Shown here piece after piece: positions 1 through 57,293 of a stretch of DNA of 57,293 nucleotides (position 1 is its first letter; every line of letters starts with the position of its first letter). This DNA comes from Myxococcota bacterium (GTDB lineage: Bacteria; Myxococcota; UBA727; JAHDBA01). Made by a program: the position numbers and the translations under genes. The stretch is from contig JAHDGS010000001.1 of the NCBI GenBank assembly GCA_020627505.1, positions 55,659 through 112,951 of the forward strand, read 5' to 3'. The notes under the pieces are model-generated. The model was not told the origin of the DNA and searched no databases. It saw only the letters and a program-made list of their open reading frames with translations.

Positions 1-49
1 AACCATTTAACTTATGAAAAAAGAAGCCGCGTTAACGCTATTGGGGTGA

Positions 50-97
50 GGTGTCAGCGACATGTGCGATGACACCGAGGGGGATGGGACATCCCCC
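50..97 (-). terminator. Two adjacent hairpins downstream of groEL
   Basis: Just past the groEL stop there are two hairpins. One has arms at 79-86 and 90-97 (GGGGGATG against CATCCCCC, three-base loop). The other has arms at 50-56 and 70-76 (GGTGTCA against TGACACC). No T-run follows directly on the minus strand; the nearest is at 17-22. This is therefore a likely 3' end or stability structure rather than a textbook intrinsic terminator. Confidence 0.45.
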
Positions 98-104
98 TTA
101 AAAG

Positions 105-1763
105 CTAAAAGCCCATACCACCCATACCGCCCATACCACCCATGCCGCCAGGTGCAGCAGGTGCAGGTGCAGCAGCTTTGTCATCAGGTGTATCAGCGAT
201 CATCGCTTCTGTTGTTAGCAATAGACCCGCAACAGATGCCGCGTTTTGAAGTGCAGTCCGTGTGACTTTAGTTGGGTCGATGACGCCCCACTTGATCATG
301 TCACCATATTTCTCAGTCGCCGCATTGAAGCCCCAAGCAACGTCTTTCGAATTCTTAACTTCATTCACAACAACAGAACCTTCCCAGCCCGCATTTTGTG
401 CGATTTGGCGAAGTGGCTCTTCAACAGCACGTTTCAACAAGTTGATACCGAATTGTTGCTCACCGGTAACTTCTGTCTTCTTAAGTGCTTTTGTTGCTGC
501 ACGAATCACAGCAACACCACCACCAGGAACAATGCCTTCTTCAACAGCAGCACGTGTCGCGTGAAGTGCGTCTTCAACGCGTGCTTTCTTTTCTTTCATT
601 TCAACTTCAGTTGCCGCACCAACTTGAACAACAGCAACACCACCAGCAAGTTTCGCCAAGCGCTCTTGTAGTTTTTCACGATCGTAATCGCTTGTTGTCT
701 CTTCAATCTGTGCACGGATTTGTTGAATGCGCGCTTGAATATCTTTACGTTTACCAGCACCATCAACAATGACTGTGTTGTCTTTATCGATCGTAACTGT
801 TTTGGCTGTACCCAAATCTGACATGGTCACGTTTTCAAGTTTCTGACCAAGATCTTCAGAAATCACTGTTCCGCCAGTCAAAATTGCGATGTCTTGAAGC
901 ATGGCTTTACGACGATCACCAAAACCAGGTGCTTTGACAGCTGCAACATTCAATGTGCCGCGTAGTTTGTTCACAACCAATGTCGCCAACGCTTCGCCTT
1001 CGATATCTTCAGCGATAATCATAAGTGGTTTACCTGTTTTGGCAACCATCTCAAGAACAGGAAGAAGCTCTTTCATGTTGGCAATTTTCTTTTCATGAAT
1101 CAAGATCGCTGGGCTCTCAAGTGCAGCTTCCATGCGCTCAGGATTTGTGACGAAGTATGGTGAAAGATAACCACGATCAAATTGCATACCTTCAACAACT
1201 TCAAGTGTTGTTTCAAGGCTTTTCGCTTCTTCAACTGTGATGACGCCTTCTTTACCAACTTTATCCATTGCTTCAGCAATGATATGGCCGATTGTGTCGT
1301 CACCATTCGCAGAAATCGTACCAACTTGCGCGATCTCTTTTTGAGATTTTGTTGGTTTTGCAATCTTATGCAATTCTTCAACGATTGATTTCACACCCTT
1401 ATCAATACCACGCTTGATTTCCATTGGGTTGTGACCCGCTGCAACAAGTTTAGAACCTTCTCTAAAAAGTGCTTGTGCAAGAACTGTTGCAGTTGTTGTT
1501 CCATCACCTGCATTATCAGAAGTTTTTGAAGCCACTTCTTTCACCATTTGCGCACCCATGTTTGCAAATTTTTCTTCAAGTTCGATTTCTTTCGCAACTG
1601 TCACACCGTCTTTTGTAATCGTTGGTGCACCGAAGCTTTTTTCGATAACGACATTACGTCCTTTTGGTCCAAGTGTGACTTTCACTGCGTTTGCAAGTGT
1701 GTCGATACCAGTCAACATTTTGTCGCGAGCTGTCGAATCAAAAATAATTGTTTTTGCTGCCAT
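105..1763 (-). CDS. groEL: Chaperonin GroEL (60 kDa, Hsp60)
   Basis: Large subunit of the ATP-driven cytosolic folding cage that works with GroES. The product is 552 residues, the usual length. It opens with the canonical [17 protein letters not shown] start, carries the nucleotide-binding DGTTT motif at residues 87-91, and ends in the typical GGM repeat tail. A GGAG ribosome site lies six bases upstream of the ATG. It is the second gene of groES-groEL, 45 bases after groES, and must be co-transcribed with it. Nothing is missing. Myxococcota often have more than one groEL; whether this is the housekeeping copy cannot be judged from the window. Confidence 0.98.
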
Positions 1764-1808
1764 TTTATTCTCCGTTTAAAATCTTAAATATTTAATTGTT
1801 GTTGATGT

Positions 1809-2105
1809 TTATTTAATAATGCCAAGAATATCGTCTTCACGAAGAAGGATGTACTCTTTACCATCAATTTTCACTTCAGTTTCTGCATATTTTGAAAACA
1901 AAACTTTGTCATTCTTTTTAACATTCATTTGTTTGATTGTGCCATCTGTGTTGCTTTTGCCTGGGCCAACAGCGACGACTTTACCTTCAAGCGGCTTGTC
2001 TTTTGCTGAATCAGGGATGATGATTCCGCCGGCTGTGGTTGTTGTACTTTCAATACGCTCAAGAAGAACACGATCGTTTAATGGGGTGAAATTCAAAGTT
2101 GCCAT
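1809..2105 (-). CDS. groES: Co-chaperonin GroES (10 kDa)
   Basis: Heptameric lid of the GroEL folding chamber. The 98 residues match the usual length and include the mobile-loop region (ESTTTTAGGIIIPDSAKDKP, about residues 18-37) and the conserved end EDDILGIIK. AGGAG sits eight bases before the ATG. It is the first gene of the groESL operon. The leader contains a GC-rich hairpin directly upstream of the ribosome site (2120-2149). No CIRCE element (the HrcA operator) is readable in the leader, so heat control here probably does not follow the HrcA route. Confidence 0.98.
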   Translation of the reverse strand: MATLNFTPLNDRVLLERIESTTTTAGGIIIPDSAKDKPLEGKVVAVGPGKSNTDGTIKQMNVKKNDKVLFSKYAETEVKIDGKEYILLREDDILGIIK

Positions 2106-2119
2106 TTCAATTACTCCTG

Positions 2120-2149
2120 CCCGCGAAATGTTGATCGAATGCGCGCGGG
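2120..2149 (-). promoter_or_regulatory. GC-rich hairpin in the groES 5' leader
   Basis: CCCGCG at 2120-2125 is the exact reverse complement of CGCGGG at 2144-2149, with an 18-base gap. In the minus-strand mRNA this stem lies immediately before the AGGAG ribosome site of groES. It could affect translation start or mRNA stability. That is inference from position only. Confidence 0.4.
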
Positions 2150-2271
2150 ATCACATTCACGGGGCCAAGGTAACCACAGAAGATATCTGGTCAACACCTT
2201 CATTTTATCCTTTCAATGATATCAGCTGAAAGGTCAATCGAAGTAAATGATGCGGTTAATACAACTACTCT

Positions 2272-2288
2272 ATTTTATTAGATAAAAT
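2272..2288. repeat. AT-rich perfect inverted repeat in the groES/2417 divergent region
   Basis: ATTTTAT, a three-base centre TAG, then ATAAAAT. It lies in the 311-base stretch between groES (leftward) and the gene at 2417 (rightward). That stretch holds no gene and must carry both promoters, but I could not fix a convincing -35/-10 pair for either. The repeat may be an operator or simply AT-rich promoter DNA. Confidence 0.3.
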
Positions 2289-2416
2289 CGTTCGATATCT
2301 ACCAGATGAGATAAACGTGCATTTTTTTAGTTTGATCTGACTCAAAATAGTATGAAAATGTTCACATTTTTGCAGATCTCTCAGCCGATTTGCTAAAATA
2401 TATAAAGAGGTGAGTA

Positions 2417-2965
2417 ATGACAGTCTTGACTGTATCCGATGTCAGCATGTTTTTTAAAAAAGCAATTGATGAAGCCGATCATGACCTTGGTACAGGCCTG
2501 ACAGAAGCCACAAAAGCATATTTACTTGGGCTTTTGTCTGACCCAACACACACCGAGAAACTTGACTTTGAGACCATCGCCTTTGCGACTTGGTTTGAAA
2601 GAGCAGATGCGGCAACAAAAACAGAAGCACTTGAAATATATAGGAATATTGGCGACACAACCTTGTATAGAGCCGGTATGCTCAATGCGTATGATACCCA
2701 TAAATGCTTATCGCCTGAATACTTTTCAGATATTGGTTGCATTGCTTATCAACGTCTCGCTGGCTTACTTCAAAAACGTTCGGCAGTCCAAGCAACTGTT
2801 TTTGATGAGTTATCAGGGCGTTTTGAGGATTTAATTTCTTTATTGCGTTCAGTGGTTGGTGCCCATTCGAAAAGTGATAAAGAACGACTTCGAGACGAAA
2901 TTGAACGGCTGATGCGGCCAGATTCGTTCCTAATTATTTCTCCACAAGGCAAACTCGTTCATTAG
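2417..2965 (+). CDS. Conserved hypothetical soluble protein
   Basis: 182 residues, mostly alpha-helical, with no signal peptide or membrane segment. The central part (GDTTLYRAG, then a tyrosine-rich YFSDIGCIAYQRL stretch, then FDELSGRFEDLISLL at about residues 88-142) resembles a family I remember from Myxococcus-type genomes, but I know no function for it. AGAGG lies six bases before the ATG. It is transcribed away from groES and toward rpsF, about 85 bases before the rpsF start, and may be co-transcribed with the ribosomal genes. Confidence 0.8.
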   Translation: MTVLTVSDVSMFFKKAIDEADHDLGTGLTEATKAYLLGLLSDPTHTEKLDFETIAFATWFERADAATKTEALEIYRNIGDTTLYRAGMLNAYDTHKCLSPEYFSDIGCIAYQRLAGLLQKRSAVQATVFDELSGRFEDLISLLRSVVGAHSKSDKERLRDEIERLMRPDSFLIISPQGKLVH

Positions 2966-3050
2966 TTGCGAAACGCGGGCTTGCGCTTTTCCAAGATTTT
3001 GTTAACACAACGCATTCTAAAAGATCTCAATGATCTGGGAGTCAATAATT

Positions 3051-3434
3051 ATGTCACGTTTATCAAATTCACACATGACCGAGTACGAAACACTCGCAGT
3101 TTTAATTCCGACTGCTGAAGAGTCACAAATCAAGTCTTTTATTGAACGATCGCGCACACTCATTGAAAAAAATGGTGGTAAGCATATTCAAGCGCAAAAC
3201 TGGGGAATCAAAAAGCTCGGTTGGGAACGCGATGGTCAAACAAAAGGTATTTACATTCAACACCGCTACCTTGGAAAAGGTGGATTGGTCAGCGAATATG
3301 AAAGAACGTTGAAGATCGACGAATCAGTTATGCTCCGTCAAACAATTGCCCTCCGAAAAGGCGTTGTGTCAGATACAGTTGAAACATTAAATGATGAATT
3401 AAAGCCTAAGAAAGACGAACCGTCTGCAGCTTAG
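3051..3434 (+). CDS. rpsF: 30S ribosomal protein S6
   Basis: Small-subunit protein that binds 16S rRNA together with S18. It is recognised by the MTEYET start of the fold, the KKLGWERDGQTKGIY region and the acidic/lysine tail. The ATG at 3051 is chosen because GGGAG lies nine bases upstream; the ATG at 3075 (MTEYET) has no ribosome site, and a start at 3030 would add an unlikely leader. The next gene is rplI, 18 bases on. rpsR (S18), which sits between rpsF and rplI in many bacteria, is absent here. Confidence 0.96.
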   Translation: MSRLSNSHMTEYETLAVLIPTAEESQIKSFIERSRTLIEKNGGKHIQAQNWGIKKLGWERDGQTKGIYIQHRYLGKGGLVSEYERTLKIDESVMLRQTIALRKGVVSDTVETLNDELKPKKDEPSAA

Positions 3435-3452
3435 TCTACGAGGAGAAATAAA

Positions 3453-4055
3453 ATGGCATCTCAAATGCAAGTTATTTTAGCGCGAGACGTTCCAAACCTT
3501 GGCCGCGTTGGTGAACTCCACACAGTCAAAGCGGGCTATGCGCGTAACTACTTACTGCCACAAGGCATGGCGATGATGGCGTCGCTGAAGAAAGTAAATG
3601 AGTTTGAACACAAGAAACAATTGATTGCACATCGCATGAAACTTTTGAGAAGCGGCTCGGAACGAAAAGCTGCTGAACTCGAAAAAATTCAGGTCACCTG
3701 TACAGTTAAAGTTGGTCATAATGATAAGCTCTTTGGCTCAGTGACAGCTCGAGAAATCGCTTCTCAACTCGCTGGTCTTGGCTATGTAATTGATCACCGT
3801 GATTTAAAAATAGATGGACCATTGAAATCATTGGGTCTACATGAAATTGCATTGCGTCTCGAAGCTGATGTCAACACGACTATTAAGGTCGTTGTTGTTG
3901 GCGAAAAAATCGATGCAGAAGTTGAAGAAGAAGAGATCAACGAAGATGAGAAACTTGCTGCTGAATCAGCAGATGGAAACATCGATGTTGACGCAGAAGA
4001 GGCAGCTCTTGATGCGCCAGAATCTTCTGAAGTTGAGACTTCAGTTGAAGCTTAG
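3453..4055 (+). CDS. rplI: 50S ribosomal protein L9 with acidic tail
   Basis: Large-subunit protein at the base of the L1 stalk. The N-terminal domain is typical (VILARDVPNLGRVGELHTVK, AGYARNYLLPQG). The core family length is about 150 residues; this one has 200. Residues 152-200 form an added tail rich in Glu, Asp, Ala and Ser that is probably disordered. AGGAG precedes the ATG by about eight bases. It is the second gene of rpsF-rplI. The next gene, a cytochrome, may overlap its last codons. Confidence 0.97.
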   Translation: MASQMQVILARDVPNLGRVGELHTVKAGYARNYLLPQGMAMMASLKKVNEFEHKKQLIAHRMKLLRSGSERKAAELEKIQVTCTVKVGHNDKLFGSVTAREIASQLAGLGYVIDHRDLKIDGPLKSLGLHEIALRLEADVNTTIKVVVVGEKIDAEVEEEEINEDEKLAAESADGNIDVDAEEAALDAPESSEVETSVEA

Positions 4056-4407
4056 AGCAGATTCCACACAGAGAAGAAGCTTCCTTAGGGGAGCTTTTTT
4101 TGTGTCGTCATCTGTGTTCTTTTTAAGTGCGCTATGGGCTTGTGGTGAAAACGCAATTCCAGCTCGACTCACTGATATTGAAGAACGAACAGGTGACGCC
4201 TATAATGGAGAATATATATTTCAACTCAACTGCCAAATCTGTCATGGGCAAAATGAGAATAATACACTGCCATTAGATGGTTCTATCGAGAAAATGGAAT
4301 ATGCCAACATTCTTTTGAATGGCCGCGGGCAAATGCCACAGTTTAGGGATGTCTTAACTAACCAACAAATTGTAGATGTGATTGAATATATTCGAGATAA
4401 ATTTTAG
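4045..4407 (+). CDS. Small c-type cytochrome lipoprotein
   Basis: Monohaem cytochrome c-like protein outside the cytoplasmic membrane. It has one haem motif CQICH, a later Met in GRGQMPQF that can serve as sixth ligand, and the class I C-terminal helix (IVDVIEYIRDKF). The start is uncertain. From TTG at 4045 it has a full signal peptide with KLR, then RRSFLRG, a hydrophobic stretch and the lipobox ALWAC (Cys 33). From GTG at 4102, which has AGGGGAG eight bases upstream, the signal would be only 13 residues with no positive charge. I prefer 4045 for that reason. RRSFLR resembles a twin-arginine motif, which is odd for a c-type cytochrome. Its 3' end overlaps the ATP-grasp gene by 4 bases tail to tail. 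Confidence 0.8.
   Translation: MKLRADSTQRRSFLRGAFFVSSSVFFLSALWACGENAIPARLTDIEERTGDAYNGEYIFQLNCQICHGQNENNTLPLDGSIEKMEYANILLNGRGQMPQFRDVLTNQQIVDVIEYIRDKF
4077..4101 (+). terminator. Candidate intrinsic terminator after rplI
   Basis: Arms 4077-4084 (AAGCTTCC) and 4089-4096 (GGGAGCTT) pair over eight bases with one G-T wobble and a four-base loop, and a T-run reaches 4101. It lies 21 bases after the rplI stop. It overlaps the start region of the cytochrome gene, so either it is leaky or it partly uncouples that gene from the ribosomal operon. Confidence 0.6.
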
Positions 4408-5306
4408 GTTTCTATAGACAGCACAAATAAAGTCCCCATCGTAAACCGTGGGTTCACTTCATTCACTGGGCGAAGCTGTTCATCCCCCGAAGCGCTCCGA
4501 TAAGTAAACCCGTCTAGGCCAAGGGGACCGTAATAGCCCTCTTGTTTTATCTGCTCGACAATATCTCGATGCATTGTAAGCGCATCTTGAAGTATCACTT
4601 GTGAAGGCAATCTAGGCAACCACTTGTGGCCGCGGCATAGACCATGTTTCGTCATATCCTGTTTCAACATGGCCAAATAATCGATATGCCCATTTTCATG
4701 AATCCACCACTGTGTGCTGAAATCCATCATTCTCTCAACCCAGGGCTCAAGTATAAATCCCCCCTGCTCCATCAATCTTGCAAATGAACGAACTTGATCT
4801 CTTATCAACATATCCAATCCTAAGACCGATTGTGTCTGCACATCATCAAGATAAGTAAAGCCACGCCCACTTGTGCCGAATCTTGGTTTCAGAACCCATC
4901 TATCAAACTGTGGGTGCCCGATGATATGGGTTTTCATATCAGCCATGCATTGTAGTGCATTTTGAAGCTCATCTGGCGAAAAGGACTGCGAGACGTTCCA
5001 AGTCGAATCGGATCGAAGTGTCCACGCCTTATCAGAAAGACTATTCACAACTGCCGAATCCGAACCAAATAGAACGCCTTTTGCTCCCTGAATATATTGA
5101 TGCACATCTCGATTATTTAGCCAGGCGACCCAACTGTCTTCAGGAATCCAGCTCTTCTTTTTGACTTCTTTGATTGTTGCAAGAAATTGTGTCTTCATTT
5201 GAAAAAAAAGCACACTGTCGGGATCAATTGGAGAACGTTTATCTTCCCCACCAATATTGATGATGCAATGATGCTCTTTCAAGATATATCTGTGAAAAGG
5301 ACGCAT
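4404..5306 (-). CDS. ATP-grasp ligase-like protein
   Basis: Likely ATP-dependent carboxylate-amine (or thiol) ligase; the substrate is unknown. It shows ATP-grasp signatures in order: an ATP-binding Lys with a glycine-rich loop (WVLKPRFGTSGRGF, Lys 140 and 143-149), an acidic hinge region EPWVER (187-192), and the metal-binding NEVNPR (282-287). It has 300 residues and no signal peptide. An AAAGG ribosome site precedes the ATG, nine bases after the DUF455 stop, so it is the third gene of the TPR-DUF455-ATP-grasp operon. ATP-grasp enzymes beside metal oxidases occur in small-molecule and peptide-modifying pathways; that this is one is inference. Confidence 0.85.
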   Translation of the reverse strand: MRPFHRYILKEHHCIINIGGEDKRSPIDPDSVLFFQMKTQFLATIKEVKKKSWIPEDSWVAWLNNRDVHQYIQGAKGVLFGSDSAVVNSLSDKAWTLRSDSTWNVSQSFSPDELQNALQCMADMKTHIIGHPQFDRWVLKPRFGTSGRGFTYLDDVQTQSVLGLDMLIRDQVRSFARLMEQGGFILEPWVERMMDFSTQWWIHENGHIDYLAMLKQDMTKHGLCRGHKWLPRLPSQVILQDALTMHRDIVEQIKQEGYYGPLGLDGFTYRSASGDEQLRPVNEVNPRFTMGTLFVLSIET

Positions 5307-5315
5307 GACTGGCCT

Positions 5316-6206
5316 TTATATATGCTGATTAGTTTGTCGTTCTTTTTCGTGCCGATGTCTGAGTTTTGCATCAAACATATCGCGAGACATGGTTTTTGAT
5401 GACCGAATATAATCGATAAAATCATCACTGAGACCTGCTGCCTTTCGACTCTTTCGGTCAAAAGTGCGGCCCTTTGCACGGGCACCACATAATGGAAAAG
5501 GCACAGCATCTTCATATGCGGCAATATCATTTGATTGGTCGGTTAATTTCTTCAACCAGTGTTGTGCAAATTTCACATGTCCAACTTCATCATCATGAAC
5601 AATCTGAATCAATCGAGCGCTCTCATCATCACCGGCCGCTTTAAATGCATCGCGATACATTAAAGATAGGTCGAGGTTGGCTTGTTCGAGCGTCAGTCCC
5701 ATTGCAGCCAAAAATGATTTAACACCTTCAAGACCTGGACGATGGGTCGGTACCGTACGCCAAAAATAATCAGGTAAACCATGTTGACCAAAGATATGAC
5801 CGAAGTCTCTTAACCGTTCTAAGTACATCCGACAGTGTTGCTGTTCTTCTTCAAGAATGATGAGCCAACCTCGGAGTATCGGCTTTGGCGCATCAGCATA
5901 TGCACAGATGGCCCACGCAAATAACTCAACAGCCATCAACTCGTGATTTGCAAAACGTTCAATGCATACGGCACGGGCTGATACTTCTGTTAAAGCTGAG
6001 AGTTTAGGCATCGCCATTTTTTTATCGCGCATACTGATAGATTGATGGCGGTTGGGCCGCTCGATGCGGAAAGGTAAACCTGGATACACATCTTCGAATG
6101 ACAATAATTCACCATCATCAGTTCGCGGTGGTTTCAACTTGTGTTCAAGCGAATCAGCACAAAGTAATTGCTCACAAAAAACATAAGGCGAATTGGTCTT
6201 TGTCAT
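5316..6206 (-). CDS. DUF455 ferritin-like protein (COG2833 type)
   Basis: Ferritin-like four-helix protein that should bind two iron or manganese ions. The ligand pattern is complete: Glu 94 (AVELF), ExxH at 121-124 (EEEQQH), Glu 174 (LTLEQANLDL), and ExxH at 207-210 (HDDEVGH). It has 296 residues and no signal peptide, so it is cytosolic. DUF455 members have no established reaction that I know of. Its start codon overlaps the stop of the TPR gene (ATGA), giving translational coupling, and the ATP-grasp gene follows after nine bases. A redox or oxygenase step feeding the ligase, or the reverse, is the natural guess. Confidence 0.88.
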   Translation of the reverse strand: MTKTNSPYVFCEQLLCADSLEHKLKPPRTDDGELLSFEDVYPGLPFRIERPNRHQSISMRDKKMAMPKLSALTEVSARAVCIERFANHELMAVELFAWAICAYADAPKPILRGWLIILEEEQQHCRMYLERLRDFGHIFGQHGLPDYFWRTVPTHRPGLEGVKSFLAAMGLTLEQANLDLSLMYRDAFKAAGDDESARLIQIVHDDEVGHVKFAQHWLKKLTDQSNDIAAYEDAVPFPLCGARAKGRTFDRKSRKAAGLSDDFIDYIRSSKTMSRDMFDAKLRHRHEKERQTNQHI

Positions 6207-7057
6207 GCCGATAATTGGCCTGTTAGACTGTCTAGCTCACTTTGGGCAAGCTTTGCATAAGGTGTTGAACCTGATTGAATCTTTTGAAATTCAGCCACCG
6301 CTTCACTTCGATGCCCAAGAGATAGCAGTGCTCGCCCCAGGTGATACCGGGTAAACTCGACATCGCCTTCTCGAAGATTCTTGCTTTGTTTGAGGGCCCG
6401 AGACAAAACTGTAATGGCTTCATTAGGTTCTTGACGCGCAAGATGAACAACACCAAGTGTTCGTAACGCATATTGTTTATCAGCGGGCGCAGCAAGCTCA
6501 AGGGCTTGCTCACCATACTCAAGCGCAACATCAAGGTCGACTTCAAGCTTCGCCAGTGTGTAGGCATAATTATTATACCATAAGGCACGATCTTCAGGGA
6601 CGAGTATACTTGGCTCTAAGTCATCGAGCGCCATACGGGCACGATCGTATAAGCGCTGCTCACAATAAATCGCCGCAGGGACAAGTTTCGCAGCATGATC
6701 GTCAGTATGAACCATCATATGGTTTTTAAGCGCATGCTCTGCTTCTGAAAAATCTCCCGCCGTAAAAAGGCTCGCGATCAATAAACGACTCGCTTGCGCA
6801 TTGTCGTTTTGAAGTAATAAGACACGACGACTGGCTTCAATCGCTTTTTGATGATCACTACGCTGATGTGCTTCAATTGCTTCACGCAACAACATTTCGG
6901 CATAAGCATCTCTTGTTCTGCCTGGGAGACGCTTCGGATCTGTCGTCCACGCCGCTTTCAACTTATTCCGCCTTAAAACATAAGACCCCAGAACGACTGG
7001 CGCGTAAACAACTGCAGAGCCTGCGATCAAAACGCCTAAAATAACGAGTAAAGACAT
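6203..7057 (-). CDS. Membrane-anchored TPR protein
   Basis: 284 residues. One hydrophobic segment at about residues 3-25 is followed by a basic stretch, so the rest probably faces the cytoplasm. Helical tetratricopeptide-like repeats fill residues 50-280 (for example AIEASRRVLLLQNDNAQASRLL, YNNYAYTLAKLEVDLDVALEYGEQALEL, TRYHLGRALLSLGHRSEAVAEF, each only partly quoted in other sources as consensus). It is the first gene of the operon with DUF455 and ATP-grasp and may act as their membrane scaffold. It is divergent from the lipoprotein at 7149, with 91 bases between them. Confidence 0.85.
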   Translation of the reverse strand: MSLLVILGVLIAGSAVVYAPVVLGSYVLRRNKLKAAWTTDPKRLPGRTRDAYAEMLLREAIEAHQRSDHQKAIEASRRVLLLQNDNAQASRLLIASLFTAGDFSEAEHALKNHMMVHTDDHAAKLVPAAIYCEQRLYDRARMALDDLEPSILVPEDRALWYNNYAYTLAKLEVDLDVALEYGEQALELAAPADKQYALRTLGVVHLARQEPNEAITVLSRALKQSKNLREGDVEFTRYHLGRALLSLGHRSEAVAEFQKIQSGSTPYAKLAQSELDSLTGQLSA

Positions 7058-7148
7058 GCTTATTTATAGATCAAGTTACTGCAAAAAATCACGCTTTTTC
7101 GGTCAAAGATCCGATATGCAACATGTAATTCCTTGGCATAATTAAAGG

Positions 7149-7832
7149 ATGTGGGGAAAAAACGACCATCTAAAACAATTACGATTCTGTTCTATTATTT
7201 TTTTGAGCATATTCGGATGTGCCGAAGAGGAACTGGATGACGCCCAGACTAATAATACCAATGTCACGCTTGAGGGCTGTGCCGAAAGTGAGCATCTCTG
7301 TTCAGATGGGTCACGTGTTCCAGTGATGTTAGATTGTTCATATACGTGTCCTGACGAGAATATGATGCCAGAAGATCCACCTGATTTATGTATTGATACA
7401 GGCGGCCAATATGGAGAGGCATGCGAATTTAAATGTGGTACCGATATCGGGGTCTGTCTCGAGCCACAAGAGGTGTGCCTTTGTTCTCCAGGGCGGCGTT
7501 TCGATGCAACAAATGGCTGCGTGGACGATCCTGATTGCGGAAGTGCAACAACCGCAGATGCAAACAGATGTCGAGAAACCGGCGGAACGTGGTGGTACGA
7601 TGCCTGCGATAACTTCAATTGCGGCTCGCCTGCAACATGTGATGAAAACGCTCCACACGTCGGCGCATGCCAATGCGAGTTTGATCAAAACTTCAATTCA
7701 CAGCAAGGCTGCATATCGGATGTAAGTTGTGATAGTGAAGTCCTTGAAGGATGCCGTGAGGACAATGATTGTCCACTCGGGCAACAGTGTGACCTCGGTT
7801 TTACTGGAATGCCGCCTGGGATTTGTTACTGA
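7149..7832 (+). CDS. Cys-rich secreted lipoprotein
   Basis: 227 residues with a type II signal peptide (hydrophobic stretch ending SIFGC). The mature part is rich in paired cysteines, over twenty of them, suggesting many disulfides. Recurrent short blocks such as CxxDxGGxxxxxCxxxCG and DxxCxxGQQCD resemble the small disulfide modules common in surface lipoproteins of Myxococcota. There is no enzyme motif. The ATG has AAAGG right next to it and a CATAAT-like box just upstream. Its 3' end overlaps the DsbA-like gene by 7 bases tail to tail; a disulfide-handling neighbour fits a Cys-rich product, although the two are on opposite strands. Confidence 0.82.
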   Translation: MWGKNDHLKQLRFCSIIFLSIFGCAEEELDDAQTNNTNVTLEGCAESEHLCSDGSRVPVMLDCSYTCPDENMMPEDPPDLCIDTGGQYGEACEFKCGTDIGVCLEPQEVCLCSPGRRFDATNGCVDDPDCGSATTADANRCRETGGTWWYDACDNFNCGSPATCDENAPHVGACQCEFDQNFNSQQGCISDVSCDSEVLEGCREDNDCPLGQQCDLGFTGMPPGICY

Positions 7833-8887
7833 GCTTGACTGGGTTGCTTCGCCATCAGATGTAAGTCAATCCGCTCTTGAATCGCATCCGGACTATTTTC
7901 GCCATCGTAGACATAACCATCAATATACATTGAGGGTGTGCCACGGACTCCCAGTGTCTTGCCCAATTCAAGATCTGCTTGAATACGTTCGTGCATCGAC
8001 GAAGCACCGACACACATTTTGAACGCTTCAATATCAAGCCCTATCTCAACTGCTTTATTTTCGTAGAAGGTCGCACCAAGCTCAGATTGGTTCATATAAA
8101 GTTGGCGTTTATAGTCGGTAAATCGGCCTTGTTGATGTGCACACATCGAAGCGATCGCCGCCGAGAAAGCATGCTCATGAAAACTTAATGGAAAGTGGAC
8201 AAACTCAACTTTTAGATTCTCTTTATTTTTTAGTGCCAAGATATCAAAAAGTTGATCTGCTCGGGCGCAATACGGGCATTGAAAATCTGTGAATACAGTC
8301 AGTGTAACAGGAGATTGTTCTGAACCAATGAACGGTGTGTCCGAGGCCACATTCAACGCCGCATCACCAGGATACCAGGATGCAAATGGCAGTTTTAAAT
8401 CATGCGCAGCTTCAAGCCTCTTTGTCTCTGTTGTGAGGTCTTCGCCTGATTTATAACTAATATATTCCTGCAAAATACGTGGCTTAAGGGTTTCGAAATC
8501 GTTTTCGTGCCCACCCAGGTTTTTGAAAAAAGTCAGTAGCGTCTCGTCTGATGCAGCAGAATGGATGGCTTCTCGCTCTTTCAAATAAGCTTCAATACCA
8601 TCTTTCAAAACAGGATCTGACGACATCCATTTGTTCTTAAAGTATGCTTGAATACTCTTGGCCCTTTCAAGTGCATGTGCGTAGCGTAAAGCCTGTTCTG
8701 TTGCCGATAGACTATCGAATAGTTCTGGTTCGCGTGTTGCGTCGATGATTTGGCCGTCAACAATGATTTGACTTTCTGTGACAGTCGATGTTCGATCGGC
8801 TTCTGTTGACGAGGCTGTCGATGTATGTTTCGTGGTCTGACAAGATATCAATAATACGAGTACAAAATAAATAACGATTCGATGCAT
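7826..8887 (-). CDS. DsbA-like thioredoxin-fold lipoprotein
   Basis: Probable periplasmic thiol-disulfide oxidoreductase tethered by a lipid. The start at 8887 is chosen because AAAGGA lies seven bases upstream and it gives an ideal signal peptide ending LLISC (Cys 16). Residues 50-180 are a helical region of unknown role. The thioredoxin domain follows, with active site CPYC at 204-207 in TDFQCPYCARAD, a helical insert, and the cis-proline loop GTPSMYIDG. It is about 353 residues, longer than classical DsbA and like the multidomain DSBA-type proteins of delta-like bacteria. It lies 28 bases after threonine ammonia-lyase and may share its transcript. Confidence 0.9.
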   Translation of the reverse strand: MHRIVIYFVLVLLISCQTTKHTSTASSTEADRTSTVTESQIIVDGQIIDATREPELFDSLSATEQALRYAHALERAKSIQAYFKNKWMSSDPVLKDGIEAYLKEREAIHSAASDETLLTFFKNLGGHENDFETLKPRILQEYISYKSGEDLTTETKRLEAAHDLKLPFASWYPGDAALNVASDTPFIGSEQSPVTLTVFTDFQCPYCARADQLFDILALKNKENLKVEFVHFPLSFHEHAFSAAIASMCAHQQGRFTDYKRQLYMNQSELGATFYENKAVEIGLDIEAFKMCVGASSMHERIQADLELGKTLGVRGTPSMYIDGYVYDGENSPDAIQERIDLHLMAKQPSQAQ

Positions 8888-8915
8888 AGAAAATCCTTTA
8901 GTACACTGAATGACC

Positions 8916-10127
8916 TTAATATTCGGAATGAAATGTGTAGCCAGAAGCCTCAAGACCTTTTTTAATATCAGCAATATGTTCTTTCCCGCGCGTTTCGAGC
9001 TCGAGCTCGATACTCACTTTTCCAACTTCAAGATTGGTATAAATACGCTCATGATGGATTTGTTTCACATTCGCACCCAGCTCCGCGATACGACTCAACA
9101 CCTTCGCCAAGGCCCCTGGGCGATCTTCAGCGGTGACCGTTAATACAAATGCACGGCCACTCTCGATCAAACCACGCTCGATAATCTTAGACAATAAATT
9201 CACATCTATATTACCACCACAGTTGAGGGTGACGACCTGACATCCTGACAAACCATCAATTTTTTCCGCGATCAGAGCAGCCATCGCTGCCGCACCAGCA
9301 CCTTCAGCAACGGTTTTTTCCCGCTCAATAAAATATAAGATGCCTCTGGCAATATCATCTTCTGAAACGGTCACGATTTCATCAACATACTGCTCAACAT
9401 GTTTGAGACAATGGTACCCAACACAGCCGACAGCAATTCCCTCTGCAAGGGTTGGATGTGCGTTCACAGTCACAGGCTGCTGATTGGTGAGCGCCATTTT
9501 CATAGACGGCATGACGGCTGCTTCAACCCCGATGATACGGACAGAAGGTTTAAGGGATTTGATCGCACATGCAATGCCAGAGATTAATCCTCCCCCACCG
9601 ACTGGCACAACAACCACATCGAGATTTGGACAGTCTTCAAGCATTTCAAGACCAATTGTCCCCTGTCCCGCGATGATATATTCGTCATCATATGCAGAAA
9701 TGAAAATCGCGTTCCGTTTGGCAACCAGGTGTTTGGCATGGTCGACCGCTTCTTGAAATGAGGCGCCATGTAGGACCGTATTTGCACCGTATTGTGCGGT
9801 TGCAGTGACTTTTATGAGCGGTGTGGCTTCCGGCATCACGATTGTTGCATCAATACCAAGCCGCTTTGCATGATAGGCGACACCTTGCGCGTGATTACCT
9901 GCAGAAGCAGCGATAACACCGGCACGCCGTTCATCATCAGACAGCATCAACAATTTATTCAGTGCGCCACGGGCCTTGAACGATCCTGTTAATTGAAAAT
10001 TTTCATGTTTGACCCAAACATCATAATCTCTCAAATCAGAAATGGTTTGACTCTTTTTGAGCGGTGTTCGAAGCACCTGCCCACGAATTCGTTCTTCAGC
10101 TTTTTGTATATCTTCGAGTGAAATCAT
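8916..10127 (-). CDS. ilvA: Threonine ammonia-lyase (threonine dehydratase)
   Basis: PLP enzyme converting threonine to 2-oxobutanoate and ammonia, the first step of isoleucine synthesis. PLP is held by Lys 51 in GSFKARGA. The SAGNHAQG motif and the PLP phosphate loop (PVGGGGLISG) are present. About 75 C-terminal residues (from VLTVTAEDRPGALAKVLSRI) form an ACT-like domain, typical of the roughly 400-residue form. That form can be biosynthetic or catabolic, so the symbol could be tdcB. It is divergent from the gene at 10186 with a 58-base shared upstream region. Confidence 0.94.
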   Translation of the reverse strand: MISLEDIQKAEERIRGQVLRTPLKKSQTISDLRDYDVWVKHENFQLTGSFKARGALNKLLMLSDDERRAGVIAASAGNHAQGVAYHAKRLGIDATIVMPEATPLIKVTATAQYGANTVLHGASFQEAVDHAKHLVAKRNAIFISAYDDEYIIAGQGTIGLEMLEDCPNLDVVVVPVGGGGLISGIACAIKSLKPSVRIIGVEAAVMPSMKMALTNQQPVTVNAHPTLAEGIAVGCVGYHCLKHVEQYVDEIVTVSEDDIARGILYFIEREKTVAEGAGAAAMAALIAEKIDGLSGCQVVTLNCGGNIDVNLLSKIIERGLIESGRAFVLTVTAEDRPGALAKVLSRIAELGANVKQIHHERIYTNLEVGKVSIELELETRGKEHIADIKKGLEASGYTFHSEY

Positions 10128-10185
10128 ATTCGCCTAAAGGTTAAAAATTGGGACACCGTCATATTCTCAAGTAACATATCGCAGA

Positions 10186-10779
10186 ATGTCTTATGCACGT
10201 AGCTCAAAATCAAGAAATCGATGGCGACTCTTTAAAGAGTTTGTCATCGGCGGTACGATATTTTTGGCCGTGTCTGCCTCCGCTTTTTTGCTCGCATCAG
10301 GTTTAATGTATCCCCCGATATCAGCGCCTTCAGCGCAGGTTCTTTCACCTTCAACATCGAGTTGCCAACGACCACACACACACACTGAGAGGCTCGATTT
10401 TAGTGAACAAGTCGATTTATATCACCAATGCCTCGCAGATCATTCGATGTCTTGGACACTCATCCGGCTCAAAGCAGCCACAGCTATCTCCAAAGAAAAT
10501 GATATGTTTTTTCAACGTCATCGATATCAACAGTTGATCGTGCAAGACCTCAAACGAGCGGCACATCACGCACAGCGTATAAACGACCACGAGCTTGCGC
10601 TTTTTACTGCGCTCACCGCATATCGTCTTGGAGAACAAACAATCACGCAAGCGCTTTTAGAGCATTTTGCCAAATTGACGCCCCAATATTTACATCAATG
10701 GCAACATCTTAGGTTGTTACTCGAAAGTGCGATTGTCTATCAGCGTCAAGTGGCATCCACGCCGCTGCTTTTGCACTAA
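10186..10779 (+). CDS. Hypothetical single-pass membrane protein
   Basis: 197 residues. A basic N-terminus is followed by one membrane segment at about residues 20-42, a Pro/Ser linker and a helical domain rich in His and Gln (about 65-190). The family is not recognised. It has two cysteines shortly after the membrane anchor region. The last 71 bases overlap the 3' end of tsaD on the other strand, an unusually long convergent overlap, so one or both C-termini may be poorly constrained. Confidence 0.65.
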   Translation: MSYARSSKSRNRWRLFKEFVIGGTIFLAVSASAFLLASGLMYPPISAPSAQVLSPSTSSCQRPHTHTERLDFSEQVDLYHQCLADHSMSWTLIRLKAATAISKENDMFFQRHRYQQLIVQDLKRAAHHAQRINDHELALFTALTAYRLGEQTITQALLEHFAKLTPQYLHQWQHLRLLLESAIVYQRQVASTPLLLH

Positions 10780-11788
10780 GCTGCCCCCGATATCCCCGTC
10801 GATAGTATGCATGAGCCGCCAAACCAATCATCGCAGCATTATCAGTGATGAATCCAGGCTGAGGGAGCTTAAGCATAATTCCTTTCTTCTGAGCGAGTTG
10901 TTGCATTTCGTGACGCAAACGTCGGTTCGCGACAACACCACCACCCAGCACAAGTGTTTGTCTTTTCGTTTGCTTCAGGGCATTTTTGGTCTTGAGAATA
11001 AGGGCATCAACAATACGCTTCTCAAGTGAAGCCGCGATATCACACGCCAGTTGATAATCAAGCTCACCTTTCTGTGACACATGTTTTTCAATTGCTAAAC
11101 GAACTGCATTTTTCAGTCCGGAAAAAGAGAATTCAAGATTGTTTTTTTGGCGGAGGCCAATCGGAAAGTCAAAACGATTGGCATCTCCATGTTCAGCCAA
11201 TTGGCTAATACGTACACCACCGGGGTATCCAAGTCCCATCAATTTCGCACTTTTATCAAATGCTTCTCCGGCAGCGTCATCTCGCGTTTCACCTAAAATT
11301 TCAATATCTCCGATACCACGATAATCATATAGCGCGGTATGCCCACCAGAAACAATCAGTGCGAGAAAAGGTGGTCCATCCCATGCTCTCGCTCGTTGTC
11401 CATTTCGATCAACACAAGCCGCCCACAGATGCCCTTCTAAGTGGTGAACTGGTAAGAAATCACAGCCCAAAGAGATCGCGAGTCCTTTTGCATAGCCACT
11501 ACCTACAAGCAGGGGGCCAATCAGTCCTGGCCCGATTGTCGATGCGACACAGCAGATATTTTGAAAGGAAATGCCAGCTTGTACGATAGCTTCATGTGCA
11601 ACCTCAGGTACATGATGGATGTGGTGACGCGATGCAACTTCTGGCACAACGCCACCAAACTCAGCATGAATATCGATTTGAGAGTGAATGACATTTGATA
11701 ATACATGGCCATCAGCCGAAATCACAGCTGCTGCACTTTCATCACAACTCGATTCGATCGCTAAAATACATCCTGACATATTTGAAGC
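10709..11788 (-). CDS. tsaD: tRNA N6-threonylcarbamoyladenosine transferase TsaD
   Basis: Transfers threonylcarbamoyl to A37 of ANN-reading tRNAs with TsaB and TsaE. It shows the N-terminal ILAIESSCDESAAAV, the metal-binding HLEGH, IVSGGHT and the ASNK-fold glycine motifs (GGGVVANRRLR). The ATG at 11788 (MASNMSG) is preferred since TAGG lies upstream at suitable spacing; 11806 or 11779 are possible alternatives. The C-terminal 20 or so residues run beyond the usual core and overlap the gene at 10186-10779 by 71 bases. Confidence 0.95.
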   Translation of the reverse strand, partial: ASNMSGCILAIESSCDESAAAVISADGHVLSNVIHSQIDIHAEFGGVVPEVASRHHIHHVPEVAHEAIVQAGISFQNICCVASTIGPGLIGPLLVGSGYAKGLAISLGCDFLPVHHLEGHLWAACVDRNGQRARAWDGPPFLALIVSGGHTALYDYRGIGDIEILGETRDDAAGEAFDKSAKLMGLGYPGGVRISQLAEHGDANRFDFPIGLRQKNNLEFSFSGLKNAVRLAIEKHVSQKGELDYQLACDIAASLEKRIVDALILKTKNALKQTKRQTLVLGGGVVANRRLRHEMQQLAQKKGIMLKLPQPGFITDNAAMIGLAAHAYYRRGYRGQLSAKAAAWMPLDADRQSHFRVTT

Positions 11789-11892
11789 CATAGATTGACC
11801 TACCATTCTTATGTGAGAGGTAAAATGTCATTTTCTTGATTTGCTTCACAATTTGGTTGAGCGCATAATCATTGTAATTTAGACTTGTATAT

Positions 11893-12948
11893 ATGGTGAT
11901 TCCCAACCGGCTAAATTGTACACTTTTCATAGGTTTATCCCTACTTTTAACCAGTTATCCCCTTTTGGCAGAGGAAGCGCAGAAAAAGACGATCATCATT
12001 CGTGAGCCTGCTCCAGCTACAACAACACAAATAGAACCGCCTTCTCAAACCACGAAAAGCGAAACACTGCAAAAAAACAACCAAGACGAAGACGTACGAC
12101 GTTTTGAGCACGTCGAACTTCCAGCTCGAAAGATTCCACCAGAGCAGTCTGATATCGATAATGCCTGCAAATATTATGATGCTATTAACGATTGGCGATG
12201 TGAACAAAGTGCACTGAAACATTTTTATATTAATGAGCAAATTGAAGTTGAGTTTAAAGGAATTGAAGCGCCAAGCCTTGAGATCAAACGTCATCAACAA
12301 GCAGCTGGAAATGACTGCGTCATCGGCTTAAATATTCAATTTAAGGCATCGCAAAACATTCTTATTAATTGGCTTGAAACAAGTCTACTCGAAAATGGTA
12401 TCGCGAAGGGAGTTCGCCCAGATTTTTTACCTGAAGCATTTGATGTCCAGCAAGCTCGACCAACGACAGTTGAGGCTGGTGCGCTTGTGAAAGCGACACT
12501 GATTCCGAACCATGAAACATGTTTGGCACCACTAACACTTGAACATGGTGTCTCTTCTCATGAGACCCGTATCACCTTACCTTTTACAATGGGGGATGAA
12601 AAAGGGTTTATTCGTTGGACACGGACTTTAAGCACGGAAGAGGCATATGAACTCGAAGCCTTACGGATGCGCTCTCCACCGATTAAGCCTGCTTCGTTCT
12701 ACCCATGGCGCAGTTTAACTGGTCTTGGGCTCGTGGTTGTCAGTGGCGCCCTAATTGGTGTGCCAGCACTGATCAATGGTATTGAAAGTGGCGATACTGG
12801 TTTTGTTGCAGCGGGCGCTGTTTTAGGTGTTGGGGGGCTCGCCTTACTTGGTTATGGTGTTTATAAAGAAGTCCCTGAGTATCGAATTTTCAGAGAAAAA
12901 ATGGACCGTTACGAGACTTATCAGGACAAAATTCTACTTCAAGAGTAA
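11893..12948 (+). CDS. Secreted/membrane hypothetical protein
   Basis: 351 residues. A cleavable signal peptide (hydrophobic residues 9-26, site near LLAEEA) is followed by a Pro/Thr/Gln linker and a globular domain (about 75-255) with four cysteines that could form two disulfides. Near the C-terminus two hydrophobic glycine-rich segments form a hairpin (LTGLGLVVVSGALIGVPALI and VAAGAVLGVGGLALLGYGVY, residues about 275-325), followed by a charged tail. The overall plan suggests an envelope protein, periplasmic domain first and membrane hairpin last. There is no clear ribosome site; TATAT touches the ATG. The family is not recognised. Confidence 0.72.
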   Translation: MVIPNRLNCTLFIGLSLLLTSYPLLAEEAQKKTIIIREPAPATTTQIEPPSQTTKSETLQKNNQDEDVRRFEHVELPARKIPPEQSDIDNACKYYDAINDWRCEQSALKHFYINEQIEVEFKGIEAPSLEIKRHQQAAGNDCVIGLNIQFKASQNILINWLETSLLENGIAKGVRPDFLPEAFDVQQARPTTVEAGALVKATLIPNHETCLAPLTLEHGVSSHETRITLPFTMGDEKGFIRWTRTLSTEEAYELEALRMRSPPIKPASFYPWRSLTGLGLVVVSGALIGVPALINGIESGDTGFVAAGAVLGVGGLALLGYGVYKEVPEYRIFREKMDRYETYQDKILLQE

Positions 12949-13070
12949 GTTCAAAACACACCTATCTAGATATGTACACCTGTCTCAATATTAAGCACAG
13001 CTGGTCAAAACTTTGGAAAACATTCTAAATATTCGTAGATTCATCATTCAACGTCTCGAAACGGTGATTT

Positions 13071-14255
13071 ATGAAAAACGTGCTCATTTATGCCATATTC
13101 TTTTATTTATTCGTTAATACAGCTTGCCTCGGAAACCCTTCATATAAGATAGAAGGTCAAAGCGAAGATCGTATTACGCTCGAGGACGCACAAGACGAAC
13201 CAGAAAATAACATCGATGAAGCTCAAAATGCCTCGACCATTTTCAATATTCAAGCAGGAGAAGAAACAGAGACGCAAATTCCTGCTGCGTGCGATGGCTT
13301 TCGTGAAAATCAAGAAATTATCGCTTGCGTGGATACATTCCCAACGACCATCTCTGGGGACACAAATCGAGGACAATCCGTTTTTGATAAATATGCCTGT
13401 GCAGACGATATTGATGAATCAGGTCCTGAACAGATCATTCGTGTTGAGCTCAATACACCGAGTTACCTGTTTGTATCTCTCAAAGACCCAACGGATGATG
13501 AAGTCGATGTCGATCTACATATTTTGAGTGATCTATCAAATGACGGCTGCCTCGATCGCGGGCATCTTGATGCTGGAGATTTTTTGCCCGCAGGAACCTA
13601 TTATATTGTTGTTGACTCCTGGGTTGATGCCGAACAATATATCCATGCAGGTGCCTATACACTTGACGTCCATCAACTCAGCCTCGACGCCATGCGACAA
13701 GCAGGTTTGTCTGATACGTTGTCAGAGGATACATTGACAGCTTTCGCACGTGCGCGGAAAACACATGATGTCTCCGGAACGACTTTTGCAGTTGTTGATT
13801 TCTCTCGACCGGCAAGTGACACACGGTTTTTTCTATTTGATATTGCGTCTCGCGGTTTGTTGTTTCGCGAACAAACATCTCATGGTTTAGAAAGCGCGAC
13901 ATCAGCAGATGCAGCGATCGCGAATTATTTTGATAATCAACCCGCCAGTGATGCTTCATCACTTGGGGTTGCCATGGTTGGTGATTCTCTATCGTCTGAG
14001 CATGTCGAACTTGTGGGACTTGAACCCAGTCTGAATTCGGCCTTGCAAGAACGTGGCACGACACTACGCCAATTTTCAGCTCTTGAAGCCGATTTCATTG
14101 AACGCTCAGGTTTTACCCAGCCAACACAAGCTGGAGATATCGGTCTAGCACCTGATGTGTATGAGGCTGTTATTGATGAAATGCCTTTCGGTAGCTTTGT
14201 CTTATTCAGCCACCATGAGATCGATTGGAAGAATCATTCTATCTACTTCGAATAA
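13071..14255 (+). CDS. Lipoprotein with PPC-like and degenerate L,D-transpeptidase (YkuD_2-like) domains
   Basis: 394 residues, lipobox NTAC (Cys 19), then an acidic linker. Residues 75-205 look like a bacterial pre-peptidase C-terminal (PPC-type) beta domain (VDVDLHILSD, PAGTYYIVVDSW). Residues 215-394 follow the YkuD_2 murein L,D-transpeptidase plan: TFAVVDFSRPASDTRFFLFDI, then SLGVAMVGDS, then a VELVGLEP stretch. The catalytic HxxxxxGC-type signature is not there. Where the family has GCPA, this protein reads GLAP (in GDIGLAPDVYEAV), and the upstream His is also missing. It is probably a non-enzymatic peptidoglycan-binding relative. The alignment is by eye. Confidence 0.7.
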   Translation: MKNVLIYAIFFYLFVNTACLGNPSYKIEGQSEDRITLEDAQDEPENNIDEAQNASTIFNIQAGEETETQIPAACDGFRENQEIIACVDTFPTTISGDTNRGQSVFDKYACADDIDESGPEQIIRVELNTPSYLFVSLKDPTDDEVDVDLHILSDLSNDGCLDRGHLDAGDFLPAGTYYIVVDSWVDAEQYIHAGAYTLDVHQLSLDAMRQAGLSDTLSEDTLTAFARARKTHDVSGTTFAVVDFSRPASDTRFFLFDIASRGLLFREQTSHGLESATSADAAIANYFDNQPASDASSLGVAMVGDSLSSEHVELVGLEPSLNSALQERGTTLRQFSALEADFIERSGFTQPTQAGDIGLAPDVYEAVIDEMPFGSFVLFSHHEIDWKNHSIYFE

Positions 14256-14337
14256 TCTGTCTCAATCCTCGAAATGCTTGAACATTTGCTTGACGAAACT
14301 GTTGTGTATTCGATAAAGAATAGCATCGGAGGCCGCC

Positions 14338-15063
14338 ATGAATCAGCAAGAAAATCGAAACGATATGCCACGAATCGATATGCAATTGCGTGTGAGATAT
14401 AATACCCCAGAAAGCTCTGGAGAAGGTATTGCAACTGATATTAGTCCACGTGGCCTACGTCTAGTGAGTGACGCTGAACTACAAGAAGGCCAAAGCTGTG
14501 ATATCATCATTGATTCTGGTGATGCCGAAGATGGTGAACTCTCCAATCAAGCGCAAGTCACATGGTGTCGATCTCGACTCAGCCCTTCGGGACAATCTAA
14601 ATATGATATCGGACTCCACTTAAACGGAACGTGGTTTCAGAACAAGCGTGGCCGACTTGCTAACGCGCTCGCACATATTTTCGCATTGAATAAAGTTGAG
14701 CCTGCACGTCAATACGAGCGTACAAAAGTTTCTTTTGAGGCAGAAAATAAAAATAATCCGACTGAAATACTTCATATTGCCGACCTTTCTGTGGGTGGGA
14801 TGAAAATCGAGGCGCCACAAGCGTTTTCAACGAAACCTGAACGCGGTCAACAAGTCGTTGTTCTCTTCGTTGTTGACGATAACTCATATTCTTTGGATGG
14901 CCATATCGCATGGACGAAGCAGAAAGACCCAATGATACCTGATAGTGTCGATGCACTGGGTATTTGTTTTACCGATGCAGGCCGTACAGAAACAGAACTC
15001 CTTGAAATGATGGCACGTGGTGAATGTGAGCCAACCCATCTTCAAATAGACTACACTGTATGA
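14338..15063 (+). CDS. Tandem PilZ domain protein (candidate c-di-GMP receptor)
   Basis: 241 residues, soluble. Two PilZ-type domains: the first has an RVRY arm and DISPRG (about residues 18-42), the second has RQYER (about 123-127) and DLSVGG (about 148-153). The RxxxR and D/NxSxxG signatures are the c-di-GMP contacts. The second copy keeps both; the first has a weaker arginine arm. GGAGG lies five bases before the ATG. Its stop overlaps the start of the M20 peptidase gene (ATGA), so it heads an operon with diaminopimelate genes. Confidence 0.88.
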   Translation: MNQQENRNDMPRIDMQLRVRYNTPESSGEGIATDISPRGLRLVSDAELQEGQSCDIIIDSGDAEDGELSNQAQVTWCRSRLSPSGQSKYDIGLHLNGTWFQNKRGRLANALAHIFALNKVEPARQYERTKVSFEAENKNNPTEILHIADLSVGGMKIEAPQAFSTKPERGQQVVVLFVVDDNSYSLDGHIAWTKQKDPMIPDSVDALGICFTDAGRTETELLEMMARGECEPTHLQIDYTV

Positions 15064-16079
15064 GTGTTTCACAAGACCGGTTGCGAGACCGTGTTTTAGA
15101 GCTGTGCGCAATCGATGCAACGACTGGCCAGGAAGCGGACTCATGTGCATTCTTATATGATGATTTGAAACAACACTTCGAACATGTAGAAACACTGCAG
15201 GTTGGAGATACGCCAGGTCGCTATAATATTTTAGCCTATGATGAAAAGCCGCGTATTTTGCTGACATCTCATATCGATACCGTTCCTCCTTTTATTCCAC
15301 CGCGTTTTGAAGATGGTATACTTCATGGTCGTGGTGTTTGTGATGCAAAGGGCATCGTGATTTGTATGATTGAAGCCGCCCTTATACTCAAATCACAAGG
15401 GCATCACGATGTGGGACTTTTATTTGTTGTTGGAGAAGAAACCAATAGTGATGGTGCCAAGGCAGCAGCTCAGGGCTTCGCGCCAAAAGTTGACTTTTTT
15501 ATCAACGGTGAACCGACTGAATTGAAAATGGGATCGTCAATGAAAGGCGTCTGCGCTTTTAAGCTCAGTGTCCAAGGTATTGCAGGTCATTCTGCTTATC
15601 CAGAAATCGGCCGTTCGGCGACGCATCAACTTGTTGCAGATCTCGCACGTCTCAAAGAACATCCATGGCCGAACCATATCGAATTTGGTCAGACCACATT
15701 GAATATCGGTTCGATGCAAGGTGGTGTCGCGGGTAATGTGATTGCCCCACATGCTGAGGCGCATATTGTGGTCCGAACAACAATTGCTGTTGAAGAAATT
15801 GAACAACAGATACGTCAGTGTATTCATCCTGATACTCATATTGAGTTTCTAACAGCTTCATCGCCAATGCGTCTTCATACTGTCTCCCCCTTTCCACAGA
15901 CAATTGTGAGCTTTGGATCAGATATCCCGCATTTGCGTGAACTCGGAACAGCTATTTTATATGGCCCAGGCTCAATTTTAGATGCTCACACTGACCATGA
16001 GCACGTCCGTCTTGATGATTTGGTGCAAGCGACGCAAACCTATATCGATTTGGTAGATTTATTGCCCAAGCTCAGCTAA
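15060..16079 (+). CDS. dapE: M20 family peptidase, probable succinyl-diaminopimelate desuccinylase
   Basis: Zinc hydrolase of the ArgE/DapE group, about 339 residues. Metal ligands and catalysis: His 71 and Asp 73 in TSHIDTVPP, Asp 95 in GVCDAKG, Glu 126/127 in VVGEETN, Glu in NGEPT, and a late His in DAHTDHEHV. The lid domain has GIAGHSAYPEIGRSAT. Sequence alone does not separate DapE from ArgE or a Lys-type homologue. The next gene is dapD, eight bases on, so removing succinyl from N-succinyl-LL-2,6-diaminopimelate is the best reading. It is translationally coupled to the PilZ gene. Confidence 0.85.
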   Translation: MSVSQDRLRDRVLELCAIDATTGQEADSCAFLYDDLKQHFEHVETLQVGDTPGRYNILAYDEKPRILLTSHIDTVPPFIPPRFEDGILHGRGVCDAKGIVICMIEAALILKSQGHHDVGLLFVVGEETNSDGAKAAAQGFAPKVDFFINGEPTELKMGSSMKGVCAFKLSVQGIAGHSAYPEIGRSATHQLVADLARLKEHPWPNHIEFGQTTLNIGSMQGGVAGNVIAPHAEAHIVVRTTIAVEEIEQQIRQCIHPDTHIEFLTASSPMRLHTVSPFPQTIVSFGSDIPHLRELGTAILYGPGSILDAHTDHEHVRLDDLVQATQTYIDLVDLLPKLS

Positions 16080-16087
16080 AAGAAGCT

Positions 16088-16942
16088 ATGTCTATTACAT
16101 CACAATATGAACAGCTTCTCGAGGAGATCTCTGCGCTTTATCAATCAAATTCACTTGAGGCAAATGCAGTGACACTCGGCTTGTTTGAAACCTTCTTAGC
16201 GGCAATGGAACGTGGACATATACGTACAGCTTCTCGGGATGAAGCGGGCCGTTGGTCTGTTGAGCCACGTATCAAGCAGGGTATCTTGGTCGGATTTCGA
16301 CTCGGGCAATTAACCCCTTTTGGTTCGCCCCCCCTCCAATTCTTCGAAAAAGACACATATCCATCAAGAACCTTTACTGCGAACGATGGTGTTCGTGTCG
16401 TTCCCGGCGGAACCAGTGTGCGTCGAGGTGCTTACTGCGCCAAGGGTGTCATCTTGATGGCACCATCTTATGTCAATGTCGGTGCCTATATTGACCACGG
16501 TACCTTGATCGATTCAAATGCGCTTGTCGGTAGCTGTGCACAAATTGGTCAACGTGTGCATATCTCAGCAGGTGTGCAAATTGGTGGGGTTATCGAGCCT
16601 ATTGGGGCACAGCCAGTGATTGTCGAGGATGATGTCCTCGTCGGTGGTCAAAGCGGAATTTTTGAGGGTACGATCGTTCGAAAAGGTGCAGTGATTGGCG
16701 CAGGGACGATTTTGACCAAGAGCACAAAAGTTTATGACCTTGTTAATGATACGATTATTCATGCATCGGCGGAGCATGCGCTTGAAATTCCAGCAAATGC
16801 CGTCATCGTACCCGGTAGCCGAGCTGTTCGCGGTGATTTTGCAAGTACACATGGGCTTCATATTCAAACACCACTCTTGATTAAATACAGAGACGAAAAA
16901 ACAGATGCACAAACCGCATTGGAAGACGTTCTCAGAATATAG
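16088..16942 (+). CDS. dapD: Tetrahydrodipicolinate N-succinyltransferase
   Basis: Adds succinyl from succinyl-CoA to tetrahydrodipicolinate in lysine and peptidoglycan-precursor synthesis. 284 residues, the usual length. It has an alpha N-terminal domain, a left-handed beta helix of hexapeptide repeats at about 100-215 (SYVNVGAYIDHGTLIDSNAL, VGSCAQIGQRVHISAGVQIG) and the conserved IVPGSR near the end. It follows the M20 gene by eight bases and precedes a secreted protein by three, within one operon. Confidence 0.96.
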   Translation: MSITSQYEQLLEEISALYQSNSLEANAVTLGLFETFLAAMERGHIRTASRDEAGRWSVEPRIKQGILVGFRLGQLTPFGSPPLQFFEKDTYPSRTFTANDGVRVVPGGTSVRRGAYCAKGVILMAPSYVNVGAYIDHGTLIDSNALVGSCAQIGQRVHISAGVQIGGVIEPIGAQPVIVEDDVLVGGQSGIFEGTIVRKGAVIGAGTILTKSTKVYDLVNDTIIHASAEHALEIPANAVIVPGSRAVRGDFASTHGLHIQTPLLIKYRDEKTDAQTALEDVLRI

Positions 16943-16945
16943 TTT

Positions 16946-18103
16946 ATGCGTTTTCAACGATTCATCTACGGCATCACAGTTCTAACCCTAATCGTTCTTT
17001 TGATATCAGATGCGAGCCGTGCAACTACCGACACCTGTGAGCCACCTCGAAGCATGCTCCCTGTTGGTACGCAGCTATATGCGCTTAATTACCCTCTACG
17101 CTCGCCTATCGAACCGACCACTGAAGAGATTTGTATACAGATTGTAGCGGAACAAGATGGCATCGAATTGATTCTCACACCCGATAATCTTCTATTCTAT
17201 CGACCCGCTCAGTCGAAACAAATGGAACCTCAGGAGCAGACAGAAGCATCTTCTTCTTCTTGGGCCGTTCGAAATCAAGCTTCACCATCAAATATATTTC
17301 AACCTGAAATAGCTGAACCGAGTCCAGTCTTGCCGCAATCATCTTCGATGACGCATCTTGTGTTTGGCGTAGGACTGCGTACCGATATCGTCGCAACAGA
17401 TGCACAGGGCATCAGCGCGCCAACCGTATCATCGATCAGTCCATTTGCATTATCGGCACAAGTCATTCCTGCGAAGGTCAACGGATTTGCACAGATTCGA
17501 TACGTCTTTATTCCTTCAACTGAGGGCCTTCAACTCAATCACCATATGTTGTCATTGATTGGCGGCTATCACATTCACATTCGTGATATAGCGAAAACAC
17601 AATTGGCGATGAGCCCAACATATGAACTTCAAGGTGCTTTGACGAGCCAAACAGCTTCACGTCGACTGATCACTAAATCGATGTTAAGATTGCCGTTTTC
17701 AGTTCATCAGTTTTCTCAGAATCGCCTTTCTAAGCTTGATTTTTTGATAGGCCCTTCGCTCTCTCTTGAGCACCCAAATGTCGCACGCCAATATGAAGAT
17801 GCTGTTGCTGCAGGAACAATTCAGCCACTTCGTCAAGATATCCGCGCAGGAGATGGATTCACGAGTACATCGACAGCACCAGTTCTTTCTTCGCGCAATC
17901 TACTATTGGCACCAGGTATATACACCCAGCTTTCACTGACAAAATATCTCGAACAAACATCGCTGATCAAAGCCATTGGTTTTTCATTTGAGCTGATGCA
18001 TAGTTGGCAACCAGGTCCTGGTCTGCGCGGAGAACTCGCTTTTGCTGATGCATCCGATACACGTTTTATCGCGGAGATCACGACCCTCTATACTTTTGAA
18101 TAG
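16946..18103 (+). CDS. Secreted protein, possible outer-membrane beta-barrel
   Basis: 385 residues. It has a signal peptide (hydrophobic residues 7-25, SRATT cleavage region), a short two-Cys domain to about residue 75, a Ser/Pro/Gln linker (75-130), then about 250 residues of alternating strands with frequent aromatic ends (for example LSLIGGYHIHIRD, FSFELMHSW). The final strand ends in YTFE rather than the classical terminal Phe. The pattern fits a beta-barrel but is not proof. It starts three bases after dapD and so is coupled to that operon; a link to envelope growth is plausible. Confidence 0.7.
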   Translation: MRFQRFIYGITVLTLIVLLISDASRATTDTCEPPRSMLPVGTQLYALNYPLRSPIEPTTEEICIQIVAEQDGIELILTPDNLLFYRPAQSKQMEPQEQTEASSSSWAVRNQASPSNIFQPEIAEPSPVLPQSSSMTHLVFGVGLRTDIVATDAQGISAPTVSSISPFALSAQVIPAKVNGFAQIRYVFIPSTEGLQLNHHMLSLIGGYHIHIRDIAKTQLAMSPTYELQGALTSQTASRRLITKSMLRLPFSVHQFSQNRLSKLDFLIGPSLSLEHPNVARQYEDAVAAGTIQPLRQDIRAGDGFTSTSTAPVLSSRNLLLAPGIYTQLSLTKYLEQTSLIKAIGFSFELMHSWQPGPGLRGELAFADASDTRFIAEITTLYTFE

Positions 18104-18157
18104 CCTGAGTATTTTAGAATTGGCATTTGGGGATGTGCTGGGCTAAATTCAATATAT

Positions 18158-18658
18158 ATGCGTCTTCTTATCTCTTTTTTAAGCATATCAAGTATGTTGT
18201 TCTTGGTGAGTTGTTCAACAGAATCAACGTTTGTCGAAAACTATTGCTCCCGTGCTGCGCAATGTGTTGAAGTCAGCTCGGAAACAGGTCTACCTATCGA
18301 TGGTGTAGGACGATCACTTGATTCCATCGATGTCTGTGCTGTCGAGCAACATGGCTATATCGATTCTTTATACGCCATGGACTTAAAATCATGTCATATT
18401 GTAGCATCAGCCTACGAAGCTTATTTGCAATGTGTGGCAAACTCTCTCACCGATATCGATCCCTGTGCACCTTGGAAAGCTGAAAACGATCATCCGTGTG
18501 TTACAGCATTTGAAACTTATCGCCATCTCGCAGGTGGCGATACCGATACAACTTACGCACAATATTGTCCCCGTTTAGGCAAAGACACATTATCGGAACC
18601 AACACCTGGTAGTGGCTTTAGCGACTTTATCCCGCAGCAAGGAGACGGCGATGCATAA
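18158..18658 (+). CDS. Small Cys-patterned lipoprotein A
   Basis: 166 residues, type II signal peptide with lipobox LVSC. The mature part carries a regular cysteine spacing: ENYCxxxxxC, then IDVC, then LKSC, YLQC, DPC and HPC. The same spacing recurs in the next gene and in the lipoprotein at 48027-48536. This suggests a helical disulfide-bonded domain. The function is unknown. A TAAATT box lies seven bases before the ATG and there is no ribosome site. Its end overlaps the next gene by eight bases. Confidence 0.8.
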   Translation: MRLLISFLSISSMLFLVSCSTESTFVENYCSRAAQCVEVSSETGLPIDGVGRSLDSIDVCAVEQHGYIDSLYAMDLKSCHIVASAYEAYLQCVANSLTDIDPCAPWKAENDHPCVTAFETYRHLAGGDTDTTYAQYCPRLGKDTLSEPTPGSGFSDFIPQQGDGDA

Positions 18659-19016
18659 AAATGTACGACGAAAATTTATTGCTGTATCAATCTTCTTGCT
18701 CTTGTCCGGCGCCTGCCAAAATCAGCAGAGTCTGCTTGAAAATGTATGCTCTCATCTCGCGTTTTGTGCGCTAACGGGCGGACAAGATATTCAAGCTAGT
18801 TGTGTCACAACACTTCAAGCAGAGCTTGATGCCGACCGTGCAAATACCGAGCAAGTTTGCCAAGATATTGCAGTATTTAAGGAACAATATCTAACATGTG
18901 TTTCGTTCGCAGATTGCACCGCTTTAAACAATGGTGTTGCTTGTCAAAATGAATGGGCGCAGGTTAGCCAAGTTTTGACAAATGTCGCCAACGGTCAATG
19001 TGCTGCCAGTCAATAG
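18651..19016 (+). CDS. Small Cys-patterned lipoprotein B
   Basis: 121 residues starting MHKNVRRKF. AAGGAG lies seven bases before the ATG at 18651. The lipobox is SGAC. The mature part repeats the spacing of its neighbour: ENVCxxxxFC, ASC, QVC, YLTC, ADC and VAC. Overlapping the preceding gene by eight bases, it forms a tandem pair probably born by duplication. The last seven bases overlap the convergent gene 19010-19651. Confidence 0.8.
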   Translation: MHKNVRRKFIAVSIFLLLSGACQNQQSLLENVCSHLAFCALTGGQDIQASCVTTLQAELDADRANTEQVCQDIAVFKEQYLTCVSFADCTALNNGVACQNEWAQVSQVLTNVANGQCAASQ

Positions 19017-19651
19017 ACTGACTCTAATTTAGGTTGATTGAAGTCGGTCAAACTTTTTGGGCTTGGTGGAAAATGTCCCCCCGATAGGGAAGGCATCTCA
19101 TACCATTGGTTTTCGTATTGGGCATACCAGGTCGTTAGATCAAATGAATAAAATCGAATCACGTGATGAACAGCACTGATATCTTCTAAACGCATTGTCA
19201 CATTCGGGGAGATATTCATATGTTGCAAACGTCTTTCAAGCGCCAACATAGAATCACCATGAACAGGGGTTATTTCCGTATCTAAGAAAATATTCAAGAA
19301 ACGTTCGACACGCCGTTTATCTAAATGAGATGGACGTGGGGCCAGCATTTGAAACGCATGATGCTCAGGCTCTTGTACGAGAATCATTGTGCCAAACATA
19401 TCAGAGCGAATATCAATATGACGAAAAGAACGTGTTTTCATTTCTTTCGTCAGGCATATCTTGCACGCAGTTCGCTGATTCGACGGCTTTCCATCAAGTT
19501 CATTTGAGTCTTCATTGGCCGCGTGCTGATCATTTGCACTTCGAACAATCGAATCTGAAACGAGCAGTTCAGGAAAAAAAGCTGAGATGATAACACTCAC
19601 TGTCCAGCCAATACTCAATAAAATCACAAGAAATCCTTGGCGGCGCAGCAT
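19010..19651 (-). CDS. Membrane-anchored hypothetical protein
   Basis: 213 residues. There is one N-terminal hydrophobic segment (about 7-30), then a polar periplasmic region with a CKIC pair at about residues 63-66 and a mixed alpha/beta domain. The family is not recognised. It lies downstream of gyrA on the same strand, 55 bases after the gyrA stop, and may be read from that transcript. Its stop overlaps lipoprotein B by seven bases. Confidence 0.68.
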   Translation of the reverse strand: MLRRQGFLVILLSIGWTVSVIISAFFPELLVSDSIVRSANDQHAANEDSNELDGKPSNQRTACKICLTKEMKTRSFRHIDIRSDMFGTMILVQEPEHHAFQMLAPRPSHLDKRRVERFLNIFLDTEITPVHGDSMLALERRLQHMNISPNVTMRLEDISAVHHVIRFYSFDLTTWYAQYENQWYEMPSLSGGHFPPSPKSLTDFNQPKLESVY

Positions 19652-19705
19652 CTGTTCACTCAGCTTTATTCGGTTGCATACGATTCATCAACGAACCAAT
19701 ATCAA

Positions 19706-22348
19706 TTAGTTCGACTGTTCGTCTAATTCATCATCGTTGACGATTCGTGCGACACCCACCACATGTTCACCCTGGTTAACATTCAGAATACGAACACCTT
19801 GTGTGTTTCGACCCATCACAGAAATCTCTTTTGCTGCAAGGCGAATGGCCTTGCCGCCGTTACTGACAGCCATCAGTTCGTCATGATCTGATGCATTGAT
19901 GACACCAGCAACGGCGCCATTTCGTTCCGTCGTTTTGATCGAAATCACACCCTTACCACCACGTCGCTGTGTCGGGTAATCAGTGATTGCTGTTCTCTTG
20001 CCATAACCATTCTCAGTCACAACCAACATCGGTGCTTCTTCATCAACGATGTTCATCGAAACCACCCGATCAGTCGCACTGAGCTCAATGCCTTTCACGC
20101 CTGTTGCCGTTCGCCCCATTTCGCGAACATCGGCTTCAGAGAATCGTATTGCTTGCCCACTCGTCGTGGTTAGCATGATTTCACTATCCCCCTTAGTAAT
20201 ATGCGCAGCAAGTAGATTATCTCCCTCTGCAACACCCGCACCAAGCAAACCAACACTTCGGGGGCGTGCATATTTGACTAAATCTGTCTTTTTGACTTTC
20301 CCGTTCACAGAGCAGGTCACGATAAATGCTTGCCCTTCCTCTTTCGGAAATTCTCGAACCGGTAATATCGCCTCAATTCGCTCGTCTTTATCGAGTTCAA
20401 CAAGATTGATAATTGGTCGACCTTTCGCAGTTGGAGAAGTCTCCGGAATACGATGAACTTTTAACCAGTATACTTTACCTTTATTGGTGAACAGCAATAG
20501 ATATGCGTGCGTCGATGCGACGAAAACATCTTTAACAAAGTCTTCATCCTTTGTCTTGGCAGCAGATCGTCCCTTCCCGCCACGTTTTTGCGCACTATAA
20601 ATGGCCAATTTAGAACGTTTAACGTACCCAAGATGAGACACCGTCACAACAGCATCTTCTTCTGCAATCAAATCTTCTAAATCAATATCTTCAACAGCCT
20701 CTGTGATCTCAGTCCGACGTGGCATCGCATACGAATCCCGAATCGTCACCATTTCTTCACGAATCACACCCATCAATGTTGGGAGGTCGCTAAGAATTTT
20801 TTTCAATCGAAGTACTTCTGTGAGTATCGTCTGGCCCTCTTCTGAGAGTTTATCCCGCTCTAAGCCAACGAGGCGGGACAGCCGCATTTCTAGAATAGCC
20901 GCAGCCTGGGTTTCATCAAGACGCGCAAAACCTTGTTTCAACCAACCGTCAACCTGGTCTGTCGGGCCATCAACAAATAAGGCTATCTTATTCACATTTG
21001 CAAGATCAGCTGTTTGCAATCGACTTTTAGCCTCTGCCGTTGTTTTTGAGCTCCGAATAATATCGATGACTTTATCGATGTCATCAAGTGCAACCAACAA
21101 ACCAGCAATAATATGAAATCTTTTCTGCGCTTCTTTAAGCTCATACCTCGAACGACGAGTGACCACTTCTCTTCTAAAATCAACAAACCGTTTTAATGTT
21201 TCAAGAAGAGAAAGAACTTTTGGCTGTCCATTCACAATTGCCAACATGTTGACCGGAAAACTCACCTGAAGTGCAGTGTGTTTATAGAGCTGATTCAGAA
21301 CAACATCAGCAACCGCATCACGTTTCAAATCGATGGCAATCTGCATACCATTTCGATCCGATTCGTCACGAATCTCCGCGATCCCTTCAATTTTCTTGTC
21401 ACGGGCAAGTTGTGCAATTTTTTCGACCAACTTCGCCTTATTCACCTGAAATGGAATTTCATTAATAATGATCTGGGTGCGCTTCGATTTTTCATTGTCG
21501 ACGATTTCTGCACGCCCACGCAATTTAATACTACCACGGCCCTTGGCGAATGCAGAGTAGATGCCGGCTCGCCCACATATCATTCCACCGGTCGGAAAAT
21601 CTGGCCCAGGAATACGCTGTAACAGACTGTCCATTGTCACTTCTTCGCCGCCAAAATAATCGGCATCGATCACATGCAAAAGCGCATCGATCACTTCACC
21701 CAGATTATGTGGTGGACAACGGGTCGCCATCGCCACCGCAATTCCCTCCGAACCATTCACCAATAAATTGGGGATGCGAGTCGGAAGAACCGAAGGTTCT
21801 TTGGTCGTGTCATCAAAGTTTGGAATGAAGTCGACCGTTTCTTTTTCGATGTCGCGAAGTAATTCTTCAGCAATTTTTTGAAGCTTTGACTCCGTATATC
21901 GATAAGCCGCAGCCGAATCACCATCGACAGAGCCAAAGTTGCCTTGGCCATCAATGAGTGGTGCACGCATATTCCACGGTTGTGCCATTCGAACTAAAGC
22001 ATCATATACTGCGGAGTCACCATGCGGGTGATATTTCTTAAGCACTTCACCGACCACACCCGCACACTTCGAATACTTACGGTTAGAGAGTAACCCCTCA
22101 CCATACATCGCGTATAAGATACGACGATGAACGGGCTTGAGCCCATCTCGAATATCAGGTAAAGCGCGACCAACGATCACACTCATTGAGTAGTCACGAT
22201 AGGATTGACGCATTTCCTGAACAATATTGATACTCGGAAACCCTGTTCCACTACCACTCGGCGTTCCTGGTGGCAATGTCACTCCACCTTGGTCGTCAGC
22301 AGCTTCAATAATTGTGTCAGGTGCGTTTTCTGTCAGCTCTGTGGTCAT
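19706..22348 (-). CDS. gyrA: DNA gyrase subunit A
   Basis: Breakage-reunion subunit of gyrase, introducing negative supercoils with GyrB. The start at 22348 ([10 protein letters not shown]) gives 880 residues; an upstream start would overlap the parvulin gene. The first 40 residues are an unusual acidic/Gly-Pro extension before the [18 protein letters not shown] core. The quinolone pocket reads [17 protein letters not shown] with Ser 112 and Asp 116, i.e. the susceptible type. The active tyrosine is 151 in AAAYRYTES. In the C-terminal beta-pinwheel the GyrA box is QKRGGKG, one change from QRRGGKG, and a later blade has QRRGGKG. A tail of Asp/Glu ends the protein. Confidence 0.97.
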
Positions 22349-22364
22349 GTTCTCAATGCCTTTA

Positions 22365-23513
22365 TTAAGATGTTGTATTACCTGTCGTCTTCGGACGCAC
22401 GTTCTTTTGCTCAGCTGCATCGTTCGATGCGACAGGCGCTTTCTTCGTGCCAAGTATTGACGTCTCGGTCAAACTAAGATCTGAATGAATTCCATCAATT
22501 TTGATATCCGCTCTTAGGCGCTCCAACAATGTACGCTGAGTCGTGCTACGATTACGAGCTAAGACTGTTTTCTCGACAGTCTCTCGAACTGCTTCAAACG
22601 TTTGTTCTTCACCAGGTTTTTTGTCAAAGACTTTGATCACATGATAACCGAATTTCGTTTTGACAGGGCCGACAACCTCACCGACTTTAGCCGCAAAAGC
22701 AACATCTTCAAACGGTTTAACCATTCTCCCCCTCGAAAATAACCCGAGGTCTCCTCCCTTGGAACGGCTCGGACCTTGTGAGTACTCATGTGCCAAGGCA
22801 GTAAAATCAGCACCAGGTTTTTTTGCGAGCTTCAAAATGTTTTTCGCTTTTTCAAGCGCATCTTTATCTGCTTTCGTTTTCGCTTTTTCAATATCATTTT
22901 CGCCTGTTGCCTTGATCGGTGCCGGCTTGATCAAGATATGACTTGCCTTCAAGCGATCTTTAATTTGATAACGTGTTTTATTCTCTTCAAAGTAACGGCG
23001 CAAATCAGCCTCTGTGACTTTCTCTACAGCCAATACGGCATCTAAAACACGATCTCGAACCAAACGTTCTGTCACATCTCGTTTAACATCTACATCTTGT
23101 TGCTCTGTTCGTTTCAAGAAATTTTGATATGCGGCCTCAGAACCATAACGCTTCTTTTGAGCACTAAATGCGGCTTCAATATCTTCAGGCGATGGGTACA
23201 CGTTTTTCTCTTTCGCGTATCGTTTCAACACATACATGTCGACAATTTTGCGCGCCAGGCTATTTTCAACACGCTTTTTAAGCGGCCCAACAACATCTCG
23301 ACGATTTTTCTGAAAACGCATGGTCGAACGCGCAAACATGGCATCAAATTCTGACTTCGAAACCACTTCTCCGTTAATACGAAAAGCGATTGCTTCCCCA
23401 TTCTCTGTGGTAGACGTCTGACGACCATCCACTTTTTTTTCTGATTGACTTGGACATCCTGCTAGTGTCAGCGTACCCAAAAAACATAAAACCAATAACC
23501 ATAAACGATTCAT
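22365..23513 (-). CDS. Parvulin-type peptidyl-prolyl isomerase lipoprotein
   Basis: Periplasmic folding helper of the SurA/PrsA class, 382 residues. The lipobox LAGC has Cys 20. A helical SurA-N-like chaperone region (about 45-185) is followed by one rotamase domain: SHILIKPAP, then an inserted lysine-rich helix, [21 protein letters not shown], and [22 protein letters not shown] lies seven bases before the ATG. It lies nine bases after glnA and 16 before gyrA, all on the minus strand, so a glnA-ppiase-gyrA transcript is likely. Confidence 0.9.
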
Positions 23514-23522
23514 TGTCGAACC

Positions 23523-24944
23523 TCACACATCAAAATACAAGTCATAATCAAGTGGCGTCGGCTGCAAGCGATTCTTATCAACCTCACTTTCACGCTTATA
23601 AGTCACCCACGACTCAATCAAATCTCGCGTAAATACGTTACCTTTCATTAAGAAATCACAATCTTCTAACAAACAGTCCAAAGCCTCATCAAGCGTCGAT
23701 GGCATTTGAGGAACATCCTTAAGCTCTTCTGGACTCAAACCATAAATATCTTTATCAAGCGCCTCACCTGGATCGATCTGGTTCTCAATGCCATCGATAC
23801 CAGCCATCATCAAAGCTGCAAAAGCGAGATACGGATTGGCTGAAGGGTCAGGAAAACGCGTTTCAATTCGAACGGCCTTCGGTGAAGACAATCCTACCGG
23901 AATGCGAATCGCGGCAGAACGGTTCCGCGCCGAATAAGCCAAATTAGTTGGCGCCTCATAGCCCGGAACAAGTCTTCTATAAGAATTAAGTGTCGGGTTT
24001 GTAAATGCAGCAAGCGCACGCGCATGTTTTAAGATACCACCAATATAATGTATGGCCATCTCAGAAAGACCACCATATCCCTCGCCAGCAAATAGAGGCT
24101 TTCCATCAACCCATAGTGATTGATGACAATGCATTCCTGAACCATTATCACCGGCAAGTGGCTTCGGCATAAATGTTGCGACTTTACCATAGGCTCGAGC
24201 CACGTTCTTCACTGTGTATTTCAGCCACATCGTTTTATCTGCACAGCGAGTTAATGTATCAAAACGAAAATCAATTTCTGCCTGACCTGCTGTCGCGACT
24301 TCGTGATGCTCTCGCTCGATTTGCAGACCAAGTCCATCTAGTAGTTCAACCATTTCGTGTCGAATGTTGGCCATGGAATCATGCGGCTGTACCGCGAAAT
24401 AACCGCCTTTGTGTGGCACTTTATAAGCGAGGTTTGGCTCCTCATTTGCACCGACATTCCATGCACCGACCTCTGAATCAACAGAGAAAAATGACTTGTT
24501 TGGTTTGACCTGGTAGCGAACGTCATCGAGTAAGAAGAACTCAGGTTCGGGCCCAAAAAAGACTTGATCAGCAATGCCCGTGCTTTTCAAAAATGCTTCA
24601 GCACGACGCGCAACTTGTCGCGGGTCTCTGTTATAGGGTTCTTTTGTAATCGGATCGAATACGTCACAAATCAGTGATAAAGTGACTGACTGGTAAAATG
24701 GGTCGATTTGTGCCGATTCTGGATCAGGGATTAAAAGCATGTCACTCGAATCGATCGATTTCCAACCACGACAACTTGAACCATCAAATCCCAAGCCATA
24801 TTCGAAGACGTCCTTAGACAATTGAGAAACGGGCGTTGAGAATCTTTGCCAGGCACCTAATAAATCAACAAATTTAAAATCAACCATTCTCACATGGTTT
24901 TCTTCAGCAAATTTCAAAACATCTGCAGCTGTTTTTATCGTCAC
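23523..24944 (-). CDS. glnA: Glutamine synthetase type I
   Basis: Makes glutamine from glutamate, ammonia and ATP. The GTG at 24944 is chosen because AAGGAG lies eight bases upstream; it gives 473 residues. Signatures: [10 protein letters not shown], the ATP-binding [19 protein letters not shown] run, NRSAAIRIP, and the adenylylation-type tyrosine in IYGLSPEE, which suggests GlnE control. A perfect -35 TTGACA lies at 24992-24997 (minus) but its -10 is poor, so an activator may be needed. I see no sigma-54 site. Confidence 0.97.
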
Positions 24945-25062
24945 GATATACGCTCCTTGATCACCCCAAGCAGACAATTTTCAGGTCACTTTGTCAATGC
25001 GAAATTCCGGGAAATATCGCCCCTATCTTTTTGAAATATTTATTAAATTTAGTTCCTTAGGA

Positions 25063-25497
25063 TTAGAATGGTTTGACCTCAACCAAAATAATCGTTCCGA
25101 TCAAAATGAATACAGGAAGCTCATTAAAGATTCTAAAAAAACGATGTGTTTTGACGTTCTTTCCGTCACGGAAGGCAGCATAATATCGCCAACAAAAACC
25201 GTGATGAACCACGAGCAGAAATACAAGAAATAACTTTGCATGAAGCCATTTCATCTCTCTTAAATAGTTCAAACCACCGTAGCCCGCGATCAACCAAACA
25301 CCAAAAAAGATTGTCAAGATCGCACCTGGCGTCATAATTCCAAATAGTAGTTTTCGCTCCATCGTGACAAAGCGCGCATGTCCGACGCGATCATTCTCAG
25401 GGTTCATGGCATGATACACGAACAATCTCGGCAAGTAGAATATACCTGCCATCCAAGTCACCATAAAGATAATATGAAACGCTTTCACCCACAACAT
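25063..25497 (-). CDS. hemJ: Protoporphyrinogen oxidase HemJ
   Basis: Oxidises protoporphyrinogen IX to protoporphyrin IX in haem synthesis. 144 residues with four membrane helices. The family's KAFHIIFMVTWMAGIFYLPR opening contains the essential His 8, and RFFRIFNELPV lies near the end. AAGAG precedes the ATG. It is 118 bases upstream of glnA on the same strand and is not obviously linked to it. Confidence 0.93.
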   Translation of the reverse strand: MLWVKAFHIIFMVTWMAGIFYLPRLFVYHAMNPENDRVGHARFVTMERKLLFGIMTPGAILTIFFGVWLIAGYGGLNYLREMKWLHAKLFLVFLLVVHHGFCWRYYAAFRDGKNVKTHRFFRIFNELPVFILIGTIILVEVKPF

Positions 25498-25570
25498 ATG
25501 ACTCTTTTATCACTAAAAGCACCAAAAACAACCATCTTTGAAACGCGTCAGTATTCCTCTTAGTTGAATT

Positions 25571-25599
25571 AAAAAATCCCTCGGATCGCGAGGGATTTT
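25571..25599 (-). terminator. Intrinsic terminator of the 25621-26748 gene
   Basis: Perfect 11-base stem, AAAATCCCTCG at 25573-25583 against CGAGGGATTTT at 25589-25599, with a five-base loop and a T-run on the minus strand. It lies 21 bases past the lipoprotein stop. Confidence 0.88.
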
Positions 25600-25620
25600 A
25601 CAATGATCGTTGTTTTAAGA

Positions 25621-26748
25621 CTATTCAACTCTAGTCAAGCTGACAAGTAGATAGCTCAAACGTCCAGTATCGACCCCCCAATCCGTTGCCCGAAAGTGAT
25701 AAGTCGAGCCAATAGGCAGATTTAAAGCAGGTCGCATATCAAATGTCCCTTGGAAAATACGATCGTCAGGGTTTGGAGAACTATCAATATCCCAATAACC
25801 AAATTCGAAGCTTTCAAGTTCATCTATAGTAAATCCACTACGATTTTGGGTAGATGTTTCTGTTAGTTCTTCTTCAGTTGGATTGAGTGAACTGTACAAA
25901 ATCGTTTCAGCAGGCGCATTATATTCTTCATCATCCCAAACATATTCACCACCACCAAAACCATAAGAACAAATCCATAACGGAATCGTATTGCGTTGGT
26001 TTCTCACACAGAAAATTGGATCTGGATAATCATCTGTTGAGTCAACTGTATTGTTAAATCCATCCCACAGATCTTCTCCCTCTGCATCTGGTGTGGCCGC
26101 GATCTTATACAGCGTTGAAATAGCCCATCGTGACTCAGAATCAGGCCCATCAACGCAATAACTTGCAGTTGGAACAAAGTCGTTGTTCGTATATTCTTGT
26201 TCGTCTAACAATCGGCCATTTGATGCCAGGTATTGCATCCCTTCAATTGGGTCAGCAAGGCCATACATGACTTCACAGTTTTGGCCTAAACCACAATCTT
26301 CAGAACCTGTACATGATTGCATACATGTTGTTTGTTCAAAGAGTTCAGCGTTCGGATCATAGGCATCTGACACGACAGCACATACATTTGTTCCTCCCTG
26401 ACACCGGTTATCTAAATCACAAGCTTCACCGACTTCACGATCAAATACAGGGTCATTAACAACTGGCTCTTCAGGATCCTCAACCGGCACATCTTCAGGA
26501 ACCTCAACAGGCTCAGGTTCTGGTACTTCGGTTTCTTCTGGTGCTGGTGTTGTAATAACTGTTGTATCAGGCTCATCACCTGGACGGTCGATCTCTTCAT
26601 TCTCGTCAAGAACGTTGTCTGGTTCTGATGCTTCATCTTCATCCATGCCTGCATCAACAGCAACATCATCTGATGTACATGCAACAAAATAACCTTGTAT
26701 GCAAAAAACGGCAAGAATGCCTAAATATCTAATATGACTAACTTTCAT
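25621..26748 (-). CDS. Lipoprotein with acidic Pro-rich linker and Cys-rich module
   Basis: 375 residues, lipobox FVAC (Cys 24). Residues 25-100 are a low-complexity linker of Asp, Glu, Pro and Val. Next comes a Cys-rich block (GEACDLDNRC, CMQSCTGSEDCGLGQNCE; about 105-165), a module common in Myxococcota surface proteins. The C-terminal domain (about 205-375) is rich in Trp and Tyr, beta-like, and is not recognised. GGAGG lies four bases before the ATG. It is probably displayed on the outer membrane with the linker as a spacer. Confidence 0.8.
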   Translation of the reverse strand: MKVSHIRYLGILAVFCIQGYFVACTSDDVAVDAGMDEDEASEPDNVLDENEEIDRPGDEPDTTVITTPAPEETEVPEPEPVEVPEDVPVEDPEEPVVNDPVFDREVGEACDLDNRCQGGTNVCAVVSDAYDPNAELFEQTTCMQSCTGSEDCGLGQNCEVMYGLADPIEGMQYLASNGRLLDEQEYTNNDFVPTASYCVDGPDSESRWAISTLYKIAATPDAEGEDLWDGFNNTVDSTDDYPDPIFCVRNQRNTIPLWICSYGFGGGEYVWDDEEYNAPAETILYSSLNPTEEELTETSTQNRSGFTIDELESFEFGYWDIDSSPNPDDRIFQGTFDMRPALNLPIGSTYHFRATDWGVDTGRLSYLLVSLTRVE

Positions 26749-26866
26749 GTTTCCTCCACAAATTATGTGCCAAGTATCGCCTTAAGACTAAAGGAGTTGC
26801 TAAAAATATCAAATTTGTCATCAGATCTACTACACCATGTTGTTTTCGGTTGAATAAAGATGGGGC

Positions 26867-26895
26867 TTGCAACTATCTACATATATGCTTAGAAT
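26867..26895 (+). promoter_or_regulatory. Sigma-70-type promoter of rpmG
   Basis: TTGCAA at 26867-26872, a 17-base spacer and TAGAAT at 26890-26895. Transcription would start near 26902, leaving a leader of about 22 bases that holds the AGGAGG ribosome site. Confidence 0.65.
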
Positions 26896-26923
26896 CGACG
26901 CTGATCTGGTATAGGAGGCCGAG

Positions 26924-27091
26924 ATGGCAAAAAGTGCACGAGAATTGATTAAACTGGAGTCAACAGCAGGTACAGGCTATTTCTACGTGACCGACAAAAA
27001 TAGAAAAACGTCTAAAGAAAAGTTGGTCCTTAAAAAATATGACCCGAAAGTCCGTAAGCATGTCGAATTCAAAGAAACAAAACTGAAGTAA
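26924..27091 (+). CDS. rpmG: 50S ribosomal protein L33
   Basis: 55 residues, too short for most ORF scans, with the family pattern [15 protein letters not shown] and [18 protein letters not shown]. It lacks the CxxC pairs of the zinc-binding form, so it is the zinc-independent type. AGGAGG sits five bases before the ATG. It is a single-gene unit with its own promoter upstream and a terminator 25 bases downstream; the usual partners (tRNA-Trp, secE, rpmB) are not next to it. Confidence 0.95.
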
Positions 27092-27115
27092 GTTTTTTTA
27101 AAAATGAAATGACAT

Positions 27116-27145
27116 AAGGCTGCCTAGTGCAGCCTTTTGTTTTTC
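27116..27145 (+). terminator. Intrinsic terminator of rpmG
   Basis: AAGGCTGC at 27116-27123 pairs with GCAGCCTT at 27129-27136 over a five-base loop, followed by TTTTGTTTTT. Confidence 0.85.
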
Positions 27146-27180
27146 CTTTTTATTTAACAAGATAGCGAAATCTGTTAGAC

Positions 27181-27194
27181 GATAATCATTATCA
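27181..27194. promoter_or_regulatory. Fur/PerR-like box upstream of lpd
   Basis: GATAATCATTATCA is the palindrome GATAAT-N-ATTATC plus one base. It matches 13 of 13 positions of the right part of the classical Fur box and, with 27180, 14 of 15 of the 7-1-7 model. It ends three bases before the GGAGG ribosome site, so a bound repressor would block transcription or translation start. Confidence 0.55.
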
Positions 27195-27206
27195 TTGGAG
27201 GATTTC

Positions 27207-28613
27207 ATGTCAGAAACACAATACGATATGGTTGTCATCGGCTCAGGACCGGGTGGATATGTGGCGGCAGCACGCGCTGCTTCAGTTGGCCTTAAAACAG
27301 CAATCGTCGAAAAAGATGGCTTTCTTGGTGGGACCTGTCTGCATCGTGGATGTATTCCAACAAAAGCATTGCTCCATGCGGCAGATGTTTACCATGAAAT
27401 CAAAGATGCCGCAAAGATTGGTGTTACCGCCGATGGTGTTCGTGTTGAATGGGATAAAGTTCAGAAGTACAAAAACCAGATTGTCAAAGCAAATGCAGGT
27501 GGTGTGTCTCACATTATGAAGCGTAAGAAAGTCGATGTCTTTCATGGCTTTGGTAAAATGAGTGGCGCACGCACGGTTGTTGTTGAACATGATGATGGCA
27601 ATGTGACACACCTCACAGCGAATAAGACAATCCTCGCTGTTGGATCGAAACCACGCGAACTTCCGTTTGCGAAATATGATGGCAAAACAATTATGAGTTC
27701 TGATCATATTCTAAATGTAGACCGCGTCCCGGGTACACTCACCATTATTGGTGGTGGTGTGATTGGGATTGAGTTTGCCTCGGTCTTTGCACGACTTGGA
27801 ACCAAAGTTACAGTCCTCGAAATGCTGCCTCAAGTTCTTGGCCCTGCCGATATCGATTGCTCGAACCTCTTAGCGAAAGAACTCAAGCGACAAGGTGTTG
27901 AAATCAAAACAAATGTCAAAGTCAGTGCAGTCAAAACCGATGGTGTGGCAGCAACAACAACATTTTCAGATTCAGAAGGTCATACGCACGAACTTGCGAC
28001 AGAGATTTGTCTCGTTGCCGCCGGTCGCCCCGCTCTGACACAAGGCATTGGGCTAGAGACGACACGTGCGGGTCTCGACGGACGAGGCTTCATCGAAGTC
28101 AACGGCATGATGGAAACAGCTGAGCCGGGCATTTATGCTATTGGTGATTGCGTGAATACGCCATGGCTCGCACACATCGCATCAGCTGAAGGAATAATCG
28201 CCGCAGAACATGCTGCCGGTATGACACCTGCCGCATTTAACTATGACTATACACCAAGCTGTGTCTACTCCGACCCGCCGATTGCTTGGTCAGGCCTAAC
28301 TGAAGCGCAAGCCAAAGAACAAGGCTATAATGTCAACATCGGTCGCTTTGATTTTAGTCATAATGCAAAAGCAATGATACTTGGCAAAAAAGCAGGTTTC
28401 GTCAAATTTGTCACAGACGCTGATTATGGTGAGATTCTTGGTGTCCATATTATTGGTCCAAACGCAACAGATCTCTTAGCAGAGCCTGCCTTCGCGATGC
28501 AGATGGAAACCACCATTGACGATATTGCGACAGCTGTTCATGCCCATCCCACAACATATGAAGCGATATATGAAGCGGCGTGTATTGCAGCGGGGCGACC
28601 GATTCACGGCTAA
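27207..28613 (+). CDS. lpdA: Dihydrolipoyl dehydrogenase
   Basis: FAD enzyme (E3) reoxidising lipoyl groups of the 2-oxoacid dehydrogenase complexes and glycine cleavage system. Start 27207 follows GGAGG by five bases; 468 residues. FAD motif GSGPGGYVAAARA at 13-25; redox disulfide Cys 44/Cys 49 in GGTCLHRGCIPTK; NAD motif IIGGGVIGIEFASVF; late His-Glu pair in HAHPTTYEAIYEA. No E1/E2 genes are adjacent. The upstream palindrome suggests metal-dependent control, which is uncommon for a housekeeping lpd. creB starts 18 bases after it. Confidence 0.95.
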   Translation: MSETQYDMVVIGSGPGGYVAAARAASVGLKTAIVEKDGFLGGTCLHRGCIPTKALLHAADVYHEIKDAAKIGVTADGVRVEWDKVQKYKNQIVKANAGGVSHIMKRKKVDVFHGFGKMSGARTVVVEHDDGNVTHLTANKTILAVGSKPRELPFAKYDGKTIMSSDHILNVDRVPGTLTIIGGGVIGIEFASVFARLGTKVTVLEMLPQVLGPADIDCSNLLAKELKRQGVEIKTNVKVSAVKTDGVAATTTFSDSEGHTHELATEICLVAAGRPALTQGIGLETTRAGLDGRGFIEVNGMMETAEPGIYAIGDCVNTPWLAHIASAEGIIAAEHAAGMTPAAFNYDYTPSCVYSDPPIAWSGLTEAQAKEQGYNVNIGRFDFSHNAKAMILGKKAGFVKFVTDADYGEILGVHIIGPNATDLLAEPAFAMQMETTIDDIATAVHAHPTTYEAIYEAACIAAGRPIHG

Positions 28614-28631
28614 AGCACTGACAGCGTGATA

Positions 28632-29330
28632 ATGAATCAGTCTACCATTCTTGTTGTTGATGACGATCCTGCGATTCGTGATGTCATCACATACGCCCTT
28701 GCGCGAGAAGGGTTTGAAGTGTGTGAAGCCCGAGATGGCCACGAAGCCATATCTCAATGGGAACATGTTCAACCAGCGTTGATTGTCCTCGACATCGGAT
28801 TACCTGAAAAAGATGGCTATTCGATTTGTCGCTCAATCAGAGCCCAGGCACAAACACCGATTATTTTCGTGTCTTCACGTGATGAGGAGCTCGATAAATT
28901 GTTGGGACTCGAAATGGGTGGTGATGATTATCTCACAAAACCATTCAGTCCGCGGGAGTTGGTTGCTCGGGTTAAAGCGGTTTTACGACGACTGCATGCC
29001 CCGACGCCGAAACCGGACACAAAGACACGACTGCAATTTGGGGAACTCATCCTCGATTCGCATACGTACGAAGTCTTCTGGGAAACGAATCCGATTGTTC
29101 TAACCGCAACAGAGTTTTCCATGCTTCGCTCTTTTATGGAGATGCCGCGAAAAGTCTTTTCTCGAAATGAGCTGATGGCGTCTGTTTATGGTTATGATGT
29201 TGTGGTCAGCGACCGTACTGTTGATAGTCATATTCGACGGCTCAGAAAAAAATGTGCTGCAGCAGGATGCGAAGCACTCATTCGTACACATCACGGAAAA
29301 GGTTATCAGTTAGCTGAACCCACCACATGA
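28632..29330 (+). CDS. creB: Response regulator, CreB-like (OmpR family)
   Basis: 232 residues. It has a receiver domain with phospho-acceptor Asp 54 in VLDIGLP and Lys in LTKPFSPREL, then a winged-helix DNA-binding domain (about 135-230, with DRTVDSHIRRLRKK). The GLEMGGDDYLTKPFSPREL stretch and the neighbouring creD point to CreB. The start at 28632 (MNQST) is preferred over GTG 28626; neither has a strong ribosome site. Its stop overlaps the kinase start (ATGA). Confidence 0.88.
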   Translation: MNQSTILVVDDDPAIRDVITYALAREGFEVCEARDGHEAISQWEHVQPALIVLDIGLPEKDGYSICRSIRAQAQTPIIFVSSRDEELDKLLGLEMGGDDYLTKPFSPRELVARVKAVLRRLHAPTPKPDTKTRLQFGELILDSHTYEVFWETNPIVLTATEFSMLRSFMEMPRKVFSRNELMASVYGYDVVVSDRTVDSHIRRLRKKCAAAGCEALIRTHHGKGYQLAEPTT

Positions 29331-30916
29331 CGCATAGTACAAGAACATTTCGACTTCAACTCAGAACGGTTGTTCTACTTATTATGATGATGACACTGCT
29401 TCTACCGATTGGTGGCATTATGTTTTTTCGATTATATGAGAATGAAATTGTGCGTCAGACGGAACGAGAGCTGGTGGCACAGGCCGCATTCATATCATCA
29501 TTTTTATTAAATGCGACAGATCATAGTCAGTTAGAGAAACGGTCCGTCAGTCCAAAATGGCCAGGACTGAAAGACCCGAATGGTCGTTTCCAGCCACTTG
29601 AGTTTCATACAGATATTACGAAAGAGTATATTCGGGGGCCGCGGCCAGAGCCGCAACAACGAGACATCCCCCCAAAACCGGAAGCCCTTTTGTTTGGAGA
29701 CTATGTTTCTGATTTTTTGGAGACAGCCAAAAAAACAACGCTGGCAGGGATGAAAGTCCTTGATGCCAATGGTATCCAACTCAATCGAGGTGCAGGTCAC
29801 GGGCAATCTTTTGCCCACATTCATGAAGTCGCACAGGCGCAAAATGGTATACCAGAGATCGTCTTGCGCGCTCGAGAATATGACTCTCCATTTCCACGGC
29901 TTTCATCTCTGAGCCGTGGTTCAGGTATTCGTATGTTTCTGGCCTATCCAGTGATTAAAGATCAAAAATTGTTTGGTATTGTTTATCTGTCTCGAACACC
30001 AAAGCGGCCTTTTAAGCAGCTCTATATCGATCGATATCAGCTATTGGTTTTTCTTTTATCAATTGTCGGTTGTGCCGTACTCATCGGTCTCTTTATCTCA
30101 TTTATGTTGACGCAACCACTCAAGAAGCTTGCACACAAAGCGGCTGACTACGCCCAAAACCCGCAGCAACATCAAGCCCATATTGCCCGGCCAATGACAC
30201 ATGAGATTGCCAATGTCGATGATGCCCTTGATTCGATGGCACAAAAATTGGCAGCACGAATGGCGGCTCTTGATCGTTTTGCGGGATATGTTTCTCACGA
30301 GCTCAAAAATCCGATTGCGGCCATTAAAGGATCGCTTGAACTCATCACTGATGATGATGATATGTCTGTCGAGCAGCGCCACAAGTTTGTGAACAACGCA
30401 TTTGAAAGCGCTTCTCACCTTGAACAAATTCTTTCAAGACTTGTTGAACTGACAAGGCTTGAAAATGAGCATCATAGCCACGCTAAAATATCCCTCTCTC
30501 GACTCCGTGAACTGACTGGCGAAATTGTAAAAGAATCGGCGCCACTTCAGCTGACCTGGCCCGATGAGTTGGATATCGAAGACATCCATATATCTGAACC
30601 TGCCTGGCATCATATTATACATAACCTGTTTAGTAATAGTGTAAAGCATCAGGCACAACATGTCGTATTCTCAATCAAACAACAGTCTTCAACGATTGTT
30701 TTGACCTACCATGATGATGGAACAGGAATTTCTCACGGAAATCTAGACAAAGTCTTTCAGCCATTCTTTACCCTGCACAAATCCTCAGGCGGAACAGGAC
30801 TTGGATTGACATTCGTGAAAACCTTACTTGAACAAAGAGAAGCCACAATCGAACCTGTCTTTTCAGATTCTGGCGCTCAATTTGTCATCACAATACCTTT
30901 TGGTCGAAACGAATAG
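29327..30916 (+). CDS. creC: Sensor histidine kinase, CreC-like
   Basis: 529 residues. Membrane segments at about 14-34 and 237-262 flank a periplasmic sensor of about 200 residues, larger than in E. coli CreC and rich in Pro/Arg near 95-125. It is followed by HAMP, a HisKA dimer with His 324 in VSHELKNPIAAIKGS, and a HATPase domain with N box (NLFSNSVKH), DDGTGI and GGTGLGLTFVK. It is translationally coupled to creB. The ligand is not known even in model species. Confidence 0.88.
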   Translation: MTHSTRTFRLQLRTVVLLIMMMTLLLPIGGIMFFRLYENEIVRQTERELVAQAAFISSFLLNATDHSQLEKRSVSPKWPGLKDPNGRFQPLEFHTDITKEYIRGPRPEPQQRDIPPKPEALLFGDYVSDFLETAKKTTLAGMKVLDANGIQLNRGAGHGQSFAHIHEVAQAQNGIPEIVLRAREYDSPFPRLSSLSRGSGIRMFLAYPVIKDQKLFGIVYLSRTPKRPFKQLYIDRYQLLVFLLSIVGCAVLIGLFISFMLTQPLKKLAHKAADYAQNPQQHQAHIARPMTHEIANVDDALDSMAQKLAARMAALDRFAGYVSHELKNPIAAIKGSLELITDDDDMSVEQRHKFVNNAFESASHLEQILSRLVELTRLENEHHSHAKISLSRLRELTGEIVKESAPLQLTWPDELDIEDIHISEPAWHHIIHNLFSNSVKHQAQHVVFSIKQQSSTIVLTYHDDGTGISHGNLDKVFQPFFTLHKSSGGTGLGLTFVKTLLEQREATIEPVFSDSGAQFVITIPFGRNE

Positions 30917-30959
30917 GTGCTTGTCATCTTTGAGATAACGACAACAGTGCGTGCAACAT

Positions 30960-30985
30960 CAAATGTGCAAAAGTTGTGACATTTG
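30960..30985. promoter_or_regulatory. Inverted repeat upstream of creD, candidate CreB site
   Basis: CAAATGT at 30960-30966 and ACATTTG at 30979-30985. Two direct GTGCAA copies, at 30951 and 30965, lie across it. The E. coli cre tag (TTCAC-N6-TTCAC) is not present as such. Assignment to CreB is inference from position. Confidence 0.35.
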
Positions 30986-31055
30986 CGTAGCACTTTTGTG
31001 CATAGGCGTTTAGTTCATCAATCTACCGTTATGATGATCTCGAAAAGGAGATCGT

Positions 31056-32582
31056 ATGAGCAATACAAAAGATAATGAAAAACAACAAAGTGACTGGACA
31101 TTCGGAGAACAAATCGATGATGCTTCCGTATCGACGCATTCGAAAGAGGATGCAGTGAAACAAAAATATACTCGACTACCGGCTCATCACAGTGAACCTT
31201 CTTTTTGGAAAAGACACCAACGCGCGCTGAAGTTATGCCCACTGGTTATTCTTTTACTCCTATCAAATATTCCACTTTCAATGGTATACAACTTAGCCAT
31301 TGAGCGTCTTGACTATCGTGCAGAAGCGACACGAACGACTGTGAAAGCATGGGGGAACTCAGGTCGAACCTCTGGTCCCATTTTACAGATACCAGTGGAA
31401 CGGACCATTCAAGTCAAAAATGACGATAAGTGGGAAGACAAAAAAGTTGAAGAGATTGTTTTTATTATGCCAAATGAACTTTCTGTCACAGCTGATGCTG
31501 AACATCATACACGGCAGAAAGGAATATATGATGTCTTACTTGGTGATATCGAAACAAAAATGGAAGGCCATATATCTAAGACACGTTTAGAATCTATTTT
31601 AAAGGAGACGAATGTTCGACCGCTTCTTCAGAAAGCAAGCCTTATCGTTGCCATACCCGAAACATCTGGCATCAAAGCAGCAACGCTTAACTGGCAAGGT
31701 GAACAACCTGTGGTCAGACCCATATCAAATTTACCACTATTCGAGAATGAGCGAGGAACCGGTCTCGTGATTGAGCTGTCGCAAAATATTTATCAAATGA
31801 TCGAAGATGAAAACTACACAGGGACTTTTTCAGTCTCGCTTAAATTAGCGGCAACTGATCATTTTAAAATGCCGATTTCTGCATCATCACATACATTACA
31901 TGTTCGCTCTAATTGGCCGCATCCAAGCTTTTCTGGGGCCTATCTACCTGATGAACGTGAGATTTCTGAGCAGGGTTTTACCGCTCACTTTACAACAAAT
32001 GCGCTACAAAGTGGTCTAACGCATGTGTTGACGCATCGACAACGCTTGGATTCAGAGCAATCTTTTGAGCTCGCCTTTAAAAATCCAACGGATGCTTACG
32101 CACAATTCTTACGCACAACCAAATATGGGATGCTCCTTATCTTACTAACATTTGGCATGTATTTTATTTTCGAATTATTAAGTCGGGAACGTTTGCATAT
32201 TATTCAATATGGACTGGTTGGACTTTCTTTAAGCGTCTTTTTCTTATTATTACTTGGCTTCTCTGAACATGTTGGGTTTGGTTTCGCTTATCTCATTGCA
32301 AGTTGTGCGACCGTTGGCTTGGTGGCGATTTATTTATCTGCCGTATTAAGTAACAAAAAATTTGTTGGCCTTCAATCTGGTTTGATGGGCCTGACATTAT
32401 GGTTCATGCATCACCTGGTTGGTATGGAGCAAGGATCCTTACTCGTCGGTGCACTCGGTGCTTTTGCCACACTGAGTACCATCATGTGGACATCAAGGAA
32501 TATCGACTGGTACAGTCTTGGGAAAACTCAAGAACAACCTCAGCCGATGACAGCGAATACATCTTCACTGAAGGTCTTTTAA
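31056..32582 (+). CDS. creD: Inner membrane protein CreD
   Basis: 508 residues. An N-terminal cytoplasmic part of about 60 residues is followed by a membrane segment (LVILLLLSNIPLSMVYNLAI), a periplasmic domain of about 270 residues, and a C-terminal bundle of five or six helices from about 360. Family signatures: RAEATRTTVKAWG, SGPILQIPVE, QKGIYDVLLG, SNWPHPSFSGAYLPDEREIS, KYGMLLILLTFGMYF and SEHVGFGFAYL. AAGGAG lies five bases before the ATG. CreD is the classic CreB-induced gene, linked to envelope and beta-lactam or colicin responses. The stop overlaps that of pyrD by four bases. Confidence 0.93.
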   Translation: MSNTKDNEKQQSDWTFGEQIDDASVSTHSKEDAVKQKYTRLPAHHSEPSFWKRHQRALKLCPLVILLLLSNIPLSMVYNLAIERLDYRAEATRTTVKAWGNSGRTSGPILQIPVERTIQVKNDDKWEDKKVEEIVFIMPNELSVTADAEHHTRQKGIYDVLLGDIETKMEGHISKTRLESILKETNVRPLLQKASLIVAIPETSGIKAATLNWQGEQPVVRPISNLPLFENERGTGLVIELSQNIYQMIEDENYTGTFSVSLKLAATDHFKMPISASSHTLHVRSNWPHPSFSGAYLPDEREISEQGFTAHFTTNALQSGLTHVLTHRQRLDSEQSFELAFKNPTDAYAQFLRTTKYGMLLILLTFGMYFIFELLSRERLHIIQYGLVGLSLSVFFLLLLGFSEHVGFGFAYLIASCATVGLVAIYLSAVLSNKKFVGLQSGLMGLTLWFMHHLVGMEQGSLLVGALGAFATLSTIMWTSRNIDWYSLGKTQEQPQPMTANTSSLKVF

Positions 32583-33430
32583 ACTGAAGCTGAAAGTTCA
32601 TTCAATAAATGGGGACCATATTTCATCAATGTGGTCCCCACTTGTACAATTTGGGCACCACATTTCATATGCTTTTTAACATCTAAGGCTGTTTCAACAC
32701 CACCGCAGCCAATCATTTCAATTTCTGGTCTAAGGCGTTTTCTGAGATGACTGACATTGGCCAAGGCAATGGGAAGAATCATGGGTCCGCCTATACCACC
32801 ATGTCCGTCTTTGGGCACAATCACTGATTTTAAGTCTTCATCTAGCCAGAGTGCATTGCCTGGACTATTGATGGCCGTCACAAAAGAGACAGATGAACGA
32901 TTGAGCAGTTCTGTAATTTGATCGAAATGTATTGGGTCAAAATAAGGAGGGAGCTTGACCCCCCAAGGCTTGTCAAAAATGATACCAAGCTGCTTGAGTA
33001 AATATTCAGTTGTTTGAAAATCATATGCCACTTGTGGTTTTCCATCGATATTTGGGCAGGACAAATTGACTTCGATCGCCAGCGCCTTCGAACAATTCGC
33101 ACGATGCGCCACACGTATTAACTCATTGAGAGAAAGTCCTGCGATCGATAATATGATCCGATGTGCGCGCATTGAATTCAGTGTGATGAAGTTAATATAT
33201 GCATCAATTCCAAGATTCGGTAAGCCCATCGAATTAATACTTCCACCAGGTATCTCTGCATACCGTGGCTTTATATTACCCTGACGCGGATGAAGAGTTG
33301 CTGTTTTAGTGACGATCAGTCCTTTCGTGTTCTTTAGAAGTATTGATAGCTCGTCTAACGTTGTGCAATGAACACCGGCCGCATTCATCACATGAGATTT
33401 GAGTTGATGTCCTAGAAAAGTATGTCTCAT
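32579..33430 (-). CDS. pyrD: Dihydroorotate dehydrogenase, class 1A type
   Basis: FMN enzyme making orotate, the fourth pyrimidine step. The active base is Cys 125 in NLSCPNIDGKPQ, a stretch shared with the soluble, fumarate-using class 1A enzymes (class 2 membrane enzymes use Ser). Also TKTATLHPRQGN, GLPNLGIDAY and IGCGGVETALDVKKHM. 283 residues, a little shorter than the 311-residue norm. It starts inside the stop of the UMP synthase gene (ATGA) and is coupled to it. Confidence 0.92.
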   Translation of the reverse strand: MRHTFLGHQLKSHVMNAAGVHCTTLDELSILLKNTKGLIVTKTATLHPRQGNIKPRYAEIPGGSINSMGLPNLGIDAYINFITLNSMRAHRIILSIAGLSLNELIRVAHRANCSKALAIEVNLSCPNIDGKPQVAYDFQTTEYLLKQLGIIFDKPWGVKLPPYFDPIHFDQITELLNRSSVSFVTAINSPGNALWLDEDLKSVIVPKDGHGGIGGPMILPIALANVSHLRKRLRPEIEMIGCGGVETALDVKKHMKCGAQIVQVGTTLMKYGPHLLNELSASV

Positions 33431-34686
33431 CGAAATTGTCTTTTAGCTTCTTGAATCTGCCGCATATACACACATGCTGTCTCGTAAGGCCTGTCAGCTT
33501 GGCGAATGCCTCGCCCGACAATGCAAAAGTCCGTGCCTTGGCGTATGACATCCTCCGGCGTTCTATATCGCTGACCTGCTTGATCTTGGCCTTGTTCTAT
33601 CTTCACCCCCGGTGTACATATTTGATATTGGCGAGAAAGCCCAACCGGTCTTTGTTGCATAACCACACCGGCACATGACTCGAGCGCTGGCAACATCTCG
33701 ATGATTTTCTTCGTATATGCTTTGTCGATCAAGTTATGTGATGACGACATTTCCCCAAGCACCAGCAGCTCTATTTCGTGGTAGCCACACGCTCGATCAA
33801 GCGCCTCAACGCTCTCACGTCCAGCGATACCGTGACAAATAATAGCATCTGCCCACTTCGTATATTTGTATCGACTTTGTTCGAGTTGTCGAACCATGAT
33901 CGAGCCAATATCAGCGAACTTTCTATCTTCGATCAAATAGAGTTGATACCGGCGTTTGAGTTGATTCAGTTTTGCGATCGTCAGATCATTAAAGTCATGA
34001 ACGACATCAGCATGTATTTTGAATATTTTGACCACTTCAGCCAGTGACTCAATGATATGAAGAAGTTGTGCACTATCTTCGACATCAGCAGAAAATATGA
34101 GCGGCGATTTTGTGACGTCATGGAGCTTTAACTTGTGACTCGGTATTTCTTTAACCGAATTCTGACTGATGTCATCGAGTGTAAATAAGTATTTTAAAGA
34201 GATGTTTTCCTCAGCAAAGCGCGCTTTGACATCGCGATTTCGAATGCAGACCGCGAGCACTTCTTCTACGTATATGCCTTCTGCGCGAAGGTCTGTGATT
34301 GCTTTAAGGGTTGAAGCACCTGTCGTGATCACGTCTTCAATCACTGTGACGTTCGTCGTTGCAGAAGATATTTCTGACGGTTTCAGTAACAGAGAGCTAT
34401 CGCCATATGCTTTTTCTTCTTTTCGGAGAAGCCACATTGGTCGATTCGCGCACTGTGATATCAGGCTTGCTAATGGTAGCGCCCCCCATGGTACACCTAT
34501 TATTGCGTGGGTCGATGTCGATAAACTCATCGCCATCTGAGTTGCAATGCGTTTAAATAAGCGTGGGTGAAAGCTCAGCTCTCTCAGATTTAAATACAAA
34601 TTCGATTGCTGTCCTGATTTTAAAACGAACGTCCCCGTTTTGAGTATCTGCTTCTCTTTTAATTCTAAAATAATATCTTGCATCAT
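33427..34686 (-). CDS. Bifunctional UMP synthase (OPRT-OMP decarboxylase fusion, eukaryote-type)
   Basis: Last two steps of UMP synthesis in one 419-residue chain. Residues 1-185 are orotate phosphoribosyltransferase (SGQQSNLYLNLR, PRPP loop VIEDVITTGAS at 115-125). Residues 190-419 are OMP decarboxylase of the eukaryotic group: SADV, Lys 223 in FKIHADV, the Asp 254-Lys 256-Asp 259 triad in EDRKFADIG, GEMSS, CTPGVKIEQGQDQAGQ, and IVGRGI. All four catalytic residues are present. The domain order is that of animals and plants. Most bacteria have separate pyrE and pyrF. It is coupled to the class 1A pyrD. Confidence 0.9.
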   Translation of the reverse strand: MMQDIILELKEKQILKTGTFVLKSGQQSNLYLNLRELSFHPRLFKRIATQMAMSLSTSTHAIIGVPWGALPLASLISQCANRPMWLLRKEEKAYGDSSLLLKPSEISSATTNVTVIEDVITTGASTLKAITDLRAEGIYVEEVLAVCIRNRDVKARFAEENISLKYLFTLDDISQNSVKEIPSHKLKLHDVTKSPLIFSADVEDSAQLLHIIESLAEVVKIFKIHADVVHDFNDLTIAKLNQLKRRYQLYLIEDRKFADIGSIMVRQLEQSRYKYTKWADAIICHGIAGRESVEALDRACGYHEIELLVLGEMSSSHNLIDKAYTKKIIEMLPALESCAGVVMQQRPVGLSRQYQICTPGVKIEQGQDQAGQRYRTPEDVIRQGTDFCIVGRGIRQADRPYETACVYMRQIQEAKRQFR

Positions 34687-34744
34687 CTGCCTAGAGGAGA
34701 TGGCATCGAAGCCACCTCCATCAAATGTGATTGTTCGAATACCA

Positions 34745-35641
34745 CTACCATGTCTTTGGTAATTGATTCGAAAGCTGTAAACCTCGCATCAAACGTGTTA
34801 GCCCAATGCCACCACCAGAGCGTGGAACAAAGTCAAGACTGAGAAATTGGTCCATTTCTCGCTCAACCCGCTCCTTAGAGAATTTGCTGTACAATAGTTG
34901 GGCGTACTCACCATTTTCAATCGTATCGAATCCTTGACGCATTTGTTCCGGATCACAGCTGCGCTCAGCGGAGCCGATTGTCTCCATACCATGTACCAAA
35001 ACATCAACCTTCGCCGACATATCAGGTCTCCCATCATATCGCTTCATATTCCAAAACGGATTTGTCTGTTCAGGGAAGTCTCTTAAAAAGAAGACAGGCC
35101 CATTTTTCTCACAAAGCCCTTGTTCATGCTCATTCTCCAACGTGTCCACACCATATCCTTGCGCTATCTCTTGATAAAAGCCGCCAGGAAACGCCGTTTT
35201 GTCTCCCATACCAAGGTGTTCTAGTAACTCGCTTTCAAGAGAAATAAGTTCTTCAACACCACCATGCATTTCAAACTCAAACATTGGAAACATCCAATGG
35301 TGGCGTCCTGCTGTCGGGTTTGGTTCATAGCGATAGCTTGTGGACACGCAATAAAATCCTGGTACATTTTTTTTCGTCAACAATTCCCACTCTAGCCACA
35401 TTTGCCCCGTCTGCGGCAATGGCCACGTCTCCCCTGCATAATCAAATGTTGCGATGGTCTTCGGGTCTTCACATGCGGCCAGAATACTCAAACGGTTTTG
35501 GGTGTGTACTTCTAGAAATCCTTTCTTTTCGAAAAACTGACGCATACGCGACACAGTCCAGTGAAACGGCCGTGGATCAATATGTGGAACCCAGTCATTA
35601 GAAACGCCTGGAACTGCTTTTGGGGTTAACGTATTAAACAT
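34745..35641 (-). CDS. Class II aminoacyl-tRNA synthetase paralog (Asp/Asn type, catalytic core only)
   Basis: 298 residues from ATG 35641, which follows AAAGGAG by six bases. It contains the Asx-type core: TGQMWLEWELL, motif 2 (YRYEPNPTAGRHHWMFPMFEFE), GSAERS, and motif 3 (RSGGGIGLTRLMRGL), all with intact Arg/Glu residues. There is no OB-fold anticodon domain. Size and plan resemble the archaeal AspRS-derived asparagine synthetase (AS-AR), so it may make an aminoacyl-adenylate for asparagine or another amide rather than charge tRNA. It is 58 bases upstream of the UMP synthase gene, same strand. Two terminator hairpins lie in its leader. Confidence 0.82.
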   Translation of the reverse strand: MFNTLTPKAVPGVSNDWVPHIDPRPFHWTVSRMRQFFEKKGFLEVHTQNRLSILAACEDPKTIATFDYAGETWPLPQTGQMWLEWELLTKKNVPGFYCVSTSYRYEPNPTAGRHHWMFPMFEFEMHGGVEELISLESELLEHLGMGDKTAFPGGFYQEIAQGYGVDTLENEHEQGLCEKNGPVFFLRDFPEQTNPFWNMKRYDGRPDMSAKVDVLVHGMETIGSAERSCDPEQMRQGFDTIENGEYAQLLYSKFSKERVEREMDQFLSLDFVPRSGGGIGLTRLMRGLQLSNQLPKTW

Positions 35642-35691
35642 CTTTGACTCCTTTGATGTTGAGGTGAAATAAAGACTGTAAGAATTTGGGC

Positions 35692-35717
35692 AAAAAAAAG
35701 TCGGCAATCATGCCGAC
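35692..35717 (-). terminator. Intrinsic terminator hairpin 2 in leader of the synthetase paralog
   Basis: Perfect stem, GTCGGCA at 35700-35706 and TGCCGAC at 35711-35717, four-base loop. Read on the minus strand it is followed by eight T at 35699-35692. It ends only about 50 bases before the start codon at 35641. Confidence 0.8.
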
Positions 35718-35776
35718 AAATAATTCGAAGCTCGAAACGCCTATCTTGAACGACATCAAGTGATCTGGAACATGCC

Positions 35777-35802
35777 AAAAAAAAAGCCGGCTAAAATGCC
35801 GG
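35777..35802 (-). terminator. Intrinsic terminator hairpin 1 upstream of the synthetase paralog
   Basis: CCGGC at 35787-35791 pairs with GCCGG at 35798-35802 over a six-base loop; nine T follow on the minus strand (35785-35777). It looks like a near copy of the hairpin 85 bases further downstream in transcription. Confidence 0.75.
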
Positions 35803-35989
35803 GACAATAGTAGAAACACATCCGCTTTTGGTTGCTGCCAAAACTGCTGATTCGTTATCGAATGTGCGCATGTCATGAGCGCAAAATACACGAGTCTGTC
35901 GAAACAGCAAGTCTCCAGGATAAAAAAACGACATGTCCCTAGACCATCACCCGGATGGAAAAGCAACATGTCATTTTTGAGCTATCAAA

Positions 35990-36181
35990 TTATGATTCGG
36001 CTTCTGCGTCCTCTGCCTCTTCTTCAGCCTCAACACCTCCGTCAAGACCAGCATCGACCTGCTCGCATGCTGGTTGACCATCCATGCCACATTCCTCTTT
36101 ATCTTCACCACATGCGATCGAGATCACAGTCAGAAGTGTCAACAGACCTACTGTCACTAACGCTCTTACATTACCTTTCAT
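35990..36181 (-). CDS. Very small lipoprotein
   Basis: 63 residues. Signal peptide with lipobox SIAC (Cys 24), then a short mature peptide with two more Cys (EECGMDGQPACEQ) and an acidic Ala/Glu tail. GGAGG lies five bases before the ATG, strong support for translation. Function unknown; it may be an outer-membrane-linked spacer peptide. Confidence 0.78.
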   Translation of the reverse strand: MKGNVRALVTVGLLTLLTVISIACGEDKEECGMDGQPACEQVDAGLDGGVEAEEEAEDAEAES

Positions 36182-36367
36182 GTTACCTCCCTTTCGGATA
36201 CGAAATATGAAGCAGAGAGCATGCCATTTTTCTTAAACCAAAATATTTCAATGAGTTATAATGTCTGGCATCTTAATTATTCAAGAAATCAGCAGTCACT
36301 GTGACAAATATGTCATGTCTTGGGTTCGACAGAGGACAAGAAAGATCATAGTCGCTACACTACCAGA

Positions 36368-37474
36368 GTGACGAAAATATATTTGGTGACATTTTTATTA
36401 TTGACGACTGCTTGTCATAATCAGACAGCAGCAGATCCGCCTGAACGTCATTCATCTGATGACACATATTATGAGTATATTGTTCCAAATGATGACACAC
36501 TTGATGAAGGCCAGGATGAAGAAGCAGAGGATGTGAATCAGAATCCCGTTGATGAGCCACTTTTTGTGCCTGAAATCGATCCAAGTGATTTCTTGTGCAA
36601 TCGTTTCGGCTACAGTGAGCCTTTACCACGTCCTTCGCTTCGTATTCCAGATACAATACCGACAAATGTCGAAGAACGAAATCAACTGGTGTATGACTTG
36701 ATTCGAGATCGGTTGCCTCAAGCACTCGAAATTCTCGATGGTGCCTTACAAAATACTGCTGAAAATTGTGTGACACGATTTTCAGCTAATATGAATACAC
36801 GCGAAGACCTCGCACGACAAATGCCAACACTTGTGCATGAATGTGGGCACTTTTGGTGGTTCGAAAACTACAGTTCAAGTGACGCTGCCTTCGCTGTCGC
36901 ACCAGGGATTCGCAATACCTGTTCAGGCGGAGGGCCTTCAACCCAATTTGGGCGTTCATTTGCACGCGGCTTGATACGGAATGACGCTGAAGAACCGAAA
37001 TGGCCACCTTGCGCAGGTGCGCAAGTGGATCAATGTGATATTTATGCTGACACTTATCTTGGTGGTGATCCCGCGGATGCAGCAAGCGTCTCATCAGGTG
37101 GGCAAGGCTTCGATTCACTTTTTGAAGAAGTCCTTGAATATGTCAATGGTCTCAGTGCAGGCATTGCCTTTGAAGAATATTTTGGTGATCGACGTATCTC
37201 GATTCGAGATGGCGTCTCAACGACCTTGTGGTATCTTGCTCGTTATCTCAACTATGCAAAAGTCAATGAACCTTCCGTTTATGAATTACTCAGTGAAGAC
37301 CCATGTTGGCGAGAATCGATTTTGATTGTGTGGGCACGTGGAATGTATTTTTTGAATCAAGCAAACAACTTAGATAAACTCAGTATTGTTTCAGAAGATG
37401 TTGAACGGCTCTTAAATCAAGAACATATTCAAGAGGTTTTTTATGAACTCCAGCGAGTCCACGGTTGTCGCTAA
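36368..37474 (+). CDS. Lipoprotein with HECGH zincin-like motif
   Basis: 368 residues from GTG 36368, which gives MTKIYLVTFLLLTTAC (lipobox Cys 16); a TTG at 36320 is the alternative. After an acidic linker (to about residue 70) lies a domain of about 290 residues with HECGH at 157-161, the HExxH metalloprotease pattern, flanked by LVHECGHFWWFE. Acidic residues in LFEEVLEY could supply a third ligand. Seven conserved-looking Cys suggest disulfides. I do not recognise the family, and protease activity is inference. The 3' end overlaps the next gene by 32 bases. Confidence 0.75.
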   Translation: MTKIYLVTFLLLTTACHNQTAADPPERHSSDDTYYEYIVPNDDTLDEGQDEEAEDVNQNPVDEPLFVPEIDPSDFLCNRFGYSEPLPRPSLRIPDTIPTNVEERNQLVYDLIRDRLPQALEILDGALQNTAENCVTRFSANMNTREDLARQMPTLVHECGHFWWFENYSSSDAAFAVAPGIRNTCSGGGPSTQFGRSFARGLIRNDAEEPKWPPCAGAQVDQCDIYADTYLGGDPADAASVSSGGQGFDSLFEEVLEYVNGLSAGIAFEEYFGDRRISIRDGVSTTLWYLARYLNYAKVNEPSVYELLSEDPCWRESILIVWARGMYFLNQANNLDKLSIVSEDVERLLNQEHIQEVFYELQRVHGCR

Positions 37475-38126
37475 AGCACGACACACATATCTAAAACCAT
37501 TTCGGTCGGCCTTCTTTGAAGTTGACAATCGTTCTCTTTCGGCATTTGATAAGCTTGCGTTGCTCTTTGGCTATAGTATCTCCCCCATTTTTTTGAGTAT
37601 GATATGCATATTGGCTGCATGGTTTATCTGGTTACTAGAGGGCAGTCGCCCAATGTTGCATATTCTCACGGCAACACTTCCGGTGACGATATTTTTTGGA
37701 CTCGGTACGATGATTTATCTCTTTAAGGCACTCAGGAGAATATCGCATATTCGTTTACTTGAAGAAGGTGTGCTGACTGACGGCCATATCGTTGGCAAGC
37801 CAAAAGATATTGTCGATCACGAATCTAAAATCGTCCTTGCAAGAGACTATCAAATTGCGTTTGAAACAACGGAAGGCGATAAAATAACCTTCTTTCAAGA
37901 AACCAAATTAATGGCAGCTGTTGAAGATGAGCCATATGAGGCTGTTCTTTACATGAAAGACAACCCTTATAATGCAGTACTTGCCGACGGACTGATTGAA
38001 GGCCTTTTATTCGATGAAGAAACCAGCAGAATTCGATTTATGAATACCCGTTCACATATCGGAGCCTGTATGAATATCATCTCTATTCTTGGTTATATTG
38101 GGTTCCTGATTTATATTTCTCTTTAA
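37443..38126 (+). CDS. Membrane protein with soluble beta domain, copy 1
   Basis: 227 residues. Two helices (about 37-65 and 72-95), a soluble domain of about 105 residues, and a C-terminal helix. The soluble part ends in a pattern shared with the next gene: LYMKDNPYNAVLADGLIEGLLFDEE. The layout recalls DUF3592-type proteins. AAGAGG precedes the ATG by six bases. It starts 32 bases inside the HECGH lipoprotein gene, so expression is likely coupled. Confidence 0.72.
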   Translation: MNSSESTVVAKARHTYLKPFRSAFFEVDNRSLSAFDKLALLFGYSISPIFLSMICILAAWFIWLLEGSRPMLHILTATLPVTIFFGLGTMIYLFKALRRISHIRLLEEGVLTDGHIVGKPKDIVDHESKIVLARDYQIAFETTEGDKITFFQETKLMAAVEDEPYEAVLYMKDNPYNAVLADGLIEGLLFDEETSRIRFMNTRSHIGACMNIISILGYIGFLIYISL

Positions 38127-38127
38127 C

Positions 38128-38796
38128 ATGCATTCGAAAGAAACATCACTCACACTTTTTCGGCAAGAGCTACTCAAAAACAATCATCGTCAGCTTCGGT
38201 TACTCGATAAGCTCATTATTTTGAGTGGTGGTGGTGTCGCGTCGTTTATCTCGATTTTCATGCTCGTCGGTATTATTGAAGTCCTATATGTTATTCCAAG
38301 ACAGCTTGTCTCAGGAGATATAGGTGTTGCAGGTTTTCTACTCATTCACGGTGGGATGTTTGCCGGTATTCCAAGTATATTCTTTTTTATAGGGTTAAAA
38401 AAACGACGCAGTGTCATTCACTTACTTGAACGTGGCCGTACAGTGCGCGGTACTGTTCAACAAGGACGCAACACCGGGCTCAGCGTCAACGGCCAACCGG
38501 AGAAATATTACACCCTTCAATTTACATTGCCGAATGGCACAGCCGTGACTGCTGAGGATAAAACACTTAAACATTGGGCGGTCACCGATGATGTCAAAGA
38601 GTTAATTTTATACAACCCAAACTTTCCAGCAGAAGCGGTCATGGTGGATGGTTTAACGACGTCGCTCAAAATCGACGAGCGCTTGAAAGAGGTCCGCTTT
38701 TCTTCTTGGCGGTACCTCGGTTTTATAGGTCCTGCTATCGTGATCGCTGCTATCTTGTGCGCCCCTGTTTATTGGGCTTATCTTTTCTTCGTTTAA
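38128..38796 (+). CDS. Membrane protein with soluble beta domain, copy 2
   Basis: 222 residues, same plan as its upstream neighbour: helices at about 28-53 and 65-90, a DUF3592-like beta domain (VRGTVQQGRNTG, YYTLQFTLPNG), then LYNPNFPAEAVMVDGLTTSL and a final helix. It starts one base after the stop of copy 1. The two are diverged tandem duplicates; function unknown. Confidence 0.72.
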   Translation: MHSKETSLTLFRQELLKNNHRQLRLLDKLIILSGGGVASFISIFMLVGIIEVLYVIPRQLVSGDIGVAGFLLIHGGMFAGIPSIFFFIGLKKRRSVIHLLERGRTVRGTVQQGRNTGLSVNGQPEKYYTLQFTLPNGTAVTAEDKTLKHWAVTDDVKELILYNPNFPAEAVMVDGLTTSLKIDERLKEVRFSSWRYLGFIGPAIVIAAILCAPVYWAYLFFV

Positions 38797-38847
38797 ACTG
38801 CTTTTCAATACCTCGTCTTGGGCTTAAACTCATATAAAGAGGATATG

Positions 38848-39387
38848 ATGAAAAAGATACTCGCATTTGGTGCAAGCAATAGTTCTCGCTCGATTAACAA
38901 AACCTTCGCGACATATGTCGCGAATCAGCTCAACAGTGTTGAGGTCAATCTCATCGATCTCAACGACCTTGAAATGCCAATCTATAGCATCGATAGAGAA
39001 GAGGCCGATGGAATCCCCGAGCTAGCGCATCGGTTTCGACAATTAGTTGCAGAATCAGATGGTATCGTTGTGTCGTTTGCCGAACACAACGGTTCTTATG
39101 CAGTCGCCTTCAAAAATATATATGATTGGGCATCCCGTATTGATGGAAATGTTTGGGCTGGTAAACCACTATTCTTGCTTGCCACATCTCCTGGCGGACT
39201 TGGTGGGAAGTTTGTATTAGAAGCAGCGACCAATCGATTCAGCTTTCAGTATGAAGCACCGATTGTTACATTTTCGTTGCCGAGTTTTCAGAAAAATTTC
39301 TCAGCCGAAGACGGTGTAATTGAACCAACGCTAAAGGCCACTTTATCAGAAAAAGTCGCCGTGTTTCAAAAGGCGCTTGATGCTTGA
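38848..39387 (+). CDS. NADPH-dependent FMN reductase-like flavoprotein
   Basis: 179 residues. Flavodoxin-like fold with the FMN loop GASNSSRSINKTFA and the family's ATSPGGLGGKFVLEAATNRF region; EHNGSYAVAFKNIYDW matches the PEYNxSxPxxLKNxxDW signature of NAD(P)H:quinone or azo-reductases. AGAGG lies five bases before ATG 38848; 38845 is an equal alternative. Likely cytosolic reduction of flavin, quinone or chromate. The next gene starts near its stop. Confidence 0.9.
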   Translation: MKKILAFGASNSSRSINKTFATYVANQLNSVEVNLIDLNDLEMPIYSIDREEADGIPELAHRFRQLVAESDGIVVSFAEHNGSYAVAFKNIYDWASRIDGNVWAGKPLFLLATSPGGLGGKFVLEAATNRFSFQYEAPIVTFSLPSFQKNFSAEDGVIEPTLKATLSEKVAVFQKALDA

Positions 39388-39413
39388 AAAAGTTCCGAAA
39401 ATCTAAGAAACCC

Positions 39414-39755
39414 ATGTACTGCGTCATCTACAAGTTCAAAGCGAAGCCAGGATTCGAAGAACAGTTCGAAAAGAATTGGCGTATCCATACAGATAACATC
39501 TACAAGCATCTTGGCAGCCTCGGTTCTCGCCTTCATAAGCTTGATGAAGAAAGAAGCTATATGGCCTATGCGCAATGGCCTTCAAAAGATGTGTATGCAT
39601 CAGAAAAAACTGAGCACATGACCCAGTTCTCAGATGCCGACCTGCTAGCACAAAAGAACCTTGCTGATTCTTTAGAATCTAGTGAAGTCATTTTTGAAGG
39701 TGAAGTGATTGACGATCGGCTAGAGGTGGTCACCCATATTCATGACCTTATTTAA
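39414..39755 (+). CDS. Antibiotic biosynthesis monooxygenase (ABM)-like protein
   Basis: 113 residues from ATG 39414 (MYCVIYKFKAKPG), where the ferredoxin-like fold starts; a TTG at 39384 overlapping the reductase stop would add a lysine-rich lead. The pattern FKAKPGFEEQFEKNW, then LGSRLHKLDEERSYMAYAQWPS, matches ABM-type stress or quinol-linked proteins. It likely works with the adjacent reductase. The last 36 bases overlap parE on the other strand. Confidence 0.78.
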   Translation: MYCVIYKFKAKPGFEEQFEKNWRIHTDNIYKHLGSLGSRLHKLDEERSYMAYAQWPSKDVYASEKTEHMTQFSDADLLAQKNLADSLESSEVIFEGEVIDDRLEVVTHIHDLI

Positions 39756-40007
39756 GATTCTGATAATGATGACGTCATTTTTCTCATACCTATAAAACAC
39801 GAAATGTTTTTGACTGGTGATAAAACGATATCCTTTCTTAGAATATGGAAAGTGTCGACCCAAATCATACTCACAAATCTTTTGTTCAATATCATGGTAC
39901 AATCGGTCAATATACTTATCTGCCTGATGGACGCCCCACTGCTGATATGAATAATGATAAATTGACTCGAGATCTTCTTCCGCTAGTGGAGTGAATTTTA
40001 TATTCAT
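39720..40007 (-). CDS. parE: ParE/RelE-family toxin
   Basis: 95 residues: FTPLAEEDLESIYHYSYQQWG, LGRHFPYSKKGYRFITSQKHFVFYRY, IIIRILNKVMN, the usual ParE outline. ParE toxins inhibit gyrase; RelE-fold relatives can cleave mRNA, and the target cannot be told here. It starts ten bases after the parD stop. Its C-terminal codons overlap the ABM gene by 36 bases tail to tail. Confidence 0.88.
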   Translation of the reverse strand: MNIKFTPLAEEDLESIYHYSYQQWGVHQADKYIDRLYHDIEQKICEYDLGRHFPYSKKGYRFITSQKHFVFYRYEKNDVIIIRILNKVMNMGDHL

Positions 40008-40017
40008 GAGCTAGGAT

Positions 40018-40278
40018 TTACTGAAAGTCGTTGTTGGATATTTTCTCTTTCATTCTTAATTTGAAATCATCTTTCGCGACTTTTCGTGGTTCACCGCTCT
40101 CTTCTCCAAGTCGCAATGCCTGATTCATTGAGTCGATATATTGTTGTCTATCTTCTAATAATCTTAACGCAGAACGTATGACTTCGCTCACAGAGGCGTA
40201 TCGACCAGAGGCAACCTCAGCCTTCAAAAAAGTATCGAAATGATCTCCTAAAATGATTGATGTATTTTTCGCCAACAT
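40018..40278 (-). CDS. parD: ParD-family antitoxin
   Basis: 86 residues starting MLAKNTSIILGDHFDTFLK. N-terminal ribbon-helix-helix (SGRYASVSEVIRSALRLLEDRQ) and a C-terminal toxin-binding tail. The start at 40278 sits with GAGG at close spacing and about seven bases after the predicted transcription start, so the leader is very short. It precedes parE in a standard antitoxin-first operon with a palindromic operator in its promoter. Confidence 0.85.
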   Translation of the reverse strand: MLAKNTSIILGDHFDTFLKAEVASGRYASVSEVIRSALRLLEDRQQYIDSMNQALRLGEESGEPRKVAKDDFKLRMKEKISNNDFQ

Positions 40279-40291
40279 AAACCTCATTCTA

Positions 40292-40320
40292 AATATACCA
40301 TATTCTGGTATATCTATCAA
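40292..40320 (-). promoter_or_regulatory. parDE promoter with built-in palindromic operator
   Basis: Read on the minus strand: -35 TTGATA (40320-40315), 17-base spacer, -10 TATATT (40297-40292). Within it, 40293-40313 is an inverted repeat with eight-base arms, ATATACCA and TGGTATAT, and a five-base centre. ParD binding there would occlude RNA polymerase, giving the usual autorepression. Confidence 0.75.
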
Positions 40321-40387
40321 ACCTCCTTTATACCTTCCGATTGAACTTGAGGATTCGTGTGTTTAAATCTCGGAAAAGATGATTTAT

Positions 40388-40528
40388 TTACCCTAAAAGA
40401 GCTTCTGATACCCGATTTTCAGCTTCATGGAGCGTAATGCCATTGTAAAAATCTTTTACCAGCCGCCATGGCTTTCGCCGCAGGTTGTACAGTTGTATTT
40501 TTGATTCATTGTTCGAAGAATAACTCTT
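40388..40528 (-). pseudogene. Possible gene remnant or small coding fragment
   Basis: A 46-codon open stretch with protein-like composition (core QLYNLRRKPWRLVKDFYNG, then ITLHEAENRVSEALLG, stop at 40388-40390) and no ATG/GTG/TTG start. An in-frame stop lies at 40529-40531. It looks like the 3' end of a lost gene near the parDE module. The alternative frame gives a 17-residue peptide with CTTC. Weak evidence. Confidence 0.25.
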
Positions 40529-40572
40529 CTATTGATAATGTGCAGAACGGATATCTTTAGCTCTTTCACCTT

Positions 40573-40612
40573 TTAACCCTTCGACTCTTCGACCCTTCGA
40601 CAAGCTCAGGGC
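40573..40612. repeat. REP-like sequence with CTTCGACAAGCTCAGG core
   Basis: Three CTTCGAC units at nine-base intervals, ending in CCCTTCGACAAGCTCAGGGC (40593-40612). The last 15 or so bases match a repetitive intergenic sequence seen in many unrelated bacterial genomes, from memory. It begins a more GC-rich stretch (to about 40860) that stands out from its AT-rich surroundings. Confidence 0.55.
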
Positions 40613-40730
40613 ATCGCAAGCAGAGGGACCAACAAAATTTTATTCGTATAACCCGAATGCGGAAGCCGCGGGACGCGATTGGGGTGACGTGGAGTGGAGT
40701 TGGGGTGAATGTTTTGGCGGCATGCACGGC

Positions 40731-40759
40731 AAAACAGAGGGGGCTGCATCAGCCCCTCT
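40731..40759 (-). terminator. Intrinsic terminator after tRNA-Ser
   Basis: AGAGGGGGCTG and CAGCCCCTCT (40736-40759) form a ten-base stem with one bulged G and a three-base loop; on the minus strand TGTTTT follows. It lies about 90 bases downstream of the tRNA. Confidence 0.65.
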
Positions 40760-40847
40760 AATAAATAAAGCCCCGCACATGACGCCGAACCCTACCCTTG
40801 CTCTGTTCCCAGCCTGGGGGAGTTCAGGACGACGCCATTGCGAGGCC

Positions 40848-40937
40848 TGGAGGATCGAGAGGGATTCGAACCCTCGGTACGTGTGAACGCACACACGCTT
40901 TCCAAGCGTGCACCTTCAGCCACTCGGTCACCGATCC
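40848..40937 (-). tRNA. tRNA-Ser(GGA)
   Basis: Full cloverleaf on the minus strand: acceptor GGATCGG/TCGATCC, D stem ACC/GGT, anticodon stem CACGC/GCGTG with loop TTGGAAA (anticodon GGA), long class II variable arm (GTGCG/CGTAC), T stem GAGGG/CCCTC with TTCGAAT. CCA is encoded. The discriminator base is U73, whereas bacterial tRNA-Ser usually has G73. Confidence 0.95.
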
Positions 40938-41134
40938 GTGAACTTTCAGTTAGCATATCCAACCAAAATCACCAGGAAATATTCATGATATCCAGTATCA
41001 GAGAGAGCAAAGGATTCCAGCAATATGCTGCACTCTAACCAGCTGATTTAAATAGATTATTTATTCTGTCTTTCCATGTCGACCATCTTGATCATCCCCG
41101 TCAAAAAGCTAGTCTCTGCAAGTAAGGAGTTTTT

Positions 41135-42727
41135 ATGAGTACAGATTTTTCCCCCCCAGAAGATTTATTTGGTGAGAACGAAACATCGCCTTCGGCATCA
41201 GCGCCCCAAAATAACAATCAAGGGCGAACTTTATTACTTCGCTTTATATCGGGATTATTCCTTTTCTTTGTCGTTGTTGCAGCGGCCATTATTGGATTTT
41301 TCACAGTCGCATCACTGACTGATAACTGGACCGAAGCTGGCATCTTTATCAAACTTCTCATATTTGTCGGTGCATTTGTCATTGGTGTCTTCGTGCCTGT
41401 TGTTGCAGCCCTATGGATGCGGAAACAATTACTCAAAACATCGATTTCTGGTCCTTGGCGACGCACCTTGCTTTATATCACTGCGGCAGCCGTTCAAATC
41501 GGCTTCGTTTCGACGATATTTTATATCAGCTCCAAACAACCTGCCGATGTGAGCTTTAAGGCACAGGAAATAGTGAAAGAAGAATTTGGTGAAGTGCCGG
41601 TCGTCAGCTCGACGTTAGATAAAGCGACAGCGCTCCTCACAGAAAACGAAACACATGTTGTGACTGAGCAAAACCAACCCAAAAAAACCGAGCCAACAGG
41701 GAATGCACCTGCCGAGGTAGAAGTTTTAGAGAAAGAAGAAGGGCAACTTGAATCTGATCCTGAATCAGTGCCAACACAAGATGCTCCTGTTCAGGAAAAA
41801 GAAGAAGACCAGGTCGAGTCTGGTCGTGAACCCATGCCAACACCCGCACAACTCGCAAAAGATGAAGGGACAGAAACCATAGAAGGCGCACTTGAAAACG
41901 CACGCGAACAGGATCGCGACGACGAACACGAAAATCTTGGCGACGCCAATATCGTTTCTCCTACAATCAAAACGACAGATAGCGAGTTCATTCTGTCCTA
42001 TACCGACCTCGAAGGTCAGCCACAACAAAAGGCATATGACATTTCATCGTTGCGCTATGAAGGAAAGCTATCTGAACGTTTTCATATGGCTGCAACCGGT
42101 AACGTCATCACAATTATCGGTGGACGTACTCCACTCGCTTTTTTACCAGACCTTGATGATCCTGTTGCGATACCAGCTCTCAAAGTCGGCTCCACAATCA
42201 CTGATTTCGGAACCATTCTTCAACTTCATCAAGTCTTTATCGCTTCAACTGGTGCCGTTGTTGCCGAAGTCACACTTGCTGATGATTCAAACAAAGCCAA
42301 AAAAGCCATCGTTCTATCGAATGTTGAAACCCCGAATCAGGCATCGATAAGCCGCGTGACAGGTATGGATATTCCAGGAAGGAATCTCGCACAATCAACT
42401 GACATCACGATAAACGATGTCAGTGAACATGGTCGTGTTGTTTTACGTGAATCATTCGAACTCGGCGTGAAGAATAAGACACAAGGCCGATACCAACAAC
42501 GCTTACTATCTGGCGTCATTGATAATATGAAACATATGGTCGAAAAGGCCTCAACTGAAACTCGACTCAGCTTTGGCGCACAAGTCTATGATATGTCGAA
42601 ATTCCTGTCAGTCGTGATAGACGATGAAGGATTTATCTTCTTTGAAGCTGAACTAACAACCAAAGGCCAGCAAAGCTTCTCAATCTCTCCTTTAGGTGAT
42701 ATTGAAGTGGTGAACCCAGGCGAATAA
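41135..42727 (+). CDS. Membrane protein with acidic linker and large extracytoplasmic domain
   Basis: 530 residues. Three membrane segments at about 35-60, 70-92 and 105-128. A low-complexity Glu/Pro/Asp region (about 135-265) includes two imperfect copies of an 'EKEExQxES...P' unit. Then comes a domain of about 250 residues ([41 protein letters not shown]) that looks beta-rich. The family is not recognised. AAGGAG lies five bases before the ATG. metK follows 17 bases on, so it may head the metK-glycan operon. Confidence 0.75.
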
Positions 42728-42744
42728 TATACGGACAATCATAT

Positions 42745-43914
42745 ATGACAAAGCAATCTTACTTATTTACAAGCGAATCTGTCACAGAGGGCCACCCTGA
42801 TAAAATGGCTGACCAAGTTTCTGATGCCATCTTAGACGCCATCTTAGAAGCGGATCCAAATCCTCGTGATGCACGTGTCGCGGTGGAGACCCTTTTCAAA
42901 ACCGGCTTTTGTATGGTGGCTGGCGAAGTGCGAACGCAAGCATGGGTCGATGTACCGGCGATTGTTCGAAAAACGATTTGTGAGATCGGTTATACATCAT
43001 CTGATATGGGTTTTGACGGCACAACATGTGGCGTCATGTCTGCGATTGAAGGTCAATCGCCGCATATTGCGATCGGTGTTGATGCAGCTGAAGAAAAAGA
43101 TATGGGCGCCGGTGACCAAGGTTTGATGTTCGGTTTTGCTTGTAACGAAACAGAAGAACTCATGCCGCTTCCGATTGCGCTTGCACATCATTTAACAAAG
43201 AAACTTTCGACAGTTCGAAAAAATGGAACATTACCTTGGGTCCGTCCTGATGGTAAAAGTCAGGTCAGCGTTCGTTATGAAAACGGAAAGCCCGTTCATA
43301 TTGATGCCGTCGTTTTATCGACACAGCATGCTGAATCGATCGAGTTGGGTGACTTACGAGATGCACTTCAAAAAAATGTAATTGAGACAGCATTACCTCC
43401 TGAACTCATCTCAAACAAAACAGAATATCATATCAACCCAACGGGTATATTTGTGGTCGGTGGTCCAATGGGCGACGCAGGTATCACAGGCCGAAAAATT
43501 ATTGTTGATACCTATGGTGGCATGGGTCGCCATGGTGGTGGTGCATTCTCCGGTAAAGATGCCTCAAAAGTTGATCGTTCAGCAGCCTATATGGCCAGAT
43601 ACGTTGCTAAAAATATTGTCGCGGCAGGTCTTGCAGAACGCGCTGAAGTTCAGCTTGCATATGCGATCGGTGTCGCCGATCCTGTGAGTGTTTTGGTTGA
43701 CACCTTTGGCACCAACCAAGTTGATGAAGAAAAGATCGAAAACGTTGTTCGTGAACTCTTTCCGCTGAAACCAGCTGGACTGATCGAACACCTTGGTCTT
43801 ACCAAACCGATTTTTCGCCCAACGGCGGCCTATGGTCATTTCGGTCGCTCTGAAGCATCATTTACATGGGAACGTGCAGATATGGTCGAGCACCTCAAAG
43901 GTGCACTTTTATAA
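42745..43914 (+). CDS. metK: S-adenosylmethionine synthetase
   Basis: Makes SAM from methionine and ATP. 389 residues with [32 protein letters not shown], the P-loop-like [19 protein letters not shown], and the C-terminal TAAYGHFGR. No strong ribosome site; no SAM riboswitch is visible in the 17 bases upstream. The sugar transferase gene begins directly after its stop. Confidence 0.97.
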
Positions 43915-44574
43915 ATGCGGTCAGAGGGTTTGCCCAACTGGATTGAGCGTTGTCTCGCCGGCATCGCCCTCATCGTACTATCGCCGTTACTTATCTTAAT
44001 CGCCTTCATCATTCGACTTGAAAGTCCCGGGCACCCAATATTTAAACAACAACGTGTTGGTAAAGATGGTGCACCGTTCACGCTCTATAAATTTCGTTCG
44101 ATGTCCACCGAAAACTCTGGTCTTCATGTGACAGCAAAAGGGGATAGCCGCATCACTCGGATGGGACGACTCCTCAGAAAAACCAAGCTTGACGAGCTAC
44201 CAGAGCTCTATAATATTTTGACAGGGACGATGTCTTTTGTCGGACCACGACCAGAAGTCGAAGCCTATGTCGATCGTTCCGACTTTTTATGGCAAGAAAT
44301 TCTTCGGCATCGACCTGGCCTTACCGACCCGCTGACAATACACCTACGAAATGAAGAAGAACTGTTGGCATCAGCTGAAGATCCAAAATCTGCTTACGAA
44401 AAATGGGTTCAACCGTATAAACTGTACAAAATCGCTGCCTATTTATCGAATCGTTCGGCCTTATCCGATATCAAAGTGATTATACAAACATTGGTCGTCA
44501 TTCTGTTTCCGAGTAGAGCCCCACTTCCTTCTTGGGACGACATTCACTATTTTGTCGAGCAAAACGAAGCTTGA
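43915..44574 (+). CDS. Undecaprenyl-phosphate sugar phosphotransferase (monotopic PGT)
   Basis: Likely starts surface-glycan synthesis by moving a phosphosugar from a UDP-sugar to undecaprenyl phosphate. 219 residues: re-entrant hydrophobic helix (about 14-34), PIFKQQRVGKDGAPFTLYKFRSM, catalytic Asp 93-Glu 94 in KLDELPELYN, and SFVGPRPE. The size matches the minimal small-PGT class, without the extra helices of the WbaP type. The start is immediately adjacent to the metK stop; the GNAT gene follows ten bases later. Confidence 0.93.
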   Translation: MRSEGLPNWIERCLAGIALIVLSPLLILIAFIIRLESPGHPIFKQQRVGKDGAPFTLYKFRSMSTENSGLHVTAKGDSRITRMGRLLRKTKLDELPELYNILTGTMSFVGPRPEVEAYVDRSDFLWQEILRHRPGLTDPLTIHLRNEEELLASAEDPKSAYEKWVQPYKLYKIAAYLSNRSALSDIKVIIQTLVVILFPSRAPLPSWDDIHYFVEQNEA

Positions 44575-44584
44575 AAGGATTCAC

Positions 44585-45535
44585 ATGTCTCACTACAACG
44601 CCCGACTCAACGGGCTCTCATTTGAAATGGCCGGACCAGAAGACACGGATGCACTGCTTCAGCTCATCAATCTCATCCAACCCCATGTTCCATGGGACGA
44701 AGCCATGCTCAACTGGCAATATTTTCAACCGCCAGCTGGTCATGCGCGCATCTATATCTGTCGGAATCAGGCACACGACATCATTGCGCAATATGTTGCT
44801 GTTCCATATCACTTTCGCTTGAACGATCGAGAAACCAATCATATGAGTTGGATGATTCAAGACGTAATGACACATCCCGACTATCGTGGCCGAGGTATTC
44901 TTCATGAGTTGGGTCGACGTTGCATTACCGATATCCGTGACGAACCGACCCATTTTGCCCACACCTTTCCAAATGAAAAATCGAATGGTTCATTTGGGCG
45001 AAATGGCTGGCATCAGCTAATGCAGGTTCCTGCGCGACAATATTCACTTGAAAGTTATCAACAGCACAATGCGGTAGTTCTCGTCGAAGTCGATGATATC
45101 GCGTCACTCGACTTAGTATCACCAACCAACTATATTGGTGTCGAACGGTCAAACGCTTACTTAACGTGGCGATATTCAAAACCTGGTTGTAACTATCGTT
45201 TTTGGCAGCTTCCCGAAGGTGGCTGGGCTATCACCAAATTATATGTCGGTGCGACGGAGCGGGTTTTTCATATTCTTGATATGTGTCTTTTAGGATCGCC
45301 ATCTCATCAGCAAGCACAACTCTTGACGCTGTTCGATGAAGGTCTCCGGCAACAAGCACAAATGGTCACTTGTTGGGCTCATGAAGAAAGCTGTTATACA
45401 AATATTCTAGCTGATGTCGGCTTAAATTACCCATCATCGCGCCGTGAGGTCTATATCTATGTCGATGGTGATGGGCCATCTATTCGAAATCCTGGCCGTT
45501 GGTGGCTTACGCAAGGAGATAGCGATGTCTACTAA
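44585..45535 (+). CDS. GNAT-type N-acyltransferase
   Basis: 316 residues from ATG 44585, with AAAGGA five bases upstream. The N-terminal half has the acetyl-CoA loop in VMTHPDYRGRGILHELGRR (Q/RxxGxG pattern). The C-terminal half (about 180-316) is a second, less clear GNAT-like domain with YLTWRYSKPG. The pairing with a PGT and a PIG-L deacetylase suggests N-acylation of an amino sugar on a surface glycan. Confidence 0.85.
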   Translation: MSHYNARLNGLSFEMAGPEDTDALLQLINLIQPHVPWDEAMLNWQYFQPPAGHARIYICRNQAHDIIAQYVAVPYHFRLNDRETNHMSWMIQDVMTHPDYRGRGILHELGRRCITDIRDEPTHFAHTFPNEKSNGSFGRNGWHQLMQVPARQYSLESYQQHNAVVLVEVDDIASLDLVSPTNYIGVERSNAYLTWRYSKPGCNYRFWQLPEGGWAITKLYVGATERVFHILDMCLLGSPSHQQAQLLTLFDEGLRQQAQMVTCWAHEESCYTNILADVGLNYPSSRREVYIYVDGDGPSIRNPGRWWLTQGDSDVY

Positions 45536-46193
45536 CTCAAAACAGCAGTCGTGTTTAGCATTAATGGCACACGCTGATGATGAAACACTCGGTGCTGGTG
45601 GAACATTGGCCAAGCTTTCACAAAATGGTTGGCGTGTTGATGTTGTTTTTCTATCGGACGGCGTCGTTCAGACGAGAGGTGATACCGTTCAAGATAATCG
45701 ACATCACGGCGAAGAAGCGTGCCAACGTCTGGGTTTAAATGTGCCTGTTTACCTGGGCTTCCGAGATCAGAAATTTGATACATACGCTATGGCAGATATT
45801 GCTGGCGCAGTTGGTGAACTCGGCTTATCGCCAGATTTAATTGTGACACATGTCGATACCGATTTAAACCAAGATCATCGCATCACGCTAGAGGCAGCGA
45901 AGATTATTGGTCGCCCACGTCAAAAACCCGTGTCAATCTTAGGCGTTGAAATACCGAAAACATCGTTCTGGAATACCCAAACCTTTGCCCCCAACTACTA
46001 TGTCGATATTACAGATACACTATCGACAAAGATTCATGCATTTGAGGCTTATGCCCATGAAAAGAAACCATTTCCGCATGCATTTTCGACCGAGATGATT
46101 GAGCTGCTTGCCACTTATCACGGTGCACATGCAGGATTTGGAAAAGCTGAAGCCTTTAAAATTTACCGAGGGTATGAAGGTCGGTTGCCTTAA
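45525..46193 (+). CDS. PIG-L/LmbE family deacetylase
   Basis: 222 residues from ATG 45525, with AAGGAG six bases upstream, overlapping the GNAT stop by eleven bases. Zinc motif AHADDE (family AHPDDE) and the later HVDTDLNQDH. It probably removes an N-acetyl group from a GlcNAc-like sugar or lipid-linked intermediate, so that the GNAT can add another acyl group. Cytosolic. Confidence 0.92.
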   Translation: MSTNSKQQSCLALMAHADDETLGAGGTLAKLSQNGWRVDVVFLSDGVVQTRGDTVQDNRHHGEEACQRLGLNVPVYLGFRDQKFDTYAMADIAGAVGELGLSPDLIVTHVDTDLNQDHRITLEAAKIIGRPRQKPVSILGVEIPKTSFWNTQTFAPNYYVDITDTLSTKIHAFEAYAHEKKPFPHAFSTEMIELLATYHGAHAGFGKAEAFKIYRGYEGRLP

Positions 46194-46227
46194 CGGCCGG
46201 AAAACGTTGTAAGTTGTAAACTTGAAG

Positions 46228-47961
46228 TCACATACACATACCTGCGACACAAGTTAATCCCATATCGCAACCACTGTCATCAAAACAATCAAGGCAGTCG
46301 CCAACAACACACTGGCCATCTCCTGAAGAAGCACTGTCATCACACAGGCTACCATCAGGCGAAACAGTCGATTGGCATGAAGCCATTGTTGTGCCAGGGT
46401 TTGTACACACATCGTCGGTACAGTCATCCATATCGTTACAGTCTGAATCAAGTGTACAAGCTGGCGTGACACACATTCCCGATGCATCGCATATGTTTCC
46501 GCCACCGCAGGGGTCATTTTCAGCTGCCGGTACATTCACACAGATTGCCGAAGCTGTCCCACCATTTTGACAAGTTCCACTTTCACAGACGCCAGCTCCT
46601 GAAGCACATTGGGTATTTGTGATACAAACGGGGGTCACGCAGACACCTACGCCATCACATACTTGACCAGGTCCACAAGATGTATCAATTGGACTTGGCA
46701 TGCAATTGCCTGCGCCATCGCAGTCGTAACAAATTTCGATAAGACAGCCGTCATCGCACCCATCCCCGTTATCAAGATTACCGTCATCACACGTTTCACC
46801 AAGATAAGTTTGTAAAGTACCATCACCACATTCTTGGATTTCGCAGTCATTATTGCAATTGTCGAGGTCGTCCGTATTTCCATCGTCACATTCTTCGCCA
46901 ACTTCAGTCATGTTGTTTCCACAGACAGGATCTGGTGTCGCCTCAATTTGGCAATTGGCATCGCAACCATCATTATCAGAGATATTTCCGTCATCACACG
47001 TTTCATCTGCTTCGATGATTTCGTTGCCACACACTGGTGTCGGCATTTCAAGCATACAATTTTCATCACACCCATCACCATTGTCAAGGTTACCATCATC
47101 ACACATCTCGTTGGCATGTTGTATCAAGTCGCCACATGCCGGAAAACGACATGATGTGGTGCAGACATCAAAATCATCTTCATCACCATCGTCACATTCT
47201 TCACCTTCTTCCGTAATTCCGTTGCCGCACTCTGGGTCTGGACAGGCTCTACAAAAGATTTGTCCATCTGTATCACACACACATTGACCACATTCTCCAA
47301 TCCATGACTCGCCTCGATAATGTGTGTCATCACATAAAATTTCATTGCGACAATCAGAATCACATCCATCGAAATCAATTCGGTTTCCGTCGTCACATTC
47401 CTCGCCGACGTCTTGAATAGTGTCACCACACAACTCGCTCTGTGGTTCTTCTGCCGTGCAGGTACTGCTGCATCCATCACCATTTAAGATATTACCGTCA
47501 TCGCATTCTTCAGTACTCTCCAGAATATTATCACCACAAATGGGTTCATCTAACGGATTTGACTCGCAGCGGTTTGAACATGCATCATCATCAATCTCAT
47601 TTCCATCATCACAGGCTTCAAATGATTGGCGCGTCCCATCTCCGCAGAAGAATGAGGGATTCAGCTCACATGTATTTCGGCATCCATCCTCGTCATTTTG
47701 ATTGCCATCATCACAGGCTTCACCTCGATCAACTTTGCCGTCACCACAAAATGCTTCGACACCTTCAACGATATCTTCAATATCACACGACGCATCGCAC
47801 CCATCACCACCATTGAGGTTCCCGTCATCACACGATTCACCATCATCGACGATGCCGTCACCGCAAACAGGATCGCCACAACTATCTGCCCCCATCAACA
47901 GGAACAAGCTGAAACATAATGATACATATAAAAATGGAAACCGCTTTAAACGTTTGAACAT
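46228..47961 (-). CDS. Myxococcus cysteine-rich repeat (DUF4215-type) surface protein
   Basis: 577 residues. Signal peptide ending MGADSC (weak lipobox). Ten repeats of about 38-40 residues follow the CGDGxxxxxExCDDGNxxxxDGCxxxC plan. Five come first, then a different Cys-rich insert (about 215-245), then five more. The C-terminal 170 residues are other Cys-rich modules. The DDGN...DGC core suggests metal or calcium binding and a rod shape. AGAGG lies six bases before the ATG. Surface display is inference. It faces the deacetylase gene tail to tail. Confidence 0.92.
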   Translation of the reverse strand: MFKRLKRFPFLYVSLCFSLFLLMGADSCGDPVCGDGIVDDGESCDDGNLNGGDGCDASCDIEDIVEGVEAFCGDGKVDRGEACDDGNQNDEDGCRNTCELNPSFFCGDGTRQSFEACDDGNEIDDDACSNRCESNPLDEPICGDNILESTEECDDGNILNGDGCSSTCTAEEPQSELCGDTIQDVGEECDDGNRIDFDGCDSDCRNEILCDDTHYRGESWIGECGQCVCDTDGQIFCRACPDPECGNGITEEGEECDDGDEDDFDVCTTSCRFPACGDLIQHANEMCDDGNLDNGDGCDENCMLEMPTPVCGNEIIEADETCDDGNISDNDGCDANCQIEATPDPVCGNNMTEVGEECDDGNTDDLDNCNNDCEIQECGDGTLQTYLGETCDDGNLDNGDGCDDGCLIEICYDCDGAGNCMPSPIDTSCGPGQVCDGVGVCVTPVCITNTQCASGAGVCESGTCQNGGTASAICVNVPAAENDPCGGGNICDASGMCVTPACTLDSDCNDMDDCTDDVCTNPGTTMASCQSTVSPDGSLCDDSASSGDGQCVVGDCLDCFDDSGCDMGLTCVAGMCM

Positions 47962-48026
47962 ATAAAACCTCTGTATATAGATTTCCGTATTCAGAACAAG
48001 GTTGCAAGGCCTATATCAAATCGGTT

Positions 48027-48536
48027 TTACAGGCAACTGTTATAATGTTGGGTTAACCCTTGAAGTGTGCGACTTTCTCGCTCACAGTTCGTAAAGAGTT
48101 CCGAATCAGATAAACCACATATCGATAAGTCTGATTCACACTTCATCAAATCCATAAATGCGTCTTTGACGACGTAACAACTCCGCCCTTTTGAAGCGAT
48201 TGAGTCGAGTTCTACATTCTTTTCTTGAACACAAATATCAATGCTCAGATCGCTATGGCAGTCAGACATGAATAAACAAAAATCTGTGATACGTCGATCG
48301 ATGTGACTAAACTTCGAAATATCAGCTTCAACGTCCTCGATTTCTTCGATGTCGATGTCGACTTCGACTTCGACTTCTATAGGCTGATCCGCTTCATTGG
48401 CTTCGTTTTGTTGTTCAGTCTCCTCAATCAGCTCAACCGTGTCATTTGACATCAAACGACTATCAGTGCCTTCTGAGCCGCAAGCGACGCCTAAACAACT
48501 GATTAGTATAGAAAACAGAATTGAGCGAAAGCACAT
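48027..48536 (-). CDS. Small Cys-patterned lipoprotein C
   Basis: 169 residues from ATG 48536, AGAGG seven bases upstream. Lipobox GVAC. Asp/Glu-rich linker with a run of EVEVEVDIDIEEIEDVE, then a Cys domain: DFCxxxxSDC, IDIC, GRSC, LMKC, SIC, NC and a final CL. The order and spacing match lipoproteins A and B at 18158-19016, which makes this a third, distant member. Function unknown. Confidence 0.8.
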   Translation of the reverse strand: MCFRSILFSILISCLGVACGSEGTDSRLMSNDTVELIEETEQQNEANEADQPIEVEVEVDIDIEEIEDVEADISKFSHIDRRITDFCLFMSDCHSDLSIDICVQEKNVELDSIASKGRSCYVVKDAFMDLMKCESDLSICGLSDSELFTNCERESRTLQGLTQHYNSCL

Positions 48537-48554
48537 AATATTACCTCTAACCAC

Positions 48555-48862
48555 TTACAACCACAATGTAGGATAAGCAAACAATGTTGTCAAATACTTC
48601 ATTTTTCATCAATTATATTTTAATGTTGGGGATTTATTTAGCACTAAATTGGAATGTTTTTAGTCATAAACAACGTCTTTATTCGTATTTTTTATTATAT
48701 AGGATATATGCTCTTTATCCCATCTATTGAGCTCAACTAAATTATAGTCACTTTCAACTAATTTAATCACTTCCTATCTGTCTATCGTTTTAACCAAAGT
48801 CATGAACCCACCACCTTGGTCAATACGCTAGCGTTCAGTCATGACTTTTAATATAATAGGCT
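48555..48862. other. 308-base AT-rich intergenic region
   Basis: It is strikingly AT-rich and holds no credible gene. Near the right end TATAAT (48852-48857) lies six bases before the ATG of the next gene, the arrangement expected of a leaderless transcript. No good -35 is visible at 16-18 bases. Confidence 0.45.
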
Positions 48863-49840
48863 ATGTCGACAGAACACATAGCTCAATATCCTCGCTCCAA
48901 ACGTGCCTTTCTGTACTGGCTCGAAGAACTCGAAATACAAGTTGCGCAGGTTGATACACAAGCATTGGACAAATCACATCTCACTCGCACCGTACGCACA
49001 AGTACATTTATGCTTGAAGCATTGTTTCGACTGCATAAGAAAAGAGATGCATTTTTTGAAACAGGTTTAAGGCTCATTAAGTCACTTGAAGATAGCATTG
49101 GCGCATACGACTACCATCATACCATGTTCGAATATGCGCTGGGGATGAATGTTCCCACACATGTTGTGGCAAGAATAGAGACGCATTTCAAGAAAGCGGA
49201 ACAAACACTTCAACACTTGCTTTCAACATTATGGCAAACAAGTCCTCCCTTCGATGAGTTGAGAGCAGGTATATATGCATTTGATTTCGGTTCGATAAAA
49301 GAAGATCAACGTTTTCTACGAAAACGACTCAAGAAGCGCATCGAAAAAGTCATCGCGCTCGAGCCTGACTTTACGGATCTTGAAGAAGGGCTTCACGAGT
49401 ATCGCCGTCAGGTCAGATGGTTTCCTATGTACTTTTATGCTTTAAGAGGTTTACTGCGATTTAACAACAGTCATCCTGTCGAAGCGTTTCGTCCACTTAT
49501 TCTCACGCCTTTGGCACAATCAAAATATGGCCAACTGGATGAAAGCGATCCTGCAGCATCTCCAATTTTGATGTCACAGTCATTATATTTGGGTTTCTCC
49601 AAATTAATCAGTCAACTTGGCGATATTAAGGATAGTGGTCAAATATTCGAGTATTTCGAGAATATTCTTGTTGAAGATTTTAACTTATCGAAGACGACTG
49701 CACATACTCAGGTCGCACAATGGTTTGGGCTACCCAAACATTTAATGAGTCAGATTAAGGCACAAGGTCACCAACTATACAGACAAGCTGAGGCGCAGAA
49801 ATTATTCACTCATCTCCGTCATGTCTTTAAAAAGAAATAG
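48863..49840 (+). CDS. Helical hypothetical protein, faintly CHAD-like
   Basis: 325 residues, almost all helical, very basic near 165-215, no signal peptide. The stretch LHEYRRQVRWFPMYFYALRGLL resembles the helical hairpins of CHAD domains, which bind polyphosphate through basic residues, but the histidine/arginine pattern is incomplete. No ribosome site. It is preceded by a TATAAT box that would give a leaderless mRNA. Confidence 0.7.
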   Translation: MSTEHIAQYPRSKRAFLYWLEELEIQVAQVDTQALDKSHLTRTVRTSTFMLEALFRLHKKRDAFFETGLRLIKSLEDSIGAYDYHHTMFEYALGMNVPTHVVARIETHFKKAEQTLQHLLSTLWQTSPPFDELRAGIYAFDFGSIKEDQRFLRKRLKKRIEKVIALEPDFTDLEEGLHEYRRQVRWFPMYFYALRGLLRFNNSHPVEAFRPLILTPLAQSKYGQLDESDPAASPILMSQSLYLGFSKLISQLGDIKDSGQIFEYFENILVEDFNLSKTTAHTQVAQWFGLPKHLMSQIKAQGHQLYRQAEAQKLFTHLRHVFKKK

Positions 49841-49857
49841 AAGATTTAGCAATTCAC

Positions 49858-50898
49858 TCACTTGAAAAAACGAGAGCCATCTTCAGTTAAGTCGACATGA
49901 AAATGATCGGCGTGTGCTGCATCAAATGCCGGTGTTAAAATCGTATCCCAAATACTTTCTTCCCACCAATAAGTACTGAGCGCATTCAAAAATACTGCTG
50001 ATGAAGTTTGCTCTTCGCCCGGCCGTTCCCAATCATTACTCAACGTGATAACCGTGCCATCTTCAAGCTCAAAACCAGCGATATCAATTGCCAATCCACG
50101 TCCATGATTACTCATCGTTGAGGTTCCGGCAATCGTCCGACAATTATATGTTCCAAACGTGATGAGCTTGCGAACGCCTCTGCTTGAGAGATCTGCGAAC
50201 ATGTCTGAAATTGAAGTCGCGAGCGCACATGATGCAATCAAATGTTCAACAGGACGTTCGAGTCCGTCGACAACTTCAATTCCATTGACTGGCGAAAACA
50301 ATGCTATCGCCTCATCGACATAACAGTCATTTGCAGCATCTTCATTGAGTGGCGTCGTCCAGTCGGCAAGCACTTCAAAAGAGATAGAACGCATTCGAAG
50401 TTCGTTCTGGCAAGATGATATCGGTTTTTGCTCTCCTAACCAAACCTCTGGCACACAGGCGCTTCTGGCAAAATGTGGCTCAGACTGCCGCTGCGTCATG
50501 ATACATCTATAATCTTCGGGGCATTCGTTCTCATAAAATGAAGTATCACATCGCGCTAAACATAAAGCGGCTTCCGACTCAAGTGCTTCTGAAAGTTCAT
50601 AAACATCTTGCAGACGTTCAATGTCAGTACAAAATGTAACAGGCTCTCCATCAATATCCGGACAAAACACGTCACACTGTTGGCTACATGTCCCCATCTC
50701 GGGGCGTGACGTAACACAAACGGCTTCATCATACAGACAGTCATCCTCTGCCATACAATCACCGCCAATCCAGCCATCAAGGTTTTCTTCGTTTATCGTA
50801 TCGCTTGCACCGCCATCATTCGATTCAAGCTCAATAAAATCGGGCGAACACCCGAGCATAAAACCCATGACACACGAGACAGTCCATTTTTTGAACAT
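49858..50898 (-). CDS. Lipoprotein with extensin-like (M15-type) C-terminal domain
   Basis: 346 residues, lipobox MLGC (Cys 16). A Cys-rich region (about 45-165) is followed by a domain of about 180 residues: TFGTYNCRTIAG, SNHGRGLAIDIAGF, and HADHFHVDL at the end. These are the His-Asp-His positions of the extensin-like/D,D-carboxypeptidase fold. Probable zinc-dependent cell-wall peptidase or a binding relative. No ribosome site seen. It lies 16 bases after the methyltransferase stop. Confidence 0.85.
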   Translation of the reverse strand: MFKKWTVSCVMGFMLGCSPDFIELESNDGGASDTINEENLDGWIGGDCMAEDDCLYDEAVCVTSRPEMGTCSQQCDVFCPDIDGEPVTFCTDIERLQDVYELSEALESEAALCLARCDTSFYENECPEDYRCIMTQRQSEPHFARSACVPEVWLGEQKPISSCQNELRMRSISFEVLADWTTPLNEDAANDCYVDEAIALFSPVNGIEVVDGLERPVEHLIASCALATSISDMFADLSSRGVRKLITFGTYNCRTIAGTSTMSNHGRGLAIDIAGFELEDGTVITLSNDWERPGEEQTSSAVFLNALSTYWWEESIWDTILTPAFDAAHADHFHVDLTEDGSRFFK

Positions 50899-50914
50899 AG
50901 GTTAATGTCGCGGA

Positions 50915-51889
50915 CTATGTATTCACAGGCAACAAACGGCGTTGCTGTCGTTCTCTATCGATTCGACGATAAGCAAGGTCGCAATAATTGTCATCGCGTT
51001 CGATACCAATCCAACGTCGATCAAGTTTGTCGCACGCTAACAATGTTGAACCAGAACCTGCAAAGCAATCTAACACACGATCGCCTGGGTGTGTTCCAGC
51101 CAAAACAATGCGCTCCATCAATGCCAACGGTTTTTGGGCAGGATGCTTTCCTTCCGTTTTTTCACTTTTCGGTGTCAACGGGATTTCCCAGTAGTTTCGC
51201 ATTTGTTTTCCACCATTCAATGCTTTCATATGGGCATAGTTGTATGTCCACTTGGAAGCCTTTTTAAAATGGTTATTGCAAATCCAAACTAATTGTTCGG
51301 TACTTTCTGTAAACATTCGACATGTAATATTTGGCTGCGCATTCGGCTTTGCCCAAATAATACTATTGAGTATCTTCATCTCCATGCGCGTCGCGATGGC
51401 ACCAACGGTGTAGATATTGTGGTAGCTTCCAAAGATAAAGATGTTCCCATTTGGCTTAACCACCCGACACACCTCTGACATCCATGCAGCCGTAAACCGT
51501 TCATAATCATCGGTAGAGTAGGCATCCCATTTTTCGTGCATCGTCACATGATTTGAAAAGGCCCATGTCATCCCTTTTTTATTCCCTCTAGCAATATTGT
51601 ATGGCGGGTCGGTAATACATGCGTCAAATGAGTTGTCTTCGAAGCCCTGCAACGTTGCAATGGTATCGCCAGCATAGATTTGATTGCCCAGTGGCAAAAT
51701 TCGCTGCTCAGATGGCTGAAATGCAACTGGCGCATTGATGGGAGAATATGCTCTCTCTCGATCAAAAGGCAATACGGCGCCGTTTTGAATAACTGGTTGT
51801 GGGTATGATAAATCTGGTTCGGTGACCGAACGTCTTTTCGATTTCTTTCGGGCCGCCTTAACCGGTATTGATGAAATTGCTGCAGACAT
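50915..51889 (-). CDS. Orphan beta-class DNA methyltransferase
   Basis: 324 residues. Adenine-N6 or cytosine-N4 methyltransferase: DPPYN at 94-98 comes before FAGSGST at 276-282, the beta order (as CcrM). A basic N-terminal 20 residues may aid DNA binding. No restriction gene or partner is in the neighbourhood, so it may serve regulation or be a solitary defence remnant. The recognition site cannot be read. Confidence 0.93.
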   Translation of the reverse strand: MSAAISSIPVKAARKKSKRRSVTEPDLSYPQPVIQNGAVLPFDRERAYSPINAPVAFQPSEQRILPLGNQIYAGDTIATLQGFEDNSFDACITDPPYNIARGNKKGMTWAFSNHVTMHEKWDAYSTDDYERFTAAWMSEVCRVVKPNGNIFIFGSYHNIYTVGAIATRMEMKILNSIIWAKPNAQPNITCRMFTESTEQLVWICNNHFKKASKWTYNYAHMKALNGGKQMRNYWEIPLTPKSEKTEGKHPAQKPLALMERIVLAGTHPGDRVLDCFAGSGSTLLACDKLDRRWIGIERDDNYCDLAYRRIDRERQQRRLLPVNT

Positions 51890-51980
51890 AACTTAGCACA
51901 AAGGGCAAGTGTTAAGAGCCCCCTCCTCAATTGATTGTGCATCGAGTGTGCTCTGAAATCTAATTTTTTTCTATGCGTCG

Positions 51981-52424
51981 CTATTTTTTAGGAAAAGCCA
52001 AATCAATCACAACCATACCGATCAACATGGCCAGGACAAAAACAATCGGCTTTAAACTAAGTGTAACCAACGAGACAACCGCAGGGCCAGGACAAAAGCC
52101 AGATAACCCCCAGCCACAGCCAAAGAGCACGGCTCCAACAATTAATCTCTTTGAAATTTGTGAGCGCGGTTCCGGCGGAAATGCGGCGCCATTAAGTGCA
52201 TGATCTTGTTGATGTGCCCAAGACAAGCCAACGAATGCCACTAAAATAGCCCCAATCATCACAAGCGCCAAACTATAATCCCAGTCGCCAAATATATCGA
52301 GAAACGCAATCACTTTACCTGGACGTAACATTCCTGAGATACCAAGTCCTAGCGCAAAGACAAGCCCCGCGCAGAAAGCCACCATTTCGCCAATATATTC
52401 TTTTCCCCAATTTCGATCGATCAT
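51981..52424 (-). CDS. YeeE/YedE-family membrane protein (DUF6691-like half)
   Basis: 147 residues, four membrane helices, with LGISGMLRPGKVIAF and GCGWGLSGFCPGPA (conserved Cys). Half of a thiosulfate/sulfur transporter-like unit. The start codon overlaps the stop of the partner gene (ATGA); a later ATG at 52385 is possible but loses coupling. Confidence 0.9.
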   Translation of the reverse strand: MIDRNWGKEYIGEMVAFCAGLVFALGLGISGMLRPGKVIAFLDIFGDWDYSLALVMIGAILVAFVGLSWAHQQDHALNGAAFPPEPRSQISKRLIVGAVLFGCGWGLSGFCPGPAVVSLVTLSLKPIVFVLAMLIGMVVIDLAFPKK

Positions 52425-52855
52425 ATCAGTGCCATTCCTGTTCGTGCAATAGCAACAATCATCATACCGGCGAATACAAATGTAGCAGTCGCGACCATCG
52501 ATCGCCGAGAAAGCCGTGCATTACCACACACGCCGTGCCCTGAAGTACAACCATTCGACAATCGCGTACCAATGCCAACAAGTAAGCCACCAATGATTAT
52601 GACAATTAGCGGCGTCTCCGATGTTGTGTCTTCAAAATGCCAACCATCATGTGATAAAAGCCGGACGATACAACCACCAATCAATAATCCAGCTAAAAAG
52701 ATCAACCGCCACAGACGCCCACTCGCGCGGGTCATGCTATCAGCGACAATTCCAGAAATGCCGGCAATCCGCCCACTAAATACATACAACATGACCACGG
52801 CTAGCCCAATTAATACACCGCCAATGAACGATCCTACTGGTGTGGTCAGCTCCAT
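52421..52855 (-). CDS. YeeE/YedE-family membrane protein
   Basis: 144 residues, four membrane helices, with the SNGCTSGHGVCG motif of TsuA/YeeE-type proteins. AGAGG lies five bases before the ATG. It and the next gene are the two halves of one transporter-like unit; likely role is uptake of thiosulfate or a persulfide. No sulfur oxidation genes are nearby. Confidence 0.92.
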   Translation of the reverse strand: MELTTPVGSFIGGVLIGLAVVMLYVFSGRIAGISGIVADSMTRASGRLWRLIFLAGLLIGGCIVRLLSHDGWHFEDTTSETPLIVIIIGGLLVGIGTRLSNGCTSGHGVCGNARLSRRSMVATATFVFAGMMIVAIARTGMALI

Positions 52856-52923
52856 CTAATCCTCTAGTGCCGTTTTTACAGCGGTGTCATGTCGATCGCA
52901 AATTCTCATCTTTTCTCAAACCT

Positions 52924-54042
52924 TCATAGCGGATCTGCCGTTAGTACATAAGATGCGAAACCGGTTGAGTTCGATATCTGGATAAACCCTGTTGAGGTTG
53001 ACTCTAAAGATGCTACTTTATTGGTAATGATCACCTGATCTACTTCTTGGCGTTCTTCATTGAACAACTTCATCTCAAGAATCCCGCCACCAAACGTCTC
53101 GATGTTGATTTGCGTCCGGTAAGCAGTATTTAATCGAAATGTATCTGTATCGTTCGAGCAAACCCCACCACTATGTGAAGTTGAAGTATTCAAAATGATA
53201 GGATTCTCGGAATCATATTGGAGAAACGCCGATGGAACCTCAGGACTTTCTTCGTCACATACTTCGGCTTCAGATTGTCCAAGATGACTTCTTTTAATTG
53301 CAAGTGCATCTTCAATGAGCGTATTCATATCATCCAAATTGGTGATTTCCATACTCTCTAAATCAACTAAAATAAAGTATGGCCAAAAATCTGGTAACCA
53401 TGTCGATGTATCAATACCCGAAGACTCATCGAGGCCACCTGTTCGATAAGCAAAGTCAGTCTCAACATATCGATTAACATACTGACTCGACGCATTTGAG
53501 TTCAACGGCTCAGTCGTCAGAAAATCAGAATCGGTAAACAACACGCTTGTCACACCTGCCGCATTCAAATCTGATATTCTATTATTAATCGCTTTCAAAC
53601 TATCTTCACAAGCCGGACAATCTCGCGCATACATCGCAAATAATAAACTATGCTGTGTTTGTAGATTTCGATTCAAATACAGGTCTTCAAAGCTCAAACG
53701 ACCTGTTTGACCAGTTGGTGTTATGGCCTCAGTCCAAAGAAGAGGCGGGACCACATCACCTATATTCATTGTTAAGTCGTAGTTGGGATACATCGTTGGT
53801 TGAGTGTTGCCGTTATTTGATGGATTATTTTGGTTGTTATCTTGATCATTATCTTGAGACGCATCGTCGTCAGATTCTTGACCTTGATCTTGCGTATTCT
53901 CATCATCATCCGAATCGCTGCTGTCGGTATCCCCGACCGTCACAACACCACCGCCGTTCGATGTTCTTTCCGAGTGACCCTCATCACAGGCCACCATCAA
54001 TATCAACATCGCTATTATGAAAGTGCTTCTTATCATCCCCAT
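52924..54042 (-). CDS. Lipoprotein with thioredoxin-like domain and acidic linker
   Basis: About 372 residues from ATG 54042; 54036 is nearly as good. Lipobox MVAC. A long Asp/Asn/Gln/Ser linker (to about residue 80) precedes a thioredoxin fold: YARDCPACEDSL (CPAC redox pair) and the FWPYFILVD strand with Pro. The last 100 residues (NILDTFRLN-like beta strands, DTDTFRLNTAYRTQINIET) look like a PPC-type beta domain. Periplasm-facing thiol redox lipoprotein. Confidence 0.85.
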   Translation of the reverse strand: MGMIRSTFIIAMLILMVACDEGHSERTSNGGGVVTVGDTDSSDSDDDENTQDQGQESDDDASQDNDQDNNQNNPSNNGNTQPTMYPNYDLTMNIGDVVPPLLWTEAITPTGQTGRLSFEDLYLNRNLQTQHSLLFAMYARDCPACEDSLKAINNRISDLNAAGVTSVLFTDSDFLTTEPLNSNASSQYVNRYVETDFAYRTGGLDESSGIDTSTWLPDFWPYFILVDLESMEITNLDDMNTLIEDALAIKRSHLGQSEAEVCDEESPEVPSAFLQYDSENPIILNTSTSHSGGVCSNDTDTFRLNTAYRTQINIETFGGGILEMKLFNEERQEVDQVIITNKVASLESTSTGFIQISNSTGFASYVLTADPL

Positions 54043-54092
54043 TTTCTCATTAGAACATAGATACATATCTCAGCTATCCGTTATTTGTCCGA

Positions 54093-54533
54093 TTACCATG
54101 AACCTGTCGACGGCATGCTTGCCCAGGGCTCACATAGCTCAAGTGCGGGGCCACGTTGTAACAATTCGACAGAGATACCATCAGGAGACTTGATAAATGC
54201 CATTCGACCATCTCGAGGTGGTCTCAAAATCGTGATGCCCATTTTTTGTAGGTGCGTACATTTTTGGTAAATATCTTCCACCTCAAACGCGAGATGGCCG
54301 AAATTTCGCCCACTTGTATATGGTGCTTCTTCATCCCAGTTGTCAGTTAGCTCGATTTCTGGCGCATCATGATCTTCAAGTTTGGCATCTTCTGCTGTCC
54401 TCAAAAATATAAGCGTAAATCGCCCTTGTTCGGAATCGCGGCGCCGAACTTCAACCAAATCGAGTCCTTCACAAAAGAAGCTCAGACTTCTTTCTAAATC
54501 AAAGACACGGAGCATCGAGTGCAAAAACTTCAT
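54093..54533 (-). CDS. gloA: Lactoylglutathione lyase (glyoxalase I)
   Basis: Detoxifies methylglyoxal with glutathione. 146 residues, VOC fold, with the four metal ligands: His 5 (FLHSMLRV), Glu in APEIELT, His in FGHLAFEV, Glu in SVELLQ. The start overlaps the DUF4286-like gene stop (ATGA). Confidence 0.93.
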
Positions 54534-54892
54534 AAATCGATATCCACATATTGTTGCGCAGACCGCTTGAAGGTCAGGCCAACCTCAGGCGGAAAGGCAT
54601 CCAGCCCCTTTTCTCGCATTTCAGCTGCCCCCGCGTTGAGGTAATGTGTCAAACACGCACGATCCTTAAAACGATAAACAGCTGTCACGACAACAGGCTC
54701 GAAGTCGTCATCTATTTCTGGCTCAGGGTACTCAAGAATCCGACCGTAAGCCTGCGCCTCTTCAGCATATTGGCAAACATCTTCAAGATGCTCATCATAG
54801 AGCCAGGTCAACACTGCATCTGCAATCTCTTGATCTGGGCAAGAAATTTCCACAATATATAAGATCGATTCTGGGGAAGTATTTGTAAACAT
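54530..54892 (-). CDS. DUF4286-like protein
   Basis: 120 residues, ferredoxin-like alpha/beta. The opening [27 protein letters not shown] and the [18 protein letters not shown] region match DUF4286 members, whose role is unknown. It is coupled to gloA. Confidence 0.78.
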
Positions 54893-54999
54893 TCACTATT
54901 CATACACTGTGAACTCCACAAAAAGCCATCCGATATGAATAAAAACCCACATTGAAGCAACTTTTCTCACTCTCGGTCGATAATGGTTCCGAGGGCAAT

Positions 55000-55389
55000 A
55001 TGAAACTATCACTTGAACAATACTACCAACATCTCGCGAAACCTTCTCAAATGGTTGTGTTGGAACCAACAGAAGAGCCTGAAACGCTTGCTGCAGGGCT
55101 CGTCGCGGCTTCGCTCTCTGAGATTGAAAAATGTAGTCCATTCATCAAAAAAACCATCGGATTTGGTCAACAAACGCCCTACTCCGAGCGCTCACATTTT
55201 GCGAACCAATACATCAAAAAATACATCAATAACCAAGAATTTGGCGACGATAAAGCAGCGCTTGTTCAACGGTATTATTTTGAAATTTTGAGAGGTAAGG
55301 GTTTTGAAGTCGAGTTCTTTGAACAACCAAGCGAGGTTGCTCCTGAAATAAGTGAAGCCAAATATATGGCCCAGCGACCAAAAGAATAA
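55000..55389 (+). CDS. Hypothetical soluble protein
   Basis: 129 residues from ATG 55000 (MKLSLEQYYQHLAK); GAGGG is a few bases upstream. An Ala-rich first half is followed by YFEILRGKGFEVEFFEQP and a short tail. The family is not recognised. It precedes trhO by 69 bases on the same strand. Confidence 0.6.
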   Translation: MKLSLEQYYQHLAKPSQMVVLEPTEEPETLAAGLVAASLSEIEKCSPFIKKTIGFGQQTPYSERSHFANQYIKKYINNQEFGDDKAALVQRYYFEILRGKGFEVEFFEQPSEVAPEISEAKYMAQRPKE

Positions 55390-55458
55390 GCGATCCAAAG
55401 AATAGCGCTTCATATTTTAGTGATTGGGCTTCATCAGATTACATGTTAGATTCTGGGC

Positions 55459-56469
55459 ATGACCACTGAACAGCCAATCTCAATCGTGACATTTTACCGG
55501 TTCATGACGATCGCGGATCCTGAAGTACTGACGGACTGGGCTCGCAATCGAGGTGAAGAACTTGGTTTAAAAGGTATATTTCTCATTGCTGAAGAAGGGA
55601 TTAACACGACCAGTGCAGGTGCGAAAACGAAGCTCGAAACCTTTATTCACGAACTTGAGGACCGTCTTGGGCTCGAACAACTCGTTACGAAGTGGAGTAC
55701 ATACGATATATCGCCTTTTAGAAGATGGCGAGTACGACATAAAAAAGAGATCGTCACATTTCAGCAACTTGATATCAACCCAAATGATTGTGTCGGTACC
55801 TATGTAAAGCCAAAAGACTGGAATGCCCTCATCGAACGCGATGATGTTGTCTTACTCGACACACGCAATGATTATGAATATAAAGTTGGCACATTTGAGG
55901 GAGCCATCGACCCAGATATTAAAACGTTTACCGAGTTTAAAGACTTTGTTCGCGAACATTATGACCCTAAACAACATAAGCATGTCGCGATGTTTTGCAC
56001 GGGTGGCATTCGATGTGAAAAAGCCTCAGGTTTCATGCTGCAAGAAGGTTTTGAAAATGTCTATCATCTTGAAGGTGGTATTTTGAAATACCTTGAAGAA
56101 GTACCTGAAGAACAATCTCTATGGAATGGTGAGTGCTTTGTCTTCGATTACCGTGTCACAGTCGATCATCAGCTCAAACGCGGTACTTTTGACCTGTGTT
56201 ATTCATGTGGTTGGCCAATTAGTCTTGAAGATAAAACACACGTACATTTTGAAGAAGGTGTGAGTTGTGCCCACTGTTTTGGTTCACTCGACGAAAAAGC
56301 GTTAAAGCGCGCACGCGCACGACAAGAGCAGGTTAATCTCGCTCTTAAACGAGAAACTGAACACTTTGGCAAAGACCATCAAGAAGCAAAGCGACTGGAC
56401 AAACCAAATGCCATGCATATCGCTAAGCAGAAAGAGCTTCTTCAGGAATATATGGCAGGGGAACGATAA
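55459..56469 (+). CDS. trhO: Oxygen-dependent tRNA uridine(34) hydroxylase TrhO (YceA)
   Basis: Makes 5-hydroxyuridine at the wobble position, an intermediate to cmo5U/mcmo5U. 336 residues. An N-terminal acylphosphatase-like domain, a central rhodanese domain with Cys 180 in MFCTGGIRCEKA, and C-terminal Cys pairs (CYSCGWP, CAHCFG). No strong ribosome site. A GST-like gene follows after seven bases. Confidence 0.94.
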   Translation: MTTEQPISIVTFYRFMTIADPEVLTDWARNRGEELGLKGIFLIAEEGINTTSAGAKTKLETFIHELEDRLGLEQLVTKWSTYDISPFRRWRVRHKKEIVTFQQLDINPNDCVGTYVKPKDWNALIERDDVVLLDTRNDYEYKVGTFEGAIDPDIKTFTEFKDFVREHYDPKQHKHVAMFCTGGIRCEKASGFMLQEGFENVYHLEGGILKYLEEVPEEQSLWNGECFVFDYRVTVDHQLKRGTFDLCYSCGWPISLEDKTHVHFEEGVSCAHCFGSLDEKALKRARARQEQVNLALKRETEHFGKDHQEAKRLDKPNAMHIAKQKELLQEYMAGER

Positions 56470-56476
56470 AACGACC

Positions 56477-57097
56477 ATGTCTAAGCCATTTTTGTATTCC
56501 TTTCGACGCTGTCCTTACGCGATTCGCGCGCGATTGGCGTTGACCATCTCTCAAACAGATTTTGAACATCGCGAGATCTTACTCAAAGACAAACCGAAAT
56601 CGATGTTAAGATATTCACCCAAGGGCACTGTTCCGGTCTTGGTACTGACCGATGGTGAGCAAGAAACTGTCATCGATGAAAGCCGAGATATAATGATGTG
56701 GGCGCTAGAGCTTAACGACCCCGAAGGCTGGCTCAGCGATAAAACCGATACAACCAAATGTCTCATCGATCGAAATGATCGTGAATTTAAGCCGATTCTC
56801 GATCGTTATAAATACCATGTTCGCTTTCCTGAAAAATCGAAACAAGGGTATCTCGATGAGGCAGAACCGATCTTACGTGATCTCAATAAGCGCTTAAGTG
56901 AACATGCCTATCTTCTTGGTGAAGTACGGTCGCTTGCTGATGCCGCGATCTTTCCATTTATTCGACAATTCTATTTCGCCGGTCAAAAAGATTTTGAAGC
57001 GCTTGGTTTAGACCCACTATATCATTGGCTTGAAAATTGGCTTCGGTCGGAGCTTTTTCAGGCGGTCATGGTGAAACGTCCGCTTTTTGTGGAATAA
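56477..57097 (+). CDS. Glutathione S-transferase-like protein
   Basis: 206 residues from ATG 56477. Thioredoxin-like N-terminal domain with RRCPYAIRARLAL (Cys-Pro-Tyr) and GTVPVLV; the DESRDIMMW pair is the glutathione contact. The all-helical C-terminal domain contains EAEPILRDLN and DAAIFPFIRQF. It may conjugate or reduce small substrates. Confidence 0.9.
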   Translation: MSKPFLYSFRRCPYAIRARLALTISQTDFEHREILLKDKPKSMLRYSPKGTVPVLVLTDGEQETVIDESRDIMMWALELNDPEGWLSDKTDTTKCLIDRNDREFKPILDRYKYHVRFPEKSKQGYLDEAEPILRDLNKRLSEHAYLLGEVRSLADAAIFPFIRQFYFAGQKDFEALGLDPLYHWLENWLRSELFQAVMVKRPLFVE

Positions 57098-57200
57098 CTC
57101 AGTAACATCAATAATATCGGTCGATCTTCCGATACAGATTTTGATCCAGCAACTTTTGTCTTGTGGCTGCGAAAACCAATATAGCTTTTAGGAGGACAAA

Positions 57201-57278
57201 GTGATATTTGAACCAAGTTTAGCATCTCGAATTCGCCATGGAGTGGCCCCGTCAAACCCGACAGTTGGTTTAGTTTGA
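57201..57278 (+). CDS. Short ORF with strong ribosome site at the window end
   Basis: 25 residues from GTG 57201, with AGGAGG five bases upstream. The text MIFEPSLASRIRHGV...NPTVGLV resembles the start of a longer protein, and moving one base near the stop (57276) would let it continue to the window edge. It may be a truncated or frameshifted gene, or a genuine micropeptide. 57098-57200 holds no gene. Confidence 0.3.
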   Translation: MIFEPSLASRIRHGVAPSNPTVGLV

Positions 57279-57293
57279 TTTTGCCCTTAAAAA

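Follow-up and report, generated by a model that had tools for sequence, protein, structure and literature searches.

The locus analyzed here raises the question of whether three closely packed genes, encoding a TPR protein, a ferritin-like DUF455 protein and an ATP-grasp protein, form a single functional system, and what reaction such a system could catalyze. The window, that is, the entire analyzed stretch of 57,293 nucleotides from a Myxococcota bacterium, is part of G000:C123, in a 2.8-Mb assembly that is 70% complete. All three genes are on the minus strand and, in the order of transcription, encode the TPR protein (6203-7057, 284 aa), the DUF455 protein (5316-6206, 296 aa) and a predicted ATP-grasp ligase of a family that has no Pfam model (4404-5306, 300 aa). 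The stop codon of the TPR gene overlaps the start codon of the DUF455 gene in an ATGA at 6203-6206, and a spacer of 9 bases (5307-5315) separates the DUF455 and ATP-grasp genes; the coordinates of the open reading frames thus coincide exactly with the gene layout described in the original prediction. A plus-strand cytochrome-c gene is convergent with the ATP-grasp gene and overlaps it by four bases. A promoter and terminator scan of positions 4000-9000 detected sites in numbers not above those in shuffled sequences.

The identification of the DUF455 protein as a ferritin-like protein, and its prediction as a diiron oxidase or oxygenase, are based on the family profile, the metal ligands and an AlphaFold model. 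The protein matches PF04305 with E=8.1e-42 (143.9 bits, compared to the curated cut-off of 34.3), as do all 35 aligned relatives, and in this diverse set the ligands E89, E121-x2-H124, E174 and E207-x2-H210 are invariant (35/35), along with E94 and N177. In the model (pLDDT 93.9), the ligands sit on four long helices, and the E/ExxH/E/ExxH layout supports the prediction of a classical ferritin-like diiron site. The complete two-metal ligand set that had been noticed in the single sequence is therefore borne out, with all six ligands present and conserved throughout the alignment. The top Foldseek matches are bacterioferritin and aldehyde-deformylating oxygenase, both remote (E 0.02-0.1, query TM-score at most 0.41), and a profile search of the PDB sequences with DUF455 yielded only weak matches to diiron proteins (EncC and toluene monooxygenase). 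A plain ferritin was rejected as an identification because the PF00210 score of the protein, 16.2 bits, is below the cut-off of 24.5. PF14518, the profile of the haem-oxygenase-like diiron oxidases (HDOs), is matched by 4 of the 35 relatives (best E-value 1.8e-5) and not by the window protein; the best structural matches are ferritin-like, and DUF455 is not placed among the HDOs. In the literature outside subscription titles, we found neither a reaction or function for DUF455, as the original prediction had presumed, nor a link between a ferritin-like protein and an ATP-grasp protein of this kind; the matches to the family name were mostly to other DUFs (DUF4551, DUF4559), and one was a paper on a homology method.

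The ATP-grasp protein scores above the cut-off of no family in a Pfam scan, and its assignment comes from alignments and from a Foldseek search with the model of a fused homolog. The catalytic set, K93, K140, E187, D265, E283, N285 and R287, is fully present in the window protein, consistent with the initial reading of all motifs as intact; all 26 very diverse homologs have D265, E283, N285 and R287 without exception, and 24 of them keep K140 and E187. E21 and W62 are likewise invariant in the 26 divergent members, so that N17-x3-E21 and W62 look like signatures of the family. The AlphaFold model of the fused homolog (31 fused sequences; pLDDT 83.6, pTM 0.58), the inter-domain contacts of which are not usable, matches biotin carboxylase, PurK and Ddl at 2e-9 to 2e-8, and with these matches, the predicted ATP-grasp fold is secure. 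When the ATP-grasp profile A6 was compared to the PDB sequences, the matches were 7r8p (3e-7), 8yi6 (3e-5) and 8ynd (1e-3); judged by sequence proximity, the closest solved relatives are amino-acid or peptide ligases. The LdmS model NF047900 matches the window protein at 1.9e-5 with 23.6 bits and does not reach the equivalog cut-off of 475. Given that the active sites are intact, both the DUF455 and the ATP-grasp proteins are likely to be catalytic.

The association of the two genes extends far beyond the window. A scan of the genome collection with the DUF455 alignment, ranked by identity, produced 80 loci from Myxococcota, 'Deltaproteobacteria', Acidobacteria, Bdellovibrio relatives, Verrucomicrobia, Planctomycetota and one Waddliaceae genome. 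Among the 77 readable loci (three that were cut by contig ends were left out), ATP-grasp is encoded directly downstream of DUF455 on the same strand in 38, often with a 4-base overlap, is fused C-terminally to DUF455 in 32, and is apart from it in 7, all in genomes that have the ATP-grasp gene elsewhere. The conserved neighborhood that the original prediction proposed to search for is thus found, as adjacency or fusion, in several phyla. The pair is usually present in one copy per genome, in housekeeping surroundings. All-against-all BLAST of the 80 loci, examined for a third recurring neighbor, returned nothing beyond synteny confined to single lineages and antisense reading frames of the two genes themselves. 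The 92 flanking proteins scanned with Pfam were of varied housekeeping types, with no consistent pathway and no conserved target gene. Because the scan was identity-ranked, two phyla, that of the Planctomycete L114, Aporhodopirellula aestuarii, which carries a fused gene, and that of the Bdellovibrio relative L109, were then sampled evenly, and because many DUF455 frames in both samples were only 260-300 aa long, the surroundings of 40 such short-frame genes were inspected and the genes added to the phylogenetic tree. These even samples consist mostly of separate genes and a stand-alone clade, so fusion was rejected as the universal state, an impression that had arisen from the identity ranking of the first scan.

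In the tree of 123 DUF455 domains, built with a quick method, two deep clades are separated with an SH-aLRT support of 99. Clade 2, which includes the window protein, comprises 55 members with an adjacent ATP-grasp gene, 32 fused, 12 apart and 3 cut; thus, far from occurring apart in nearly all relatives, the outcome named beforehand as speaking against a functional link, DUF455 and ATP-grasp are adjacent or fused in 87 of the 99 members with a readable context. The 12 that are apart are the 7 from the genome scan and 5 of one Planctomycete clade, and all 12 genomes hold an ATP-grasp gene elsewhere. Profile A6 detects one ATP-grasp protein in each of the 5 genomes of this Planctomycete clade and in G285 (6/6; E 5e-54 to 5e-69), the latter being counted as clade-2 type although its own DUF455 was not placed in the tree. 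A HemW/HemN-like gene and ferrochelatase flank the unlinked ATP-grasp gene in two Planctomycetota genomes. Clade 1 consists of the proteins of Sinorhizobium and Azospirillum, most of the sampled short Bdellovibrio-type frames and three proteins from the Planctomycete sample, and none of its 21 members has ATP-grasp nearby. In 8 clade-1 genomes searched with profile A6, ATP-grasp was found in none, whereas the positive controls were found; the Sinorhizobium and Azospirillum records, which are partial genomes with no positive control, also gave no match, a result that is not relied on. The 'fused' label changes five times on the tree, with at least three of the changes forced by well-supported branches, and fusion or fission therefore occurred repeatedly.

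The distribution of the two genes across the genomes of two phyla conforms to the same pattern. Among 144 genomes of the Bdellovibrio-type phylum, with ATP-grasp called at E<1e-10, full-length DUF455 is present in 43 of the 45 ATP-grasp genomes; in 42 of these 43, it is immediately upstream of ATP-grasp (in 12 cases, within one frame), and in the remaining one, the two are on different contigs. Another 25 genomes of this phylum encode full-length DUF455 and no detected ATP-grasp, and all 16 of these that were placed in the tree belong to clade 1. In the phylum of the window genome, ATP-grasp is present in 13/13 genomes with full-length DUF455 compared to 3/45 without it (Fisher p=1.8e-10, a value that ignores kinship). 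Neither gene was found in G006, the family relatives of which, G004, G008 and G010, have both. Together, the obligate co-occurrence, the conserved order and the repeated fusion show that DUF455 and ATP-grasp act in one process. The ATP-grasp ligase may also have a separate function of its own, given that it is encoded without full-length DUF455 in two to three relatives from the window genome's phylum and in two from the Bdellovibrio-type phylum.

With an ATP-grasp protein that resembles amino-acid ligases and a DUF455 protein that has the ligands of a diiron site, the pair is most economically read as a two-enzyme module combining ATP-dependent ligation with O2-dependent diiron oxidation of an amino-acid-like substrate, a reading to which we assign a probability of roughly 0.6; that the two proteins perform one two-step reaction is very likely. 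The ATP-grasp domain would convert a carboxylate to an acyl phosphate and then join it to an amine or a similar nucleophile, presumably yielding an amide. The DUF455 domain would use O2 at a putative diiron center, bound by carboxylates and histidines, to oxidize the same substrate by hydroxylation, desaturation or N-oxygenation, and this oxidation could either precede or follow the ligation. The substrate would be small and amino-acid or peptide-like and would be passed between the two sites within a complex or a fused protein. This reading has to be set against the remote similarity of DUF455 to solved diiron enzymes, the flanking genes, which show no consistent pathway, and the few relatives from two phyla in which ATP-grasp occurs without full-length DUF455. 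The spread across multiple phyla and the housekeeping surroundings favor a metabolite or modification of general use over a natural product that occurs sporadically. Tentatively, and at somewhat less than even odds, we propose a bifunctional oxidase-ligase that, by coupled ligation and diiron oxidation, makes a metabolite, cofactor or modification shared widely among Myxococcota, Bdellovibrio relatives, Verrucomicrobia, Planctomycetota, Acidobacteria and a chlamydial relative, usually from a single copy of the pair.

The ligation and oxidation reading leaves out the TPR protein, which the original prediction cast as a membrane scaffold for both enzymes. This protein does contain TPR repeats and, near its N terminus, a single hydrophobic segment (Kyte-Doolittle 2.4 over residues 5-23), and a three-protein system would fit its coupling to the pair in the window and the identical gene order in the family relative G001, where the gap between TPR and DUF455 is 65 bases compared to the ATGA overlap in the window. 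These two genomes are the only ones in which the TPR gene precedes DUF455: its single-copy orthologs in five genomes from other families of the order (48-53% identity) are not adjacent to DUF455 or ATP-grasp in G002, G003, G008 and G010, and the fifth is in G006, where the pair was not found. In the comparison of the 80 loci, the pairs of other groups have no TPR gene beside them. The distribution of the orthologs rules out TPR as a third member of the conserved module and makes the scaffold highly improbable; the TPR protein is a local neighbor in this lineage only. The TPR gene of G002 is on the same strand as the pair at a distance of about 7 kb, and given this spacing, an old, loose neighborhood is possible. 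The functional link originally suggested for all three genes thus holds for DUF455 and ATP-grasp, which are linked in most clade-2 members and co-occur even when unlinked, and fails for TPR. That DUF455 and ATP-grasp are themselves chance neighbors, or a relic of old synteny with no functional link, can be dismissed almost with certainty, being refuted by the repeated fusion, the co-occurrence of unlinked genes and the absence of ATP-grasp from the sister clade.

Two further alternatives retain the pair and change its chemistry. The DUF455 protein might be an iron-storage or metal-delivery subunit, with ATP-grasp making an iron-binding metabolite or acting alone. The bacterioferritins among the top Foldseek matches, the weak profile match to the encapsulated ferritin EncC and the haem-gene neighbors of the unlinked ATP-grasp are all compatible with such a role, but these neighbors are seen in two genomes only, the ferritin profile remains below its cut-off, and DUF455, in contrast to cage ferritins, is often a domain of a fusion and has conserved motifs at both termini, so we regard this role as improbable. 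Somewhat better placed, although still unlikely, is modification of a macromolecule, either a tRNA or the side chain or tail of a protein, in which ATP-grasp would add an amino acid and DUF455 would oxidize the attached group. Protein-modifying ATP-grasp enzymes exist, RimK being an example. Such an activity has also been predicted for CDC123-like families (PMC4431377). The usual single copy per genome and the location in ordinary housekeeping neighborhoods, not gene clusters, agree with modification of a macromolecule; however, the pair has no conserved target gene next to it, and among solved structures, its ATP-grasp protein is closest to small-molecule amino-acid ligases and not to RimK. 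Under the preferred reading, ligation coupled to oxidation, the functionally unassigned DUF455 family and an ATP-grasp family that had not been catalogued gain a shared, testable function, for which the natural fusions provide a ready single protein for biochemistry.

Comparison with known proteins and systems delineates what is specific to this pair. The stand-alone DUF455 proteins of clade 1 (Sinorhizobium, Azospirillum and the Bdellovibrio type) share the Pfam family and the metal ligands with the window protein but are only 23-29% identical to it, form a deep separate clade and lack this ATP-grasp, so the same annotation for both clades is unwarranted. Bacterioferritin and aldehyde-deformylating oxygenase share the four-helix fold and the two ExxH motifs, whereas DUF455 has additional conserved termini and the match is remote. 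On the ligase side, the nearest solved chain to the window-type ATP-grasp is 7r8p/7r8q, which we take to be the L-aspartate--L-methionine ligase LdmS itself (the name given in the PDB is no more specific than 'ATP-grasp domain-containing protein'); the window protein, however, is far below the cut-off of that family and has N-terminal NxxxE and W motifs of its own. The second-closest solved relative, also remote, is another ATP-grasp amino-acid ligase, the L-propargylglycine--L-glutamate ligase (8yi6). To our knowledge, LdmS has no DUF455 partner and the 8yi6 ligase has no ferritin-like partner. The closest parallel in logic, in which an ATP-grasp amino-acid ligase is joined with a diiron oxidase, is found in gene clusters that combine an HDO with such a ligase. 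At least 25 types of these clusters have been counted, the mangotoxin cluster mboABCDEF being an example (PMC13185094), and there are earlier predictions of this kind of pairing (PMC2922099). In contrast to these clusters, the oxidase here is the ferritin-like DUF455, the two partners are often one protein, and the pair is usually single-copy and has no further conserved cluster gene. By analogy, the DUF455/ATP-grasp pair may work like the HDO/ATP-grasp clusters without belonging to them: the logic of a diiron oxidase combined with ATP-grasp is known from those clusters, and the pairing of DUF455 with ATP-grasp as oxidase and ligase is new here.

The ATP-grasp ligase family extends beyond the pair that it forms with DUF455: relatives lacking an adjoining DUF455 gene are found in two of the compared genomes, G043 and G044, as well as in Prevotella nigrescens (loci L022:2118-3263, L023:1666-2952 and L147:5497-6612). 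In two Planctomycetota genomes, where DUF455 is unlinked, the ATP-grasp gene overlaps a gene for a HemW/HemN-like radical-SAM protein and is adjoined by a divergent ferrochelatase gene (L201:4153-7519 and L202:3807-7219). These neighbours, in the two genomes, hint at a possible, if thin, link to haem or iron. The ATP-grasp proteins of G000, the genome containing the window, and of its family relative G001 end soon after the catalytic E-x-N-x-R motif (window 4404-4480), without the C-terminal tail of about 40-90 residues that is present in most other members.

At its end, the ATP-grasp gene of the window overlaps by 4 bases a convergent cytochrome-c (CBB3-type) gene (3916-4407). The bS6 and bL9 ribosomal protein genes, identified by eye from the sequence, are adjacent (3030-4055), and the bS18 gene that usually separates them is absent there. 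A gene at 7149-7832, divergent from the TPR gene, encodes a protein that is rich in cysteine, looks secreted and matches no Pfam family. The TPR protein itself (6203-7057; L211-L216), with an N-terminal membrane segment, is single-copy and conserved in several families of the order, at 48-56% identity.

DUF455 includes, in addition to the clade paired with ATP-grasp, a second, deep clade of stand-alone genes (L130, L131, L152-L154, L168-L174, L176-L179, L181, L184-L187), the neighbours of which, in the cases read, are peroxiredoxin/M23, CysQ and YebC-like genes. In Pfam, both clades constitute a single family.
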